Source: Luteibacter mycovicinus
GTDB lineage: Bacteria > Pseudomonadota > Gammaproteobacteria > Xanthomonadales > Rhodanobacteraceae
Direction of reading: 5' to 3'
Assembly: GCF_000745235.1 (NCBI RefSeq)
Contig: NZ_JQNL01000001.1
Coordinates: 1,240,001 to 1,304,000, forward strand
Length of the DNA stretch: 64,000 nt
The first letter of the stretch is position 1. Each line of letters begins with the position of its first letter. This document shows, piece by piece, positions 1 through 64,000 of the stretch. The notes below the pieces were generated by a model. It saw only the letters and a program-made list of their open reading frames with translations, was not told where the DNA came from and ran no database searches. Made by a program: the position numbers and the translations under genes.

Positions 1-1295
1 TCGGCGAAGCCCGACTCGAGCTGGCTCTGGTAATCGTCCCAGAGCGGCAGGCGCCAGGCGCGGTCGAGGGTGGACTCACCCGCGGCGAGCAGCTCGGCCG
101 AGAGCGACTCGTCCTTGGTCATCAGGCCGCTGGCATGCTTGCCCAGCGCGACGACGCAGGCGCCGGTGAGGGTGGCGGCATCGATCATGGTATGCGGGTC
201 GAAGCGCTTGCCGGTGTAGGTCAACGCGTCGCAGAGGATCAGGCGACCCTCGGCATCCGTGTTGAGCACTTCGATGGTGATGCCGGCGAGGCTGGTCAGC
301 ACGTCGCCCGGGCGATAGCTGTCACCGTCGGGCATGTTTTCGACGGCCGGGACGACGCAGACGAGGTTGACCGCGAGCTTGAGCTTCACCGCGGCGACGA
401 AGGCGCCGAGCACGCCGGCGGCGCCGCCCATGTCGAACTTCATTTCTTCCATGCCCGGACCCGGCTTGAGACTGATACCACCGGTGTCGAAGGTGATGCC
501 CTTGCCGACGAAGGCATACGGCTTGTCGCCGTCCTTGCCGCCGTTCCACTGCAGGATGATCAGGCGCGGCTGATTGGCCGAGCCGCGGGCAACGGCCAGC
601 AGCGAGCCGAAGCCTTCCCGTTCCATGTCGGCGCGGTCGAGGGCCTCGAAGGTGACGCCTTCATGAGCCTCGGCAAACGCCCTGGCCTGATCCGCGATGT
701 AGACCGGGTTGCAGATGTTGGGCGGCAGGTTGGCCAGTTCCTTGGCGTAGCGAACGCCTTCGGCGATCGCGCGGGCTTCGGCCAGGCCGGTCTCGCCATC
801 GGCCGGGCCGACCAGGTTCACCGTGCCGAGCTCCGGCAGCGCCTTGTCGCGCGGCTTGACGGTGGCGGTATAGCGGTAGGCGGCATGGTCGGTGGCCAGG
901 GCGGCGACACGGACGCGCCAGGCGGCGTCGCGACCCGGCACGTCGATTTCGGGCAGCCAGCTGGTGGCCTCGGTGACCGGCAGGCGACCGACGGCGCGGG
1001 CGGCTTCCAGGGTGACGCGCTGGTAGCGGGCGGCGTCGAACGTCTTCTGGGCGCCCAGGCCCACCACCAGCACGCGGGCGGCGGCGACACCGGCCGGGTG
1101 CAGCAGCGTGACGAGGTTGCCGACCTTGCCGGTGATGTCGCCAGCCTCGACCAGGCGTTTGATGGCGCCCTGACCGGCGGTGTCGATCCGCGCCGCGGCG
1201 CTGGTCAGGACACCGTTCTCGTAGACACCGACGACCGCGACCGGGGTGGCGGTCGATTCGGGAGCGCTGGAACCGAGGCTGAACTGAACTGACAT
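1..1295 (-). CDS. pepA: Leucyl aminopeptidase PepA (C-terminus cut by window edge)
   Basis: Cytosolic M17-family metallo-exopeptidase that removes N-terminal amino acids from peptides. The reading frame starts at ATG 1295 (MSVQFSLGS) and runs off the left edge after about 431 codons, so roughly the last 70 residues of a ~500-residue PepA are missing. The family signature NTDAEGRL is present, as is the upstream metal/active-site segment KGITFDTGG. The gene is head-to-head with lptF across a 97-bp gap (1296-1392), the usual gammaproteobacterial pepA/lptF arrangement. In some relatives PepA also binds DNA; nothing here tests that. Identity is very secure. Confidence 0.96.
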   Translation of the reverse strand, partial: MSVQFSLGSSAPESTATPVAVVGVYENGVLTSAAARIDTAGQGAIKRLVEAGDITGKVGNLVTLLHPAGVAAARVLVVGLGAQKTFDAARYQRVTLEAARAVGRLPVTEATSWLPEIDVPGRDAAWRVRVAALATDHAAYRYTATVKPRDKALPELGTVNLVGPADGETGLAEARAIAEGVRYAKELANLPPNICNPVYIADQARAFAEAHEGVTFEALDRADMEREGFGSLLAVARGSANQPRLIILQWNGGKDGDKPYAFVGKGITFDTGGISLKPGPGMEEMKFDMGGAAGVLGAFVAAVKLKLAVNLVCVVPAVENMPDGDSYRPGDVLTSLAGITIEVLNTDAEGRLILCDALTYTGKRFDPHTMIDAATLTGACVVALGKHASGLMTKDESLSAELLAAGESTLDRAWRLPLWDDYQSQLESGFA

Positions 1296-1392
1296 ATCTG
1301 ATGGTCCTGCAAAAGCCCGCCGGGGCCCGGACAGGCTAGACTTGTGGTTTGCCGGCCAGGACTGACGCGGCACGAACCGCCAATTCTACCAA

Positions 1393-2496
1393 ATGCTCAG
1401 CATCCTCGACCGCTATTTCCTGCGCGAACTTGCCTACGGTGTCATTGCGACGGCCGTGGTCCTGCTCGTCATCTTCTCCGGCGGCGCGTTTGCCAACGTC
1501 CTGCAGAAGGTCGCCAACGGCAGCATCCAGCCCTCCGTCATGTTCGAGGTGCTCGGCCTGCAGATGGTGGACCTGCTCTCCACGCTGCTGCCGATGTCCG
1601 CCTTCCTGGGCACCCTGATAGCCCTGGGTCGCATGTACCGCGAGAGCGAGATGCACGTCCTGGCCTCGTCCGGCATGGGTCCGCGCGGCATGCTGCGCCC
1701 GGTCACCCTGCTGGCGGTCGTCGCCACCATCGTGGTCGGCCTGGTCTCGCTCTGGCTGGGGCCGCTGTCGGCACGCACCGCCGACCAGGTCATCGCGGCG
1801 GCGAACAAGTCCGTGATCGCCGCCGGCCTCGACGCCGGTCGCTTCACCGAACTGCCCGGCAAGGGCGGCATCATCTTCGTCGACACCCTGAGCCGTGACG
1901 GCACGGTACTGGGCAAGACCTTCCTGGCTACCGACCGCACCGACAGCGACGGCAACCCGCAGGTCCGTGTGGTCAGCGCCAAGAGCGGTCGCATGTACCA
2001 GGAGAGCGACGGCCAGAACCGTTTCCTCGCCCTGTACGACGGCTGGCAGTTCGAGGTGCCGCTGGCGGCCGACAACTGGCGCCGCATGAAGTACGAGCGT
2101 AACGACGCCTCGCTGTCGTCCATCGTCGACGACGACGAGGACACCGATCCCGCTCACGAATCCACCATGTCGCAGCTGATCAAGGCGGGCACGCCGGACG
2201 CCCTCGGCGAGATCGTCTCCCGCTTCGCCGCGCCGGTCAGCACCCTCGTCCTGATGATGATGGTGCTGCCGATGTCAAAGCAGGCCCCGCGCGACGCCCG
2301 ATACGGCCGCCTGCTGATCGCCGTGCTCACTTACTTCCTCTATGTCATCTGGCAGCTGATCGCCCGCGCCCAGATCATCAAGGGCCACCTGCACACCTCC
2401 GTGCCCGTGTGGATCCTGCACGTGGTCGTATTCGGTGTGGCCGCCTGGTACTTCTGGAAGCAGAACACGCCGCGTCGCGTGAAGGGAGCCGCGTAA
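1393..2496 (+). CDS. lptF: LPS export ABC transporter permease LptF
   Basis: Inner-membrane half of the LptB2FG transporter that extracts lipopolysaccharide from the inner membrane and passes it to LptC/LptA. It is 367 residues long, as usual for the family. The N-terminus (MLSILDRYFLRELAYG) is typical of YjgP/YjgQ permeases. Three N-terminal membrane segments are followed by a large periplasmic jellyroll-like domain (about residues 120-260) and three C-terminal membrane segments. The stop codon overlaps the lptG start by one base (TAATG), so the two are translationally coupled. Its promoter must lie in the 97-bp gap shared with pepA. Confidence 0.96.
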   Translation: MLSILDRYFLRELAYGVIATAVVLLVIFSGGAFANVLQKVANGSIQPSVMFEVLGLQMVDLLSTLLPMSAFLGTLIALGRMYRESEMHVLASSGMGPRGMLRPVTLLAVVATIVVGLVSLWLGPLSARTADQVIAAANKSVIAAGLDAGRFTELPGKGGIIFVDTLSRDGTVLGKTFLATDRTDSDGNPQVRVVSAKSGRMYQESDGQNRFLALYDGWQFEVPLAADNWRRMKYERNDASLSSIVDDDEDTDPAHESTMSQLIKAGTPDALGEIVSRFAAPVSTLVLMMMVLPMSKQAPRDARYGRLLIAVLTYFLYVIWQLIARAQIIKGHLHTSVPVWILHVVVFGVAAWYFWKQNTPRRVKGAA

Positions 2497-3593
2497 TGGC
2501 CACCCTCACCGTCAAGCGCGCCGACCGCCTGATCGCCATGAGCGTACTCGGCACGCTGCTGCTGGTCTGGCTGGTGCTGGCCGGTTTCGATTCGCTGCTG
2601 CAGTTCGTGCGCCAGCTGGGCAACATCGGCAAGAACGGCTTCTCGCTGTACGACGCCATCGCCTACATCATGCTGACGCTGCCGCGCCGGCTCTATCAGA
2701 TGTTCAGCAACGCCGCACTGATCGGCGGCCTGCTCGGCCTGGGCGGACTTGCCGCCACCGGTGAGCTGACCGCCCTGCGCGCGGCCGGCATGTCCAAGCT
2801 GCGTATCGCCGGATCGGCGGCGGGCGTCATCGCCGTGCTGACTCTCGCCGTCGTGGTGATGGGCGAAACCGCCGCCCCCTACGGCGACCAGCATGCGCAG
2901 GCCATCCAGGTACGCATGCGCTCGAGCAATCTCGGCTCGACCAGCAGCGGCCTGTGGGCGCGTGACGGCGGCAGGATCATCAACGCCAAGTCGGCCATCG
3001 CCGTGCAGGACGGTGACCGCACCACGGTGAAACTCGTCGACGTACGCGTCTACAGCTTCACGCCGGACGGGCAGCTGTCGGTCTTCTCGCATGGCGACAG
3101 CGCCACGCATGACGGCAACAAGTGGATCATGAGCAAGGTCCGCACGACGACGCTCGACGACCAGGGTACGCACTCGACCAACCAGGACACGCAGACCTGG
3201 GCCTCGCGCCTGAATCCGCATGTGCTGGAGCAGTCGGTGATCCACCCCGAGTACCTGTCCATGGCCGATCTGCGGCGCAACATCCGCTACCTCGACAACA
3301 ACGGCCAGAACTCGGGCGTGTACGCCGTCGCGTTCTGGGGTCGCGCGCTGTTCGCCCTCAACACGCTGGTGCTGGTGTTGTGCGCCATGCCGTTCGCCTT
3401 CGGCTCGCTGCGTTCCGGTGGCCTCGGCAAGCGCCTCTTCATCGGCATCATCCTCGCGATCGGCTGGTACTTCCTGCAGGGTGCGATGGTCAACTTCGGC
3501 ACCGTCTACGGCATGCCGCCGCTGCTGGCCAACCTGTTACCGACGACGCTGCTGGTCGCAGGCGCCCTCGCCTACTTCAGACGATTCGGCTAG
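2496..3593 (+). CDS. lptG: LPS export ABC transporter permease LptG
   Basis: Partner permease of LptF in the LptB2FG lipopolysaccharide exporter. The ATG at 2496 overlaps the lptF stop codon and gives 365 residues; an upstream in-frame start at 2409 lies wholly inside lptF and was not used. Membrane segments occur at both ends, with a periplasmic domain between. The segment LTLPRRLYQMFSNAALIGGL, typical of LptG, lies near residue 60. The gene converges on the following sensor kinase with only 11 bp between stop codons. Confidence 0.96.
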   Translation: MATLTVKRADRLIAMSVLGTLLLVWLVLAGFDSLLQFVRQLGNIGKNGFSLYDAIAYIMLTLPRRLYQMFSNAALIGGLLGLGGLAATGELTALRAAGMSKLRIAGSAAGVIAVLTLAVVVMGETAAPYGDQHAQAIQVRMRSSNLGSTSSGLWARDGGRIINAKSAIAVQDGDRTTVKLVDVRVYSFTPDGQLSVFSHGDSATHDGNKWIMSKVRTTTLDDQGTHSTNQDTQTWASRLNPHVLEQSVIHPEYLSMADLRRNIRYLDNNGQNSGVYAVAFWGRALFALNTLVLVLCAMPFAFGSLRSGGLGKRLFIGIILAIGWYFLQGAMVNFGTVYGMPPLLANLLPTTLLVAGALAYFRRFG

Positions 3594-3604
3594 CGCACCA
3601 CACC

Positions 3605-6600
3605 TCAGGACGCCGCCGCGAGCGGCGTCCTGCACACACGCTCGAGCACGGCGTCCATCTCATCGCCACTCATGGGTTTGCGTAGGAGCGCATCCATGCC
3701 CGCCTCGCGTATCGCGCTGACCTCGTCCCCCGCCGAACGTGCCGTCACGGCGACGATCGGCAGGCTCGCCATCGCTTCGATGCGGCGGACCATCCGGGCG
3801 ATCTGAAAGCCATCGACCAGCGGGAGGTCGAGATCGAGCAGAAGGACGTCGTAGCGGCCGGCCGACAATTCGCTCATCGCGGCGAGGCCATCGCTCACCG
3901 CGGCGACCAGATGGCCGCGCGCCCGGAGCAGGTTCGCGATCACTTCCGAAACCACGGGGTCGTCCTCGACGAGCAGCACGCGCCACCCGCCCGGCGTTCC
4001 GATCGACGAGGGCGCGGGCATGCAGGTGTGACCCGCGCAGGCGCACGGCTGCATCGGCAGGCTCACCGTGAAACGGGTGCCGCAGCCCGGTTCGCTCGCC
4101 ACCTCGATCGATCCACCCATCAGCGCGACCAGCTCCTGGCAGATGGCGAGGCCGAGTCCCGATCCTTCCGCGCGCCGCGGGGAGGCACCCTGCTCGAACC
4201 GGGAATACAGCCGGGCGCGAAGTTCAGCCGACATGCCCGGCCCGGTGTCGGACACCGTCATGATGAGCGAGCCGGCGCATGCGGACAGCGCGACGGATAC
4301 CCCACCCGCTTCCGTGAACTTCACCGCGTTGTTCACCAGATTCTGCAGTACCTGACGCAGGCGGACCGCGTCGCCGCGCAGCGTCGCGGGCACGGCGGCG
4401 TCCACACTGACGGTCAGTGCGAGTCCTTTCTCACGCGCTCTCGTCGCGGCGAGGGCCACCACCTCGTCCGCGACCGATCGCATGGACACGCAGTCCGACT
4501 CGAGCACCAGTCGCCGCGATTCGATGCGGGCGATGTCGAGCGCATCGTTGACCAGACGCAACAACGTGTCGCCCGAGCGCCGCACCGCATCGACATAGCC
4601 GCGCTGCGCGTCATCGAGCGGCGTACGCGCCAGCAGCTCGGCCATGCCGAGCACGCCGGTCATGGGAGTGCGTATTTCATGACCCAGGGTCGCCATGAAT
4701 TCCGTCTTCGCCGCGCTCGCCTCCTCGGCCATGCGTCGCTGATGTTCGGCAAGCCGCATGCGCATCGCCTGACGCACACGCCTCCGGGTCCCGCGCAGCA
4801 CCGCGACGACCGCGGCCGTCGCGAGCAGCGCGTATCCGACCCATGCCCACCAGCGCTGCCATGGCGGCGCTTCCATCACCACGACAAAGGCGGCGGGAAG
4901 CGCCGGGCTGAGCTCGTCGCGGCCGGCGCCCGTGATCGACATGGCATACCTGCCTGCCGGCAAACCCTCGAAAACGCGCTCCCCGTCGCTGGCCACCCGA
5001 ACGGGCGAGGCGTCATCGTCGCGGCGAACCTCGAACCTGACGTGGTTGCGATCCGGGTGGACGAACGAGAGGACGCGCGCGGAGAGACGCGGCTCGCGAT
5101 CGTCCCACGCCAGGTTCAGGGTGCCGTTTTCGATGGGCAGGACTTCACGTCGACCGTGACGCGACACCGTCGCGCCCAGTACGGTGATGGTCGGGCGGCG
5201 GACGTGATCGCGCTGCGCGTCGGGACGAAACCCGACGAGGCCGGCGAGCGTCCCGCCATACATGCTGCCGTCGTCGAGCAGCACCGTGGTGGCGTGAGTG
5301 AACTCCCCGCTTGCAAGGCCGTCGGCCATGCCGAACGAGCGGAAGCGGCCATGCTCGGGGTCGAAACGCCACACGCCTGTCTGACCGTACAACCAGAGCC
5401 GTCCGCCACGGTCACGACGCAGGTTGAGGATCTCGGTGGAGGGGAAGCCTTCGGCGCCACCGATGTGTCTGTCGCGTACGGCGCTCGCGCCCTGCCAGTG
5501 GAACCGCTCGAGCGCGTCGGGCCGGACCACCCAGAAGCCGTCGCCGTCAGGTTCGAACGCGTTGATCCTCCCGCGCGCGACGCCTTCGATGAAACGCATC
5601 TCTCCCGTCGCGCGGTCCTGCCTGGCCAGGCCGGCCAGGCTCGCCTGCCAGAGGTCGCCGTCGACCATTTCGATCTGGCGCGTATCGGCCCAGCCCCTCG
5701 GCGTCTCGGCGAAGCGAACGCGCGCTGCATGGCCGAGGTCGGCATCGACCCGGAACAGGCCGGCATCCAGTGCGGCGACGAACACGTCACCGCCCGGCCC
5801 GGAAGCCATGGTCGTGACCGGGCGATCGATCGTGCTGCGCAGAACGGGCTGGGCGGTTCGTCCGCGGCCGACGGTGAGACCGTCCACGGTACCGATCAGC
5901 AGCCGCTGCCCCGGCAGCGCGAGCAGCGACTGGATGCGCGGCGCACCGAGTTCAAATCCGGGCGATGTGTGCCCGGTCGCCGGATCGAACCCGCGGATCC
6001 ACCCACGCAAGCCGCCCACCCACAGGCCTCCCCCTTCGCGCGCCGCGACCGCGGTCACCGTGCGGCCGGGGAAGGTGTGCGGGTCGGTGGCGACATGGGA
6101 AAAACGGGTGAAGTCGTCCCACGAGGGACCCAGATACGCCAGTCCGCCATCGCTCAGCGCGAACCAGAGGCCGTGCTCCCGATCCTCCAGCATGCCGCGC
6201 ACGGTGCGGCCAGGGAGACCGCCTGCGGCGGTCCAGGAACCAGCCACGTCATGCATCCGGTCGAATCGGTCGAGCATCGAGAGACCCTGCGCCGATGCGA
6301 TCCAGAGAATGCCGTGACTGTCGGCCAGCGTGCCGAACACTCTGCCTGCGGCGACACGGCGTTCGCGCACGGGACGCGCGTCGGCGGTCAGACGAAACAG
6401 GCCGCGATCGGTGGCGATCCGCAGTTCCGCCGGGCCGCCCCCGATACCCTGCACGCGCACCGGGCTGCCGTCCGTGAACGCGCGTGGCGACACCCTGCCG
6501 TCGCTGTCCGCCACGAACAGGCCGGTATCTGCGCCAATCCACAGGCGCCCGTCGTCGGCGACATGCAATGCGTTGACCGCGCCGCCCCGGAGGTCGCCCA

Positions 6601-7108
6601 CTCGCTCCGGGGCGCTTCCGTCGGCGCGCATGCGATCGAGACCTTTCGCCGAACCGACCCAGATAGCGCCATCGGGCGTCTGCGCGATCGCGCGGACGTC
6701 GTCGCTGGTCAACCCGTCGCGCCACTGCACGAAGACGCCGGTGTCGGGATCGTAGCGGCCCAGACCCGTCTCGGCTCCGCCCATCCAGATCCTGTCGTCA
6801 TGGTCGACGAAGAGCACCGACAAGCCGCCCGTCGGCATCGCGTGTTCCCGGCGAGGCCCGATGCGCGGGACGGTGAATTCCACGCCGTCGAACCGCGACA
6901 ACCCGGCGGCGGTGGCCACCCAGATGAATCCGCGCGCATCCTGCACCACGGCCTGCACCTTGCTGCTGGGCAAGCCCTCGTGCAAGCCGTAACTGCGGAA
7001 CTGGGGGGTGGGGATCGGCGCCGTCGTGAGGGCTGCCGATGTGGGGATGGCCACGCCCATGAGGATCGTGACCACGAGAATCCATCTCGCGAAGAGCGTG
7101 TGGTGCAT
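3605..7108 (-). CDS. Beta-propeller hybrid sensor histidine kinase/response regulator
   Basis: Membrane-bound hybrid two-component sensor of 1167 residues. The start at ATG 7108 (MHHTLFARW) has AGGA nine bases upstream and opens a signal peptide; upstream in-frame starts run into the divergent GTPase gene. The periplasmic part shows repeated two-component-propeller units (IWVATAAGLSRFDG, IWMGGAETGLGRYD, IWVGSAKGLDRM) and ends in a Y_Y_Y-like domain. A membrane helix (about 740-760) leads to a HisKA domain with His810 in the LGHEIRTPM motif, an HATPase domain with GSGLGLAICQ, and one C-terminal receiver whose phospho-acceptor Asp lies in the LLLDLDLP segment. There is no DNA-binding output domain, unlike classical HTCS proteins, so a separate partner is inferred. 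The ligand is unknown. Confidence 0.9.
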   Translation of the reverse strand: MHHTLFARWILVVTILMGVAIPTSAALTTAPIPTPQFRSYGLHEGLPSSKVQAVVQDARGFIWVATAAGLSRFDGVEFTVPRIGPRREHAMPTGGLSVLFVDHDDRIWMGGAETGLGRYDPDTGVFVQWRDGLTSDDVRAIAQTPDGAIWVGSAKGLDRMRADGSAPERVGDLRGGAVNALHVADDGRLWIGADTGLFVADSDGRVSPRAFTDGSPVRVQGIGGGPAELRIATDRGLFRLTADARPVRERRVAAGRVFGTLADSHGILWIASAQGLSMLDRFDRMHDVAGSWTAAGGLPGRTVRGMLEDREHGLWFALSDGGLAYLGPSWDDFTRFSHVATDPHTFPGRTVTAVAAREGGGLWVGGLRGWIRGFDPATGHTSPGFELGAPRIQSLLALPGQRLLIGTVDGLTVGRGRTAQPVLRSTIDRPVTTMASGPGGDVFVAALDAGLFRVDADLGHAARVRFAETPRGWADTRQIEMVDGDLWQASLAGLARQDRATGEMRFIEGVARGRINAFEPDGDGFWVVRPDALERFHWQGASAVRDRHIGGAEGFPSTEILNLRRDRGGRLWLYGQTGVWRFDPEHGRFRSFGMADGLASGEFTHATTVLLDDGSMYGGTLAGLVGFRPDAQRDHVRRPTITVLGATVSRHGRREVLPIENGTLNLAWDDREPRLSARVLSFVHPDRNHVRFEVRRDDDASPVRVASDGERVFEGLPAGRYAMSITGAGRDELSPALPAAFVVVMEAPPWQRWWAWVGYALLATAAVVAVLRGTRRRVRQAMRMRLAEHQRRMAEEASAAKTEFMATLGHEIRTPMTGVLGMAELLARTPLDDAQRGYVDAVRRSGDTLLRLVNDALDIARIESRRLVLESDCVSMRSVADEVVALAATRAREKGLALTVSVDAAVPATLRGDAVRLRQVLQNLVNNAVKFTEAGGVSVALSACAGSLIMTVSDTGPGMSAELRARLYSRFEQGASPRRAEGSGLGLAICQELVALMGGSIEVASEPGCGTRFTVSLPMQPCACAGHTCMPAPSSIGTPGGWRVLLVEDDPVVSEVIANLLRARGHLVAAVSDGLAAMSELSAGRYDVLLLDLDLPLVDGFQIARMVRRIEAMASLPIVAVTARSAGDEVSAIREAGMDALLRKPMSGDEMDAVLERVCRTPLAAAS

Positions 7109-7223
7109 ACGCCGGGTTCCTGGTTCGAACCCGATCATGGCATGCGGCTGAAGCTTTCCGCACGACTTGACGTCCCGACGGACTGTAGGCATGAACCGCT
7201 GCGCTTGCCCGTAGAATGGCCGC

Positions 7224-8678
7224 ATGTCACGCCGCCTGCGCCTCCTCATCGCCGCCATCGGCTTCGCCGCCCTCGCCTGGTTGCTGCTGGCGGCGATCGA
7301 CCGCGGACTGGCGCTGGCCCAGCGTTTCATGGGTTTGCCGGAGGGCATGCGCTGGCTGCTGGGCATCGCCATCGCGATCCTCGCGGGCGGCGGCATCGCG
7401 GTCGGCTTCTGGTGGCTGCGTCCCCGCAGACCTCGTGGACCGGTGGTCGCACCGGACCGTGCATCGCTGGAAGCGCGCCTGCAGACGCTTCGTGAATCCG
7501 GCTCCGAGGTTGAGGAAATTCGCAGCGAACTCGGCGAACTCGACCGGCGTCGCGCCAGCGAGAAACTCTACGTCGCGGTCTTCGGCGAGATATCCACGGG
7601 CAAGTCGTCGCTCATCGCCGCGCTGATACCGGACGCGCGCCCGGACAGCGACGTGCGCGGCGGCACGACACGTGAGGTGACGCACTTCGAGGGGGCCATG
7701 CCTCGCGGTGGGGAATGGACGCTCGCGGACGTCCCCGGTTCGGCCGAAGCGGACGGCGACGCACGCGAACGCATGGCACGCGACGAGGCGTTGCGTGCGC
7801 ACGCCGTCGTGTACGTCTGCGCCGGCGACCTCACGCGCACGCAGGGCGACGAACTGCGCTGGCTGGGCGACTTCGGCAAGCCGCTGGTGCTTGCGATCAA
7901 CAAGGCGGACCAGTGGTCGCCGGAAGACCGTGAGCGCATCGTGCGGCAGGTGCGCAGCCAGACGACCGGAATTCCCGACGCCGTCGTCGCGATCAGTGCG
8001 GGGGGCGAGGAGCGTTTCACCCGCCGTCTCGCCGATGGCACGACCGAGGACGTCACACGCCGACGCAAGCCTGACGTCGATGCCCTCGTGGACGCCATCG
8101 CGCGGCTTGTCGCGCCGGGTGCGCAGGGCCTCGAGGCGCTTCGCGAAAACGCGGTGCTCGCACGTGTCCACGAACGTACCGGTGAGTACGAAAAAGCCCA
8201 CCGAGCCGCGGAAGCCGATCGTATCGTCGCGCGCTACGCGCGACGCGCCATCGTCGGCGCGATGGCCGCCGTCGCACCCGGCACCGACCTCGTGATTCAG
8301 GGCGCTCTGGCGGCAAGCCTCGTGCGGGCCCTGGCGGACCTGTACGGCGTCAACGTCACCGACGTCGACGTCGACAATCTCCTGCGACAGGCCCGCATGA
8401 CCTTGCGAACCGGCACATCGATCGTGCTTGCGGTGGCCGGAAACGCGCTCAAGGCGTTTCCGGGGCTGGGAACGCTGGGCGGTGGCGTGCTGCACGCCTT
8501 CGCCTATGCCCTGATCTTCGACAGCCTCGGCCGTGCGCTGGCCGCCACGCTTGCCGAACGCCATACCCTCGACCAGGCCGATGCGGGAGAGCGCATGCGT
8601 GAGTTGCTCGGCGACGCCAGCGGCTCGCGGCTCCGCCGGCTGGCCGAACTCACCGGCGACGCCTTGCGGGATCGTTAA
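7224..8678 (+). CDS. Membrane-anchored P-loop GTPase with DUF697-like C-terminal domain
   Basis: A 484-residue protein with two N-terminal membrane helices (about residues 8-28 and 43-63), a short coiled region, and an Era/YcjX-like GTPase domain. The P-loop is GEISTGKS at 121-128, the G3 motif reads DVPGS, and G4 reads NKAD. The C-terminal part, rich in Ala/Gly/Leu with the pattern APGTDLVIQGALAASLV, resembles DUF697 domains of YcjF-type proteins. The cellular role is not known. A second, related GTPase lies 1.9 kb downstream on the same strand, beyond yceI-cybB-yceI. The start ATG at 7224 fits the 115-bp gap from the divergent kinase. Confidence 0.85.
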   Translation: MSRRLRLLIAAIGFAALAWLLLAAIDRGLALAQRFMGLPEGMRWLLGIAIAILAGGGIAVGFWWLRPRRPRGPVVAPDRASLEARLQTLRESGSEVEEIRSELGELDRRRASEKLYVAVFGEISTGKSSLIAALIPDARPDSDVRGGTTREVTHFEGAMPRGGEWTLADVPGSAEADGDARERMARDEALRAHAVVYVCAGDLTRTQGDELRWLGDFGKPLVLAINKADQWSPEDRERIVRQVRSQTTGIPDAVVAISAGGEERFTRRLADGTTEDVTRRRKPDVDALVDAIARLVAPGAQGLEALRENAVLARVHERTGEYEKAHRAAEADRIVARYARRAIVGAMAAVAPGTDLVIQGALAASLVRALADLYGVNVTDVDVDNLLRQARMTLRTGTSIVLAVAGNALKAFPGLGTLGGGVLHAFAYALIFDSLGRALAATLAERHTLDQADAGERMRELLGDASGSRLRRLAELTGDALRDR

Positions 8679-8782
8679 GTGAACGATGCGTTCGCGACGG
8701 GCGGGCTGACAAGCGACGCCCGCTCGGCCACACTGCCTCGTATCGGCCGCGGCGCGGCCCTCGTCCGGAACCGGCTCCCCTC

Positions 8783-9409
8783 ATGCGAAACGCCCGCTTC
8801 CTGCCAGCTGTCCTCTTCGCGATCGCGCCCCTGTATGCGCATGGCGCGACCACGGCTTACCGGATCGATCCGGTGCACAGCCAGGTCGTGTTCAACGTCG
8901 AGCACAACGGCTTCTCGCGATCCTTTGGCCGACTGAAAGTCACCGAGGGCACCGTGCGCTTCGATCCGGACGACTGGTCGAAGTCCTCGGTCGACGCGAC
9001 CATCGATCTCGCCTCCGTCGACATGGGCGACGCCGAGTGGAACAAGGCGGTACGTGGTGCGTCACTGCTCGACAGCGACCGCGCGAAAACCGCGCATTAC
9101 GTCAGTGACTCGGTCGAAAAGAAAACCGACGACGATGGCATCGTCCACGGCAAGCTCACCCTGCGTGGCAAGACGCTGCCCCTCGATCTTCCGTTCCGGG
9201 TGAACCGTATCGGCAAGACCATTTACGGCTTGCACACCGTGGCCGGCTTCTCGTCCACCGTGACGCTCGATCGCGCGGCGTACGGAATGACTTCGAACAA
9301 GAATTCCATCGGCAATGACGTCAGTGTATGGCTCGAGATCGAAGCCATCCGTGGCGGCGACGCCCAGACCCGCTCCGACAAGGAAACCCCCGATGCCCCT
9401 GCGCAGTGA
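8783..9409 (+). CDS. YceI-family periplasmic protein (first copy)
   Basis: A 208-residue protein with a cleavable signal peptide (MRNARFLPAVLFAIAPLYAHG). The YceI lipocalin-like beta-barrel follows: the start YRIDPVHSQVVFNVEHNGFS is characteristic, and the repeat of the fold carries LTLRGKTLPLDLPF. YceI proteins bind isoprenoid-like lipids in known structures; the physiological ligand here is unknown. The C-terminal tail (DAQTRSDKETPDAPAQ) is hydrophilic and overlaps the following cytochrome b561 gene by 17 bp. With that gene and the second yceI it forms the frequent yceI-cytochrome b561-yceI module. Confidence 0.9.
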   Translation: MRNARFLPAVLFAIAPLYAHGATTAYRIDPVHSQVVFNVEHNGFSRSFGRLKVTEGTVRFDPDDWSKSSVDATIDLASVDMGDAEWNKAVRGASLLDSDRAKTAHYVSDSVEKKTDDDGIVHGKLTLRGKTLPLDLPFRVNRIGKTIYGLHTVAGFSSTVTLDRAAYGMTSNKNSIGNDVSVWLEIEAIRGGDAQTRSDKETPDAPAQ

Positions 9410-9977
9410 CACCTCCCGTTGGAGCACCGTCGCCAAGACCTTTCACTGGGTCATGGCGCTGCTGATCCTCGGCAACGGCGCGTTCGCTTTCTGGATGGAC
9501 GGCCTGAAGCCGTCGCTGCAGAAGATCAATATGTTCGCCCTGCACAAGTCGATCGGACTCACCGTGCTGGCGTTGTTCCTGCTCCGCCTGATGTGGCGCG
9601 CGGTGGACCGTCGCCCACCCGATGAGCCGGCACCGCACTGGCAGCAGATCGCCGCGCATGCGGTACATGGCTTGCTCTACCTGCTCATCGTCGCCATCCC
9701 GCTGTCGGGCTGGGCGTTCAATTCGGCGCACGGTTTTCCGTTGCAGTATTTCAAGCAGTTCAACCTGCCGGCGCTGGTGGAAAAGAATCCCGGACTGTCC
9801 GACACGCTCGGCACCGTCCACGTCTGGTTGTTCTGGTTCCTGCTGGCCGTGCTCGTCGCCCATGTCGGCGGAGCGCTCAAGCACCATCTCATCGACCGCG
9901 ACGACACACTCCGCCGCATGCTGCCGTTCGGCCGTGCAAAGCGGAACACCTCTACCCCTCCCGGAGATACGCCATGA
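9393..9977 (+). CDS. Cytochrome b561-family membrane protein
   Basis: Four-helix di-heme b-type cytochrome of the inner membrane, 194 residues, starting at ATG 9393 (MPLRSDTSRWSTVAK) with AGGA upstream. Likely heme ligands are in KTFHWVMALL (helix 1), ALHKSIG (helix 2), AAHAVHGLLYLL (helix 3) and LVAHVGGALKHH (helix 4), which is the usual pattern of bacterial CybB proteins. It overlaps the first yceI by 17 bp and the second yceI by 4 bp (ATGA), so it is translated within one operon. Related proteins move electrons between quinones and other acceptors; the partner here is not shown. Confidence 0.92.
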   Translation: MPLRSDTSRWSTVAKTFHWVMALLILGNGAFAFWMDGLKPSLQKINMFALHKSIGLTVLALFLLRLMWRAVDRRPPDEPAPHWQQIAAHAVHGLLYLLIVAIPLSGWAFNSAHGFPLQYFKQFNLPALVEKNPGLSDTLGTVHVWLFWFLLAVLVAHVGGALKHHLIDRDDTLRRMLPFGRAKRNTSTPPGDTP

Positions 9978-10534
9978 ACCCGATGATCCGCCGCCTGTCC
10001 GCCCTCACCGTCGCGCTGGCCCTGCCGTTCGCCGCGTCTGCCGCGGATTACAAGGTCGGCCCCGGCAGCACGCTCGGTTTCAGCGGCAAGTTCCAGGGCC
10101 AGCAGTTCGACGGCACGTTCGGCAAGTTCGATGCGGCGATCAGCTACGACGCCGCGAATCTCGCCGCGTCGAAATTCGACGTGACCGTCGATGCCGCCAC
10201 GGCGAAGACAGGCGACAGCGACCGCGACAACGCGCTGCCGGGGTCCGATTTCCTGGACGTCAAGAAGTTCGCCACGGCGCACTACGTCACGACCGGCTTC
10301 AGCAAGGACGCCAAGGGCAACGTCATCGCCAACGGCAACCTGACGCTGCACGGCGTGACGAAGCCGGTCGCACTGAAGGTCGTGTTCTCGCCCAACGCCG
10401 GCGGCGCACGTCTTTCGGTCACCGGTACCCTGAAGCGCCTGGACTTCGGCGTGGGCAGCGGCGATTACAAGGACACCTCGACCATCGCCGACGAGGTACT
10501 GGTCAACGGTTCGCTCAACCTGCTGCCGAAGTAA
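9974..10534 (+). CDS. YceI-family periplasmic protein (second copy)
   Basis: A 186-residue exported protein with signal peptide MNPMIRRLSALTVALALPFAASA, followed by the YceI barrel (YKVGPGSTLGFSGKFQGQQF, NLTLHGVTKPVALKV, LKRLDFGVGSGDYKDTSTIADEV). It is the classic-length YceI protein of the pair. It overlaps the cytochrome b561 gene by 4 bp and is followed seven bases later by the GTG-started GTPase gene, so all four may be one transcript. The bound lipid and the reason for two diverged copies beside one b-type cytochrome are not known. Confidence 0.93.
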   Translation: MNPMIRRLSALTVALALPFAASAADYKVGPGSTLGFSGKFQGQQFDGTFGKFDAAISYDAANLAASKFDVTVDAATAKTGDSDRDNALPGSDFLDVKKFATAHYVTTGFSKDAKGNVIANGNLTLHGVTKPVALKVVFSPNAGGARLSVTGTLKRLDFGVGSGDYKDTSTIADEVLVNGSLNLLPK

Positions 10535-10541
10535 GGCGACG

Positions 10542-11885
10542 GTGGGCGGCTTCCGCGACCGCTTGCGCGGTCTCTCCGACCGCTTCCGTCGCGGCGTGCC
10601 TCGCGCTGCCGCGACGGACGAGCGCGGCGGCGCCGTCGCGGCCAGTCTGCGCGGACTGCTCGACGATCCGTCGATCCCATCAGGCGTGCGCGATGCGATG
10701 GCGGCGGACTTCCGCCGCATCGAAAGCATGCTGGATCGTCTGGAACGCGACGAACTGCATGTCGCCGTGTTCGGCCGCGTTTCCGCGGGAAAGTCGGCGC
10801 TGGGCAACGCACTGCTTGGCCGCGAGGCGTTCACCGTCGGCGTGCTGCACGGTACGACGACGGAAGCCGACGCGGCCCGCCTCGACGAAGCCGCCAATGC
10901 GGGACTCGTTCTCATCGACACGCCCGGCATCAACGAGCTGGGCGGCGAGGCGCGCGAGAAACTCGCCTTTGAAGTCGCCGAGGTCAGCGACCTCATCGTC
11001 TTCGTTGCCGACGGCGACCTCACCCGGGACGAACGGGATGCCTTGCGCACGCTCGCGACCACCCGTCGTCCGCTGCTGGTCGCACTGAACAAGGTCGATC
11101 GCTACAGCGACGACGAGCGCGACGGCCTGCTGGAGAGACTGCGCCAGCACACCGCGACACTGGTCCGGCGCGAGGACGTGATCGCCGTGGCGGCCCAGCC
11201 GTCCTCCCGGTCGGTCGTCGAACTCGACGCCAGCGGCCACGAGCGACTGTCGTCCGAGCCGCGCCCGCCCGATGTCACGGCGTTGAAATCACGCTTGTTG
11301 GCCATCGCCGAACGGGAAGGCAAGACGCTCTCGGCGATCAACGCCGGGCTGTTCGCCGGGCGGCTCACCGACCAGATCAGCGAGCGCGTCGCCGCGACGC
11401 GTCGTGAGGTCGCGTCCGGAGTCATCCGCCAGTATTGCGTCGCCAAGGCGGTGGCCGTGGCCCTGAATCCGGTACCGGTGGCCGACCTGCTGCTGGCGGG
11501 CGGCCTGGACGCCGCCATGGTCGTGCAGCTCGGCCGGGTCTACGGCCTGCCGCTGACCCGGAGCGAATCCGGAAAACTCGTCGCGACCATTTCGGTGCAG
11601 CTGGCCGCACTGATGGGGGCCGTCTGGGGCATGCAGCTGGTCGCCTCGGCACTCAAGGGCCTCAGCGGCGGCGTGTCCGTCGTGGTCACCGCCGCGGCGC
11701 AGGGCGCGCTCGGCTGGTACGCGACGGTACTGATCGGCCGGGCGGCTGAGCATTACCTCATCACGGGGAAATCATGGGGTGAGCACGGGGCGAAGCGCGC
11801 CGTCGCGGATATCGTGGCCGGACTCGACCGCGATTCCATCCTGCGCGAGGCGCGCGAGGAAATTCTCAGGCGCCTGCACCGGTAG
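10542..11885 (+). CDS. P-loop GTPase with DUF697-like C-terminal domain (second)
   Basis: A 447-residue GTPase using a GTG start with AAGG just upstream, seven bases after the second yceI. The P-loop is GRVSAGKS (78-85), G3 is DTPGINELG, and G4 is NKVD. The C-terminal half has several hydrophobic segments (AVAVALNPVPVADLLLAGGLDAAMVV and beyond), matching DUF697-type GTPases such as YcjX/YcjF relatives. Unlike the upstream GTPase it has no N-terminal membrane helices. The TAG stop codon is supplied by the first bases of a REP palindrome (GTAGGAG), so the C-terminus may have been set by the repeat. Function unknown. Confidence 0.85.
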   Translation: MGGFRDRLRGLSDRFRRGVPRAAATDERGGAVAASLRGLLDDPSIPSGVRDAMAADFRRIESMLDRLERDELHVAVFGRVSAGKSALGNALLGREAFTVGVLHGTTTEADAARLDEAANAGLVLIDTPGINELGGEAREKLAFEVAEVSDLIVFVADGDLTRDERDALRTLATTRRPLLVALNKVDRYSDDERDGLLERLRQHTATLVRREDVIAVAAQPSSRSVVELDASGHERLSSEPRPPDVTALKSRLLAIAEREGKTLSAINAGLFAGRLTDQISERVAATRREVASGVIRQYCVAKAVAVALNPVPVADLLLAGGLDAAMVVQLGRVYGLPLTRSESGKLVATISVQLAALMGAVWGMQLVASALKGLSGGVSVVVTAAAQGALGWYATVLIGRAAEHYLITGKSWGEHGAKRAVADIVAGLDRDSILREAREEILRRLHR

Positions 11886-11906
11886 GAGCCAGCCCCGCTG
11901 GCGATT
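11882..11906 (+). repeat. REP-like palindrome (CAGC variant)
   Basis: The motif GTAGGAG is followed by the short palindrome CCAGCCCCGCTGG and then CGAT. This is the general form of REP sequences in pseudomonads and xanthomonads. It sits between the convergent GTPase and glutaredoxin-like genes and contains the GTPase stop codon. It may act as a transcription end or mRNA-stabilising hairpin. Confidence 0.6.
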
Positions 11907-12130
11907 CAACCCGCGAAAGCCCTGACTCGCGCCACATCGAACGGCCAGTCCAGCTCCATCCCGTCGCCCCGGCGCAATACGGGCACACGCGTCCCATACC
12001 TGCTCTCCAGCGCCTCATCCTCATCGATCCACACCGACGAAAAATCCGGTAACCGCGCCTGCGCCAACACCTCCAGCGCCTGATCGCAGAGGTGGCAGTC
12101 ATCTCGCTGGAACAAGGTGAAGTCGGACAT
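11906..12130 (-). CDS. Glutaredoxin-family (DUF836-like) small thiol protein
   Basis: A 74-residue protein with a redox motif CHLC at residues 12-15 directly after the first strand ([16 protein letters not shown]) and a cis-proline segment [12 protein letters not shown]. The short length, the acidic strand VWIDEDEAL and the ending [14 protein letters not shown] fit the DUF836 glutaredoxin-like family rather than true glutaredoxin. Substrate unknown. It is divergent from sdaA with about 73 bp between starts. Confidence 0.82.
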
Positions 12131-12203
12131 GCGCAGGTGTATGGGGCCAGGGGCGTCGCGGCGTAGAATAACCGGCTATCCCCGTAGCCAACCTTCCCCA
12201 GCC

Positions 12204-13586
12204 ATGGCAGTCAGCGTTTTCGACCTTTTCAAGATCGGCATCGGCCCGTCCTCCTCGCACACGGTGGGCCCCATGCGCGCCGGTGCGCGTTTCGCCGAAC
12301 ACTGGCTGGAGGAGAAGGGTGTACTGGAGCGCGTAGCGCGCGTGCGTTGCGAGCTGTTCGGCTCGCTGGCCATGACCGGACGCGGCCACGGCACCGATAA
12401 GGCGGTGTTGCTCGGGTTCGAGGGCGAGTGGCCCGATCGCGTCGATCCGGACACCATCCCGGCGACCCTCGAGCGCATCCGCGGAACCCGGCGCATCCGG
12501 ATCCTCGGCCGCCACGAGATCCCCTTCGACGAAAAGGTCGATCTGGTCTTCAACAAGCGCCAGAAACTGCCGTTCCACACCAACGGCATGCGCTTCTCGG
12601 CCTACGATGCGGACGGCAACGAACTGGCCACACGCGACTACTACTCGGTCGGTGGCGGTTTCGTGGTCAATCCGGACGAAGCCGCGGAAGACCGCATCGT
12701 CGCCGACACCAGTGAGCAACCCTTCGCCTACTCCACCGGCGACCAGCTGCTCTCGCTGTGCAAGGAACACAACCTCACGATCGCCCAGCTGGTCATGCAC
12801 AACGAGGGCATCTGGCGTCCCGAGGCGGAGACCCGCGCGGGTCTGCTGACCATCTGGAAGGCCATGCAGGACTGCGTCTCCCGCGGCCTGCGTTCGCCCG
12901 GCGTGCTTCCGGGCGGTCTGAAGGTCAATCGCCGCGCCCCCGCCATGGCCGCCGAGCTCCGCGCGCAGCCGGAAGCCGCGCTGCGCGATCCGCTCACCAT
13001 CCTCGACTGGGTCAACCTGTACGCACTCGCGGTGAACGAAGAAAACGCGGCCGGCGGCAGCGTGGTGACGGCGCCGACGAATGGCGCCGCGGGCATCGTC
13101 CCGGCGGTGCTGCATTACTACCGCCACTTCTGCCCCAACGCATCGGAAGACGGCGTCATCCAGTTCCTGCTCACCGCAGGCGCCATCGGCATCCTCTATA
13201 AGGAAAACGCGTCGATTTCCGGCGCCGAAGTGGGCTGCCAGGGCGAAGTGGGCGTGGCCTGTTCCATGGCGGCCGGCGGTCTGACGGCCGCGCTGGGCGG
13301 TAGCGTGACCCAGGTCGAGAATGCCGCGGAGATCGGCATGGAGCACAACCTGGGCCTGACCTGCGACCCGATCGGTGGCCTCGTCCAGATTCCCTGCATC
13401 GAGCGCAACGCCATGGGCGCGGTGAAGGCGATCAACGCCAGCCGTATGGCGCTCAAGAGCGACGGCAAGCATCACGTTTCGCTGGACAAGGTGATCGCGA
13501 CCATGCGCGACACGGGACGCGACATGAAGGACAAATACAAGGAAACATCGCGCGGCGGTCTGGCCGTCAACGTCATCGAATGCTGA
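12204..13586 (+). CDS. sdaA: L-serine ammonia-lyase (single-chain, iron-sulfur type)
   Basis: Cytosolic [4Fe-4S] enzyme that deaminates L-serine to pyruvate and ammonia. The start at ATG 12204 ([20 protein letters not shown]) matches the conserved N-terminus of the family; an in-frame start at 12117 would collide with the divergent glutaredoxin gene. The product has 460 residues, with the beta domain first and the alpha domain second. Candidate cluster cysteines lie in the segments [20 protein letters not shown] and [19 protein letters not shown]. No regulatory ACT domain is fused. Identity is very secure. Confidence 0.97.
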
Positions 13587-13595
13587 TCGGCCCCC

Positions 13596-13620
13596 GTAGG
13601 AGCGCGCCCCGCGCGCGAAA
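13596..13620 (+). repeat. REP-like palindrome (GCGC variant)
   Basis: GTAGGAG followed by CGCGCCCCGCGCGCGA, a GC-rich palindrome in the gap between convergent sdaA and the small exported protein. The same core recurs at 39120-39142 (opposite strand) and 61240-61262, and the flank AAAAGCCAAC is also shared with the 61240 copy. Confidence 0.7.
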
Positions 13621-13650
13621 AGCCAACAAAGCGATAATGCGGAAAGGCCC

Positions 13651-14031
13651 CTAGCGAACCGGACAATCCCGCGGCAGCCGGTCGACCGTTTCGACTCTCA
13701 CCGGCTCGTCTTCGCCCCACCAGTTGGCGACGGCGGTGTAGCAAATTCTCAATTTTCCGCGGCGCGTATCGAAGCGCTGTTTGCTCGTGTACGCAAAGCA
13801 CGACACCGACGCCAGATGACCCAGTTCGCGCATGGTCATGGCGCAGCGCCGCACGGACTCCACCGGGTCTTCACCGGGGTACAGCGTGAAGTAAAAACCC
13901 TTGGCGGTGCGGTCGTAGGACTCGGAATCGATCAGCCGGCCTTTGTCGGTCCACGCCTCATCGGCTGCGGCAATGCCACATACCGTCAAGGCAAAGAACA
14001 ACATGCCGCTGGCGACCACCTTCGAACGCAT
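13651..14031 (-). CDS. Small exported protein of unknown function
   Basis: A 126-residue protein with a signal peptide (MRSKVVASGMLFFALTVCGIAAA) and a mature region with four cysteines (RRCAMTM, VSCFAYT, RICYTAV, RDCPVR) that could form two disulfides. A shorter start at the internal Met (MLFFAL) would leave a poorer signal peptide. I do not recognise the family. It is convergent with sdaA, separated by a REP palindrome. Confidence 0.65.
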   Translation of the reverse strand: MRSKVVASGMLFFALTVCGIAAADEAWTDKGRLIDSESYDRTAKGFYFTLYPGEDPVESVRRCAMTMRELGHLASVSCFAYTSKQRFDTRRGKLRICYTAVANWWGEDEPVRVETVDRLPRDCPVR

Positions 14032-14191
14032 CCGAACCCCTTTAGCCCTACCGCGTCGGCCAGTGTATATCGATGCGGCGCCCCGTGTACGTAGGGGAAC
14101 GATGGCTGACAGTTGCGGCCCGGGCTGTCATTATCCGGCCCTTGTGCCGCCCCGGGGTGGATTCTCGCCGCCCCGTCCGACCGGAGTCTGT

Positions 14192-15862
14192 ATGTCACAT
14201 CACCATATCCGCCGCGATGTCGGCGCCTTCGCCCTGATGCTCACCGGCCTGGGCTCGATCATCGGCTCGGGCTGGCTCTTCGGCGCCTGGCACGCCGCCC
14301 AGCTCGCCGGCCCTGGCGCCGTCTACGCCTGGATCATCGGCGCCGTCATCATTCTCTTCATCGCCCTGACCTACGCGGAACTGGGTGCGATGTTCCCCGA
14401 ATCCGGCGGTATGGTTCGCTACGGCCACTACTCGCACGGCTCGCTGGTCGGCTTCATCGCCGGCTGGGCCAACTGGATCGCCATCGTCTCGGTCATTCCG
14501 GTCGAAGCCGAAGCCTCGGTCCAGTACATGGCGTCATGGCCCTGGGAATGGGCGCAGTGGACCAAGGGCCTGTATGTGGTCACCGCCGGTCACGGTGAGC
14601 TGACACCGCCGGGCCTGGCGATCGCCGCGGTGCTGGTGATGGTCTACTTCTTCCTCAACTTCTGGAGCGTGAAGCTGTTCGCCAAGAGCAACACGGCGAT
14701 CACGGTATTCAAGCTCGTCGTTCCGGCCGCGACCGGTATCGCGCTAATCGCCACGAGCTACAACCCCGGCAACTTCGACATCGGCGCGCATGGCGGCACT
14801 CACGCGATCGACATCTCCTCGATCCTGACCGCCGTGGCCATCTCCGGCATCGTCTTCAGCTTCAACGGTTTCCAGAGCCCCGTGAATCTGGCGGGTGAAG
14901 CGCGCAATCCCGGCCGCAGTGTGCCGTTCGCGGTGATCGGCTCGATCCTCCTGGCCACCGTGGTCTACGTGCTGTTGCAGGTCGCCTTCATCGGCGCGGT
15001 ACCGCCCGATCAGCTCGGCAAGGGCTGGGCGGGTCTGGAATACGCTTCGCCGTTCGCCCAGCTCGCCACGGCGCTGATGATCAACTGGATGGCGATCCTG
15101 CTGTACGCCGATGCGTTCGTCAGCCCCAGCGGCACCGGCGCCACGTACACCGCCACCACCGCACGCATGATCTACGCGATGGAGCGCAACGGTCAGCTGC
15201 CGAAGATCTTCGGCCATATCAACCCGCGCTTCGGTATCCCGCGCCCGGCGATGTGGCTCAACCTCGTCGTGAGCTTCATCTTCCTGTTCTTCTTCCGCGG
15301 CTGGGGCACCCTGGCCGCGGTGATCTCGGTGTCGACGATCATTTCGTACCTCACCGGTCCGGTCAGCGTCATGACCCTGCGCCGCACCGCGCCGGAACTG
15401 AAGCGTCCGCTGCGCATCGCCGGCCTGCCCATCCTCGCCGCGCTGGCCTTCATCTTCGCGACCGAGCTGCTGTACTGGGCCAAGTGGCCGCTCACCGGCG
15501 AGATCATCCTGCTGATGGTCGTGGCCCTGCCGATCTACTTCTACTACACCGCCAAATCGGGCTGGGAAGATTTCAGCCGCCACCTCAGGGGTGCCTGGTG
15601 GCTCATCGTCTACCTGCCGGTCCTGGCGCTGGTGTCCTGGGCGGGCAGCAAGACCTTCGGCGGCCGCGACTTCATTCCCTACGGCTACGACCTGGCCGTG
15701 GTCGCCGTCATCGGTGTGATCTTCTACTTCTGGGGCGTCGCCTCCGGCTGGCGCACCCCGATGGTCGAAGCCGCGCGCTTCCACCATGACGAGGACTCCG
15801 GCGGCGGCCCCGTCCTTCCGCCCAGCGCGGATGAGGCCGAAGCAGTCACCGGTCGCCGGTAA
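14192..15862 (+). CDS. APC-superfamily amino acid transporter
   Basis: Inner-membrane amino-acid transporter of 556 residues, starting at ATG 14192 (MSHHHIRRDVGAFALM) with GGAG seven bases upstream. The broken first helix carries the substrate-site motif GSIIGSGW, and about twelve membrane helices follow. The pattern (MLTGLGSIIGSGWLFGAWHA near the start, NFWSVKLFAKSN mid-protein) resembles aspartate:proton symporters of the YveA type, but the substrate cannot be settled from sequence alone. A strong bidirectional terminator follows at once. It is not in an operon. Confidence 0.88.
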   Translation: MSHHHIRRDVGAFALMLTGLGSIIGSGWLFGAWHAAQLAGPGAVYAWIIGAVIILFIALTYAELGAMFPESGGMVRYGHYSHGSLVGFIAGWANWIAIVSVIPVEAEASVQYMASWPWEWAQWTKGLYVVTAGHGELTPPGLAIAAVLVMVYFFLNFWSVKLFAKSNTAITVFKLVVPAATGIALIATSYNPGNFDIGAHGGTHAIDISSILTAVAISGIVFSFNGFQSPVNLAGEARNPGRSVPFAVIGSILLATVVYVLLQVAFIGAVPPDQLGKGWAGLEYASPFAQLATALMINWMAILLYADAFVSPSGTGATYTATTARMIYAMERNGQLPKIFGHINPRFGIPRPAMWLNLVVSFIFLFFFRGWGTLAAVISVSTIISYLTGPVSVMTLRRTAPELKRPLRIAGLPILAALAFIFATELLYWAKWPLTGEIILLMVVALPIYFYYTAKSGWEDFSRHLRGAWWLIVYLPVLALVSWAGSKTFGGRDFIPYGYDLAVVAVIGVIFYFWGVASGWRTPMVEAARFHHDEDSGGGPVLPPSADEAEAVTGRR

Positions 15863-15864
15863 CG

Positions 15865-15892
15865 AAAAAACGCCCCTCGGGGCGTTTTTTTT
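15865..15892. terminator. Bidirectional rho-independent terminator
   Basis: Perfect stem CGCCCC-TC-GGGGCG at 15871-15884, with T8 on the right and A6 on the left. It can end both the APC transporter transcript and the metX-metB-hom transcript arriving on the other strand. Confidence 0.93.
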
Positions 15893-15931
15893 GATCCCGA
15901 CTACCGGGCGGAGAAAAACGATCCGACGGGA

Positions 15932-16999
15932 TTAAAGTGCCAGCACATCGCCCAGCAGCGCCTGCGCCGTGATTTCGGGGCCGGCGCCCGGACCCTGGAT
16001 CACCAGAGGCGTCGCGTGATAGCGCGTTGTCGTCAGCGCGAACTGGTTGTCGGTGCCGGACAGGCGGGACGCGGGATGCTCCGGGCCCACTTCCACGAGG
16101 CCTACGCGCGCCCGGCCGCGCTGGTTGAGGCGTGCCAGGTAGCGCAGCACCTTGCCGTTGGCCTTCGCCTGCTCGTGCCGGATGCGCAGCGGTTCATCGA
16201 GCTCGCCGAGCCGCTCGAGGAACGTGGCGGTATCGAGATCGCGGAGCGCCTCGGGCACGAGGCTCTCAACCTCCACTTCTTCCGTACCCAATGCGAATCC
16301 CGCGTTGCGCGCGATGATCAGCAGCTTGCGCGCGACATCCTCGCCCGAAAGGTCCGAGCGGGGGTCGGGCTCGGTAAAGCCCAGCCGCCGCGCGTCCGAC
16401 AACAACGCCGAAAAAGGGCGGCTGCCGTCATACTGGTTGAACAGCCAGGACAGCGAACCGGAAAACACGCCTTCCAGTGTCAGCAGGCTGTCGCCGCAGT
16501 TGCGCAGGCGCCTTAGCGTGGACAGCACCGGAAGACCGGCGCCCACCGTCGCGGCGTCGCCATAAACGCTGCCGTTCGCGGTTGCGCCCTGAAGCGCGCG
16601 CCAACCGGACAGATGGCCCCCGGCCAGCGCCTTGTTGGCGGTGACGACGTGGTAACCCGCCGCCAGCCACTCGGCGTGGCGGCTGGCCTCGATCGAACAC
16701 GCCGTCGCGTCGATGACCACCTTGCGTTCGGCGCCCGTGGCGTCGAGCGCGGCCAGAAGTGGCGCGTTTTCGCGACCATCCCTGCCCTTGGCGAGAAACG
16801 CCGCGACATCGGCAGGGACCAGGCCGTCAGCATGCGTGTGCTGACGCTTCGAGTTCGCGGCGCCAACGAGGCGCAGGGAACGCGCCGCCGGTGTCGCGAG
16901 CAGGGTCAGCAAGGCACGCCCCACCACGCCGGTGCCGAGCAGGACGACCGCCGTGCGCGGCGCCGTGTCCACGAGGGGAGCGGCGACCACGGCGCTCAC
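15932..16999 (-). CDS. hom: Homoserine dehydrogenase (no ACT domain)
   Basis: Reduces aspartate semialdehyde to homoserine with NAD(P)H. It has 355 residues. The Rossmann motif is LLGTGVVG near residue 21, the catalytic-domain segment DPRSDLSGEDVARKLLI is characteristic, and no regulatory ACT domain is present. It resembles the dehydrogenase half of ThrA without the aspartokinase part. It is the last gene of the metX-metB-hom operon, overlapping metB by 4 bp (ATGA), so it probably supplies homoserine for methionine synthesis under the same riboswitch. Confidence 0.94.
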   Translation of the reverse strand: MSAVVAAPLVDTAPRTAVVLLGTGVVGRALLTLLATPAARSLRLVGAANSKRQHTHADGLVPADVAAFLAKGRDGRENAPLLAALDATGAERKVVIDATACSIEASRHAEWLAAGYHVVTANKALAGGHLSGWRALQGATANGSVYGDAATVGAGLPVLSTLRRLRNCGDSLLTLEGVFSGSLSWLFNQYDGSRPFSALLSDARRLGFTEPDPRSDLSGEDVARKLLIIARNAGFALGTEEVEVESLVPEALRDLDTATFLERLGELDEPLRIRHEQAKANGKVLRYLARLNQRGRARVGLVEVGPEHPASRLSGTDNQFALTTTRYHATPLVIQGPGAGPEITAQALLGDVLAL

Positions 17000-18195
17000 G
17001 CGCCGACCTTGCGTTTCGAGGTGACCGACGCCACCGCCGCCGCGCGCGCCAGCGCGGCTTCGAGATCCGCCAGCAGGTCGTCACCATCTTCGATGCCGAC
17101 CGAGAGACGCAGCAGGCTGTCGGAAATACCGGCGACCTTGCGCGCTTCCGGCGCCATCGACGCGTGCGTCATGGAGGCGGGATGAGCGACCAGGCTCTCG
17201 ACGCCACCCAGCGACTCCGCCAGCGAGAAATAGCGCAGGCCATCGACGAAGGCTTCGATCGCGTCGGTACCGCCGGCGATCTCGAAGCTGAGCATCGCGC
17301 CGAAACCTTTCTGCTGGCGCTGCGCCAGCGCGTGGCCGGGGTGCGACGCGAGACCGGGATAGAACACACGCGACACGGCGTCGTGTGCGTCGAGGCGGTC
17401 GGCGATACGGCGAGCATTTTCTTCGTGGGCACGAAGGCGTACGGCCAGCGTCCGCACACCACGCAGCGTGAGGAAGCTGTCGAACGGCGACCCCGTGAGC
17501 CCGTTGCAGTTACCCCACCACTTCAGCTGCTCGGCGACCGCCTGGTCCGCGGCGATCACCGCACCGCCGACCACGTCGCTATGTCCGTTGATGTACTTGG
17601 TGGTCGAGTGAACGACGATGTCGGCGCCGAGTGTCAACGGCTGCTGCAGGGCGGGCGACAGGAAGGTGTTATCGACGACGACGAGTGCGCCGACGGCATG
17701 CGCGGCCTGCGCGACGTGACGCACGTCGGTGATACGCAGCAGCGGGTTGGACGGCGTTTCCACCCAGACCAGTGCCGGCTTCTCCGCGAGGCCATCCGCA
17801 AGCGCGGTCGGATCGGTGAAGTCGACGAAACGCACACGGAAGCGCCCCTTCTTCGCCCAGGCATCGAGCAGGCGCCACGTGCCGCCATAGCAATCGTGCG
17901 CGGCAAGCACGAGGGCACCGGAGGGTACGAGCTCCAGCGCCAGCGCCACGGCGGACATCCCACTGCCGGTGACGACCGCGCCCGCGCCCTCTTCCAGCTC
18001 CGTCAGCGCTTCGCCGAGCAGGTCGCGGGTGGGATTGCCGCTGCGTGAGTAGTCATAGGCGCGCTTGCGGCCGAAGCCCTCGAACGCATAGTTGGTCGAC
18101 AGGTGCAGCGGCGGCACGACGGCGCCGTGCTGAGTGTCGGATTCGATGCCGGCGCGGACTGCGCGGGTACACAGACGGGATTCGTGGGTGGTCAT
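16996..18195 (-). CDS. metB: Cystathionine gamma-synthase / O-succinylhomoserine (thiol)-lyase
   Basis: PLP enzyme of the Cys/Met-metabolism family, 399 residues. The PLP lysine is predicted at Lys200 in HSTTKYINGHSD, the SGNPTRD segment is at 52-58, and the C-terminal GGVESLVAHPASMTH and LLRLSVGIED motifs are intact. It probably condenses activated homoserine with cysteine (or sulfide). It lies 3 bp after metX and overlaps hom by 4 bp. MetB versus MetZ (direct sulfhydrylation) cannot be decided with certainty from sequence. Confidence 0.93.
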   Translation of the reverse strand: MTTHESRLCTRAVRAGIESDTQHGAVVPPLHLSTNYAFEGFGRKRAYDYSRSGNPTRDLLGEALTELEEGAGAVVTGSGMSAVALALELVPSGALVLAAHDCYGGTWRLLDAWAKKGRFRVRFVDFTDPTALADGLAEKPALVWVETPSNPLLRITDVRHVAQAAHAVGALVVVDNTFLSPALQQPLTLGADIVVHSTTKYINGHSDVVGGAVIAADQAVAEQLKWWGNCNGLTGSPFDSFLTLRGVRTLAVRLRAHEENARRIADRLDAHDAVSRVFYPGLASHPGHALAQRQQKGFGAMLSFEIAGGTDAIEAFVDGLRYFSLAESLGGVESLVAHPASMTHASMAPEARKVAGISDSLLRLSVGIEDGDDLLADLEAALARAAAVASVTSKRKVGA

Positions 18196-18198
18196 GAT

Positions 18199-19239
18199 TC
18201 AGCGGTCTCCGCGACAGTCGTTGAGTGCGTGACGCAGCACGGGAGCGAGCTGCACGGTTTCTTTGAGGAAGGCGTCGTGGCCGTACGGCGAGTCCACGAC
18301 TTCGAGGGTGGCGGTGCCGCCGAGACGGCGCTGCAGTTCGCACAGGTCCGACAGCGGAACGAGGCGATCGGAAGGGAAGCCGACCAGCGTCGTCGGTGCG
18401 GAAACCCGTTCCGGCGAGATGTCATGCAGGTCGATGGACTCGGAAAGGGCGAGAAAACGCGACGGGTCGAAACGTTCGACGAAGCGACGGCCGGCATGCT
18501 CCAGGTAATCCTCCACGGGGAAGTGGAAGCGGCCGTCGCGCAGTTCAGGGCCGGCGGCGAAACGGCGCGAGAATTCCTCGCTGCCGCGGTACGTTGTCAT
18601 CGCCAGCTGACGGGCCAGGGCGAGCGCTTCATCCACCCGGCCGGACTCGATGCCGAGGCGGACGATGCCGCGCTGCACGGAGCGCTGCGCCGTGGACAGC
18701 GGGTGCGGACGGTGCGCCCCGGCGAGCAGTACCAGCGAACGCAGCTTGTCCGGATGGGCGGCCGCGAAGGCCAGGCCGGTCATCGCGCCGTATGAGGAGC
18801 CCACGAAGGCCTGAACGCGACCGATGCCCAGTTCGTCCACCAGCGCGGCCAGCGCGGATGCCTGATCCTCGCTGGAAACCGAAGCCACGTCGTCGCCCAG
18901 GTCGCCCGGGACCAGCCAGTCGATCGACAGCACGCGGCATTCGGCGAGGTCGATCGCGGCGCCCTGCCCCACCAGCTCCTGCCACCAGCCAGTCGCTCGG
19001 TCGCGTCCGGCGCAGACGTCACGATCGGCGGAGATGCCGCCCTGCACGATCACCGTCGGCGCATGAGGCGCGCCGCACCACAGGTAACGGACGTCCACAT
19101 TGACGGTTTCGCTGCCGTACTTCGGGACGAAGGAGATGCGGCGCACGCCACGCTGCTCGGTGAGGTCGGCCGCGCAACGCGGCGCGGCAACGCAGGCCGT
19201 TTCGGGGAGGGAGATCACGGTGAGGGGCTCGGCTGACAT
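18199..19239 (-). CDS. metX: MetX-type homoserine (or serine) O-acyltransferase
   Basis: Alpha/beta-hydrolase acyltransferase, 346 residues from ATG 19239 (MSAEPLTVIS) with AGGA upstream; a longer frame to 19338 would run through the riboswitch leader. The nucleophile elbow is VGSSYGAM with Ser149, and the Asp and His of the triad lie in FPSDRLVPLSD and YGHDAFLKE. The operon with metB and hom and the SAM-I riboswitch support a role in homoserine activation for methionine. The GSSYG elbow differs from the GGSMGG form of typical homoserine acetyltransferases, so O-succinylation, or even use of serine, is possible. The acyl donor is not decided. Confidence 0.9.
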   Translation of the reverse strand: MSAEPLTVISLPETACVAAPRCAADLTEQRGVRRISFVPKYGSETVNVDVRYLWCGAPHAPTVIVQGGISADRDVCAGRDRATGWWQELVGQGAAIDLAECRVLSIDWLVPGDLGDDVASVSSEDQASALAALVDELGIGRVQAFVGSSYGAMTGLAFAAAHPDKLRSLVLLAGAHRPHPLSTAQRSVQRGIVRLGIESGRVDEALALARQLAMTTYRGSEEFSRRFAAGPELRDGRFHFPVEDYLEHAGRRFVERFDPSRFLALSESIDLHDISPERVSAPTTLVGFPSDRLVPLSDLCELQRRLGGTATLEVVDSPYGHDAFLKETVQLAPVLRHALNDCRGDR

Positions 19240-19333
19240 ATCCAGATTCCTGCGTTCGGGATCGAGCCCTGCGGGAACACCGGTATGCGGATTGCCGGCC
19301 ACGGGTACGCGAATGCGTGCCCGCAACGGACAT

Positions 19334-19445
19334 CCCATCTATCGGCTGACGTGCGGAAGCACGACCCGCAGGAGTTGGCACCGTCGCGGAAATCCGCAGG
19401 TTGCCCCGGCTTCAAAGGGCCTGTCCCTCAGCCGGTCTCGATGAG
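19334..19445 (-). promoter_or_regulatory. SAM-I (S-box) riboswitch upstream of metX
   Basis: Read on the minus strand, this leader carries the S-box core in order: GAGGGACAGGCCC (19417-19429), TTTGAAGCC, GGCAACC, and GGTGCCAACTCC. A closing P1 helix pairs CTCATC (19440-19445) with GATGGG (19334-19339). A P4-like hairpin GTGCTTCCGCAC follows the GGTGCCAACTCC segment. The aptamer begins about where transcription should start from the promoter at 19454-19482. About 95 nt lie between it and the metX start; I see no clear U-tract terminator there, so control may be at translation or through a less obvious terminator. Confidence 0.93.
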
Positions 19446-19453
19446 TGAAACCG

Positions 19454-19482
19454 ACGATACGCCTCGATCCAAAACGTGTCAA
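19454..19482 (-). promoter_or_regulatory. Sigma-70-like promoter of the metX operon
   Basis: On the minus strand, a perfect -35 TTGACA (19477-19482), a 17-base spacer and the -10 TATCGT (19454-19459). The predicted start near 19447 is right at the beginning of the SAM-I aptamer. The rest of the gap up to prfC (19483-19763) shows only a short direct repeat (CCAGATGT twice near 19498) and no gene. Confidence 0.75.
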
Positions 19483-19763
19483 CAGCCGTTTAGACGTCCA
19501 GATGTCCAGATGTCCGAACGTGTGAGATGCGCGAATCATCGTGGAAACCGTTGGCACAGGCGGGCTGCGGGCTTCGGACTGCAAGCGCATGACGGATGGC
19601 GACGGCAACGGGACCGGTCCGAGGCCGTGGGATCGTGCACACGCGGAAGAGCGTCGCCGGCAGGGCCGGACCCCATCGGACCCGGGTCGATGGCCTTGCT
19701 CTGGCGTCCGGCCGGGCCGGGTCACCGGTGGGGAGAGGTGTCGGGCCGCCTCAGCCAAGCCTC

Positions 19764-19790
19764 CTAACCCCTGCTAGAATAGGGGGTTAG
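19764..19790. promoter_or_regulatory. Palindrome around a -10-like box upstream of prfC
   Basis: CTAACCCC (19764-19771) and GGGGTTAG (19783-19790) form perfect inverted arms around an 11-base centre containing TAGAAT (19775-19780), a good -10 element. It ends 20 bases before the prfC ATG. It could be an operator bound by a dimeric repressor, or an mRNA hairpin next to the ribosome site. No matching -35 is clear. Confidence 0.5.
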
Positions 19791-19810
19791 CCTTCACAGC
19801 GACCCTGCCC

Positions 19811-21412
19811 ATGTCCTCACACCTCACCGAAACCCGCCGGCGGCGCAGTTTTGCCATCGTCAGCCACCCCGACGCGGGCAAAACGACCCTGACCGAGAAG
19901 ATCCTGCTGTTCGGCGGCGCGATCCAGATGGCCGGCTCGGTGAAAAGCCGCAAGGCCGCCCGCCACGCGACGTCCGACTGGATGGCGCTGGAAAAGGAGC
20001 GCGGCATTTCGGTGACCTCGTCGGTCATGCAGTTCCCCTATGACGACGCCATCGTCAACCTGCTGGACACCCCCGGCCACGCGGACTTCTCCGAGGACAC
20101 CTACCGCGTGCTCACGGCGGTCGACTCGGCGCTGATGGTGATCGACTGCGCCAAGGGCGTCGAGGAGCGCACGATCAAGCTCATGGAAGTCTGTCGCCTG
20201 CGCGACACGCCGATCATGACCTTCATCAACAAGCTCGACCGTGAAGGCCGCTCGCCGATCGAACTGCTCGACGAAGTCGAGTCCGTACTCGGGATCGCCT
20301 GCGCACCGGTGACCTGGCCGATCGGCATGGGTTCCCGTCTGAAGGGCGTTTACCACGTGGTGCTCGACGAAGTGCACGTGTTCGAGCCGGGCAAGAACTT
20401 CACCCGCCAGGACTCGACGATCTTCAAGGGCCTGGACGATCCCGCACTCGCCACGATGATCGGACAGGCCGCGCTCGACGAACTGCGCGAAGAGCTCGAA
20501 CTGGTTCTCGGCGCATCGAATCCCTTCGACATCGACGCCTACCTCGCCGGTAAACAGACACCGGTGTTCTTCGGTTCGGCGGTCAACAACTTCGGCGTGC
20601 AACTGCTGCTCGACTTCTTCGTCGAGCACGCACCCTCGCCGCGCAGCCGCGAGACGCTGACGCGTGAAGTCAAGCCAGAAGAAGAGAAGCTCACCGGCTT
20701 CGTTTTCAAGATTCAGGCGAACATGGACCCGGCACATCGTGACCGCGTCGCTTTCATGCGTGTCTGCTCGGGCACCTACACCGCTGGCATGAAAATGCAG
20801 CAGACGCGTACCGGCAAGGAGGTGCGCATCGCCAATGCGCTCACCTTCATGGCGTCCGATCGCGAAATCGTGGAGCGGGCGTACCCGGGCGATGTCATCG
20901 GCCTGCATAACCATGGCACGATCACCATCGGCGATACCTTCACCGAAGGGGAGCCACTGTCGTTCACCGGCATCCCGAACTTCGCGCCGGAGCTCTTCCG
21001 TCGTGCGCGTCTGCGTGACCCGATGAAGATGAAAGCGCTGCAGAAGGGTCTCGCGCAGCTGTCGGAAGAAGGCGCGACGCAGTTCTTCCGCCCGCTGATG
21101 TCGAACGACCTGATTCTCGGCGCGGTCGGCGTGCTGCAGTTCGATGTGGTCGCCTATCGTCTGAAGGACGAGTACAACGTCGACTCGAGTTTCGAGCAGG
21201 TCGGTGTGGCGACGGCGCGCTGGATCCATTGCGACGACGCGAAAAAGCTCGAGGAATTCCGCGAGAAGAACGCGGGGAATCTGGCGATCGATGCGGCGGG
21301 CGAGCTGGTTTACCTCGCCCCGACGCGAGTCAATCTGCAGCTGGCACAGGAGCGCTGGCCGGGAGTCCGGTTCTCGGCGACGCGCGAGCATGCGGCGTCG
21401 GTCGACGTCTGA
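19811..21412 (+). CDS. prfC: Peptide chain release factor 3
   Basis: Translational GTPase that recycles RF1/RF2 from the ribosome after peptide release. It has 533 residues, normal for the family. Motifs: G1 SHPDAGKTT, switch region with [20 protein letters not shown]3 [13 protein letters not shown]4 NKLD. It stands alone between the metX regulatory region and a strong terminator. Confidence 0.97.
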
Positions 21413-21440
21413 GGCTCAATAAAGCTTAGGCTCAATAAAA

Positions 21441-21466
21441 AAGTCCGGCCTGGCCGGACTTTTTTT
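21441..21466 (+). terminator. Rho-independent terminator after prfC
   Basis: Stem AAGTCCGGCC/GGCCGGACTT with a one-base gap at the top and a T-run to 21466; an A-run on the left (21437-21442) makes it usable from both strands. Just before it the phrase GGCTCAATAAA occurs twice in tandem (21413-21440). Confidence 0.9.
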
Positions 21467-21500
21467 ATGGCGCGAAAAGGAGGCGTGCGTTCATTGGGCC

Positions 21501-23159
21501 TCAGACCGGCGACGGATGCAGATACCGGTGAATCGCCTGCACCACGACCGACCCCTCCCCCACCCCGGAAGCCACACGCTTGATCGATCCCGACCGCACA
21601 TCGCCCACCGCGAACACGCCGCGCAGGGTCGTAGCGAACGGCGAAGGTGTCGCGTAACCATCGGCATCGCGGCCGGTAAGCACGAAACCCTTTCGGTCCA
21701 GATCCAGGCAGCCGTCCAGCCAGGCCGTATTCGGCTCCGCGCCGATCATCACGAAGAGCGCACCGATCTTCTTGCGCGTCTGTGTGCCGTCGTTGCAGAT
21801 CCAGCCCACCTCACGCAGATAGGCATCGCCGTCGAGGTGATCCACCTTGCAGTGCGTATGCAGCGTAATGCGCGGCGACTGGTCGATACGCTGCACCAGG
21901 TAATCCGACATGGTCGCGGCGAGCCCGCTGCCGCGCACGAGGATATGTACTTGCGCCACGGTGCGCGCGAGGAAAACCGCCGCCTGACCCGCGCTGTTGC
22001 CGCCGCCGACGATCACCACTTCCTCGCCGGCACAGAGCGTCGCTTCCATCGCCGTCGCGGCGTAATGAATGCCCTGGCCCTCGAAGCGCTCGTAGTCGAC
22101 GTGATCGAGCTTGCGATAGCGCGCACCCGTCGCGATGACCACGGACTTCGCCGTGACGACGGTGCCGTTGTCGAGCTTGAGACGGAACGGGTGCGCCGAG
22201 CAGTCCAGGCCCTGCACTTCACGCGCGATGGCCATGTGCGCACCGAACTTCATGGCCTGTACCTGGGCGCGGCCGGCCAGGGCCTGCCCCGAAATACCGG
22301 TGGGAAAGCCGAGGTAGTTTTCGATCTTCGAGCTGGTGCCGGCCTGACCACCCGGCGCCAGCGATTCCAGCACCAGCGTGTCCAGTCCCTCCGACGCGGC
22401 GTACACGGCCGCGGCGAGTCCCGCGGGCCCGGCGCCGATGACCGCGACGTCGTGCACGTGATCGGTATCGAGCAGGATGGAGATGCCCAGTTCGTCGGCC
22501 AGCTGGGAAGTCGTCGGGCACTTGAGTACCGTTCGATCAGGCAGGATGACGACCGGACACTCCTCCGGATCGAGGCCGAACCCGTCGATCAGGTGGCGCG
22601 CGTCTTCATCGATATCCGTGTCCAGCAAGCGGTACGGGTAGCCATTGCGAATCAGGAAGCTGCGCAGGCGCACCGTGTCCGCCGCGTGGGCGGAGCCTGC
22701 CAGGATCACGCCGCCCTGCCCGCTCTGAATGAGACCCACGCGGCGCAGGATGAAGGCACGCATGATGATTTCGCCGATATCCGGCTCACCGGACACCAGC
22801 TTACGGAACTGCAGGGGATTGAGCCGGACAAGACGCGTATCGACGGCCGTCCGGCCATTGACCATCACCTGGCGCTCGCTGAAGAGGTCGACCTCACCGG
22901 TGAACTGGTTCGGACCGTGGACGACGAAGATGTTGGGCGCGCCGTTCTCGTGGAAGTCGTAGACCTCGATACTGCCCTCCAGCACGAAGAAATAATCCAC
23001 GCGCCGCTGCCCACGCTCGAACAGCAGCGTGCCGGCCGGGACCGTCTCTTCCACTCCGTACCTCACCAGCCGCGCCGCCATCTCTTCGCTAAGGTGGGGG
23101 AAGGTCTGCTCACGACGGTTCATCGGGCTCGACGGATCGTTTTCTGACGGTATGGCCAT
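21501..23159 (-). CDS. Thioredoxin-reductase-like flavoprotein with N-terminal cNMP-binding domain, CxxC absent
   Basis: A 552-residue three-part protein. Residues about 15-130 form a Crp-type cyclic-nucleotide-binding domain (ETVPAGTLLFERGQRRVDYF, GPNQFTGEVDLFS). About 150-220 is a thioredoxin-fold-like linker (LRSFLIRNGYPYRLLDTDID). About 235-545 is a TrxB-like FAD/NAD(P)H fold with VAVIGAGPAGLAAAVYAA, GGQAGTSSKIENYLGFP, VVIVGGGNSAGQAA and FAVGDVR. Where TrxB has the redox CATC, this protein reads YAATAMEA, so the dithiol is missing and thioredoxin reduction by the usual route is unlikely. No helix-turn-helix is fused. It is divergent from the CPBP gene. Confidence 0.88.
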   Translation of the reverse strand: MAIPSENDPSSPMNRREQTFPHLSEEMAARLVRYGVEETVPAGTLLFERGQRRVDYFFVLEGSIEVYDFHENGAPNIFVVHGPNQFTGEVDLFSERQVMVNGRTAVDTRLVRLNPLQFRKLVSGEPDIGEIIMRAFILRRVGLIQSGQGGVILAGSAHAADTVRLRSFLIRNGYPYRLLDTDIDEDARHLIDGFGLDPEECPVVILPDRTVLKCPTTSQLADELGISILLDTDHVHDVAVIGAGPAGLAAAVYAASEGLDTLVLESLAPGGQAGTSSKIENYLGFPTGISGQALAGRAQVQAMKFGAHMAIAREVQGLDCSAHPFRLKLDNGTVVTAKSVVIATGARYRKLDHVDYERFEGQGIHYAATAMEATLCAGEEVVIVGGGNSAGQAAVFLARTVAQVHILVRGSGLAATMSDYLVQRIDQSPRITLHTHCKVDHLDGDAYLREVGWICNDGTQTRKKIGALFVMIGAEPNTAWLDGCLDLDRKGFVLTGRDADGYATPSPFATTLRGVFAVGDVRSGSIKRVASGVGEGSVVVQAIHRYLHPSPV

Positions 23160-23289
23160 GCAGCGGATTCCAGGGGTTTGGGCCGTATGCCCTCGTGGGA
23201 AGATAGCCGATGTGGCACGGGACGATCTTGTATCGGAGCACCATCATGCCTGCGTAGACTCTGCCCGCAAGCCCATCAGGATACTGTTC

Positions 23290-24198
23290 ATGTCCGCGCC
23301 GCCCACTGTCGTTACCCGTCCCTCGCTGCCTGTGCGCCTCTTGCGCTCACCGGTCGGTCGCATTCTGGTTTTCGCCGTGACGCTCAGCGCACTGGGCTTC
23401 ATCGCCGGCCGCATCTACAACGGCATCGGTCTGCCCCGGGGCAGCCTGCCATTCGATCAGGTCACACCCCTGATCGAGGCCTTCCGGCTGCTGCCCATCG
23501 TGATCGCCTACTGGCTGCTGGTGCGGACGATCGAGCGACGGCGGATCGACGAGCTCGCGCCACGCAAGGCTGTCCCGCATCTGGCCCTCGGCCTGATCGG
23601 CGGCGCGGCGCTGTTTTCGCTGGTCGTGGGAACCCTCTACGCCCTGGGCGTCTTCGTCGTCGACGGCGTGAACCACGACGTGGCCTGGCTCGGTCCCATC
23701 CTGGTCACGGGAGTCGGTGCCGGCGTGGGAGAGGAAATCATCAGCCGCGGCGTGCTCTTCCGCATCGTCGAAGAAGGCCTGGGGACCTGGGCTTCGCTGA
23801 TCATCTCCGCGGCCTTCTTCGGCGGCGTGCACATCTGGAACCCCGGCGCGACCGCCTGGAGCGCCATCGCCATTGCGCTGGAAGCCGGGCTCCTGTTCGG
23901 GCTGCTCTACAACGTGACCCGCTCCCTCTGGCTCTGCATGGGCGTCCACGCCGCGTGGAACATGGCCCAGGGGCCGTTCTACGGCATTCCGGTGTCGGGC
24001 TTCGAACAGCACGGCCTGCTGGCCTCCCATATGCAGGGGCCCGAATGGCTCACCGGCGGCGCGTTCGGCGCCGAGGCCTCTGTCGCGGCGCTTTGCATCT
24101 GCTCGATGGCGACGGCCGTATGTCTTGCCGTGGCGATCCGCCGCGGCACACTGGTCCCACCGCCGTGGCGTCGCGTCCCGCAGGCTCCAGTCGTGTGA
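23290..24198 (+). CDS. CPBP-family intramembrane metalloprotease
   Basis: Polytopic membrane protein of 302 residues from ATG 23290 (MSAPPTVVTRPSLPV), AGGA about nine bases upstream; longer in-frame starts overlap the divergent flavoprotein gene. The CAAX-protease/bacteriocin-processing motifs are intact: GEEIISRGVLF (EExxxR), FFGGVHIW (His) and VHAAWN. Such proteins cleave prenylated or membrane-embedded substrates, or act in bacteriocin immunity; the substrate here is unknown. Confidence 0.87.
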   Translation: MSAPPTVVTRPSLPVRLLRSPVGRILVFAVTLSALGFIAGRIYNGIGLPRGSLPFDQVTPLIEAFRLLPIVIAYWLLVRTIERRRIDELAPRKAVPHLALGLIGGAALFSLVVGTLYALGVFVVDGVNHDVAWLGPILVTGVGAGVGEEIISRGVLFRIVEEGLGTWASLIISAAFFGGVHIWNPGATAWSAIAIALEAGLLFGLLYNVTRSLWLCMGVHAAWNMAQGPFYGIPVSGFEQHGLLASHMQGPEWLTGGAFGAEASVAALCICSMATAVCLAVAIRRGTLVPPPWRRVPQAPVV

Positions 24199-24302
24199 CG
24201 TATCGCCGATAATCAGTATGACGCCATGGAAGCCCGGCCCGGTTTGGGTGTAGTACCTGAACGGGCCAGACGCGGCACCCTTGTCCCACTACCGGTCTTC
24301 GC

Positions 24303-27300
24303 ATGTCCTCTCACGAAAAGAAGCGCAACTGGCTGGCCGACCAGCCCCTTCAGCGCAAGATCGTCTTCGCCATCGGCGCCCTTCTGGCCCTTTTCGTGGC
24401 GGCCTGTGTCGCCAACCTGGTGTCGCTCTACCGGGAGAACGACACGCGGGCCTGGTCGACGCATACCTACGTCGTCCTGCTGACCCTGGCCAATACGAGC
24501 GACGACGCGCAGGCCCGGCAGGTGGCGGCGCGTGGTTACCTGCTCAACCAGGCGGAAACCGAGTGGGCCGACTTCGACCGGGCCGACCGCAAGATAACCC
24601 AGGACATCGCCCAGATCCGCCAGCTGACGGTCGACAATCCGCTGCAGCAGGCGCGCCTGGACCGTGCCCAGGAAATGCTCGACCGGTGGAAGACCGAAGT
24701 CACCAAAGCCGGACTGGAGCCGATGCGCGCCATCGGCAACGCGGCCACCCCCGAGGCGTCGTTCGCCCGGGACCGCGTTCGTCACGACTACCTCGACCAT
24801 CGCACGGTGCTGATGACCGACATTCGCAAGCTGATCGACGAGATGTCAGCCAGCGAGCGGGTTTTGCTGGAGGAGCGGACCAGGGCCCTGGACCACGTAC
24901 TCGCGGCAACCCAGTACATCGATGTCATCTCGCTGGTGGTGTGCCTTCTGTTCGGCATCGCCGTGATCCTCATGACCTCCCAGCTGATCACCCGGCCCAT
25001 CGTGCGGATGACCGAGCTGATGACGCGACTGGCCGGTCATGACCACACCATCGAGGTTCGGCAGCTGAGCCGCCGCGACGAGATCGGCGAGATCGCCCGC
25101 GCGCTCCAGGTGTTCAAGGAGATGGCGATCGAAACGGCGGGACAGAACTGGCTGAAGTCGACCGTCACCGCGGTATCGAACCGCCTGCAGGGCGCGACGA
25201 CCTACCGCGAGTTCGCCGACACGCTGCTCTCCGAGCTGGTTCCCACCCTCAAGGCGGGCGTCGGGGTGTTCTACGTGTTGCGGGAAGAAACCTCGACGCT
25301 GGAGATGCTGGGCAGCTACGGCTTCCGCCAGCGACGCCACGTCACCACGTCCTATGCTCTTGGCGAGGGCCTTGTCGGCCAGGCCGCCATCGAGCGCCGG
25401 CCCATCGTGCTGCAGGACGTGCCGGACGATTACACGCGCATCCACTCAGGCACCGGCGAAGCGTCGCCGCGCAGCGTGATCCTGGTGCCCGTGCTCTCAC
25501 GCGACACGTTGCTCGGCGTCCTCGAGATCGCCAGCTTCGATCACCTGTCGTCGGTCCAGGAACGCCTGCTCGACGAACTGATGCCGATCGTCGCCCTGTC
25601 GCTGGAAAATCTCTCGCGAGCGCTGCGCACGAGCACGCTCCTCGAGCAGACGCAGAGCCAGGCCGACGAACTGCGCGCCTCGGAAGAAGCGCTGCGCTCG
25701 CAGCAGGAGGACCTGCGTTCGACCAACGAAGAACTCAAGAACCGGACGAACGAGCTGCAGGAGCAGTCGCAGCGGCTGGTCGCCTCCGAGGAAGAACTGC
25801 GCGTGCAGACGGAAGAACTGCATGCGTCGAACGAGGAACTGCGAGAGAAGAGCCTCACCCTCAACCAGCAGAAGGACTCGCTGCAGGCCCTGCAGAACGA
25901 AACCCAGGAAAAGGCCGAAGAGCTCGCGCGCGCCAGCCAGTACAAGTCCGAGTTCCTGGCGAACATGTCGCACGAGCTGCGTACGCCGCTGAACAGCCTG
26001 CTGATCCTCTCGCGCAGTCTTGCCGACAACGACGAAGAAAACCTCACCGGCGAGCAGGTCGAGTCGGCCCGGATCATCCACGACGCGGGCTCCAACCTGC
26101 TCCGGCTGATCAACGACATCCTCGACCTGTCCAAGGTCGAGGCCGGCAAGATGGAACTGATGGTCGATACGTTCCCGCTGGCCGATCTCTCACGCACGCT
26201 CAGCCGGACGTTCAACCATGTCGCGCAGGAAAAGAAGCTCGGCTTCGAGGTGACCGTCGCCCCCGGGCTTCCCGTGTCCATCCGCACCGATGGCGCCAAG
26301 CTCGAACAGGTCGCCAACAACCTGCTCAGCAACGCGTTCAAGTTCACCTCCAGCGGCACCGTGGCCCTGCGCATCTCTCGGCCCGCCGCCGGGGCGGCGC
26401 TGCCGGACGGTCTCGATCCGGCCCACACCATCGCCATCGCCGTGATCGACTCGGGCATCGGCATCCCGGCCGACAAGTTCCAGCGTGTGTTCCACGCTTT
26501 CGAGCAGGTCGACGCCAGCACCAGCCGCCAGTACGGCGGCACCGGCCTGGGCCTCGCCATCTCCCGGCGCATCGCGATGCTCCTGGGCGGCGACATCACC
26601 CTCGTAAGCGAACCCGGCAAGGGCAGTACCTTCACCATTTTCCTGCCGGAGACGGCGCCCGAGAGCGATTCGATCGCGGAGCCGATCCCGCTCCAGCAGG
26701 CGGCTGCCGAGGCGACGCTCCCGCTGTCGCCCGGCCTGCTCGTGGACAGCATCGATGACGATCGCGGCTCGCTCAATCCGGGCGATACGATCATTCTCGT
26801 CGTCGAGGACGACCCGGCCTTCGCGCGCATTCTGGCGGACATGATTCATCGCAAGGGCCACCGTGTGCTGGCGGCCGCGGATGGCGAGACCGGCCTGGCC
26901 CTGGCCAATCGTTACCGCCCCACCGGCATCCTGCTCGACGTGATGCTGCCGGGCATGGACGGCTGGACGGTGATCGAGCGCCTCAAGGGCGATGCCGCCA
27001 CGCGGCACATCCCCGTGCACTTCATCTCGGCCACGGACGATTCCACCCGCGGCCTCGAGCTGGGTGCGGTCGGCTTCCTGACCAAGCCGGTCAGCCGCGA
27101 GTCCATCTCGGACGCTTTCGAGCGCCTGCTGCATTTCGCCGAAGGGCGCACGCGCCACCTGCTGGTCGTGGACGACGATGCCAGCGCGCGCGCCGCCGTG
27201 CGCACGCTGCTGAAGGACGATTCGGTCGTCATCGACGAAGCTTCCTCCGGCGAGGAAGCGCTCGCCATGACCGGCGATACGCCGTACGACTGCATCGTGC

Positions 27301-27956
27301 TCGATCTCGGCCTGCCCGGCATGTCGGGCATCGAGTTCCTCGAACGGCTCGCGCGCGGTGGTCATACGCCGCCGGTGGTGGTCTATTCGGGTCGCGACCT
27401 CAGTCGCGAGGAAAGCATGAAGATCCGCCAGTACACCGACAGCATCGTGGTCAAGGGCGCCCGCTCGCCCGACCGCCTGCTCGACGAGGTGAGCCTGTTC
27501 CTGCACTCGATCCGTCATGGCGGCGGCGCGCGCGACGAAGCGATCACCCCTGCCGGCGGCATGGACGAGGCGGACCTCCGCGGCCGTCGACTGCTGCTGG
27601 TGGACGACGACATGCGCAATCTGTTCGCCCTGTCCAAGGTGCTCCGGGCGAAGGGCGTCGACGTCGTGATGGCACAGGATGGCCAGAAAGCACTCGACAC
27701 CCTGGACAAGGACGCGGACATCGAACTCGTGCTGATGGACATCATGATGCCGGTGATGGACGGCTACGAGACCATGCGCGCGATCCGCGCGAAGCCGGCG
27801 GTCGCGAAGGTGCCGATCATCGCGTTGACCGCGAAGGCCATGCGCGGCGATCGTGAAAAGTGCCTGGAGGCGGGTGCCAACGATTACCTGTCCAAGCCGA
27901 TCGACGTGGACCGCCTGCTCTCCCTGATTCGCGTGTGGCTGCCGCAGCGCGGCTGA
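24303..27956 (+). CDS. CHASE3-HAMP-GAF hybrid histidine kinase with three receivers
   Basis: A 1217-residue sensor. Helices at about 20-42 and 206-227 bracket a CHASE3-like periplasmic domain; HAMP (about 228-280) and GAF (about 300-435) follow. A long coiled coil at about 440-550 repeats EEL-type heptads (STNEELKNRTNELQEQS, ASEEELRVQTEELHASNEEL). The HisKA His557 is in NMSHELRTPL, and the HATPase has GGTGLGLAIS. Three receivers follow with phospho-acceptor Asp at about 879 (LLDVMLPGMDG), 1001 (LDLGLPGMSG) and 1146 (LMDIMMPVMDG). It heads an operon with cheR, cheB and a receiver-GGDEF gene. The CHASE3-HAMP-coiled-coil part resembles a chemoreceptor, so it may itself be the methylation target (inference). 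Confidence 0.93.
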   Translation: MSSHEKKRNWLADQPLQRKIVFAIGALLALFVAACVANLVSLYRENDTRAWSTHTYVVLLTLANTSDDAQARQVAARGYLLNQAETEWADFDRADRKITQDIAQIRQLTVDNPLQQARLDRAQEMLDRWKTEVTKAGLEPMRAIGNAATPEASFARDRVRHDYLDHRTVLMTDIRKLIDEMSASERVLLEERTRALDHVLAATQYIDVISLVVCLLFGIAVILMTSQLITRPIVRMTELMTRLAGHDHTIEVRQLSRRDEIGEIARALQVFKEMAIETAGQNWLKSTVTAVSNRLQGATTYREFADTLLSELVPTLKAGVGVFYVLREETSTLEMLGSYGFRQRRHVTTSYALGEGLVGQAAIERRPIVLQDVPDDYTRIHSGTGEASPRSVILVPVLSRDTLLGVLEIASFDHLSSVQERLLDELMPIVALSLENLSRALRTSTLLEQTQSQADELRASEEALRSQQEDLRSTNEELKNRTNELQEQSQRLVASEEELRVQTEELHASNEELREKSLTLNQQKDSLQALQNETQEKAEELARASQYKSEFLANMSHELRTPLNSLLILSRSLADNDEENLTGEQVESARIIHDAGSNLLRLINDILDLSKVEAGKMELMVDTFPLADLSRTLSRTFNHVAQEKKLGFEVTVAPGLPVSIRTDGAKLEQVANNLLSNAFKFTSSGTVALRISRPAAGAALPDGLDPAHTIAIAVIDSGIGIPADKFQRVFHAFEQVDASTSRQYGGTGLGLAISRRIAMLLGGDITLVSEPGKGSTFTIFLPETAPESDSIAEPIPLQQAAAEATLPLSPGLLVDSIDDDRGSLNPGDTIILVVEDDPAFARILADMIHRKGHRVLAAADGETGLALANRYRPTGILLDVMLPGMDGWTVIERLKGDAATRHIPVHFISATDDSTRGLELGAVGFLTKPVSRESISDAFERLLHFAEGRTRHLLVVDDDASARAAVRTLLKDDSVVIDEASSGEEALAMTGDTPYDCIVLDLGLPGMSGIEFLERLARGGHTPPVVVYSGRDLSREESMKIRQYTDSIVVKGARSPDRLLDEVSLFLHSIRHGGGARDEAITPAGGMDEADLRGRRLLLVDDDMRNLFALSKVLRAKGVDVVMAQDGQKALDTLDKDADIELVLMDIMMPVMDGYETMRAIRAKPAVAKVPIIALTAKAMRGDREKCLEAGANDYLSKPIDVDRLLSLIRVWLPQRG

Positions 27957-27957
27957 T

Positions 27958-28797
27958 ATGGATATCGAAGACATCGAAATCCAGTTGTTCGTGCGCGCGA
28001 TGCAGCTGCGCCACGGGCACGATTTCAGTGAATACGCGCCCGCCTCGCTCAAGCGGCGGGTGCAGCAGCTCGTGCGCACGCACGATGCGGGCAGCGTCAG
28101 CGAGCTTACCCGGCGCTTGCTGCACGAACCGGGCTTCGTCGCCAGGATCATCGAAGGTCTGTCGGTTCCGGTGTCGGAAATGTTCCGGGACCCCGCGGTC
28201 TTTCGCGTCCTGCGCGACAAGGTCTTCCCGGTACTGGCCTCCTATCCCGAGATCAACATCTGGCAGGCCGGCTGCGCGCATGGACAGGAGGTCTATTCGC
28301 TGGCCATCCTGCTCGAGGAAGCCGGACTCTACGAGCGCTCGCGCATCTACGCCACGGATTTCAACGACGCGGCGCTGGCCGTCGCGAGTGAAGGCATCTA
28401 CGCGACCCGCGAAGCGCGGGACTGGTCCCGTAACTATCTGGAAGGCGGCGGGCAGCGCTCGCTCAGCGACTACTACAGCGCGCGCTACGACTTCATCAAG
28501 CTGGACACCCGCCTGCGCCGCAACGTCACCTTCTTCAATCACAACCTGGTGACGGACGAGGTGTTCTGCGAGGCGCATCTGATCCTTTGTCGCAACGTCC
28601 TGATCTACTTCACCAACACCTTGCAGGACCGCACGCTGGGCTTGTTCCGCGACAGTCTCGTGCGCGGCGGTTTTCTTTGCCTCGGCACCCGGGAGAACAT
28701 CGATTTCTCGCCCGCGGCGGCGGGCTTTTCGGACGTCGACAACGCGCTGCGCGTTTACCAGGTGGGCGGTTCCGGTGCGAGGCCGCTGACGCGATGA
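27958..28797 (+). CDS. CheR-type protein-glutamate O-methyltransferase
   Basis: SAM-dependent methyltransferase of 279 residues. It has the N-terminal helical domain with SLKRRVQQLV, the SAM-binding WQAGCAHGQEVYSLAI (usual form AGCSTGEEPYS), the ATDFNDAAL acidic loop and the LILCRNVLIYF segment near the active site. It begins one base after the kinase stop codon and overlaps cheB by 4 bp (ATGA). No chemoreceptor, CheA or CheW is in the window. Known clusters of this type pair CheB/CheR with sensor kinases. Confidence 0.93.
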   Translation: MDIEDIEIQLFVRAMQLRHGHDFSEYAPASLKRRVQQLVRTHDAGSVSELTRRLLHEPGFVARIIEGLSVPVSEMFRDPAVFRVLRDKVFPVLASYPEINIWQAGCAHGQEVYSLAILLEEAGLYERSRIYATDFNDAALAVASEGIYATREARDWSRNYLEGGGQRSLSDYYSARYDFIKLDTRLRRNVTFFNHNLVTDEVFCEAHLILCRNVLIYFTNTLQDRTLGLFRDSLVRGGFLCLGTRENIDFSPAAAGFSDVDNALRVYQVGGSGARPLTR

Positions 28798-29363
28798 GCA
28801 CGCATCAGGCGATCGTGATGGGTTGCAGCGCCGGTGGCCTGTCGGCGCTGCAACGCGTCCTCCCCGGACTCGACAGACGGCTCGCCGTGCCTGTCGTCAT
28901 CTGCTGCCATACCGGCTCGGCCGACGTATCGCTCCTGGTCGAATTGCTGGCGCGCGTCAGCCCGCTGCCGGTCGTCGAAGCCCAGGAGCGCGCACCCGTC
29001 GATCCGGGCGTGATCCACGTCGCTCCCGCCGGCTACCACCTGCTGATCGAACCGAACCTGCACTTCTCCCTGAGCATCGACGCCAAGGTCGCCTATGCAC
29101 GGCCGTCGATCGACGTACTTTTCGAAACCGCCGCCGATGCCTGGCACGATGCCCTCGTCGCCGTGCTGATGACCGGCGCCAACTCGGACGGCGCCAACGG
29201 CCTCGTCGCCGTACGCCACGCCGGTGGCTATGCCGTGATTCAGGATCCCCAGACCGCCGAAGCGAAGGTGATGCCATTGACTGGCCTCGAACGCGCGGGA
29301 GCGGACGCCTGCCTGCCCCTCGACGCCATCGCCGCGCGACTTAACGAACTATGCCTGACATGA
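28794..29363 (+). CDS. CheB-type methylesterase domain protein without receiver
   Basis: A 189-residue stand-alone CheB catalytic domain. The triad is visible as Ser12 in MGCSAGG, His39 in VICCHTGS and Asp132 in LMTGANSDGANG. The segment VIHVAPAGYHLLIE is characteristic. There is no N-terminal receiver, so activity must be set by another route, perhaps by the kinase's own receivers. It overlaps cheR by 4 bp and the GGDEF gene by 13 bp, showing tight coupling. Confidence 0.93.
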   Translation: MSTHQAIVMGCSAGGLSALQRVLPGLDRRLAVPVVICCHTGSADVSLLVELLARVSPLPVVEAQERAPVDPGVIHVAPAGYHLLIEPNLHFSLSIDAKVAYARPSIDVLFETAADAWHDALVAVLMTGANSDGANGLVAVRHAGGYAVIQDPQTAEAKVMPLTGLERAGADACLPLDAIAARLNELCLT

Positions 29364-30349
29364 ATCCGATCCGACCCAAGATCCTCGTCGTCGACGACAC
29401 GCCCGCCAACCTCGTCGCCATGCGCCGCTTGCTGGCCCGTGCCGATGCCGACATTTTCGAAGCATCAAGCGGCAACGAGGCGCTTGCGCTGTGTCTCGAT
29501 CACCAGTTCGCACTGGTGCTGCTCGACGTCAACATGCCCGAGATGGACGGCTTCGAGGTGGCGGAATTCATCTCGGAAAACGACCACCTGAACGAGACGC
29601 CGATTATCTTCGTGACCGCCGCCTACGCCGATGACGTCAACCGCATCAAGGGTTATACGGCCGGCGCGGTCGATTACATCGCCAAGCCGATCAACGACGT
29701 CATCCTGCAGTCGAAGGTGAAGATCTTCCTCGAGCTGTATCGCGCCCGCGCTTTGCTACAGAGCGCGCTCGACGAACTGTCGACGCGAAACGAGCAGCTG
29801 ACCAACGAGGTGGCCGAACGCACGCGGATGGAGCAGCTGGTTCGGCATCAGGCGACGCATGATGCGCTTACCGGGCTGCCGAACCGGTTGTTGTTCCGCG
29901 AACGCCTCGAAGGCGCCATCACGCTCGGCAACGGAGGCGGCGCGACCTTCGCGCTGGCCTATATCGACATCGATGGATTCAAGGGCGTCAATGACGCCAG
30001 CGGACACGCCGCCGGCGACGAGCTGCTCAAGGCGATCGCGCTGCGCATCGACGCCCGCACGCGTGGTACGGATACGGTGGCCCGCCTGGGCGGCGACGAG
30101 TTCGCCGTGCTGCTGCACGATACGGCGGACGCCGCGGGTGCGCTGACGCGCTGCCAGGCACTCTGCGATGCCGTGGCTGAACCCTATACGCTGACGATCG
30201 GGGATATTCGCGTACCCGCCCGCGTTGGCGCCAGCATCGGTGTGACGATGTTCCATCACGGCATGGCGTACGACGAGATCGTGGCGATTGCCGATGGGGC
30301 GATGTATGAGGCGAAGCGCAGCGGCAAGAACCGCTGCGTTCTGGCCTGA
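29351..30349 (+). CDS. Response regulator with diguanylate cyclase (REC-GGDEF)
   Basis: A 332-residue protein predicted to make cyclic di-GMP. The receiver (about 10-125) has Asp59 in VLLDVNMPEMDG. A short coiled coil (about 130-165) joins it to the GGDEF domain. The active site GGDEF is intact at 247-251, and the inhibitory I-site RGTD lies at 238-241, exactly five residues before it, so product feedback is expected. It overlaps cheB by 13 bp and is last in the operon, making it the likely output of the upstream kinase. A REP pair follows at once. Confidence 0.94.
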   Translation: MPDMNPIRPKILVVDDTPANLVAMRRLLARADADIFEASSGNEALALCLDHQFALVLLDVNMPEMDGFEVAEFISENDHLNETPIIFVTAAYADDVNRIKGYTAGAVDYIAKPINDVILQSKVKIFLELYRARALLQSALDELSTRNEQLTNEVAERTRMEQLVRHQATHDALTGLPNRLLFRERLEGAITLGNGGGATFALAYIDIDGFKGVNDASGHAAGDELLKAIALRIDARTRGTDTVARLGGDEFAVLLHDTADAAGALTRCQALCDAVAEPYTLTIGDIRVPARVGASIGVTMFHHGMAYDEIVAIADGAMYEAKRSGKNRCVLA

Positions 30350-30353
30350 CCGT

Positions 30354-30407
30354 ATCGCCGGCAGGCTGGCTCCCGCTCTCATAGCGGGAGCAAACCTCGC
30401 CGGCGAT
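30354..30407. repeat. Inverted REP pair (BIME-like) between convergent genes
   Basis: Two REP-like arms face each other: ATCGCCGGC...GCTCCCGCT and AGCGGGAGC...GCCGGCGAT, with perfect complementarity of the outer and inner segments and a 5-base centre CTCAT. It fills the 62-bp gap between the convergent GGDEF and LysR genes and could end transcription from both sides. Confidence 0.75.
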
Positions 30408-30411
30408 GCTT

Positions 30412-31293
30412 TTATCGGCCCAGCCCGGCCAGAAACGCTTCCAGCACCGCCCCGCGATACCGCTGCCGGTGCGACAACACCGACAACACCCGCCTGAGAT
30501 CCAGGAAAGGGGTTGGCAGAACCACCAGCCGCCCCGTCGCCCTCGCGTCCCCGATCGCCACCTCCGGGAGACACGCGATACCCAGCCCGGCGATCACCGC
30601 CTGCTTGATCGACTCGGACTGATCGAGTTCCAGCACGGTTCTTCCTTCGGGCAACTCGGCCAACGCCCGCTCGCTCAGCGCCCGCGTCGCCGAGCCTCGC
30701 TCGCGCAGCACCCAGCGTTCGCCGGCGAAATCCTCGCGGCGCAATCGCTTCTTTCCGGCCAGTACGTGATCCGGCCGTGCGCAGACCACCAGCCGGTCGT
30801 CGCGCCACGGGCGCGATTCGATCGACGGGTGCGTCACCGGCCCCTCGACGCAACCAATATCGAAGTCATGGTCGAGCACGCCCTGGGCGATCCGCGCCGT
30901 ATTGGCGACACCCAGGCGCAAGGAAACGCCCGGATGCGCGGACGCGAACGTCCCCAGCAGATCGCCCACCAGGTAATTGCCGACGGTATTGCTGGCGCCG
31001 ACACGAATTTCCCCGGCAAGCTCGGCCCGTTCACCGGCGGCCCTGCGACCGAACTCGGCATGCCGCTCGATCAGTTCCTGCGCCAGCGGCAGCAGCTCGC
31101 GCCCCCGGTCGTTGATCCGCAACCGCCCCCGCTCGCGAGCGAACAGTTCGGCACCGAGCTGCCGCTCCAGTTCGGCGAGGGCCATGCTCGCGGCCGGCTG
31201 ACTGAGGAACAGTCGTTCGCTCGCCGCGCGGACACTTCCCGTGGTGGCGATGGCGACGAAAATCTCTAGCTGACGAGGGCTGACGGCATGCAT
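30412..31293 (-). CDS. LysR-family regulator, YeiE/CysB-like neighbour of yeiH
   Basis: Transcription factor of 293 residues. The winged-helix domain is at the N-terminus (SPRQLEIFVAIATTGSVRAASERLFLSQPAASM), and the substrate-binding domain carries GEIRVGASNTVGNYLV and IKQAVIAGLGIACLPE. It is divergent from the YeiH-type transporter with 88 bp between starts. The YeiE-YeiH arrangement in other bacteria suggests it controls that transporter; the effector could be a sulfur compound (inference). Confidence 0.9.
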   Translation of the reverse strand: MHAVSPRQLEIFVAIATTGSVRAASERLFLSQPAASMALAELERQLGAELFARERGRLRINDRGRELLPLAQELIERHAEFGRRAAGERAELAGEIRVGASNTVGNYLVGDLLGTFASAHPGVSLRLGVANTARIAQGVLDHDFDIGCVEGPVTHPSIESRPWRDDRLVVCARPDHVLAGKKRLRREDFAGERWVLRERGSATRALSERALAELPEGRTVLELDQSESIKQAVIAGLGIACLPEVAIGDARATGRLVVLPTPFLDLRRVLSVLSHRQRYRGAVLEAFLAGLGR

Positions 31294-31340
31294 AAGTTCG
31301 ACTTATACGCCCGATAAGGGATTTTCAATATGCTTATACG
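31292..31340. promoter_or_regulatory. Candidate LysR-type operator array
   Basis: Half sites alternate across the lysR/yeiH gap: ATAAG (31292-31296), CTTAT (31302-31306), ATAAG (31314-31318) and CTTAT (31333-31337). CTTAT-N7-ATAAG at 31302-31318 fits the T-N11-A rule for LysR-type binding sites, and CTTATACG recurs at 31333. The first half site overlaps the regulator's start codon, as expected for autoregulation. Confidence 0.6.
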
Positions 31341-31381
31341 TGGTCGATCAGGACAATAGGGACGTTGCCAGGAACCCCGCC

Positions 31382-32395
31382 ATGTCCTCCGTCGTCGCTT
31401 CGCCCATCGCCCCCTCACGTCTTCCCGGTTTCCTGCTCGCCGTCGCGGTGGCGGCCGTGGCCTTCGCGCTCGGACGCGCCGTACCGCTCATCGGCGGCGC
31501 CGTCTTCGGCATCGTGCTCGGCATCCTGGTCCGCCATTTTGCGCCGCCGGCGGCGCGCTTCCAGCCGGGCATCCGCTTCGCCTCGAAGCAGGTACTGCAG
31601 TGGTCGATCATCGCGCTGGGCTTCGGCCTGAGCCTGACCCAGGTCGCCCATACAGGCATGGAATCGCTCTCGGTCACGTTGGCTACCGTCGCCGTGGCAG
31701 GCCTCTCGGCGTGGCTGCTCGGTCGGATGCTGCATGTCCATGACAAGCTTCAGGTACTGATCGGCATCGGCACCGCGATCTGCGGCGGCTCCGCCATTGC
31801 CGCCGTAGTGCCGATCATCAAGCCGGACGAACACGATACCGCCTTCGCCATCTCGACGATCTTCCTGTTCAATCTGGTCGCCGTGCTGCTCTTCCCCCTT
31901 CTGGGCCATCTGCTGGGCCTGACGGATCTGGGCTTCGGCCTCTGGGCAGGCACCGCGATCAACGACACCTCGTCGGTCGTCGCCGCCGGCTACAGCTTCA
32001 GTCATGCGGCTGGTGACTACGCCACCATCGTCAAGCTAACGCGCGCTACCCTGATCATTCCCATCAGTCTCGGCATCGCCCTCATCGTGGCGTGGCGTCA
32101 GAAACGCTCGGGCGCCAGCGACTTCAGTCTCGCGAAGATCTTTCCCTGGTTCATTCTCTGGTTTCTGGTCGCCTCGGGTATCCGCACCGCGGGTCTCGTT
32201 CCCGAGGTCGCCCTGCCGGTGATCCACTTCATCGCGGAATGCCTGATCGTGGTCGCCCTCACCGCCATCGGCCTGTCGGCCGACCTGCGTCGCATGGCAT
32301 CCACCGGCCCCCGCCCGATCCTTCTCGGACTCGGCGTCTGGGCCGCCGTGGCGCTCACCAGCCTGCTCGTGCAGCACATGATCGGCCGTTGGTGA
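31382..32395 (+). CDS. yeiH: YeiH/UPF0324-family putative sulfate exporter
   Basis: Inner-membrane protein of 337 residues with about ten hydrophobic segments. ATG 31382 is preceded by AGGA at the right distance; a GTG at 31340 would give a longer product but lies in the operator region. Family hallmarks are LGFGLSLTQV, GTAICGGSAIAAVVPIIK, AGTAINDTSSVVAAGY and a TRATLIIPISL segment. Transport of sulfate or related anions is proposed for the family but poorly proven. It is divergent from its LysR neighbour. Confidence 0.92.
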   Translation: MSSVVASPIAPSRLPGFLLAVAVAAVAFALGRAVPLIGGAVFGIVLGILVRHFAPPAARFQPGIRFASKQVLQWSIIALGFGLSLTQVAHTGMESLSVTLATVAVAGLSAWLLGRMLHVHDKLQVLIGIGTAICGGSAIAAVVPIIKPDEHDTAFAISTIFLFNLVAVLLFPLLGHLLGLTDLGFGLWAGTAINDTSSVVAAGYSFSHAAGDYATIVKLTRATLIIPISLGIALIVAWRQKRSGASDFSLAKIFPWFILWFLVASGIRTAGLVPEVALPVIHFIAECLIVVALTAIGLSADLRRMASTGPRPILLGLGVWAAVALTSLLVQHMIGRW

Positions 32396-32451
32396 AAACA
32401 CATAGCCAATCGCGCAAGGTCGGTAGCCACTTGGCCAGATGAAAGAGAAGC

Positions 32452-33306
32452 TCAAATAGCAGCCAGAATCCGCAGATTCAACGCATGCTGCTGCGCCTGC
32501 CACACCGCCAGCCTTCCGGCGTCGATTTCATCCTGACCATCCATCGCGCTGAGCTTGCGCTTCCACCAGCTCCGGTACCTATAGCGCGAGATCTCGCCGG
32601 TCACGTCGCTGGCTATGACGCGCCCGCGCACCACCCGGATGATCGCCTCGCCGCCCGCTTCACTGAGCGTGCCCTGGTCCCAGTTCGTCATGGCGACATC
32701 GGGCGCATACGCATCTTTGTCGATCGACAGATACACAGGCTCGCTGCTGCTTGCCTGCATTTTTACGAACGCGTCGACCATGCCTTCGCTGGTCAGGAAT
32801 GAACGAAAACGCGCACCGAGCCCGAGCTTCAGCGCCCAGCTCGTGTCCACGCCCGTCGACCAGTACGTCAGCTTGCCCGCGCGCAGCGGCCCGAGGTAGT
32901 TCTCCCAGGCATGTCCGCGTCCGATATCGCCCGACGTGATCCCGATCACATGGACATGGCTGACCCGCCGCATCATCGCGACGCGGCGTACCCAGGATCC
33001 GCAGTGGACACCGAACGGAAAACGCATGTTGTCAGGATGGTTGTCGAGCACGACGACCTGAAAACGTTCCTTACCGGGGACGCGCTCGACCAGCGGCCAG
33101 GTCAGATGATGGAAATCGCCGCTGCCCATGAAGACCGTGCCGTGCTCACGCGGGAGGGTTTCCACCAGGTCGGCCGAGAAGCGACGAAGGCTGGATACCG
33201 AACAGCCGAAGCGGATCGGCTCTTCCCACTCCCTCAGCGGAAGCACGAGGCGACCCGGCAATGCGCCGACCGACCCATCGAGGTCAAGTACGATGGGCGT
33301 CCGCAT
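32452..33306 (-). CDS. Arginase/ureohydrolase-fold metalloenzyme, function unknown
   Basis: A 284-residue protein starting at ATG 33306 (MRTPIVLDLDGSVGA). It keeps the two-metal ligand pattern of ureohydrolases and histone-deacetylase-like enzymes in variant form: GSGDFHH, VVLDNHPDN and LSIDKDAY. Overall similarity to real arginases or agmatinases looks low, so the substrate is open (a guanidino compound, an amide or an acyl-amine). It is the last gene of a four-gene operon, overlapping the GNAT-like gene by 23 bp. Confidence 0.72.
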   Translation of the reverse strand: MRTPIVLDLDGSVGALPGRLVLPLREWEEPIRFGCSVSSLRRFSADLVETLPREHGTVFMGSGDFHHLTWPLVERVPGKERFQVVVLDNHPDNMRFPFGVHCGSWVRRVAMMRRVSHVHVIGITSGDIGRGHAWENYLGPLRAGKLTYWSTGVDTSWALKLGLGARFRSFLTSEGMVDAFVKMQASSSEPVYLSIDKDAYAPDVAMTNWDQGTLSEAGGEAIIRVVRGRVIASDVTGEISRYRYRSWWKRKLSAMDGQDEIDAGRLAVWQAQQHALNLRILAAI

Positions 33307-34348
33307 CGGAGGCCTCCCATACGCTGTCGGATTCGAAACGATGGGCGAAACGCCGAAGCACGGCGCGCAGCAGCGGATGACGGATGTACACGGCATGCCG
33401 GGTCAGGTGGAAACGCGCACCCAACGACGCCTTGACCGCGGGATCCGTCCAGCCGGCGACATAGAACCGGAGGCCGCGCGCCAGGGCGAATTCGAGATTG
33501 ACGAACCAGCTGACGAAGTACAGATCGAACTCGCGCGCCTGGGGGTACGCGAAGCCTACGTACTTGTCGAGCAACTTGCCATCGTGTTCGTAGCAGAGGT
33601 TCCAGCCGATGAGACGGCCGTCGACGCGGTAGGTGAACACCTGCCCGCCCGGATCGCGCAGCACGGCGGCAAAGAAATCGCGTGACAGCTTGTCGAAGTG
33701 GACTTCGCTCTGCGCGTGGACGTTTTCGAACAGCGCGTAGTACCCGTCGACGATCTCGTCCGAAGCGAAGGCATCGCCGGTGGGGATCACCGCGATGTCG
33801 AGCTTGTCGCGCGAACGAAGCTTGCGACGGAGATTCTTTCGCCGCGACGCGGAGAGCCGGCCGAGGTATTCGTCGACCGAGCCGAAGTCGATGGGCACAT
33901 AGGCGAGTGCCTGCCCTTCGACGATGATGTAACCGCGATCGCGCGCGGCATCGACGAAACGCGCGGTCCAGGCACGATCGCGCACGCTGGTCAGCGGCGA
34001 ATCCACCGCGAGGTCCTTCACGATCAGCAGCGGATGGCTGGCACCGAACGAGCGCGCCCACGAGGCGGCCACCGCGGCAGGGTCGTTGCATGCATCGAAC
34101 AGCGAATATTCGGAGACCGTCGTCCCCGCAAAGCAGGTACGCGGCGTCAGCAGACGCTTCAGCAGCGACTGAAACGGAAAACTGGCCACACGCCGACGAA
34201 GCTCGTCGTCGGCGGTGGTCAGCAGGTCGAACGGAGCCACGAAAAGTGGCGAACCATCCACCGCACGGGTCGGGGTGAACCCATGCGGCGGATGGCGTTC
34301 AAAATGCCCGAGCAGGGCATCCGGCTCGAGCTGGTTCACGAACGCCAT
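33284..34348 (-). CDS. FemAB/GNAT-superfamily acyltransferase-like protein
   Basis: A 354-residue protein with the double-GNAT look of the Acetyltransf_6/FemAB-like group. The segment SVDEYLGRLSASRRKNLRRK (about 150-170) is typical, and the core strand-loop is QVFTYRVDGRLIGWNLCY followed by DLYFVSWFVNLEFALARGLR. The chosen start ATG 34348 lies 17 bp after the aminotransferase stop; an alternative 15 codons upstream would overlap that gene. Relatives join amino acids or acyl groups to amines. The substrate is unknown; context suggests it uses the product of the aminotransferase next door. Confidence 0.75.
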   Translation of the reverse strand: MAFVNQLEPDALLGHFERHPPHGFTPTRAVDGSPLFVAPFDLLTTADDELRRRVASFPFQSLLKRLLTPRTCFAGTTVSEYSLFDACNDPAAVAASWARSFGASHPLLIVKDLAVDSPLTSVRDRAWTARFVDAARDRGYIIVEGQALAYVPIDFGSVDEYLGRLSASRRKNLRRKLRSRDKLDIAVIPTGDAFASDEIVDGYYALFENVHAQSEVHFDKLSRDFFAAVLRDPGGQVFTYRVDGRLIGWNLCYEHDGKLLDKYVGFAYPQAREFDLYFVSWFVNLEFALARGLRFYVAGWTDPAVKASLGARFHLTRHAVYIRHPLLRAVLRRFAHRFESDSVWEASDADAHRT

Positions 34349-34365
34349 CGCGTGGCTGCCGGGTA

Positions 34366-35769
34366 TCAGCCGCGCTTGGCCAGCGTGAGGCACTGGTCGA
34401 GCAACGCGATAGCGAGGTCGATTTCTTCGTGGCTGATGTCGAGCGACGGGGCGAACGTGATTACGTTCTTGTACCAGCCACCGACATCAAGCACGAGACC
34501 GATCTTCTTGCCTTCGTGAGTGAGACCGCCGGCCAGGCCGATGTCGACCATGCGGTCGAGCAGCGCCTTGTTCGGCGTGAAACCATCGTCCGTGCAGATC
34601 TCGGCGCGCAGTGCGAGGCCGAGGCCGTCGACGTCGCCGATCTCCTTGTGACGCTTCTGCAGGTCGCGCAGGCCGTCCAGGAAGTGCTTGCCCTTCTCGG
34701 CGACGCGGGTACCGTAGTCGAGCTCATAGCCCATCTTGATCACTTCCAGACCCAGCGCGGTACCGAGCGGGTTGGAGTTGAACGTCGAGTGCGTCGAACC
34801 CGGCGGGAAGATCTCGGGGTTGATCAGTTCTTCGCGCGCCCAGATGCCGGACAGCGGATTGAGGCCGTTGGTCAGCGCCTTGCCGAAGACCAGCGCGTCG
34901 GGGTTGACGCCGAAATGCTCGATCGACCACAGCTTGCCCGTGCGCCAGAAACCCATCTGGATTTCGTCGACGACCATCAGGATGCCGTACTTGTCGAGCA
35001 CCTTCTTGAGATCGATGAAGAAGTTCTTCGGCGGGATGACGTAACCGCCGGTGCCCTGGATCGGCTCGACGTAGAACGCGGCGTATTCGGCCTCGCCCAC
35101 CTTCGGATCCCACACGCCGTTGTATTCGGTTTCGAACAGGCGCTCGAACTGACGTACGCACGCATCGGAATATTCTTCCGGCGTCATGCCCTTCGGGCGA
35201 CGGAACGGGTACGGGAACGGGATGAACTGCGCGCGCTCGCCGAAGTGACCGAAGCGACGACGGTACCGGTAGCTGGAGGTGATCGACGAAGCGCCGAGCG
35301 TGCGACCGTGGTAACCGCCTTCGAAGGCGAACATCAGGCTCTTGCCGCCGCGCGCGTTACGCACGAGCTTCAGCGAGTCTTCGACCGCCTGCGCGCCACC
35401 CACGTTGAAGTGGCAACGACCGTCGAGGCCGAATTTCTGCCTGGCGTCGACGGCGATGGTCTTGGCGAGCTCGATCTTGCCCTGATGGAGGTACTGACTG
35501 GCCACCTGCGGCAGCAGGTCGATCTGCGCCTTCAGCGTGTCGTTCAGGCGCTTGTTGCCGTAGCCGAAGTTGACGGCCGAATACCACATCTGCAGATCGA
35601 GGAACGGAATGTTCTCGCTGTCGTAGATGTAGCTGCCTTCCGCGTGACGGAAGATCTTCGGCGGATCCACGTAGTGCACGGTGTCGCCGAACGAGCAGTA
35701 CTTCGCTTCGTCGGCCAGCAGGGTCGCGTCGTCGATGACGAGCTGCGGGTTCTTGGAAAGGATGTTCAT
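34366..35769 (-). CDS. Class III PLP-dependent aminotransferase
   Basis: A 467-residue fold-type I aminotransferase. It shows FNVGGAQAVEDSLKLVRNAR, FEGGYHGRTLGASSIT, EPIQGTGGYVIPP, the Asp of VVDEIQMGFWRTG and the PLP lysine in VFGKALTNGLNP. It therefore belongs with the 4-aminobutyrate/ornithine/diaminobutyrate group. The substrate cannot be read from sequence. It overlaps the upstream HAD phosphatase gene by 4 bp (ATGA). Confidence 0.9.
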   Translation of the reverse strand: MNILSKNPQLVIDDATLLADEAKYCSFGDTVHYVDPPKIFRHAEGSYIYDSENIPFLDLQMWYSAVNFGYGNKRLNDTLKAQIDLLPQVASQYLHQGKIELAKTIAVDARQKFGLDGRCHFNVGGAQAVEDSLKLVRNARGGKSLMFAFEGGYHGRTLGASSITSSYRYRRRFGHFGERAQFIPFPYPFRRPKGMTPEEYSDACVRQFERLFETEYNGVWDPKVGEAEYAAFYVEPIQGTGGYVIPPKNFFIDLKKVLDKYGILMVVDEIQMGFWRTGKLWSIEHFGVNPDALVFGKALTNGLNPLSGIWAREELINPEIFPPGSTHSTFNSNPLGTALGLEVIKMGYELDYGTRVAEKGKHFLDGLRDLQKRHKEIGDVDGLGLALRAEICTDDGFTPNKALLDRMVDIGLAGGLTHEGKKIGLVLDVGGWYKNVITFAPSLDISHEEIDLAIALLDQCLTLAKRG

Positions 35770-36482
35770 GCAGGCAGTTCCTGGGAGCTCGTCGCGTGAA
35801 GGGGAATGACGGTCTGTGCCGGCAGACGACCGGCAAGCAGTTCGGGAAGCAGTTCGCGCGCCTCGTCGAAACTGGCGATAGGCGCATACGGGATACCGGC
35901 GGCGCGGCAGTGTTCGATCAGGCGGTTCTTGGCGAAGACGAAGTCGACGCGATCGGCGGCGCAGAAATCGGACGCGCCGTCGCCGATGAGCAGGGTCTTG
36001 CCGCCACGGGTATTCGCCGCTTCGACGCGTGCGCACTTGCAGGTACCCGCACGGCAACCGGACACGCTGAACGGCGAGGTGAGGCTCCAGTCGCGCGGAC
36101 CGCTCTGCAGCAGATGGTTGGCGACGGTCGGCAGCGTGTCGATGCCGTGATTGGCCAGGATCGCGTGGATCGCATGGTCCAGGCCGTCGCTGACGATTTC
36201 CATCGGAACGCCGTACTCGATGGTGGCCCTCACGAAGGATGCGAAGCCATGGTCGATGTGAAGACCGTTCAGATGACGAGCGAGCTCGTCACGGCTCATG
36301 TCGAGCAGGGCGACCTGCCCCGCCATGCACACGGCGGAGCCGATGACGCCGGCGCGCCAGTCGCGTTCGAGAATCTCCCAGCCCGGACGGCCGTACCGGT
36401 CCAGTAGGGAGTCGATCACGTCCTCAACGGCAATCGTTCCGTCGAAGTCGCAGAGGATGTTCCAGGAGGAAGGGCTCGACAC
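35766..36482 (-). CDS. MtnX-like HAD-IB phosphatase
   Basis: A 238-residue haloacid-dehalogenase phosphatase. The nucleophile motif is CDFDGTIAVEDVID, the second Ser lies in MEIVSDGLD, and the last motif is LLIGDGASDFCAA. The layout resembles MtnX (methionine salvage) and phosphoserine phosphatases. A CRAGTCKCAR cluster of cysteines mid-protein may bind metal, as in some MtnX relatives. It is the first gene of the four-gene operon, so a phosphate removal step is likely to feed the aminotransferase. No other methionine-salvage genes are near. Confidence 0.82.
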   Translation of the reverse strand: MSSPSSWNILCDFDGTIAVEDVIDSLLDRYGRPGWEILERDWRAGVIGSAVCMAGQVALLDMSRDELARHLNGLHIDHGFASFVRATIEYGVPMEIVSDGLDHAIHAILANHGIDTLPTVANHLLQSGPRDWSLTSPFSVSGCRAGTCKCARVEAANTRGGKTLLIGDGASDFCAADRVDFVFAKNRLIEHCRAAGIPYAPIASFDEARELLPELLAGRLPAQTVIPLHATSSQELPA

Positions 36483-36615
36483 GTGGATGGGCCGGTGATC
36501 AGGTTGCAGCGCAGGCTAATCGCACATCCTTTCGAAGCCCTTTCCCGGGCGCAAAGCATGCCGTAAGGTGTCCGCCGATATCCTGCGCACGTCCACCGCG
36601 GAACGGCATCCCCCC

Positions 36616-37380
36616 ATGCGTCGAACCTGTCTCACCCTCCTCGTCACGTTGCTGGCGGCCGCTTCCGCGCATGCGCAGGACGACGACGGCCCGACCTACG
36701 CCTTCGGCGCAGGCGTTCAGCGCATGCCCGCGTGGATGGGCTCAAAAGACCGACGCAACCAGCCGATTCCGTACATCGACATCGATTTGCCCGGCAAGGG
36801 CGAGCTTTCGACCGCCGATGGCCTGACCATCGATCTGCTGGCCGGCGAGCACTGGCATGGCGGGATCTACGGGAACTGGCTATGGGGACGTACGCATGAC
36901 GATCTCGGTCCGCTCGGCGGTAAGGTCGCCTCGCTCTCCCCGCGATTCCAGGGCGGCGGATACCTCGAATACGCGTTCGACAAACACTTCAGCGTCGGCG
37001 GGCATGTCGCGCACGACACCGATGGTGCCGGCGCTTATGTCGCGCTGTATGCCGACTACCAGCTACCGGATGTCTGGTACATCCAGCACTCGGTCGAACT
37101 GCAGGTCGAAGGCATGAACGGGCCGGCGATGCGACGATTCTTCGGTGTCACGCCCTCCGAAGCGGCCGGCATCGGCACGCGATCGTGGCGTCCCGGGGCC
37201 GGCGGGCAGTCGGCCAACCTGGAGTACGACGCCTTCATTCCTACGTCGAAACAGACGGGTTTCGCACTGGCGATATCGTATGGACGGCTATTTGGCGATG
37301 CGGCGGCGAGTCCGCTGGTGAAGTCGTACGGATCGCCTCGTCAGGTCACCGAAACACTGGCCTTCGTGTATCACTTCTGA
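36616..37380 (+). CDS. MipA/OmpV-family outer-membrane protein
   Basis: A 254-residue protein with signal peptide MRRTCLTLLVTLLAAASAHA and an amphipathic beta-barrel ending in LAFVYHF, with a terminal Phe as usual for outer-membrane barrels. FGAGVQRMPAWMGSKDRRNQ and PYIDIDLPGKGELST fit the MipA/OmpV family. Some members scaffold murein synthases (MipA) or bind adhesins; the role here is unknown. It stands alone, divergent from the HAD operon. Confidence 0.88.
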   Translation: MRRTCLTLLVTLLAAASAHAQDDDGPTYAFGAGVQRMPAWMGSKDRRNQPIPYIDIDLPGKGELSTADGLTIDLLAGEHWHGGIYGNWLWGRTHDDLGPLGGKVASLSPRFQGGGYLEYAFDKHFSVGGHVAHDTDGAGAYVALYADYQLPDVWYIQHSVELQVEGMNGPAMRRFFGVTPSEAAGIGTRSWRPGAGGQSANLEYDAFIPTSKQTGFALAISYGRLFGDAAASPLVKSYGSPRQVTETLAFVYHF

Positions 37381-37390
37381 GCCTTCAGGC

Positions 37391-38170
37391 TCATGCCGGA
37401 TCCGCGTTGAAATCTTCCCGCTCGATCTGTGTCGGGATGGCGAACAACACACCGAACATGACCAGGTGCGCGCCTGCGGACAGGAGTGCCGACCAGCCCG
37501 GTGCCAACGTCTCGTACGGCAGGATGTCGCCCACCAGCACATAGGCGAGATTCCAGCCCCAGTGCACGCCGACCGCGAGCCAGAGCGAGCCCGTGCGGGC
37601 CACGGCCATCGCATAGGCCAGACCGAAACAGATCAGACGCAGCCATTCGACCGGCCCCTGATCGAGTGTGTACAGGTGATTGAGCGTCTGCAGCAGCGTG
37701 GATGCAAGGACGAAAACCCACGGCGTCCACGCCATACGCAGCGCACGGAACAGAAACCCGCGGGTGAGGATGTCGCCAGCCAGCGCCGGCACGAACGTCG
37801 CCACGAGCGCCCAGGGAATCGATGACAGGAACGACACGGCGGCTACGGCAGGCGCCTGCGGCGCCCTGGCCGCATAGACGTTCAGCGCCATGCCGACACA
37901 GACAGCGAGGTACTTGGTGAGCAGCGCCAACGCCAGTCCACCGACCAGGAGCACCGGTGCGGTCCGGCGCCATTCCAGCGCATACGCGTCATATCCGCGG
38001 AACCCGAGCCAGCGGCCGAGCGGCCACGCCGCCAGCACCACGCCCACCGTGAAGGCGGCCTGGACCGGTAAGCTGCCGAGCAGGCGCGCGCCGATGCCTT
38101 CAGCGCCCTGGTACAGAACGAACAGGAGCGCGAACGCGATCGCGGCACGCCGACGTTCGTTGAGTGACAT
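37391..38170 (-). CDS. CPBP-like membrane protein with altered active-site motif
   Basis: A 259-residue polytopic protein of the CAAX-protease/CPBP family. It keeps the Arg and the hydrophobic frame (TRGFLFRALRM), the first His (TLNHLYT) and the VGVHWGWN motif. The Glu pair of EExxxR is replaced by Gly-Asp (AGDILTRGF). Loss of both glutamates would be expected to weaken or remove protease activity, so it may be a pseudo-protease, or the Asp may substitute. It is 10 bp from the convergent mipA gene. Confidence 0.8.
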   Translation of the reverse strand: MSLNERRRAAIAFALLFVLYQGAEGIGARLLGSLPVQAAFTVGVVLAAWPLGRWLGFRGYDAYALEWRRTAPVLLVGGLALALLTKYLAVCVGMALNVYAARAPQAPAVAAVSFLSSIPWALVATFVPALAGDILTRGFLFRALRMAWTPWVFVLASTLLQTLNHLYTLDQGPVEWLRLICFGLAYAMAVARTGSLWLAVGVHWGWNLAYVLVGDILPYETLAPGWSALLSAGAHLVMFGVLFAIPTQIEREDFNADPA

Positions 38171-38264
38171 GGACCCCCCGGATGATCGGTGACGCAGGGC
38201 GGAAGCTTAGGGCCGGAAAGCGTTGCACGCCATAGTCTTTTTGGTTTGCCCTTACGCGTCTCGC

Positions 38265-38579
38265 TCAGCGGTCGTCGCGAGTCCAGATGGCTTCGTCGGC
38301 TTCCGTGACCGGAAAGACGGTGACCGGCTCGTACGCCGGCGGGCAGGTCACCTCGCCGGTGCGCACGTCGAAACGGGCTCCATGGCGAATGCATTCGACC
38401 TCGAAGCCGATGACGGGGCCGCCGGCGAGCTCCCCGCCGTCGTGCGTACATACGTCCTCGATGGCATAGAGCTGGCCGTCGATGTTGTATACGGCAATGG
38501 CCGTATCGCCGTCCCAGACGACCTTGTGTTCACCCGGCAAAAGCTCGGAGCGGGAGCCGACGCGTACCCAGCCGTTCAT
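38265..38579 (-). CDS. Rieske-type [2Fe-2S] ferredoxin
   Basis: A 104-residue soluble Rieske protein. Cluster ligands are Cys44 and His46 (VCTHDGG) and Cys63 and His66 (ECIRHGARF), with normal spacing. The ending (ADEAIWTRDDR) and overall form match BphF/NirD-like ferredoxins that are often found beside SUF operons. It overlaps the upstream GNAT gene by 4 bp and so may be co-transcribed with the SUF genes. Confidence 0.93.
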   Translation of the reverse strand: MNGWVRVGSRSELLPGEHKVVWDGDTAIAVYNIDGQLYAIEDVCTHDGGELAGGPVIGFEVECIRHGARFDVRTGEVTCPPAYEPVTVFPVTEADEAIWTRDDR

Positions 38580-39106
38580 GCGCGAAGCTCCTTCACCAGG
38601 TATTCGAAACGGAGGTCGTCGCGCTGCGGGACGCCGAAGCGCTCGTCGCCATAGGGGAAGGGCCTGGTCTTGCCGGTACGCACGTAGCCACGTCGCTCGT
38701 ACCAGGCGATGAGCTCGGCACGGATGTCGATCACGGTCATTTCGATCCGCTCACTGGCCCATTCGTCGCGGGCGAAACGCTCGACTTCTTCGATGACCAG
38801 ACGGCCGATGCCGGTGCCCTGCGCCGGCGGGTGCACCGAGAACATGCCGAAATAGCAGACCGGGCCCTGGCGCTCGATGTAGCAGGAGGCAAGCACCTGC
38901 TCAGCGCGCTCGAACAGCACGAAGCGGCCGTTGGAACCGGTGAGCAGCGCCTCGATCTCGGTCACGTCCGTACGGCGGCCGTGAAGGAAATCGGCTTCGG
39001 TGGTCCACCCCGCGCGGCTGGCTTCGCCGCGATAGGCGGACTCGACGAGCGAGGCGATCAGGGCCGCGTCGGCGGGGGTGGCGGTGCGGAAGGTATGGGA
39101 GATCAT
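38576..39106 (-). CDS. GNAT-family N-acetyltransferase
   Basis: A 176-residue GCN5-related acetyltransferase. The acetyl-CoA site lies around VHPPAQGTGIGRLVIEEVER, and the C-terminal FPYGDERFGVPQ and YVRTGKTRPFPYG segments fit the family. The substrate is unknown. It lies 32 bp after sufS, beyond a REP palindrome, and overlaps the Rieske gene by 4 bp, so it may be a trailing member of the SUF transcript. Confidence 0.88.
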   Translation of the reverse strand: MISHTFRTATPADAALIASLVESAYRGEASRAGWTTEADFLHGRRTDVTEIEALLTGSNGRFVLFERAEQVLASCYIERQGPVCYFGMFSVHPPAQGTGIGRLVIEEVERFARDEWASERIEMTVIDIRAELIAWYERRGYVRTGKTRPFPYGDERFGVPQRDDLRFEYLVKELRA

Positions 39107-39119
39107 CGCGGGATTGTAA

Positions 39120-39142
39120 TCGCGCGCGGGGCGCGCTCCTAC
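39120..39142 (-). repeat. REP-like palindrome containing the sufS stop codon
   Basis: On the minus strand this reads GTAGGAGCGCGCCCC then GCGCGCGA, the same core as at 13596 and 61240. The TAG of sufS (39139-39141) is inside it. The hairpin may separate expression of sufS from the GNAT-Rieske pair. Confidence 0.7.
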
Positions 39143-40386
39143 ATCAGGAGCTTGCGGACCCTGGCGATCGCCTCGATAAACCCATCCACTTCCGCCTTCG
39201 TGTTGTAGAAGGCGAGCGACGCGCGCAACGTGGCCGGCACGCCGAAGAAGTGCATCAGCGGGTGAGCGCAGTGGTGACCTGAGCGCACGGCGACACCCTG
39301 CAGATCGAGCAACGTCGCCATGTCGTTGGCATGCGCCCCTTCGATCAGGAAGGAGATGACCGGCTCCTTTTCCTTCGCGTTGCCGAAGATCCGCACGCCT
39401 GGCACGGTTTCCAGTGCGTCGACGGCATAGGCCAGCAAGTCCTGCTCATAGGCCTTCAGACGGTCGAAGCCGATGTTTTCGATGTACTCGATAGCTGCCG
39501 TAACGCCCGCAAAACCCGCGATATTCGGCGTACCCGCTTCGAAGCGGTGCGGCGGATCGGCGAACACCGTGCCCTCGAAGCGCACCTCGCGGATCATCTC
39601 GCCACCGCCGAAGAACGGCGGCATCGCCATCAGGTGCTCGCGCTTCGCCCACAGCGCGCCGGTGCCGGTGGGCGCCAGCATCTTGTGGCCGGTAACCGCG
39701 TAGAAATCGCAGCCCAGCGCCTGCACGTCGATCGGGCGATGCGGTGCCGCCTGCGAGCCGTCGACCAGCAGCGGGATGCCGCGCTTACGACATTCACGGG
39801 CGATCTCGCGGATCGGGTTGACCGTGCCCAGCACGTTGGACACATGGGTAACGCAGGCCAGCTTAACCTCGGGGGTGAGCAGGTCGAAAAACTTCTCGAG
39901 GATGAGCTCCCCGCTGGCATCGATCGGCGCGGCCTTCACCGTCGCCCCGGTGCGCTCGGCGACCAGCTGCCACGGCACGATGTTGGCGTGATGCTCCATC
40001 ACCGTGGTGACGATGGCGTCTCCCGGCTTCATGCGCGGCATGGCGTAGCTGTACGCCACCAGGTTGATCGCCTGCGTGGTGCCCGAGGTCAGGATGACTT
40101 CGTCGCGCGACGGCGCGTTGATGAAACGTGCGAGTGCGTCGCGTGCCGCCTCGTAAGACGCCGTGGCTTCCTCGCCCAGCGCGTGCACGGAGCGCGACAC
40201 ATTGGCGTTGTGCTCGCGGTAGTGACGATCGACCGCCTCGATCACCGACAACGGCTTCTGCCCGGTGTTGGCGTTGTCGAAATAGATCAGCGGCTTGCCG
40301 TGGACGGTGCGCGACAGCAGCGGGAAGTCGGCGCGGATGCGCTCGACGTCGAGCGGCAGAATGGCTGACTCGGGCTTGGCGTTCAT
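39139..40386 (-). CDS. sufS: Cysteine desulfurase SufS
   Basis: PLP enzyme that takes sulfur from cysteine for Fe-S cluster assembly, 415 residues. The PLP lysine is in VTGHKMLAPTG and the active Cys373 in RSGHHCAHP, in the type II (SufS) context rather than IscS. It is the last of the SUF genes proper, 18 bp after sufD. No SufE or SufU partner is encoded in the window. The stop codon is supplied by a REP palindrome. Confidence 0.95.
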   Translation of the reverse strand: MNAKPESAILPLDVERIRADFPLLSRTVHGKPLIYFDNANTGQKPLSVIEAVDRHYREHNANVSRSVHALGEEATASYEAARDALARFINAPSRDEVILTSGTTQAINLVAYSYAMPRMKPGDAIVTTVMEHHANIVPWQLVAERTGATVKAAPIDASGELILEKFFDLLTPEVKLACVTHVSNVLGTVNPIREIARECRKRGIPLLVDGSQAAPHRPIDVQALGCDFYAVTGHKMLAPTGTGALWAKREHLMAMPPFFGGGEMIREVRFEGTVFADPPHRFEAGTPNIAGFAGVTAAIEYIENIGFDRLKAYEQDLLAYAVDALETVPGVRIFGNAKEKEPVISFLIEGAHANDMATLLDLQGVAVRSGHHCAHPLMHFFGVPATLRASLAFYNTKAEVDGFIEAIARVRKLLM

Positions 40387-40404
40387 GGCTGGCTCCGTAC
40401 TTCG

Positions 40405-41726
40405 TTAGCCGGCGGACGGACCGGTCGGCAGATGCGCCACCAGCAGGTCGCCGAGGTGTTCGCGCAGGGCCTCGTTCGGCAGCGATTCCAGTGCCGCGCG
40501 GCAGAAAGCCAGCGTCAGCAGGCTGCGCGCCTGGGCGAGCGGGATACCGCGCGAACGGAGATAGAAAAGCGAGCGCTCGTCGAGCTGGCCGATGGTCGCC
40601 CCATGCGCGGCCTTGACCTCGTCGGCGTAGATCTCGAGCTCCGGCTTGGTGTCGATCTCGGCCGAGCCAGAGAGCAGAAGGTTCTTGTTGCTGAGCGAGG
40701 CATCGCTCCCATCGGCGCCTTCAGCGACCACGATGGCGCCGCGGAATACGCCGCGCGAGCGACCGTTGGCGATACCGCGCCACAGGGCGTCCGACGCCGT
40801 ATCGCGTGCGTTATGACGGACTTCCAGCTGAGTATCGATATGCTGGCGACCGTCGAGTGCGAACACACCGCGCGAATCGAAGCGTGCGTGGTCGCCCGCC
40901 AGTTCGGCCGTGAGTTCATGACGCACCAGAGCACCACCCACTTCCAGCGCATGGACGGTTGCGCTCGCGTTCGCGTCAAGACGGACGTGACCGCGACGTA
41001 CGAGCGTGGTCGCCGTCGACGCCGCCTGCAGCAGCACCACGCCGAGCCGGGCACTCTCACGAACGACGTAGTCGGCGACGACGGTGCCCAGCTGATTCGC
41101 TTCACCCATCGAGACGAACTGCTCGACGATGTCGGCCCGGGAACCCTGCCCTGCCTCCACCAGCACGCGAACGTGCCAGGCCGTGTCGGGCTGAACGCCA
41201 CTGAAGACATGGACGATGTGCAGCGGTTTCGCCACGTCGATGCCGTCGGCGATCCGCAGCACCACGCCATCGGTGGCGAATGCGGCATTCAGATGCGCGA
41301 ATGCGTCGGCCGCACCACGGCGGTAACGACTGGCCAGCGCGAAGCGCAACGGTTCCGGCTGCTCCGTCAGGGCGGCCGCCAGCGGCGCAAGCGATACACC
41401 GTCAACGCGGTTCAGAGCGGACAGGTCGGCACGGAAGACGCCGTCGACGAAGACGATGCGCGCACTGTCGACACCCGGCAGCGCGAACGACGCCGCATCG
41501 ATGGCTACGTCGCGCGCCACCGCCGCGTCGGCGACGGCGAACGCACGCTGCGAAAGCGCACGCAGCGGAGTGTACTTCCAGGCCTCGTTGCGCCCTTCCG
41601 GCAGACCGGCTTCGGCGAATGCCTGCAGGTTGTCGCGGCGCGCGGCGTCGAGCCACGCGATGCCGCTCTCAGGCAGCGCGCTGGCGGCATCCAGCGCCGC
41701 CCGCACGAACGGGGACGGCGCCTGGG

Positions 41727-41730
<4 letters not shown>
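40405..41730 (-). CDS. sufD: Fe-S cluster scaffold subunit SufD
   Basis: Component of the SufBC2D scaffold, 441 residues. The C-terminal beta-helix part shows the typical ELEIYADEVKAAHGATIGQL and RSLFYLRSRGIPLAQAR segments, including the conserved HG of KAAHGA. The N-terminal part (PEGRNEAWKYTPLRAL) is also family-typical. It overlaps sufC by 4 bp. Confidence 0.96.
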
Positions 41731-42532
<802 letters not shown>

Positions 42533-42533
<1 letters not shown>

Positions 42534-42940
42534 CAGGGCGTGAGGTGCGAGAGCGCATCGAGCGCATCGTCGCGGCGTTCCCAGGGCACGAAGATATGAT
42601 CGTGCAGGAACGCGGAAACCGGGTTGCAGGGAATGCCGCGCTTTGCCAGCGCGGCGGATACGGCGGCCATCATGCCGACCGCGGTGAGGCTGGACTGCAC
42701 GCGCAGCGTGATCCGGGCCCAGAGCATGCGTTCGTTGCCCGCGCTGTCCTCGTCGACATCGACGATCAGCGTGGTTCCTTCGGCTTCGCGGAACATCATC
42801 AGGGCGTCGGCCATGCGCTCGCGCGCCTTCTCGTGCGAGACGTGAAGGAAGCGCTTGGGAATCGGGTCGATATCCGGATCCAGCGCGGCGAGCAGCGCGC
42901 GCAGATCGGTCAGGCCCGGAGCGGAACCGGCGATGCCCAT
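42533..42940 (-). CDS. ACT-domain protein (COG3602-like) inside the SUF operon
   Basis: A 135-residue protein starting at ATG 42940 (MGIAGSAPGLTDLRALL), two bases after the sufB stop; a TTG at 42946 is a weaker option. The C-terminal half WARITLRVQSSLTAVGMMAA and AKRGIPCNPVSAFLHDHIFV matches small double-ACT proteins of COG3602. These probably bind amino acids, but no function is established. Its place between sufB and sufC with coupled overlaps suggests a role near Fe-S assembly (inference). Confidence 0.82.
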
Positions 42941-42942
42941 CG

Positions 42943-44421
42943 TCAACCCACCGCGCCTTCGAGAGAAACCTCGAGCAGCTTCTTGGCTTCCACGGCGAAT
43001 TCCATCGGCAGTTCGCGGAAGACCTGCTTGCAGAAGCCGTCGACGATCATCGACACGGCATCTTCTTCACCGATGCCGCGCGACAGGCAGTAGAACAGCT
43101 GGTCGTCCGAAATCTTCGAGGTGGTGGCCTCGTGCTCGACGATGGCCGAGGGATTCTTCACTTCCATGTACGGAAAAGTGTGCGCGCCGCACTGCTTGCC
43201 GATCAGCAGGGAATCGCACTGCGTGTAATTGCGCGCGCCGTCGGCGCCTTTCTCGATCTTTACGAGGCCGCGGTAGCTGTTGGAACTGCGGCCCGCACTG
43301 ATGCCCTTGGCGACGATCTTCGACTTGGTACCTTTGCCGATGTGAATCATCTTGGTACCTGTATCGGCCTGCTGGCGATGGTGCGTCAGCGCCACCGAGT
43401 AGAACTCGCCCACCGAACGGTCGCCGCGCAGCACGCAGCTCGGGTACTTCCAGGTGATCGCCGAGCCGGTTTCCACCTGGGTCCAGGAGATCTTGGAATC
43501 CGCGCCGCGGCAGTCGCCGCGCTTGGTCACGAAGTTGTAGATACCGCCCACGCCGTTCTCGTCGCCGGGATACCAGTTCTGCACGGTGGAGTACTTGATC
43601 TGTGCGCGCTCGAGCGCGACCAGTTCGACCACCGCCGCGTGCAGCTGGTTCTCGTCGCGCATGGGCGCGGTACAGCCTTCGAGGTACGAGACATAGGCGT
43701 CGTCCTCGACCACGATCAGCGTGCGCTCGAACTGCCCGGTGTTGATCGCGTTGATGCGGAAGTACGTCGACAGTTCCATGGGGCAACGCACACCCCTGGG
43801 GATGAAGACGAAGCTGCCGTCGGAGAACACGGCGGAATTGAGCGCCGCGAAATAGTTGTCGGCCGTCGGCACCACGCTGCCCAGGTACTGGCGCACCAGG
43901 TCGCCGTGTTCGCGGATGGCTTCGGACATCGAGCAGAAGATCACGCCGGCTTCGGCCAGTTCCTTGCGGAAGGTGGTGCCGACCGATACGGAATCGAAGA
44001 CCGCATCCACGGCCACGCCGGCGAGCTTTGCCCGCTCATGCAACGGGACGCCGAGCTTCTCGTAGGTCTCGAGCAACTTCGGATCCACTTCGTCGAGCGA
44101 CCTGGGGCCCGCCTTGGGCGCCGAGTAGTAGCTGACCGACTGATAGTCGATCGGCGCGATGTCGAGCTTGGCCCATTCCGGCTCGGGCATGGTCAGCCAG
44201 TGCCGGTAAGCGGACAGCCGCCACTCGGTCATCCACTCCGGTTCGCCCTTGATCGCGGAGAGCTGACGGACGATGTCCTCGCTCAGGCCCGGCGGGAGGC
44301 GGTCGGATTCGATATCGGTGACGAAACCGGCTTCGTAGCGGCGGTTGAGCGCCTCCACGACTTCGGCGTTGTCGCGCACGGGGTCTGCCACGTCGCGTGT
44401 CATGTTCTCACTCTCGTTCAT
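42943..44421 (-). CDS. sufB: Fe-S cluster scaffold subunit SufB
   Basis: Main scaffold subunit of the SufBCD complex, 492 residues from ATG 44421, which overlaps the sufR stop by 4 bp (ATGA); an internal Met at 44403 is a possible alternative. Family segments include [20 protein letters not shown] in slightly altered form, [10 protein letters not shown], the [21 protein letters not shown] region and [19 protein letters not shown] text near the end ([12 protein letters not shown]). First structural gene of the operon. Confidence 0.96.
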
Positions 44422-44870
44422 GCGTTCGCCTGCGCGACGGTGGTCGCGTTCTTCGCCGACGCCATGGAGCGGTCGGCCAGCATCTGGGCCAGGGTCAGGG
44501 CGCGCAGCACGCCACCGATCGCCCCGGAAACGGAGCGCCAGCTGTCGCTGACGCCGCACTGGGACTGACGTTCGCACTGGCCCTGGGCCACGCTGCACTC
44601 CGTCATCCCGATCGGCCCTTCCATCGCTTCGACGATGTCGGCCAGGCTGATCACCTCGGCCGGCCGCGCCAGACGGTAGCCGCCGTTGACGCCGCGAAAC
44701 GATTCCACCAGCCCGGCGTGTCCCAGCAGCTTGAGCAGCTTGGACACCGTGGGCAACTCCAGGCGCGCCTCCTCCGCGATCTGAGCGGTGCTCAGAACGT
44801 CGGCAGGATGGGCGGCGATGCAAGTCATCACCACCGTCGCGTAGTCGGTCAATCGGCTGACACGGAGCAT
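44418..44870 (-). CDS. sufR: Rrf2-family SUF regulator (SufR/IscR-like)
   Basis: Fe-S-sensing repressor of 150 residues. It has an Rrf2 winged helix ([38 protein letters not shown]) and three cysteines at 92, 99 and 105 ([15 protein letters not shown]), the spacing seen in SUF-operon Rrf2 proteins rather than IscR itself. It is the first gene of the operon and overlaps sufB by 4 bp. A type-1-like Rrf2 site lies just upstream, implying autoregulation by cluster demand. Confidence 0.93.
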
Positions 44871-44889
44871 GGGGGAAGGGGCACAGTCA

Positions 44890-44914
44890 ATACCGGACCA
44901 AAATGGTACTGTTT
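44890..44914 (-). promoter_or_regulatory. IscR type-1-like operator upstream of sufR
   Basis: On the minus strand the stretch ACCATTTTGGTCCGGTAT differs by one base from the right part of the general type-1 IscR site (from memory of the motif), and the arms ACCATTTTGGT are themselves palindromic. It lies about 20-45 bases before the sufR start, where the promoter must be. Confidence 0.65.
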
Positions 44915-44942
44915 TCCGGCCTTCGATGCAACGAGGCGTGGC

Positions 44943-45152
44943 TTAAAAGCCCCTCTCATGCGCCCGGATCGCCCGGATCATGGCAATCAGCCTCGACGTC
45001 TCCCCCGCCTCCACCACATCCTCCGCGGTCCGATAGCCGAGTTCGGCGATCGGATCCTCCACGAACCAGGCCCGCCGCCGGGCCCGGTCGGGCTCGACGT
45101 GACGGGCCTCAGCGAGCACCCTGGCCGTATCGCTAAGCAGTCGGACGGACAT
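44943..45152 (-). CDS. Small MbcA/ParS/Xre antitoxin-like protein (DUF2384-like), solitary
   Basis: A 69-residue protein from ATG 45152 (MSVRLLSDTARVLAE). The C-terminal part AWFVEDPIAELGYRTAEDVV followed by EAGETSRLIAMIRAI resembles the toxin-binding domain of MbcA/ParS/Xre antitoxins. It has no helix-turn-helix, and no RES-type toxin is adjacent: neighbours are mlaA and sufR. It may be an orphan or a domain with another role. The gene starts 10 bp after mlaA ends and could be co-transcribed with it. Confidence 0.62.
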   Translation of the reverse strand: MSVRLLSDTARVLAEARHVEPDRARRRAWFVEDPIAELGYRTAEDVVEAGETSRLIAMIRAIRAHERGF

Positions 45153-45162
45153 CGTCAGGCCC

Positions 45163-45996
45163 TCAGGGGTTGACCGGCAATCCCGTGGCGGCTCGCCCCT
45201 CGGCTGGCGAGACAGCCTCGCGCACCGCCCCTTCACGCCCATCGGCGACCAGGGCCACGCGGCGTGCGGCCGCACTGTCCCGTAACGCCGCGTAGTAGTC
45301 CGGCGACTGCTCCAGCCGGTCGGTCAGTGGCAGCGCACGAGCCCGTCCATCCACGATGCCGCCCACTGTCCTGATCGTATCCAGCGTCTGGACGGTGTCC
45401 GAGTTGTCGCCCAGGCGGTCGAACGACATCGTCAGGATGCGACCGACCGAATCGCGGACGTTGGAGGAACCGAAGATCGGCAGCTCCACGGTGTGTCCCG
45501 GACCCATGCCCCATACCCCGAAGGTCTGGCCCAGATCCGCGTCATGGTGCGGCATGCCCCAATGGTTGGCCACGTCGAAAAGACCGACCACGCCCACCGT
45601 GCTGTTCACGACGAAGCGTCCCGCCGTATTCAGCGAACGAAGCAGGTTGGCCTGAAGCAGGTCGTTGGCGAAAACCAGCGGCTCGCGCATGTTCTGGGCG
45701 AAGTTGCGCACGCCGTTGCGAACCGGGCGCGGCAGGTGCGAGTAGCCGCGAGCCACGGGGCGGATCACCGCATGGTCGACCACCTTGTTGAAGGCGAAAA
45801 CCTTGCGGTTGATCGGCTCATCGTGGCCAGGCTGCGCCGTGGCGTCCGCGCCGGCCTTCTTCACACCGTGCGAGCAGGCCGAGAGGGCAAGTGCCGCGGT
45901 TACGGCCATACCCGCCTTCCAGTGCGTCGAACGGCGGTCTCCGTGACGCCTTGCGGCAGGTGAAGCGGACAGGTTGGGACGACGAATAGCGGTCAT
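45163..45996 (-). CDS. mlaA: MlaA (VacJ) outer-membrane lipoprotein
   Basis: Removes phospholipids from the outer leaflet of the outer membrane and passes them to MlaC. It has 277 residues from ATG 45996. An unusually long basic N-region (about 30 residues) precedes the lipobox LSAC, with the lipidated Cys followed by SHG. Family core: DEPINRKVFAFNKVVDHAVI, NFAQNMREPLVFANDLLQ, DLGQTFGVWGMGPGHTVELP. Other mla genes are not in the window, which is usual because mlaA is often separate. Confidence 0.95.
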   Translation of the reverse strand: MTAIRRPNLSASPAARRHGDRRSTHWKAGMAVTAALALSACSHGVKKAGADATAQPGHDEPINRKVFAFNKVVDHAVIRPVARGYSHLPRPVRNGVRNFAQNMREPLVFANDLLQANLLRSLNTAGRFVVNSTVGVVGLFDVANHWGMPHHDADLGQTFGVWGMGPGHTVELPIFGSSNVRDSVGRILTMSFDRLGDNSDTVQTLDTIRTVGGIVDGRARALPLTDRLEQSPDYYAALRDSAAARRVALVADGREGAVREAVSPAEGRAATGLPVNP

Positions 45997-46162
45997 GAGG
46001 CTCTCTCGGCGGGGGACTGACGCCGAGAGTGCGGCGCGTTTACGTATACCGTTTTTCCACTTCGCTTCCGGCGGGAAACAATGTTTCGGGCTGGAAACAT
46101 ATGACACGGCCGGGGACCGAACCGCTATAAATAGCGCCACGCAGTACGGATGCCGGCCTCAC

Positions 46163-46873
46163 ATGCAACACCTTCTCATCGTGGATGACGACGAAGAGAT
46201 CCGCGCGCTTCTGCAGCGGTTCTTCCAGCGTCACGGCTTCGAGACCGACACGGCCGCCTCGGGTGCGGAGATGGACGCGCGTCTCGCAAAAGCGTCGTAC
46301 GACATGGTCATCCTCGACGTCATGCTCCCCGACGAGGACGGGTTCAGCCTCTGCAAGCGACTGCGGGCCACCGGCCGCACGGCCATCATCATGGTCACAG
46401 GCGTCGTCGAGCCGACCGACCGCATTGTCGGCCTCGAACTGGGTGCGGACGATTACGTCACCAAACCGTTCGACGCGCGCGAACTGCTGGCACGCGTCCG
46501 CGCCGTCCTCCGCCGCAGCGACGCGCAAGCGGCTGTGCCGCCCACCAGCCACTCACCCATGCTCAGCTTCGCGGGCTGGCGTCTCGACATCGTGCGGCGT
46601 GAACTTCGCTCGTCGGATTTCACACTCACACCGCTGTCCGGTGGCGAGTTCGAATTGCTCGTCGTCTTCGCCCAGCACCCGCAACGCATCCTCACCCGCG
46701 AGCAGCTGATCGACATGTCGCGCGGGCCGACACACGAGGCCTTCGACCGCAGCATCGACGTGCAGGTCAGTCGTCTTCGCCGCAAGATCGAGGAAGATCC
46801 CGGCGATCCGGAAATCATCCGCACCGTGCGCAACGTCGGCTACATGTTCAACGCGCGCGTGGAGCGACTGTGA
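46163..46873 (+). CDS. OmpR-family response regulator
   Basis: A 236-residue two-component regulator from ATG 46163 (MQHLLIVDDDEEIR). The receiver has Asp52 in VILDVMLPDEDG and the Lys of DDYVTKPFD. The C-terminal winged helix shows FELLVVFAQHPQRILTREQL and SIDVQVSRLRRKIEEDP. It overlaps the sensor kinase by one base (TGATG). Its long divergent leader with mlaA (166 bp) shows no clear site. The stimulus is unknown. Confidence 0.94.
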   Translation: MQHLLIVDDDEEIRALLQRFFQRHGFETDTAASGAEMDARLAKASYDMVILDVMLPDEDGFSLCKRLRATGRTAIIMVTGVVEPTDRIVGLELGADDYVTKPFDARELLARVRAVLRRSDAQAAVPPTSHSPMLSFAGWRLDIVRRELRSSDFTLTPLSGGEFELLVVFAQHPQRILTREQLIDMSRGPTHEAFDRSIDVQVSRLRRKIEEDPGDPEIIRTVRNVGYMFNARVERL

Positions 46874-48222
46874 TGCGCGGGCGGCGCTGGTCTGCCGACA
46901 CGATCGGACGCTGGTTCGCGATCAACATCGTCGTCACCGTGATCATCGCGGCCGCCATGAACGCTACCTTCGCCGCCTTCGCCGGGGTGTGGGCCAGGCC
47001 AGGCATCGAAGAAAGCGGCGTGGTGGACGAAGCCGTGGCCGTGGCCCGCACCCTCGACGGGTCGCCTCGCGCCTGGCGCTCCAGGCTGGCCGCCGCGGCA
47101 AGCAACGACGGCTATCAGGCACGCTGGTACCCGGACGACGACGCCCTGCCCGTCCCGATCGCCAATGCGACCTTCCACGCCGGCCGTGCGAAGGTACGCG
47201 CCCTCCTCGACCGGCCATCCGCACGCGTACTCGCCTACGAGCCGGGCGACCTCGACCGCCAGGGTCGCGCTGAAACCACCTACGGTCTCGCCATCGCGCT
47301 ATCGGACGGCTCGTGGGTCCACTTCATGACGCCCGAGCGCAGCTGGGGTCTGCACGCATCGACGCGCAACCTGCTGACACTGGGCTTCGCGTTGATCTGC
47401 AGTTTGCTTGTCGCCGCGCTCGCCAGCCGCCGGCTCGCACGTCCGATGGAGCGTTTCGCCCGGCAGGCGCAGCGCTTCGGCACAGACGTGAACGCACCGC
47501 CCATGGAAGCCACCGGCCCCGTGGAAATCCGGCTAGCCGGACAGGCGTTCAACGAGATGCAGGCGCGTGTGCAGCGCTATGTCGAGGATCGAACGACCAT
47601 GCTGGCAGCCATCTCGCACGACCTCCGCGCACCGCTGACCCGCATGCGTCTGCGCGGCGAGTTCATCGAGGATGAAGAACAGCAGCGCAAGCTGTTCCGC
47701 GATGTCGACGAGATGCAGACGATGGTGGATGCATCGCTCAATTTCTTCCGCGACGACAGTCAGCATGAGCCGTCGACGCGATTCAATCTGTCGGAGCTGG
47801 TGAATACGGTGCTCGACGACTTCCGCGACGCCGGCCACGACGTGAACTTTGAGTCGTCGGAAAGCGTGGCTTATGTCGGCCGCCCGCTCACGCTGCGTCG
47901 CGCCGTCGCCAATCTCGTCGACAACGCCGTCAAGTACGGCGGACGCGCGATCGTACGATTGTCGTCGAACAACGAATGGGTCGAGATAGCCGTCGAGGAC
48001 GACGGCCCGGGCATCCCCCGGCATCTGCACGAGGAAGTCTTCAAACCCTTTTTTCGCATCGAGAGTTCACGCAACCGACAGACCGGCGGCGTCGGCCTGG
48101 GATTGCCGGCCGTACGGTCGGCGGTGCGCGGGCACGGTGGAGACATCGCACTGGAGCAGGGAACGCAGGGCGGACTGAAGGCCCGCGTCAGGCTGCCTGT
48201 GCTGGACGCTCAGATGCCATAA
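46873..48222 (+). CDS. EnvZ-like sensor histidine kinase
   Basis: A 449-residue membrane kinase from ATG 46873, overlapping the regulator's stop codon. Two helices (about 14-38 and 166-186) bracket a periplasmic domain. HAMP is followed by HisKA with His249 in LAAISHDLRAPLTR, and an HATPase with DNAVKYGG, DDGPGIP and GGVGLGLPAVRS. It is the partner of the OmpR-type regulator. The gene ends two bases before an NtrC-like site belonging to glnK. Confidence 0.94.
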   Translation: MRGRRWSADTIGRWFAINIVVTVIIAAAMNATFAAFAGVWARPGIEESGVVDEAVAVARTLDGSPRAWRSRLAAAASNDGYQARWYPDDDALPVPIANATFHAGRAKVRALLDRPSARVLAYEPGDLDRQGRAETTYGLAIALSDGSWVHFMTPERSWGLHASTRNLLTLGFALICSLLVAALASRRLARPMERFARQAQRFGTDVNAPPMEATGPVEIRLAGQAFNEMQARVQRYVEDRTTMLAAISHDLRAPLTRMRLRGEFIEDEEQQRKLFRDVDEMQTMVDASLNFFRDDSQHEPSTRFNLSELVNTVLDDFRDAGHDVNFESSESVAYVGRPLTLRRAVANLVDNAVKYGGRAIVRLSSNNEWVEIAVEDDGPGIPRHLHEEVFKPFFRIESSRNRQTGGVGLGLPAVRSAVRGHGGDIALEQGTQGGLKARVRLPVLDAQMP

Positions 48223-48223
48223 G

Positions 48224-48238
48224 GCACCCATCTGGTGC
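48224..48238 (+). promoter_or_regulatory. NtrC-binding enhancer site
   Basis: GCACC-CATCT-GGTGC is a perfect inverted repeat with the 5-base spacing of NtrC sites (general form TGCACC-N5-GGTGCA). It lies about 105 bp upstream of a sigma-54 promoter, a normal enhancer distance, and directly behind the kinase stop codon. Confidence 0.85.
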
Positions 48239-48291
48239 AAATCACTTCCCCCGATTGAGGCAAAGCGTTTCGACTGCGACCTCCCATGTGA

Positions 48292-50047
<1,756 letters not shown>

Positions 50048-50074
50048 AGGATTCTGTCCGTCCGGTGGATGAAG

Positions 50075-50100
50075 AAAGGCCAGGCAATCGCCTGGCCTTT
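50075..50100 (+). terminator. Hairpin terminator after amtB
   Basis: Perfect 11-bp stem AAAGGCCAGGC/GCCTGGCCTTT with loop AATC. The T-run is short (CCTTTCCGTTTCC), so it may be a weaker terminator. Confidence 0.75.
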
Positions 50101-50122
50101 CCGTTTCCACATCCGTGAGCGA

Positions 50123-50347
50123 TCAGTTCACCCAGTGGCAGCGACGCTCGGTGTGATAGTGGTGATGGTGGTCGTACACGCGTACCGGCTTGCAGACCTG
50201 GTGGCGATGATGCACCGGGCGATGCGGCGGAACCGGATGATGGTCATAAGCGTTGGCGGCCAGAGGCGCCATGAAGGCGGCAGCCATCACGAGAAGGCCG
50301 AGGGCCCGCGAACGCTTGCGGTTGGTGCTTCCGGTGGTGAGCGTCAT
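50123..50347 (-). CDS. Small histidine-rich exported peptide
   Basis: A 74-residue product from ATG 50347 with a signal peptide (region ALGLLVMAAAFMAPLAANA). The mature part is only about 41 residues and is loaded with His and Pro (HHPVPPHRPVHHRHQ, YDHHHHYHTERRCHW), with two Cys. It could bind copper, nickel or zinc, but I recognise no family. It is convergent with amtB. The 136-bp gap upstream of it shows no other gene. Confidence 0.62.
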   Translation of the reverse strand: MTLTTGSTNRKRSRALGLLVMAAAFMAPLAANAYDHHPVPPHRPVHHRHQVCKPVRVYDHHHHYHTERRCHWVN

Positions 50348-50483
50348 GTTGCGTTCCTGTTCCAGTGGGCGGGACCACAACGTCGCCGTTCCGGCTGAGC
50401 GAGTCAATACGTTCGTAAAAACTGCCATGACGGCATTCAGCAAGGTTGATGCGAAGCGAAGAACCGCAAGTTCTTTCGCTCAC

Positions 50484-51761
50484 TCACAGGCGCCCATCGA
50501 CGCTGTTCTGAGGCAGCACGGACTTCACGTCGTAGACCACCGCACCCGCCTTACCGAACGCGCGAATCTTCTCCGGACCGAACGCACGGAACTCGTCATG
50601 CGCCACGGCGACGATGACCGCATCGTACACACCCTCTTCGATCGCCTCGATCGTACGCACGCCGTATTCGCGGGCGCACTCTTCGTTATCGACCCACGGA
50701 TCGTAGACATCGACCCGGGCCATCGACTGCTCCAGATCGCGAACGATGTCGATCACCCGCGTATTGCGCAGGTCCGGGCAGTTTTCCTTGAAGGCGAACC
50801 CCAGCACCAGCACGCGTGCATCGACAATGTGCAGGCGCCGCTCGCTCATCAGGCGGATGACGCGGTCGGCCACATATGTGCCCATGCGGCTGTTGATCCG
50901 CCGCGCAGCGAGGATCAGTTCCGGGTGATATCCCGTGACCTCCGCCTTGTGCGTGAGGTAGTACGGGTCGACGCCGATGCAATGCCCGCCGACCAGACCC
51001 GGACGGAACGGCAGGAAGTTCCACTTCGTCCCCGCCGCCTCAAGCACTTCGCCCGTATCGATGCCCAGACGATTGAAGATCAGGGCGAGTTCGTTGACCA
51101 GCGCGATGTTGACGTCGCGCTGCACGTTCTCGATCACCTTGGCCGCTTCCGCGATGCGTACCGACGAGGTCTTGTGCGTGCCGGCGGTGATGATCGTGCG
51201 GTACAGCGCATCCACGCGGTCGGCGGCTTCCGGCGTCGAGCCCGAGGTGAGCTTGCGGATATCCACCACACGACGGGCGTGGTCGCCGGGATTGATGCGC
51301 TCGGGGCTGTAGCCACAGTGGAAGTCCACGTTGAAGGTAAGCCCGGAACCCTCCTCCAGAATCGGCACGCAGATTTCTTCGGTCGTACCCGGATAGACGG
51401 TGGATTCGAAGATGACCAGGTCGCCTCGCGTGAGCAGTCCACCGAGCATGCGGCAGGCTTTCTCCAGCGGCTCGAGGTCCGGCCGCTGCGCCTCGTCGAT
51501 CGGCGTGGGCACGGTGACGATATAGACGTTGCGGTCGGCCAGATCGGTCACGTCACCGGTATAGCGGAGCCGCGCGGCGGCGCTCAGGGCTTCGCCGGTG
51601 ACTTCCAGGGTGTGGTCGTGGCCAGCGCGCAGCTCGGCGAGGCGTGCCGGTGCGATGTCGAAACCGAGGGTATCGAAGTGCCGGCCGAATTCGACGGCAA
51701 GCGGCAGTCCAACGTAACCGAGACCGATGATGCCGATCCGCGGATCAGGAGTAAGAGCCAT
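50484..51761 (-). CDS. tviB: Nucleotide-sugar dehydrogenase, VipA/TviB type
   Basis: Oxidises a UDP-HexNAc (probably UDP-GlcNAc) to the uronic acid for surface polysaccharide synthesis. It has 425 residues. The Rossmann motif is GIIGLGYVGLPLAV, the TviB/WbpO-like segment is ELRAGHDHTLEV, and the catalytic Cys261 is in GGHCIGVDPYYL. Other polysaccharide genes are not next to it in this window, which is unusual for this family. Substrate is inferred. Confidence 0.87.
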   Translation of the reverse strand: MALTPDPRIGIIGLGYVGLPLAVEFGRHFDTLGFDIAPARLAELRAGHDHTLEVTGEALSAAARLRYTGDVTDLADRNVYIVTVPTPIDEAQRPDLEPLEKACRMLGGLLTRGDLVIFESTVYPGTTEEICVPILEEGSGLTFNVDFHCGYSPERINPGDHARRVVDIRKLTSGSTPEAADRVDALYRTIITAGTHKTSSVRIAEAAKVIENVQRDVNIALVNELALIFNRLGIDTGEVLEAAGTKWNFLPFRPGLVGGHCIGVDPYYLTHKAEVTGYHPELILAARRINSRMGTYVADRVIRLMSERRLHIVDARVLVLGFAFKENCPDLRNTRVIDIVRDLEQSMARVDVYDPWVDNEECAREYGVRTIEAIEEGVYDAVIVAVAHDEFRAFGPEKIRAFGKAGAVVYDVKSVLPQNSVDGRL

Positions 51762-51838
51762 GAGGCGCCCGGGCTTCCAAAAGAAACGAAGCGTACACGG
51801 CGGAGCGGCGGCTTAGTACCACCGCCCCGTCAGGTGCG

Positions 51839-52333
51839 TCACGGACGAACGGCGGTGACCTCGATTTCGACAAGGAAACTGGGGTTGGCGAGGGCCGCCA
51901 CCTGCACCGCCGAACGCGACGGCAGGCTGGGCTGGGCCGCCGTGCCGAAGAACTGCGTGTAGCCCGCCATGAAACCGGTGAAGTCCATCTTGCCGCCCTT
52001 GGCCGGGTCACCGACCAGGAACGCCTGCATCTTGACCACGTCGCCCATGGTCAGGCCCATGCCCTTGAGCTGCTTCTCGATCGAGGTCAGCACGCCCACC
52101 GTCTGCGTCTTGGTGTCGCCATAGGCCTGCGGGCTGTCCTTAGGCGCGCTCGCGTCGGCGACCGGCGCCACCGCGCCGCTGAGGAAGACCAGCGTCTTGC
52201 CCGCCGGGATCTCCACGGCGGCCGAAATCGGAAAGGTGCTGTTGGGGATCTTGTGCCGGACCACGTCGGCGGCGAAAGCGGGCGTCGTGGCAAGAAGGGC
52301 CAGGATCGGCAGGAAACGGCTTGTCTTGGTCAT
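51839..52333 (-). CDS. RidA-family protein with signal peptide
   Basis: A 164-residue member of the YjgF/YER057c/RidA family. An N-terminal signal peptide (MTKTSRFLPILALLATTPAFA) indicates a periplasmic location, unlike cytosolic RidA. The substrate-site Arg is in SLPSRSAVQVAAL and the terminal Glu in LVEIEVTAV. RidA enzymes hydrolyse enamine/imine intermediates. It follows cytochrome c by 3 bp and is the last gene of the amine-oxidase operon. Confidence 0.9.
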   Translation of the reverse strand: MTKTSRFLPILALLATTPAFAADVVRHKIPNSTFPISAAVEIPAGKTLVFLSGAVAPVADASAPKDSPQAYGDTKTQTVGVLTSIEKQLKGMGLTMGDVVKMQAFLVGDPAKGGKMDFTGFMAGYTQFFGTAAQPSLPSRSAVQVAALANPSFLVEIEVTAVRP

Positions 52334-52336
52334 GCG

Positions 52337-52759
52337 TCAGTCTTCCTCGGAGTTGTCGGCGGGTGGACGGAATGGCTTCACGTCTTCCGGCTTAAGGGTA
52401 TCGGCGTAGTGATTGCCGAAGTGCGTGCGCACGTAGTTGACCACGTCGGCGACCTGGGCGTCCGACAGCTGCTTCCCGAACGCGGGCATGCCACCTCGCC
52501 CGTTCACGACCATAACGGTGGGATACGCGGCGGCGGCGAGTTTCGGATTGTCAGCCAGCGCCGGGTAGTGCCCGGCACCGACCGCGCCCTTGCCGTCGGG
52601 CATGTGGCAGCCCTGGCAGATGTGCGTGAAGATCTGCTGACCGGTGACGTGCGAGATATCCTTCGCATCGAGAAAATCGGCATCGGTGGTCTGCGCTGCC
52701 TGCGCGATACCGGCGGACAACAAGGCCGCGACGGCGGTGGCCAGAGCGAAGCCTCTCAT
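52337..52759 (-). CDS. Exported mono-heme cytochrome c
   Basis: A 140-residue protein with signal peptide MRGFALATAVAALLSAGIAQA. The heme site is ICQGCHMPDG, the distal Met is in GGMPAFGKQLSD, and the fold is that of small class I cytochromes. It overlaps the amine oxidase gene by 4 bp and precedes ridA by 3 bp. It may take electrons from the flavoenzyme in the periplasm (inference). Confidence 0.93.
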   Translation of the reverse strand: MRGFALATAVAALLSAGIAQAAQTTDADFLDAKDISHVTGQQIFTHICQGCHMPDGKGAVGAGHYPALADNPKLAAAAYPTVMVVNGRGGMPAFGKQLSDAQVADVVNYVRTHFGNHYADTLKPEDVKPFRPPADNSEED

Positions 52760-54357
52760 GCGCGACCTCCCGCCATCGCCTTGCGATGCAGCTGATCGAT
52801 GGCCGAGAGCGACGACAGGATCGCGCCCTCCTGCCAGGCAGGAAGATAGGACGCGTGCTCACCGGCGAGCACGATGCGACCGTCGAGCGAACAGAGATCG
52901 GCGAAGTGCTTTTCGCGCGTCGCGTCGGTCCAGCCGCCGAAGCAGCCGAGCGTAAACGGCACCCGGTGCCAGGCGACCGACATGCCGTTCTCGAATGACG
53001 TCTTGTACTGCGGATGGATCTGCGAGCCGTACTCGACGGCCTTGCGGATACGCGCGGCGGGATCGAGCGCGGTGAATTCGAAGGCCTCCATCGCGAACGT
53101 ATACGAGCCGAGCAGCACGCCCTTCTTCGTGCCGATGCCATGGCTCGGATAGGAAATCATGCCGATCGGCGTGTCGGTGACACTGATGCCGCCGTAGATC
53201 GCCTCGTCCTCTTCCCAGAATCGACGATCGAACTGCAGACCGATCTTCGACGACGACCAGTACGGCACGGCCGAGATGGCGGCGGCCTTGGCCGGCGATA
53301 CCTGCACGGGAATCTGACTGAGGATCGACAAAGGAATCGTGCACACGCACCAGTCCGCTTTCGCCTGACGGGGCTGACCGGGCTTTCGCGCATCCTCGTA
53401 GGTCACGGTGACGCCGTGCTCGTCCTGAGCGATGGCGGTGACCCTGGCGTTGTACTCGATGTGCTCGCCGACGCGCTGCGTAAAGGCCTTGCCGATCGCA
53501 TCCATGCCGCCGACCGGCTGCATCATCGTCGTCTGGTATTCGTACTGCGCATTCATCCCCAGACCGGCCCAGAGCTTTGCCTGAAGCACTTCGGAGAGGC
53601 CATTGGGTGTCGAAAACTCAGGCTTGCCGTCGACACCACCGCCGGCGTGCTTCGCATAACCGCGATGCTCGCTGCTCGCGCGGCCCGCGACGTAGCGAAA
53701 GTCCTTGTCGAGGCCGCCGAACTCACGCATGGCCTCGAGCAGGATCTCGCGATCCTCCTTCGTTACCATGTCGTCCAGGCGCCCTTTCCCGGTCGCCTTG
53801 GCAAGCAGCTCGGCGATGCCGCCGTGCAGGTCGGCCTGGACTTCGCGCAGCCGTTGCGGCTTGCCGCCGTAGGCTTTCGTACTGTGCAGATAAGCGTTGT
53901 GATTCACCTGCACGAATGGTTCGAGCGCAACGCCGAACTGTCGGCAGTAGTCGAGCACGCCATGGTGATGGTAGGGAATGCGCCAGGGACCGGGATTGAA
54001 GTACTGGTCCTTGTCGAACCCGCAGGTCTGCGTATGGCCACCCAGTTCGGTGTAGACATCACCGCCGCGGATCGTCCAGTTACGACCGCCCGCACGTCCG
54101 TTGTACTCGAGCACCTGAACCTTGTAGCCCGCCTTGCCCAGCTCGTATGCCGCCACCAGGCCCGCGAGTCCGGCACCGAGAATCAGCACCGTCCCCTTAC
54201 CCGAACCCTGCAGTGGCGAGGGTCGCCGATACGGCGATTCCTTCGCAAAACCCAACTGAGTCATGGACTGGTACATCAGTGCGCCGCCCCCGGCCACACC
54301 GATCATTCGCAAGAGATCTCGCCGCGTCATGGACGTCGGCCGACAGTCACCTTCCAT
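52756..54357 (-). CDS. Tat-exported flavin amine oxidase (L-amino-acid/monoamine oxidase-like)
   Basis: FAD-dependent amine oxidase of 533 residues. ATG 54357 has GGGGGTG upstream; a TTG one codon before was not used. The N-terminus TRRDLLRMIG looks like a twin-arginine signal (RR then a short hydrophobic stretch). The FAD fold shows VLILGAGLAGLVAAYELG, the GGRNWTIRGG region, and the C-terminal GRIVLAGEHAS. It heads the operon with cytochrome c and exported RidA. The substrate (amino acid or amine) is unknown. The 154-bp gap to divergent amgK must hold both promoters. Confidence 0.88.
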   Translation of the reverse strand: MEGDCRPTSMTRRDLLRMIGVAGGGALMYQSMTQLGFAKESPYRRPSPLQGSGKGTVLILGAGLAGLVAAYELGKAGYKVQVLEYNGRAGGRNWTIRGGDVYTELGGHTQTCGFDKDQYFNPGPWRIPYHHHGVLDYCRQFGVALEPFVQVNHNAYLHSTKAYGGKPQRLREVQADLHGGIAELLAKATGKGRLDDMVTKEDREILLEAMREFGGLDKDFRYVAGRASSEHRGYAKHAGGGVDGKPEFSTPNGLSEVLQAKLWAGLGMNAQYEYQTTMMQPVGGMDAIGKAFTQRVGEHIEYNARVTAIAQDEHGVTVTYEDARKPGQPRQAKADWCVCTIPLSILSQIPVQVSPAKAAAISAVPYWSSSKIGLQFDRRFWEEDEAIYGGISVTDTPIGMISYPSHGIGTKKGVLLGSYTFAMEAFEFTALDPAARIRKAVEYGSQIHPQYKTSFENGMSVAWHRVPFTLGCFGGWTDATREKHFADLCSLDGRIVLAGEHASYLPAWQEGAILSSLSAIDQLHRKAMAGGRA

Positions 54358-54511
54358 CAAGTTTCACCCCCGAGCAGGAACCCCGTTCACGCAGAATAAC
54401 CACATGTTGCGACGCACAACAACTGGTCAAACGTCACGCACCAATGCGGTGCAATGACACGTGTGCACAAAGGCTCTAAGCTGCCCGCATAGTCCACTGC
54501 AAAGATCATCC

Positions 54512-55525
54512 ATGACCGTCTCCGATGACCGTTCCGCAGCCCGCCTTACGTGGGCGCGCCACGTTACCGGCGAAGCCACGCTCGTGCTCGAACCCGCTTC
54601 CGCCGATGCCAGCTTTCGCAGTTACTGGCGCGGTTATGTCGACGGACAACCGGTGATCGTGATGGACTCCCCACCGGAAAAAGAGAACCCCGCACCATGG
54701 GTGGAGATCGGTAAACGTCTTGCCGACGCGGGCCTGCACGTGCCCACGGTGATGGTCGCGGACCTCGCGCAAGGCTTCCTGCTCATCGAAGATCTCGGCA
54801 CGCGGACCTATCTGCCCGAACTCGGCGACGCGACGGTCGACGCGCTCTACGGGGATGCGCTGGACGCATTGCTCCGCATGCAGTCGCATGTCGATACATC
54901 GGGACTGCCGTCGTTCGATCACGCATGGCAGACGATGGAAATGGAAATCATGCCGACGTGGCTGCTCGAACGGCACCTGGGCGTCACGCTGGCCTGTGAG
55001 GAATGGGACGTCGTCGAGGAAGCCTTCACCGCGATCCTGCGCACGCTGGCCGAACAGCCTCGCGCATTCATGCATCGGGACTATCACAGCCGCAACCTGC
55101 TGGTCACCACGGAACGCTCGCCCGGCATTATCGATTTTCAGGGCGCCATGTCCGGGCCGATCACCTACGACCTGGCATCGCTGCTGCGCGATGCCTACAT
55201 CGTCTGGGACAACGAACGCGTGGAGGGCTGGGTCGAGGCGTACCGCCTTCGTCTGCTCGATGCTCGCCTGCTCGATGAGACCGTCGATACCGATCGTTTC
55301 CGCCGCTGGTTCGATCTCGCCGGACTGCAGCGCCACATCAAGATCCTGGGCCTGTTCTGCCGCCTCTGCTACCGCGATGGCAAACCGGGCTATCTCGACG
55401 ACCTGCCCCGCGTCCTGCGCTACGTGCTCGACACCGCACGCCGACATGCGGATGTCGCTCCCCTCGCCGACCTGATCGAAGCAAAGATCGGCGGACGTGA
55501 CCTGCGTCAGGCGAATCCCGCGTGA
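54512..55525 (+). CDS. amgK: Amino-sugar kinase AmgK (MurNAc/GlcNAc 1-kinase)
   Basis: Cytosolic kinase of the APH-like fold, 337 residues from ATG 54512 (MTVSDDRSAARLTW). Catalytic loop MHRDYHSRNLL and the metal-binding Asp of IIDFQGAM are present. It phosphorylates MurNAc or GlcNAc at C1 in cell-wall recycling. The next gene, murU, overlaps by 4 bp (GTGA), the usual order of this pathway in pseudomonads and xanthomonads, which bypasses MurQ. Confidence 0.92.
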   Translation: MTVSDDRSAARLTWARHVTGEATLVLEPASADASFRSYWRGYVDGQPVIVMDSPPEKENPAPWVEIGKRLADAGLHVPTVMVADLAQGFLLIEDLGTRTYLPELGDATVDALYGDALDALLRMQSHVDTSGLPSFDHAWQTMEMEIMPTWLLERHLGVTLACEEWDVVEEAFTAILRTLAEQPRAFMHRDYHSRNLLVTTERSPGIIDFQGAMSGPITYDLASLLRDAYIVWDNERVEGWVEAYRLRLLDARLLDETVDTDRFRRWFDLAGLQRHIKILGLFCRLCYRDGKPGYLDDLPRVLRYVLDTARRHADVAPLADLIEAKIGGRDLRQANPA

Positions 55526-56193
55526 GGCATGCACTCATCCTCGCCGCCGGCCTCGGCGAGCGCATGCGGCCACTGACCGATCACACGCCGAAGCCCCTGC
55601 TCGACGTACATGGCAAGCCGCTGATCGTGCACCATATCGAGAAGCTGGCGGCGGCGGATGTCCGCTACATCGTGATCAACACCTCCCATCTGGCGGATCG
55701 ATTCCCCGAGGCACTCGGCGACGGTTCGCGGTGGGGCGTGCGGCTTCGCTATTCGTATGAAGGCCCGACGCCGCTGGAGACGGGCGGCGGCATGCTCAAA
55801 GCGCTGCCCTTACTCGGCACCGCGCCCTTTATCGTCGTCAGTGCGGATATCTGGAGCGATATCGACTACGCGGCATTGCCCGCCGAACCGGAAGGTGTCG
55901 CGCATCTGGTGATGGTGCCCAACCCGGACTTCCATCCGACGGGCGATTTCGCCCTCGGGGATGGACGTCTATATGGCGATGACGCGCCCGCGTCGGCGCA
56001 GCGCCTGACGTTCGGTAACGTAGGCGTCTACCGGCGGGAGATCGTCGAAGACGAGACACCGGGCAGGTTCAAACTGCTTCCGATGTATCGGCGCGCGATC
56101 GCGCAGGGACGCCTCGCTGGCGAAAAATTCGAGGGATTCTGGCGAAATGTCGGTACACCGGCGCAACTCGACGAACTGCGCACGCTACGTTGA
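55522..56193 (+). CDS. murU: MurNAc-1-phosphate uridylyltransferase MurU
   Basis: Nucleotidyltransferase of 223 residues that makes UDP-MurNAc. The GTG start at 55522 overlaps the amgK stop. The signature LILAAGLGERMRPLTDHTPKP is complete, with the sugar-binding GGGMLKALPLLG and VSADIWSD segments. Together with amgK it feeds MurNAc back into peptidoglycan synthesis without going through GlcNAc-6-P. In related bacteria this route lowers sensitivity to fosfomycin. Confidence 0.93.
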   Translation: MRHALILAAGLGERMRPLTDHTPKPLLDVHGKPLIVHHIEKLAAADVRYIVINTSHLADRFPEALGDGSRWGVRLRYSYEGPTPLETGGGMLKALPLLGTAPFIVVSADIWSDIDYAALPAEPEGVAHLVMVPNPDFHPTGDFALGDGRLYGDDAPASAQRLTFGNVGVYRREIVEDETPGRFKLLPMYRRAIAQGRLAGEKFEGFWRNVGTPAQLDELRTLR

Positions 56194-56253
56194 CCGACCG
56201 ACGATGCCGGCGAACGAAGAGGGCTACCGCCACCCTCTTCGTCGCGGACGACG

Positions 56254-56481
56254 TTATTGAACGGTGACGGTGTTCAGTTCACGCAATCGCTCGTGACCCA
56301 TCGCGAACGCCTGATTGAAGGCGCTGGTGATATCGACGAAGTCATGCGTGCCGGTATTGGCTTCTATCTCTTCACCGACGTGATCGAGAATCCGGTAGCT
56401 CGCGCGATAGACCTGCTCACCGCCGATACCATTGTGCTTCACCGCTTTCGCAACCACTCGGAACTTGCTCTGGTTTTCCAC
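56254..56481 (-). CDS. Small conserved-looking cytosolic protein
   Basis: A 75-residue protein (MENQSKFRVVAKAVKHNGIG, ending LRELNTVTVQ) with mixed alpha/beta pattern, no signal peptide and no Cys. I do not recognise the family. It is convergent with murU and lies 89 bp downstream of motB on the same strand, so it may be co-transcribed with the motor genes. Confidence 0.6.
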   Translation of the reverse strand: MENQSKFRVVAKAVKHNGIGGEQVYRASYRILDHVGEEIEANTGTHDFVDITSAFNQAFAMGHERLRELNTVTVQ

Positions 56482-56570
56482 TGCAACTCCTCCCCCCTGT
56501 CACGTCTCCGATACTGACCGGGGAAGATGACTGTTGCAAGTGACTTCGGTTTCGTCCCGAAGGCACCCGG

Positions 56571-57611
56571 TCAACCGCCTGGCGCAGCCGGCGCCGCCGC
56601 GGGCGCAGGCGCGACGTTGCCCGCGACCGCGGCCTGCGGTGCCGGCGGCGCCGCGGCGGCGGCACCGCCGGCGGTGTGCTCTTCCTCGGCCGAGTGCAGC
56701 GTCGCCGCCTGCGGCAGCGTGGCTGGCGGCACCGATGCGATCTCAGGCGACAGCGCGGCCTTGGCCGCGTCGTGCGTCATGACCACGATGCTGATGCGTC
56801 GGTTGATCGGCGAGGACGGATCGTTCTTGTCGAACGGCACGGATGCCGCGAGGCCGACGACACGCGCCACCTTGTCCGCCTGCATACCGCCATCCGTGAG
56901 CGTGCGACGCGCGGCATTGGCACGGTCGGCCGAAAGCTCCCAGTTACCGTAAGCCTGACTCGCGCGCACGTAAGGCGAATTATCCGTGTGGCCGGAGATG
57001 CTGATCTGATTCGGCACCTGGTTCACGAAGCCGGCCAGTTCGTGCAGGATCTGCACGGTGTACGGTTTCAGCGCACCGCTGCCCGTGTCGAACATCGGGC
57101 GATTCTGTTTGTCGACGATCTGAATACGCAGGCCTTCCGACGTGATATCGAGAAGCAGCTGATCCTTGTACGGGGCCATCGCCTGACTCCTGGCGATCGC
57201 CTCGTTGAGGTCCTTCATCAGCTGTTCGAGGCGGCGCTTCTCCTGCGCTTTCGCCAGCTTCTCGGCGTCGGCGGCGGTGGCCGGCCTGGCGAACGCCTGC
57301 TGGTCACCCGGACCCTTGGGCAGGTCCATCGCGCCACCGAGCTTGATCATGCTGGTGCTGGCGCCGCCGGGCCCCATCTTGCCCGACGGCGCCATGGTGG
57401 ACTGCCCCGCCGTCATGCTCGGATTCTTGAAGTATTCCGAGATGGCGGCACGCTGCTGTTTCGTCCCCGCACCGACGAGCCACATCACGAGGAAGAAGGC
57501 CATCATCGCGGTCACGAAGTCCGCGTACGCGACCTTCCACGCTCCACCGTGGTGGCCGTGGCCGCCCGCCTTTTTCTTGCGGACAATGATGACCTGCTTC
57601 AACTCGCTCAT
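56571..57611 (-). CDS. motB: Flagellar stator protein MotB
   Basis: Stator subunit that couples proton flow to flagellar rotation, 346 residues. The single membrane helix carries the proton-binding Asp31 in VAYADFVTAMMAFFLVMWLV. The plug and linker are followed by an OmpA-like peptidoglycan-binding domain with SISGHTDNSPYV and RVVGLAASVPF. A long C-terminal tail of about 45 residues (HSAEEEHTAGG then Ala/Pro repeats) is extra to the core fold. It lies 6 bp after motA. Confidence 0.95.
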   Translation of the reverse strand: MSELKQVIIVRKKKAGGHGHHGGAWKVAYADFVTAMMAFFLVMWLVGAGTKQQRAAISEYFKNPSMTAGQSTMAPSGKMGPGGASTSMIKLGGAMDLPKGPGDQQAFARPATAADAEKLAKAQEKRRLEQLMKDLNEAIARSQAMAPYKDQLLLDITSEGLRIQIVDKQNRPMFDTGSGALKPYTVQILHELAGFVNQVPNQISISGHTDNSPYVRASQAYGNWELSADRANAARRTLTDGGMQADKVARVVGLAASVPFDKNDPSSPINRRISIVVMTHDAAKAALSPEIASVPPATLPQAATLHSAEEEHTAGGAAAAAPPAPQAAVAGNVAPAPAAAPAAPGG

Positions 57612-57617
57612 CGGGAC

Positions 57618-58472
57618 TTACCGTGCGGCCTTCAGGTGCGCTTCCAGATCCTGGAAGGTCGGACGGGTGCCGGACTGCAGCGACTTGCGGGCGAACTCCA
57701 CCGAGACCATCGGGTTGTAACCGCGAAGGTTGGCAAGCAGCGCCACCTTGACGCACTCGAACGCCTTGCCATCGGTGTTGACGCGCGCTTCCATCGCCGC
57801 CGCCAGGGGGCCGATGAAGCCATAGCACAGCAGGATGCCGAGGAACGTGCCCACCAGTGCGCCGGCGATGTGCTCACCGATAACCGCCGCGTCGCCGTCG
57901 ATCGACTTCATGGTGATGACGATGCCGAGCACCGCCGCCACGATACCGAAGCCAGGCAGCGCATCGGCCATTTTCTGCACGGCATGCGCCGGAGCGGCCG
58001 CTTCGTGATGATGCGTCTCCAGCTCGACGTCGAGCAGTTGCTCGAGTTCGTGCGGATCCATGCTGCCGCCGACGATGAGGCGCAGGCAGTCGGTGATGAA
58101 GTCGATGAGGTGATGTTCCGCGATGAGACGCGGATACGCCGAGAACAGCGAACTGTTCGCCGGATCCTCGATATGCGCTTCCATGCCGAGCTGCCCTTCC
58201 TTACGCATCTTGATGAAGATGTCGTAGAGCAGCGACAGCAGATCGACATAGTCCTGACGGCGGTACTTCGGGCCCTTGAGCAGCGCGATGCCGTCACGGA
58301 CCGAGCCCTTGACGATGTCCATCGAGTTGGCGCTGATGAAGGCGCCGATGGCGCCGCCGAAGATGATGAGCAGTTCGTACGGCTGCCAGAGCGCACCGAT
58401 CGAGCCGTGTGAAAGAACGTAGCCGCCCAGTACGGAGACGAGGACGACGATGGACCCGATAATGACCAGCAT
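57618..58472 (-). CDS. motA: Flagellar stator protein MotA
   Basis: Proton-channel stator subunit with four membrane helices, 284 residues from ATG 58472 (MLVIIGSIVVLVSVLGG). Conserved segments include PYELLIIFGGAIGAF, the cytoplasmic loop region and the channel prolines in ALPGFGIVAAVLGIVITM and GFIGPLA. Longer in-frame starts overlap the upstream kinase gene. With motB it forms a typical motAB operon; no other flagellar genes are in view. Confidence 0.95.
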   Translation of the reverse strand: MLVIIGSIVVLVSVLGGYVLSHGSIGALWQPYELLIIFGGAIGAFISANSMDIVKGSVRDGIALLKGPKYRRQDYVDLLSLLYDIFIKMRKEGQLGMEAHIEDPANSSLFSAYPRLIAEHHLIDFITDCLRLIVGGSMDPHELEQLLDVELETHHHEAAAPAHAVQKMADALPGFGIVAAVLGIVITMKSIDGDAAVIGEHIAGALVGTFLGILLCYGFIGPLAAAMEARVNTDGKAFECVKVALLANLRGYNPMVSVEFARKSLQSGTRPTFQDLEAHLKAAR

Positions 58473-58551
58473 GACTTGCTTCCTCCTAACCCTGTGCGTA
58501 TCGGCCGGACCGGCCGATAGTTGAGGAATTCCGTCACAATTACTGCACGTT

Positions 58552-59865
58552 TTACCCGCCGGATTCGAGTGGTCCGGCGTAGTGCGGAAAGACCAGCCGA
58601 ATGCGCGTACCGATGCCGGCGTCGCTCTCGATCTCCACCCCGCCGCCGGCCTGCGCCACCGTGCCGTATACCTGCGCCAGGCCCAGGCCTGAGCCACCGG
58701 GCTTCGTCGTAAAATACGGCTCGAACAGGCGATGCCGGACTTCCTCCGACATCCCTCCCCCTGTATCGGCCACGGTGATGAAGACCTGACGCAGGGTGTC
58801 GTTATCGCGCATCGCGCTGGCAAAAGCCGCGTCGCCCTGTCGCTCGCCCACTTCGATGACCACGGTGCCGAACCCTTCCATGGCGTCGCGGGCATTGAGG
58901 CAGACATTCATCAGGGCCTGTTCCAGCCCCTGCCGGTCGAGCAACGCGGGCAAGGGGGCCGGCTGGCGAAGTACCTCGATACCGACCCGGCCGCCAAGGG
59001 CGTGGCGGGCGAAGTCCGCGAAGCCCTCCACCAGCACACCGATGTCGACCGGTTCCGCCTGGTAGGGGTGATTGCGTGCGAAGGCGAGCAGACGGCGCGT
59101 GAGCGCCGTCGCATGGCGCGCACCCTCCATCGCATAAGTCAGCATGCGGCGGTGCCTGGGCAGCAGGTCAGCGGCATCGTCCTCCAGCCCCGAGAGGCTG
59201 ACGATCACCGTCTGCAGCATGTTGTTGAAGTCGTGCGCGATGCCGCTGACCAGCTGGCCGACCGCCTGCTGTTTCTGCGCCTGACGAGCGCTCGCCTCGG
59301 CGAGGTCACGGGCATGGGTCGCCATAGCGAGTTGCTCGCTCACGCCGGCGAGCCGGTTTTCGGCGTCGCGGCGCGCCCCGTGCTCGGACTCGAATCGCTC
59401 CAGCAAGGTGCCATACCGGCTCGACGCGGTGGCCGAGCGGGCGACTGTCTCGTTGAGACGTTCCTGAAGCAGTTCGTTGATGGACTCGATCGCGGCCTGC
59501 AGTTCGACCCTCTCGGTCACGTCCCGACTGATCACAATCAGATGGTCGAGCCGATCGTCGGCCACGACCCCGGCGACCGTCACTTCCCACCAGCGCGACG
59601 CCCCGGTCGCCGAGGGACGCGGCGCGACGAAGTCGACGCGCTCGCCGGACAGGGCGCGTTCGAGTACCCGGGATACCATCGCGTGCGCTTCCGGCGGCCA
59701 CAGATCGACCCAGCGCGTGCCGATCAGGCGCTCCGGCTCCTCGGATGTCAGCGCCAAACTGCCCATGCCGGCGATAAAGCGGATCACACCCTGCCGATCC
59801 AGTTCCTTCATGCAGTCGGCGGACGCCTCGACGAATTGCCTGTACAGCCCGTCTTCGCTTGTCAT
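58552..59865 (-). CDS. PAS-domain soluble histidine kinase
   Basis: A 437-residue cytosolic sensor kinase. A PAS domain (about 8-120) is followed by a coiled coil (about 120-200), then HisKA with His211 in [12 protein letters not shown], the form used by NtrB-like kinases, and an HATPase with DTGGGMS and [12 protein letters not shown]. No receiver is fused and no regulator is adjacent; its partner must be elsewhere. It lies 79 bp upstream of motA on the same strand. Confidence 0.9.
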
Positions 59866-59985
59866 GGCCCGCTCGTTATCCCCTGATCACATTGCCCCGC
59901 CGCCCCTATGACGCACCGCGGCGCCGGGGCGTGTCAAGCGAATCGAGAGCAGGAGCGGTCACCCGTGCGCATGCGAGCCGGCGAA

Positions 59986-60264
59986 TCAGTCGTCCGCGTC
60001 GTCCGTCCGGTCGTCATCGAAGCCGGTCTCGCCTTCGGCAAACGCAGGCGCGCCGTCGTCGTCCACGCCCAGCACCAGGCCGAGGGCCTTCTCCGCCGCC
60101 TCAGCGGCACTGTCTTCGTCGCGGAAGCTGCGATTCTCGTAGACCGCGAAGTACGACGGGAAGCTGCCGTCTGCCGGATGGGAAGCGATCAGGGCCGTGT
60201 AGCGCGAGCCTTCACGGATCGCACTGCTCTTCAGGGTGAAGCCGGGGAATTCGCGCTGTGCCAT
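59986..60264 (-). CDS. Small acidic protein of unknown function
   Basis: A 92-residue protein from ATG 60264 (MAQREFPGFTLKSSAIREGS). The core has aromatic-rich strands (RYTALIASHP, PSYFAVYENRSFRDEDSA), and the tail is strongly acidic (GVDDDGAPAFAEGE, FDDDRTDDADD). No signal peptide. Family not recognised. It is on the opposite strand to the next small membrane-protein gene. Confidence 0.6.
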   Translation of the reverse strand: MAQREFPGFTLKSSAIREGSRYTALIASHPADGSFPSYFAVYENRSFRDEDSAAEAAEKALGLVLGVDDDGAPAFAEGETGFDDDRTDDADD

Positions 60265-60465
60265 GTACCGTGACCTCGATGGGGCGGAAAGTCTAACGTA
60301 GCCGGAGGGTTGCCGGTTCTCTTGCATCGAAAGCCTCAGCAAATGAGACCGATTGTTCAGAAAAAGTCACTTGCCTTGCGGAATTTTGTAGGGTATTTCC
60401 TACATCAAGCGTCCTCACATAGACTTCACGAAGGGCGCGAAACAGGGGAACAGGGGCAGCACCGC

Positions 60466-60705
60466 ATGAATCTCACCACCACCACGTCGCCGTCGCGGCG
60501 CCTTGCGTGGGCCGTCGCAGCCGTACTCGCCATTGCCGGCATCGCCGGCCTGGCACTCGCGCCCATGGTCGCCGCCGCGATCCCGCGCACGGCGATCCAG
60601 ATGGTCTACGCGTGGCTCTGCGCCTCCCTCGTGGGCTCCGCTTACGTCGTCGTCACGCTTGCGAACGATGCCGAAGGCGCCACCGAGGACAGGGACGACT
60701 TCTGA
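60466..60705 (+). CDS. Small two-helix membrane protein
   Basis: A 79-residue protein from ATG 60466 (MNLTTTTSPSRRLAWAVAAV) with two hydrophobic helices (about 12-36 and 45-65) and a short acidic end (NDAEGATEDRDDF). No family recognised. The upstream 160 bp is relatively A/T-rich for this genome (TTTTGTAGGGTATTTCC near 60385), consistent with a promoter. A terminator follows. Confidence 0.62.
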   Translation: MNLTTTTSPSRRLAWAVAAVLAIAGIAGLALAPMVAAAIPRTAIQMVYAWLCASLVGSAYVVVTLANDAEGATEDRDDF

Positions 60706-60730
60706 TCTCAGGGATGGGGTGACAACTAAG

Positions 60731-60757
60731 GGCTCGCCGGTGGCGGGCCTTTTTTTG
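60731..60757 (+). terminator. Rho-independent terminator
   Basis: Stem GGCTCGCC/GGCGGGCC (one G-U pair) with loop GGT and a T7-8 run. It ends the small membrane-protein transcript. A T7 then G10 homopolymer run lies just beyond (60765-60783). Confidence 0.85.
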
Positions 60758-60838
60758 TGGTCGTCTTTTTTTGGGGGGGGGGCTCGGCTTGCGCCCTCGC
60801 CTTTGTGTTGCCGCGGCGTGTGGTGTCGCGTCGAAGAC

Positions 60839-61069
60839 CCGGCGGGTGCCACCCTCGCGTCCACGCCTGCGGCGACCCCTCAGGGAAAGGCCGCTCCGCG
60901 GCCGTATTTCAATGGCCTTCGGCCGGGTCGGGCTCCAACTGGGGGTTTTCGAGTCGGCTGTCCCTGCCTCCCCGAAAACGGCCGGTCATCCCTGACCGGC
61001 CCCCTTGCGGGCCTCTTCCAGTCGGCGCCCTCGCCTGCGGCTACCGGACGCGAGGGTGGCACCCGCCGG
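60839..61069 (+). repeat. 231-bp structured repeat element, copy 1
   Basis: Bounded by perfect 24-bp inverted ends (60839-60862 and 61046-61069; core GGGTGCCACCC). Inside are several hairpins: GGCCGC-TCC-GCGGCC, GGCC-TTC-GGCC, CCGGTCA-TCC-TGACCGG and GGCCCCC-TT-GCGGGCC. Weaker similarity to copy 2 extends outside, back to about 60781 and on to about 61130. Translated frames look repetitive but differences fall in loops, so I do not call a gene here. Confidence 0.8.
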
Positions 61070-61239
61070 CTCTTTGGGGGACTGAGGCAGCGTGGGGTCG
61101 AGCGGCGGTGCGCTTCGTTGGATCGGAACGCTCGCTTGCCTTAGCGCATCGCCTCGTTCGCATTAGTTAGGCTGAGGGTTCGCGAACACGGTTCGCTCCT
61201 GCCGCACGGCGACCGCAATGGTGGGATACATGGCGGCCT

Positions 61240-61262
61240 GTAGGAGCGCGCCCTGCGCGCGA
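61240..61262 (+). repeat. REP-like palindrome (GCGC variant)
   Basis: GTAGGAG followed by CGCGCCCTGCGCGCGA in the spacer between the two structured repeats. Same core as 13596-13620 and 39120-39142. It abuts the outer similarity zone of copy 2. Confidence 0.7.
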
Positions 61263-61328
61263 AAAGCCAACGAAGCGAAGAAGCCACACCCCGCTCGACC
61301 ACCAACCCACCTCGGTACACCAAAGAGA

Positions 61329-61559
61329 CGGCGGGGGTGACCCTCGCGGCCGGTAGCCGCAGGCGAGGGCTTCGACTGGACAAGGCCGCGAAGCGGGGCC
61401 GGTCAGGGATGACCGGCCGTTTTCGGGGAGGCAGGGACAGCCGACTCGAAAACCCCCAGTCGCAGCCCGACCCGGCCGTAGGCCATTGATACACGGCCGC
61501 GGTAGCGGCCTTTCCCTGAGGGGTCGCCGAAGGCGTGGCCTCGAGGGTCACCCCCGCCG
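61329..61559 (-). repeat. 231-bp structured repeat element, copy 2 (inverted)
   Basis: Same length as copy 1 and in reverse orientation. Its ends (61329-61351 and 61537-61559) are inverted repeats with one mismatch, but their sequence (core GGGGGTGACCC) differs from copy 1. The interior is nearly the same when read on the minus strand; changes cluster in predicted loops or are paired across stems. The stretch 60706-61640 otherwise holds no credible gene. Confidence 0.8.
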
Positions 61560-61640
61560 GCTCTTACCGACCACACCGCACGCCGCGACAAAGCCAAACG
61601 CGATGGCGCAAGCCGAGCCCTCATACCATTACAAAGGCAA

Positions 61641-61670
61641 AAAAAACCCGGCGACCGAAGCCCCCGGGTT
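61641..61670 (-). terminator. Rho-independent terminator of secD-secF
   Basis: On the minus strand: AACCCGG stem, GGGCTTCGGTCG-type loop, CCGGGTT stem, then a T6-8 run. It lies 23 bases beyond the secF stop codon. Confidence 0.9.
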
Positions 61671-61692
61671 TCCGAAGCGGAACGGAGCAGCT

Positions 61693-62655
61693 TTACGGGC
61701 GACGCGCCAGTTCCGGGTCTTCCTTGCTGACGGGCATCAGGTCCTGCTTCGACACGCCGAGCCAGAGAAGGATCGGGCTGGCGACGAAGATCGAGGACAG
61801 CGTGCCGACCACGATACCGATCAGCATGGTGATCGCGAAGGCATGGACGACGGGACCGCCGATGAAGAACAGCGCGGCCATGGTGATGCCGGTGAACAGC
61901 GAGGTGATGATCGTTCGCGACAGCGTGCTGTTGATCGAACGGTTGAGCACTTCTTCCGGCGTGGCGTTACGGCTGGAGCGGAACAGCTCGCGGACACGGT
62001 CGAAGACGACGACCTTATCGTTGATCGAGTAACCGACCACCGCCAGCACTGAGGCGAGCACCGTCAGGTCGAACTCACGCTGGGTCAGCGCGAAGATACC
62101 CAGGGTCACGAGAACGTCGTGGACTTCGGTGGCGAGCGCGGCGATGGCGAAGCGCTTCTCGAAGCGGATCCACAGGTAACCCATGATGCCGATGATGACG
62201 AAGGCGACGGCGACGATACCGTCGCTGCGGAGCTCCTCACCCACCTGCGGGCCGACGAAGGACTTGCTCTTCATCGTCACATCGGGGCGGGTGGTCTTCA
62301 GGGCGGCGATGATGTCTGAGGAGACCTTGGTTGCCGCCTCCTCACCGACCAGCGTGACCGAGCCCTTGTCGTCCTTGGGCAACATGCGCACGTTGAACTC
62401 GCGCGTGCCGCCGACCGACTGCACCAGCGGGTTTTCGATGCCGGCCTTTTCGAGCGTGGCGCGGACCTCGTTGACCTCGATCGGCTGCGCGTAGTCGACG
62501 ATGACCGAGACGCCGCCCAGGAAGTCCTGGCCGTAGTTGAAACCCTTGGTCAGGATCAGGCCGATCGAGCCCAGCATAAGCAGCACGGCGAGGCCGATGC
62601 TGTACTTGCGCAGACCGAGGAAGTTGAAGTTCGAGTTGTGATTGAAGATTTCCAT
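61693..62655 (-). CDS. secF: Protein translocase subunit SecF
   Basis: Inner-membrane RND-type partner of SecD that helps complete protein export using the proton gradient, 320 residues. It has an N-terminal helix, a periplasmic domain (about 40-140) and five C-terminal helices. The family segments SINDKVVVFDRVREL and RTIITSLFTGITMAAL are present. It starts 12 bp after secD. A clear terminator follows. Confidence 0.97.
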   Translation of the reverse strand: MEIFNHNSNFNFLGLRKYSIGLAVLLMLGSIGLILTKGFNYGQDFLGGVSVIVDYAQPIEVNEVRATLEKAGIENPLVQSVGGTREFNVRMLPKDDKGSVTLVGEEAATKVSSDIIAALKTTRPDVTMKSKSFVGPQVGEELRSDGIVAVAFVIIGIMGYLWIRFEKRFAIAALATEVHDVLVTLGIFALTQREFDLTVLASVLAVVGYSINDKVVVFDRVRELFRSSRNATPEEVLNRSINSTLSRTIITSLFTGITMAALFFIGGPVVHAFAITMLIGIVVGTLSSIFVASPILLWLGVSKQDLMPVSKEDPELARRP

Positions 62656-62667
62656 GGCGTCCTCCCG

Positions 62668-64000
62668 TCAGACCGACAGGGTCTTGAGCTTGCGGCCGCC
62701 GTGGATCAGCGCCGTGATGGCATGGGTCACCGTCACCGACGTGAACATCGAGGTCAGGATACCGATGAAGAGCGTGACACCGAAGCCCTTGATCGGACCC
62801 GAACCCATGGTCATCAGACCGAGCGCGGCGAGCAGGTGGGTCACGTTGGCGTCGAGAATCGTCGCCCACGCCTTGTCGTAACCGGTGCGGATAGCCGCGA
62901 GCGGCGACGAGCCGTTGCGGAGTTCCTCGCGGATACGTTCGCAGATCAGCACGTTGGCATCGATCGCCATACCAAGCGTCAGCACGATACCGGCGATGCC
63001 GGGCATCGTCAGCGTCACGTGGATCAGCGACATCACCGCGACGAGCAGGACGAGGTTGAAGAACAGGGCGATGTCCGCGACGATGCCGAACAGCTTGTAG
63101 TAGATGGCCGCGGCGATCAGCACGAGGCCGAGGCCGAGCATCACCGCCTTGAAACCGCGGTCGATGTTGTCCGCGCCGAGGCTGGGACCGATGACGCTTT
63201 CGCCGACGATGTCGACCGGCGCCGCGAGCGAACCGCCGCGCAGCAACAGGGCGAGATCGGAGGCTTCGGCGTCGCTGGGCAAGCCGTTGGTCGAGAACTG
63301 CTTGCCGAACGGCGAGCTGATGTTCGCGTAGTTGATGACTTCCTCGGTCGTCTTCGGCGTCTTCACTTCCTTGCCGTCGACCATCTTGATGTCGTTGGTA
63401 CGCGTGATGTACAGCACGGCCATCGGCTTGCCGACGTTACCGTTGGTGAAGTCCTGCATCTTGCGGGCGGCGGCGCTGTTCAGCGTGACGCTGACGTTCG
63501 GCGTGCCGTTCTGCTGGTCGCGACCCGAGACGGCCGAGGTCAGCTGATCGCCCGTGGCGATGACGGTCTTGCTGAGCAGGTACGGGCGACGATCGCGGCC
63601 GTAATACAGCTTGGCGTCGGGCGGAACGCTGCCACTGCGGGCGGCATCCATGGCCTGCTGCGGGGTGTACAGGCCGGCGCGGTATTCCAGGGTGGCGGTC
63701 GCGCCGATCAGACGCTTGGCCTCGGCCGTGTCCTGCACGCCGGCCAGCTCGACGATGATCTGGCTCTGGCCCTGCTGCTGGATCAGCGGCTCGGACACGC
63801 CCAGTTCGTTCACACGCTGGCGCAGCGTGGTGACGTTCTGGGTGATGGCGCTCTGAGCGAGCTCGCGCAGCTTGGCCGGCTTGACCACGGCATTGAGCGT
63901 GAAGCGGTTGCCCGTGGACGGACCATCGGAAACGGTCAGATCGGTGAACTCGGTAGCGATGAGCGACGCGGCGGCCTGGCGATCGGCGTCGCTACGCAGG
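62668..64000 (-). CDS. secD: Protein translocase subunit SecD (N-terminus cut by window edge)
   Basis: C-terminal 443 residues of SecD; the reading frame stays open to the right edge, so about 170 N-terminal residues lie outside. A GTG at 63888 is internal, not a real start. The periplasmic P1 segment LRQRVNELGVSEPLIQQQG and the membrane motif GMAIDANVLICERIREEL are typical. SecD acts with SecF and SecYEG in export. Confidence 0.96.
   Translation of the reverse strand, partial: LRSDADRQAAASLIATEFTDLTVSDGPSTGNRFTLNAVVKPAKLRELAQSAITQNVTTLRQRVNELGVSEPLIQQQGQSQIIVELAGVQDTAEAKRLIGATATLEYRAGLYTPQQAMDAARSGSVPPDAKLYYGRDRRPYLLSKTVIATGDQLTSAVSGRDQQNGTPNVSVTLNSAAARKMQDFTNGNVGKPMAVLYITRTNDIKMVDGKEVKTPKTTEEVINYANISSPFGKQFSTNGLPSDAEASDLALLLRGGSLAAPVDIVGESVIGPSLGADNIDRGFKAVMLGLGLVLIAAAIYYKLFGIVADIALFFNLVLLVAVMSLIHVTLTMPGIAGIVLTLGMAIDANVLICERIREELRNGSSPLAAIRTGYDKAWATILDANVTHLLAALGLMTMGSGPIKGFGVTLFIGILTSMFTSVTVTHAITALIHGGRKLKTLSV

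Follow-up and report, generated by a model that had tools for sequence, protein, structure and literature searches.

The accessible portion of PMC3686654 defines a REP by a 5' GT[AG]G beside a short palindrome, and REPs are known in Stenotrophomonas and Xanthomonas from the available parts of PMC3686654, PMC2817692 and PMC6006769. MITEs are typically AT-rich, as far as the accessible text of PMC10969869 describes them. Here we analysed a 64,000-nt stretch of the Luteibacter mycovicinus genome (the window; contig NZ_JQNL01000001.1, positions 1,240,001 to 1,304,000 of the forward strand), in which an element of about 840 bp (window positions ~60780-61620) lies between two convergent genes, a small gene and secF. 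We consider that it is probably a scaled-up mobile DNA element of REPIN/BIME type, non-autonomous and non-coding. The host genome (G000) comprises 4.63 Mb in a single contig.

The element is a doublet: terminal inverted repeats bound it on both sides, and between them units 1 and 2 flank a centre that contains inverted REP-type sequences (Table 1). The two units are mutually inverted palindromes of about 240 bp, matching each other as inverted repeats over 108 nt (95%), 88 nt (83%) and 88 nt (82%), and their outer arms differ from each other yet are self-complementary. The inverted pair of structured elements reported in a preliminary description is thus confirmed, with some corrections of measure: the copies said to be of equal length are nearly so, spanning 241 and 243 bp with their arms (2 bp apart); the perfect 24-bp ends of the first copy are the inner part of 29-nt arms that carry one mismatch (97% complementary); and the arms of the second copy are indeed different in sequence and self-complementary, with two mismatches over 29 nt (93%) in place of one. 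The outer ends form a 26-nt inverted pair (92%). A G run occupies window positions 60773-60782, immediately before and into the left end, and by eye several other left ends follow terminator-like hairpins at a distance of ~10-45 nt; terminator-like sites in the region number 3, versus 1.3 +- 1.3 in shuffles. The 79-aa small gene has no Pfam match, and the gene on the other side is, on our reading, SecF rather than SecD.

Table 1. Features of the doublet and its neighbours (window positions).
Feature	Position	Strand	Basis or remark
Small gene, 79 aa, convergent neighbour	60466..60705	+	present at same place in relatives
Terminator-like hairpin of left gene, outside element	60728..60752	+	terminator-type site scan
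Left terminal inverted repeat, family form GGGCTCGGCTTCGCCATCGCG	60780..60805	+	26-nt pair with 61595-61620
Unit 1, multibranched palindrome; outer arms 60834-60862 and 61046-61074	60834..61074	+	inverted-repeat, copy and fold analyses
Conserved core of unit 1: closing stem, stem-loops 1 and 2 (TCC tips), short stem-loop 3	60930..61030	+	covariance model R1, 86.7 bits (one of the sequences used to build R1)
Centre of doublet, two inverted REP-type sequences inside	61075..61322	.	sequence; layout also in another Luteibacter
REP-like sequence, inverted (TTCGCGAACACGGTTCGCTCCTGCC)	61179..61203	-	read from window sequence
GTAG-type REP (TGTAGGAGCGCGCCCTGCGCGCGA)	61239..61262	+	window sequence; type also flanks the genome's only Y1_Tnp gene
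Unit 2	61323..61565	-	89% identical to unit 1
Conserved core of unit 2	61367..61468	-	covariance model R1, 85.1 bits
Right terminal inverted repeat	61595..61620	-	26-nt pair with 60780-60805
Terminator-like hairpin, secF side, outside element	61647..61659	-	terminator-type site scan
secF, convergent neighbour	61693..62655	-	PF02355, E 2.7e-63

A genome-wide search for the unit, which the preliminary description had proposed, proved productive. With unit 1 as the query and 40 of 52 candidates scored, the own genome holds at least 20 near-full-length units and one partial unit, 18 of the 20 standing in nine doublets. Besides these nine doublets there are three derivatives, of which the one at 399224 retains the left half, that at 1234346 is a deletion form, and that at 3635233 has one second-kind unit between both ends. 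In this genome and in another Luteibacter (G005), the units are of two kinds with different self-complementary outer arms (GGTGCCACCC and GGGGTGACCC; GTGCCACCC and GTAGCCCCC). Ten units of kind 1, the window copy included, share 94-100% identity in the own genome; the nine others are 94-98% identical to unit 1, versus 88-91% for the second kind; the two kinds therefore move jointly, without being homogenised with one another. These data show that the dispersed repeat is the whole doublet with its ends, not the single unit; the element of 231 bp first described holds as a unit of that repeat.

The ends are themselves found in other company. The family form of the terminal repeat has 26 matches in the own genome (at most 3 mismatches) versus 2 for the reversed pattern, and at eleven further loci terminal repeats border another hairpin of ~95 bp (type A), for which 28 places were counted (control 1), eleven inverted pairs accounting for 22 of these. 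The tip of the type A hairpin reads GTCGCTAAGTCCTCC...GCGGAAGCGCTCC (e.g. L085 1167, L086 1295-1784, L087 1240-1600 and L092 1295-1730), and a 1.25-kb type A doublet (L085 3738-4986; 745737-746985) encloses small ORFs, possible cargo. The picture is that of a mosaic with exchangeable modules, as in BIMEs.

Two positional trends were set aside. Relative to the replication fork inferred in the own genome from sampled GC skew and a dif-like site, the nine doublets and three derivatives (type B) all have the same orientation (12 of 12), whereas in G005 the 11 complete doublets are mixed (6 + and 5 -), even within 383 kb. This absence of bias weakens a lagging-strand model, and replication orientation was dropped as evidence. 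Similarly, a preference for convergent genes is not claimed: a crude ORF heuristic, with no background rate, assigns 17 of 28 own-genome elements and 7 of 25 G005 elements to such a setting. Near the dif-like site, at L186 ~6631-8400 (contig start), a Zot-like ATPase frame was seen by eye, as for a filamentous prophage at the terminus.

Upon extending the search to the genus, we find DNA matches to unit 1 in 20 of 23 genomes (the own included) and in one Pinirhizobacter genome, with 12 candidates scored per genome; G009, which has no such match, is matched by a covariance model. G005 has at least 42 unit places, with 40 of its 91 candidates scored. An earlier reading that many of its units are single was wrong for five, each of which has a second unit missed in scoring. 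The aligned G005 doublets have the same centre layout with two inverted REP-type sequences, including a GTAGGAGCG-type REP at the place equivalent to 61179-61203. Inside the central REP of two of them (L227, 122673; L238, 3982807) an IS110-family insertion was seen by eye, and PF01548 supports that assignment for one of the two.

The secF end was found in all 23 genus genomes and is 86-91% identical between species (22 other genomes). The kind 1 copies are 94-98% identical, and the spread is therefore younger than the species splits. Examined by eye in the 23 genomes, the region downstream of secF carries the doublet in G000, a diverged doublet in G012 and other large inverted hairpins in G004, G010 and G022, while in at least 12 genomes (G001, G002, G003, G005, G006, G009, G011, G013, G014, G017, G018 and G019) a terminator-like hairpin, and no doublet, stands between the small gene and secF. 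The target-site duplications that the preliminary description had suggested looking for did not appear, none being seen by eye at nine own-genome doublets. REPs, too, are not known to make a target duplication.

The covariance model covers a 97-nt core (closing stem, two stem-loops and a short third stem-loop) and, with rough E-values, matches 142 of 398 genomes of the order in 34 of 98 genera, own genome included, with 59 matches each in G024 and G212. A family confined to Luteibacter and Pinirhizobacter, as an exact-pattern scan had indicated, is refuted by these matches. At the level of the class, 17 of 369 genomes are matched, 2 of which belong to the own order. Several copies with kept tips (G424, G437, G524, G048) and mirrored pairs (G424, G437, G048) argue for true relatives, and single weak model hits may be chance. 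Of the close pairs, 26 of 26 in Luteibacter and 6 of 6 in Pinirhizobacter face inward (some places represented twice); in other genera 6 are inward, 6 outward (all of one genus, g65) and 1 tandem. Related units in tandem, in the same orientation and 357-422 bp apart, were also noted in G119 at 2256590-2270570 (L305, L316). Outside Luteibacter and Pinirhizobacter the ends are different, and 41 of 46 units have an AT-rich hairpin nearby; a hairpin of this sort, like ACTTTTCTTTGC-NNNN-GCAAAGAAAAGT, is conserved beside units in L297, L299-L304 and L323. The window element has no match in viral, plasmid and phage collections, the viral scan being for the exact core pattern. A query of 421 bases containing a unit from another genus has no phage match, and three plasmid records align to it, covering 13% of it at most; the part of this query carrying the AT-rich hairpin also matches an Aeromonas and a Burkholderia record.

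Next, we consider what the conserved core could be besides a mobile repeat. The stems vary, yet a TCC tip is retained in stem-loop 1 of 109 and in stem-loop 2 of 106 of the 114 distinct cores, and TCC stands at all 12 tips of the six class-member alignments shown. With both main stem-loops TCC-tipped in 106 of 114 cores, a CsrA-type RNA is possible: read from the opposite strand, the units would be a structured RNA whose two GGA-tipped hairpins bind CsrA/RsmA, as decoys or as 3'-end binding sites. We consider this unlikely. On that strand A-N-GGA occurs in 51 and 59 of 114 cores, some unit tips are, we presume, equal to the CsrA SELEX consensus, and in 102 of 114 cores the predicted fold has two hairpin loops with GGA; but the UCC tips of the aligned strand fall in two hairpin loops equally often (103 of 114). 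The GGA strand folds better in 88 of 114 cores, which may stem from loop energies alone. Furthermore, A.C mismatches (G.U on the GGA strand) exceed G.T by 38 to 12 genome-wise events over 33 of 34 pairs, a count that omits pair 14-101 (G.T in 76 of 114), with which G.T cells exceed A.C by 93 to 52. Unpaired sites in the own-genome and G005 units have no such asymmetry (17 to 22). Without pair 14-101, wobbles of either kind make up ~2% of cells, which is low for an RNA.

Rfam returns nothing at cut-off for the window region 60300-61750 or for seven loci, in line with the preliminary statement that no named family is matched. The best scores are 22.8 bits versus 56 gathering in the window and 33.1 versus 52 in the seven loci. 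Five of six weak matches (E 0.03 to 0.97) belong to CL00106 (rsmX twice, RsmW twice, TwoAYGGAY), all five on the GGA strand, but every match is below its gathering score. Additionally, no sigma-70-like promoter was found in 60700-61700, and both inward and outward pair layouts occur. The GGA tips and the weak CsrA-clan matches on the GGA strand make the RNA reading worth testing. We regard it as improbable that both natures are combined, in a class-wide mobile mirrored family of which one strand of each copy is a CsrA/RsmA-binding hairpin pair; a selfish element would then spread sponges for a global regulator, and the tips would be kept as the protein, or a tip-using transposase, reads them.

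The fold itself is kept. As DNA, unit 1 folds at -85.8 kcal/mol versus -55.0 +- 3.5 for shuffled sequences (z -8.9, 0 of 200), and as RNA the z values are -9.0 for unit 1 and -7.6 for unit 2. We aligned 39 units (A1: 38 of the 55 representatives of 110 distinct units, and unit 2), leaving out 17 representatives by choice as near copies, truncated, misread in orientation or poorly aligned. In A1, 45 of 67 consensus pairs are changed on both sides, with 302 compensated cells versus 70.6 +- 7.4 in shuffles, and 96.7% of cells are paired versus 41-51% with partners slid. Unit ends outside G000 and G005 were picked by the complementarity of the outer arms, which biases helix 1; in helices 5, 6 and 8, unused in choosing ends, both-sided changes occur in 8 of 10, 5 of 7 and 4 of 7 pairs. 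With 3 of the 67 pairs left out as doubtful, A1 has 2379 Watson-Crick, 13 G.T, 28 A.C and 46 other cells. A second alignment, fitted to the model (A3: 130 model matches, 114 distinct cores, 83 named sources), has 32 of 34 pairs changed on both sides and 802 compensated cells versus 190 +- 12 shuffled. In both alignments 0 of 500 shuffles reach the observed paired cells, both-sided pairs, compensated cells or covariation score; further pair types barely exceed the shuffles, being reached by 2 of 500 (A1) and 45 of 500 (A3). The compensated stem differences noted initially are thereby confirmed between copies, and stems changing without compensation, which would have spoken against a kept fold, are not what the alignments show. 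That a folded shape and not a protein is kept is supported by this covariation, by the dispersal in many copies and by the lack of an Rfam match at cut-off.

Fold-keeping is thus real, and its cause is a separate matter. Template switching can create compensated changes in one step (accessible part of PMC8794818), and for that reason compensated changes alone do not prove selection. One-step arm correction by this route may explain fold-keeping as well as selection does. In a rival reading, which we think improbable, the units are passive quasi-palindromes, functionless and now immobile, and template-switch repair keeps the arms of these old repeats identical. The compensated changes between copies are genuine and the arms of the two kinds differ by compensated blocks, consistent with the mechanism in the available text of PMC8794818. 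For 56 of the 60 units from the own genome and G005, 2-7% of unpaired sites deviate from the group, and paired cells are altered on one side in ~2% and on both in 0.2-2.6%. In G005 the paired cells changed on both sides (36 of 1406 and 22 of 892) are matched in frequency by those changed on one side (34 and 24); counted as distinct changes, however, one-sided ones dominate there (25 to 7 and 15 to 8), and in the own genome they prevail by 11 to 1 and 13 to 5 cells. Moreover, repair alone leaves unexplained the tips kept class-wide and the near-identical doublets at unrelated loci.

A further alternative, which we rate as doubtful, is a MITE of a DDE transposase, with the 26-bp ends as the recognised sites and the hairpins as passengers. 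Terminal inverted repeats are common to two hairpin kinds in the own genome, and no coding content was seen in the window element; terminal inverted repeats would suit a DDE-type MITE equally and count against the REPIN/BIME reading. On the other hand, the nine doublets lack a visible target duplication, the right end is absent from several type A pairs, and no transposase gene was seen between ends in the own genome (24 of 26 end matches opened, ORFs listed for one), where the longest enclosed stretch, 745737-746985, holds small ORFs only. The ends are also missing in other genera: of the Luteibacter unit entries, 42 of 72 have TIR-like sequence no more than 400 bases away, versus 1 of 46 others, the remaining 45 having none nearby. 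Finally, a protein-coding reading is rejected because the end-to-end copies in the own genome measure 240 to 244 bp, which breaks any frame.

We return to the REPIN/BIME-type mobile element as the preferred reading. Near-identical doublets are scattered over the genome and absent from the same junction in relatives, the fold is kept while the stems turn over, and mirrored pairs occur in other genera too. The suggestion of a large REP relative would hold in the REPIN/BIME sense, whereas the unit itself falls outside the GT[AG]G definition, as by eye none of the units listed begins with GT[AG]G. The central REP at 61239-61262 conforms to it, and two REPs in close inverted arrangement are found in the centre alone, clearly in G005 and less strictly in the window. 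The dispersed entity is the doublet, two mutually inverted, multibranched palindromic units with end modules that differ by lineage. A trans-acting enzyme presumably handles it as a single strand in folded form, for instance at a replication fork. The likeliest candidate would be a Y1/HUH transposase such as the genome's single RAYT, whose kind of REP occupies the doublet centre. The compensated stems would owe their persistence to selection for the fold, to correction of the palindromes through template switching, or to both, which the data do not separate.

Mobilisation by a RAYT is a conjecture, and no enzyme is tied to the units. The own genome has one Y1_Tnp gene, flanked by GTAG REPs, and no units were seen in the 1.4 kb around it. 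Within the genus, Y1_Tnp is single in 20 of 23 genomes, with 2 in one, 3 in one and 0 in one (80% completeness); it is single also in G009 and G020, both without a DNA match to the unit, and the gene counts reveal no link with the unit counts.

We found no published description of the mirrored repeat in the open literature, subscription literature being mostly outside the search. Overall, this is a real family of large mirrored structured repeats over the class, whose behaviour is most like REPIN/BIME; a second life as a regulator-binding RNA is possible, if unproven. If this is right, REP-type dispersal exceeds 20-nt hairpins and extends to whole multibranched mirrored pairs with exchangeable ends, spread across the order and beyond, and intergenic palindromes in many genomes of the order (142 of 398 sampled) would gain a name. 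The many recent, nearly fully paired copies offer a natural test of selection versus template-switch repair, and the conserved GGA tips raise the question of whether a mobile repeat titrates a global RNA regulator.

Compared with known systems, the CsrA/RsmA-binding RNAs of CL00106 (rsmX, RsmW, TwoAYGGAY) likewise have two adjacent hairpins with GGA tips, whereas the units score below every gathering threshold, are dispersed mirrored DNA repeats and have no promoter-like site. IS200/IS605 elements, in the accessible part of PMC6006769, share secondary structures near the ends and handling as single strands; here there is no transposase inside and the ends are inverted. MITEs such as QMITE2 and Chunjie, as presented in the available text of PMC10969869, are similarly short, non-coding and intergenic with terminal inverted repeats and a strong fold, but the doublet is GC-rich, unlike typical MITEs, with no target duplication seen, no parent element found and a mirrored double structure. 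The closest likeness is to REP/REPIN/BIME sequences as the accessible portions of the REP sources describe them: non-coding, intergenic and multicopy, with inverted doublets, hairpins with complementary changes and, here, a GTAG REP in the centre. The units depart from them in their size of ~240 bp and multibranched core, versus the single REP hairpin of ~20-25 nt, and in having no GT[AG]G foot, terminal repeats of their own and TCC/GGA tips.
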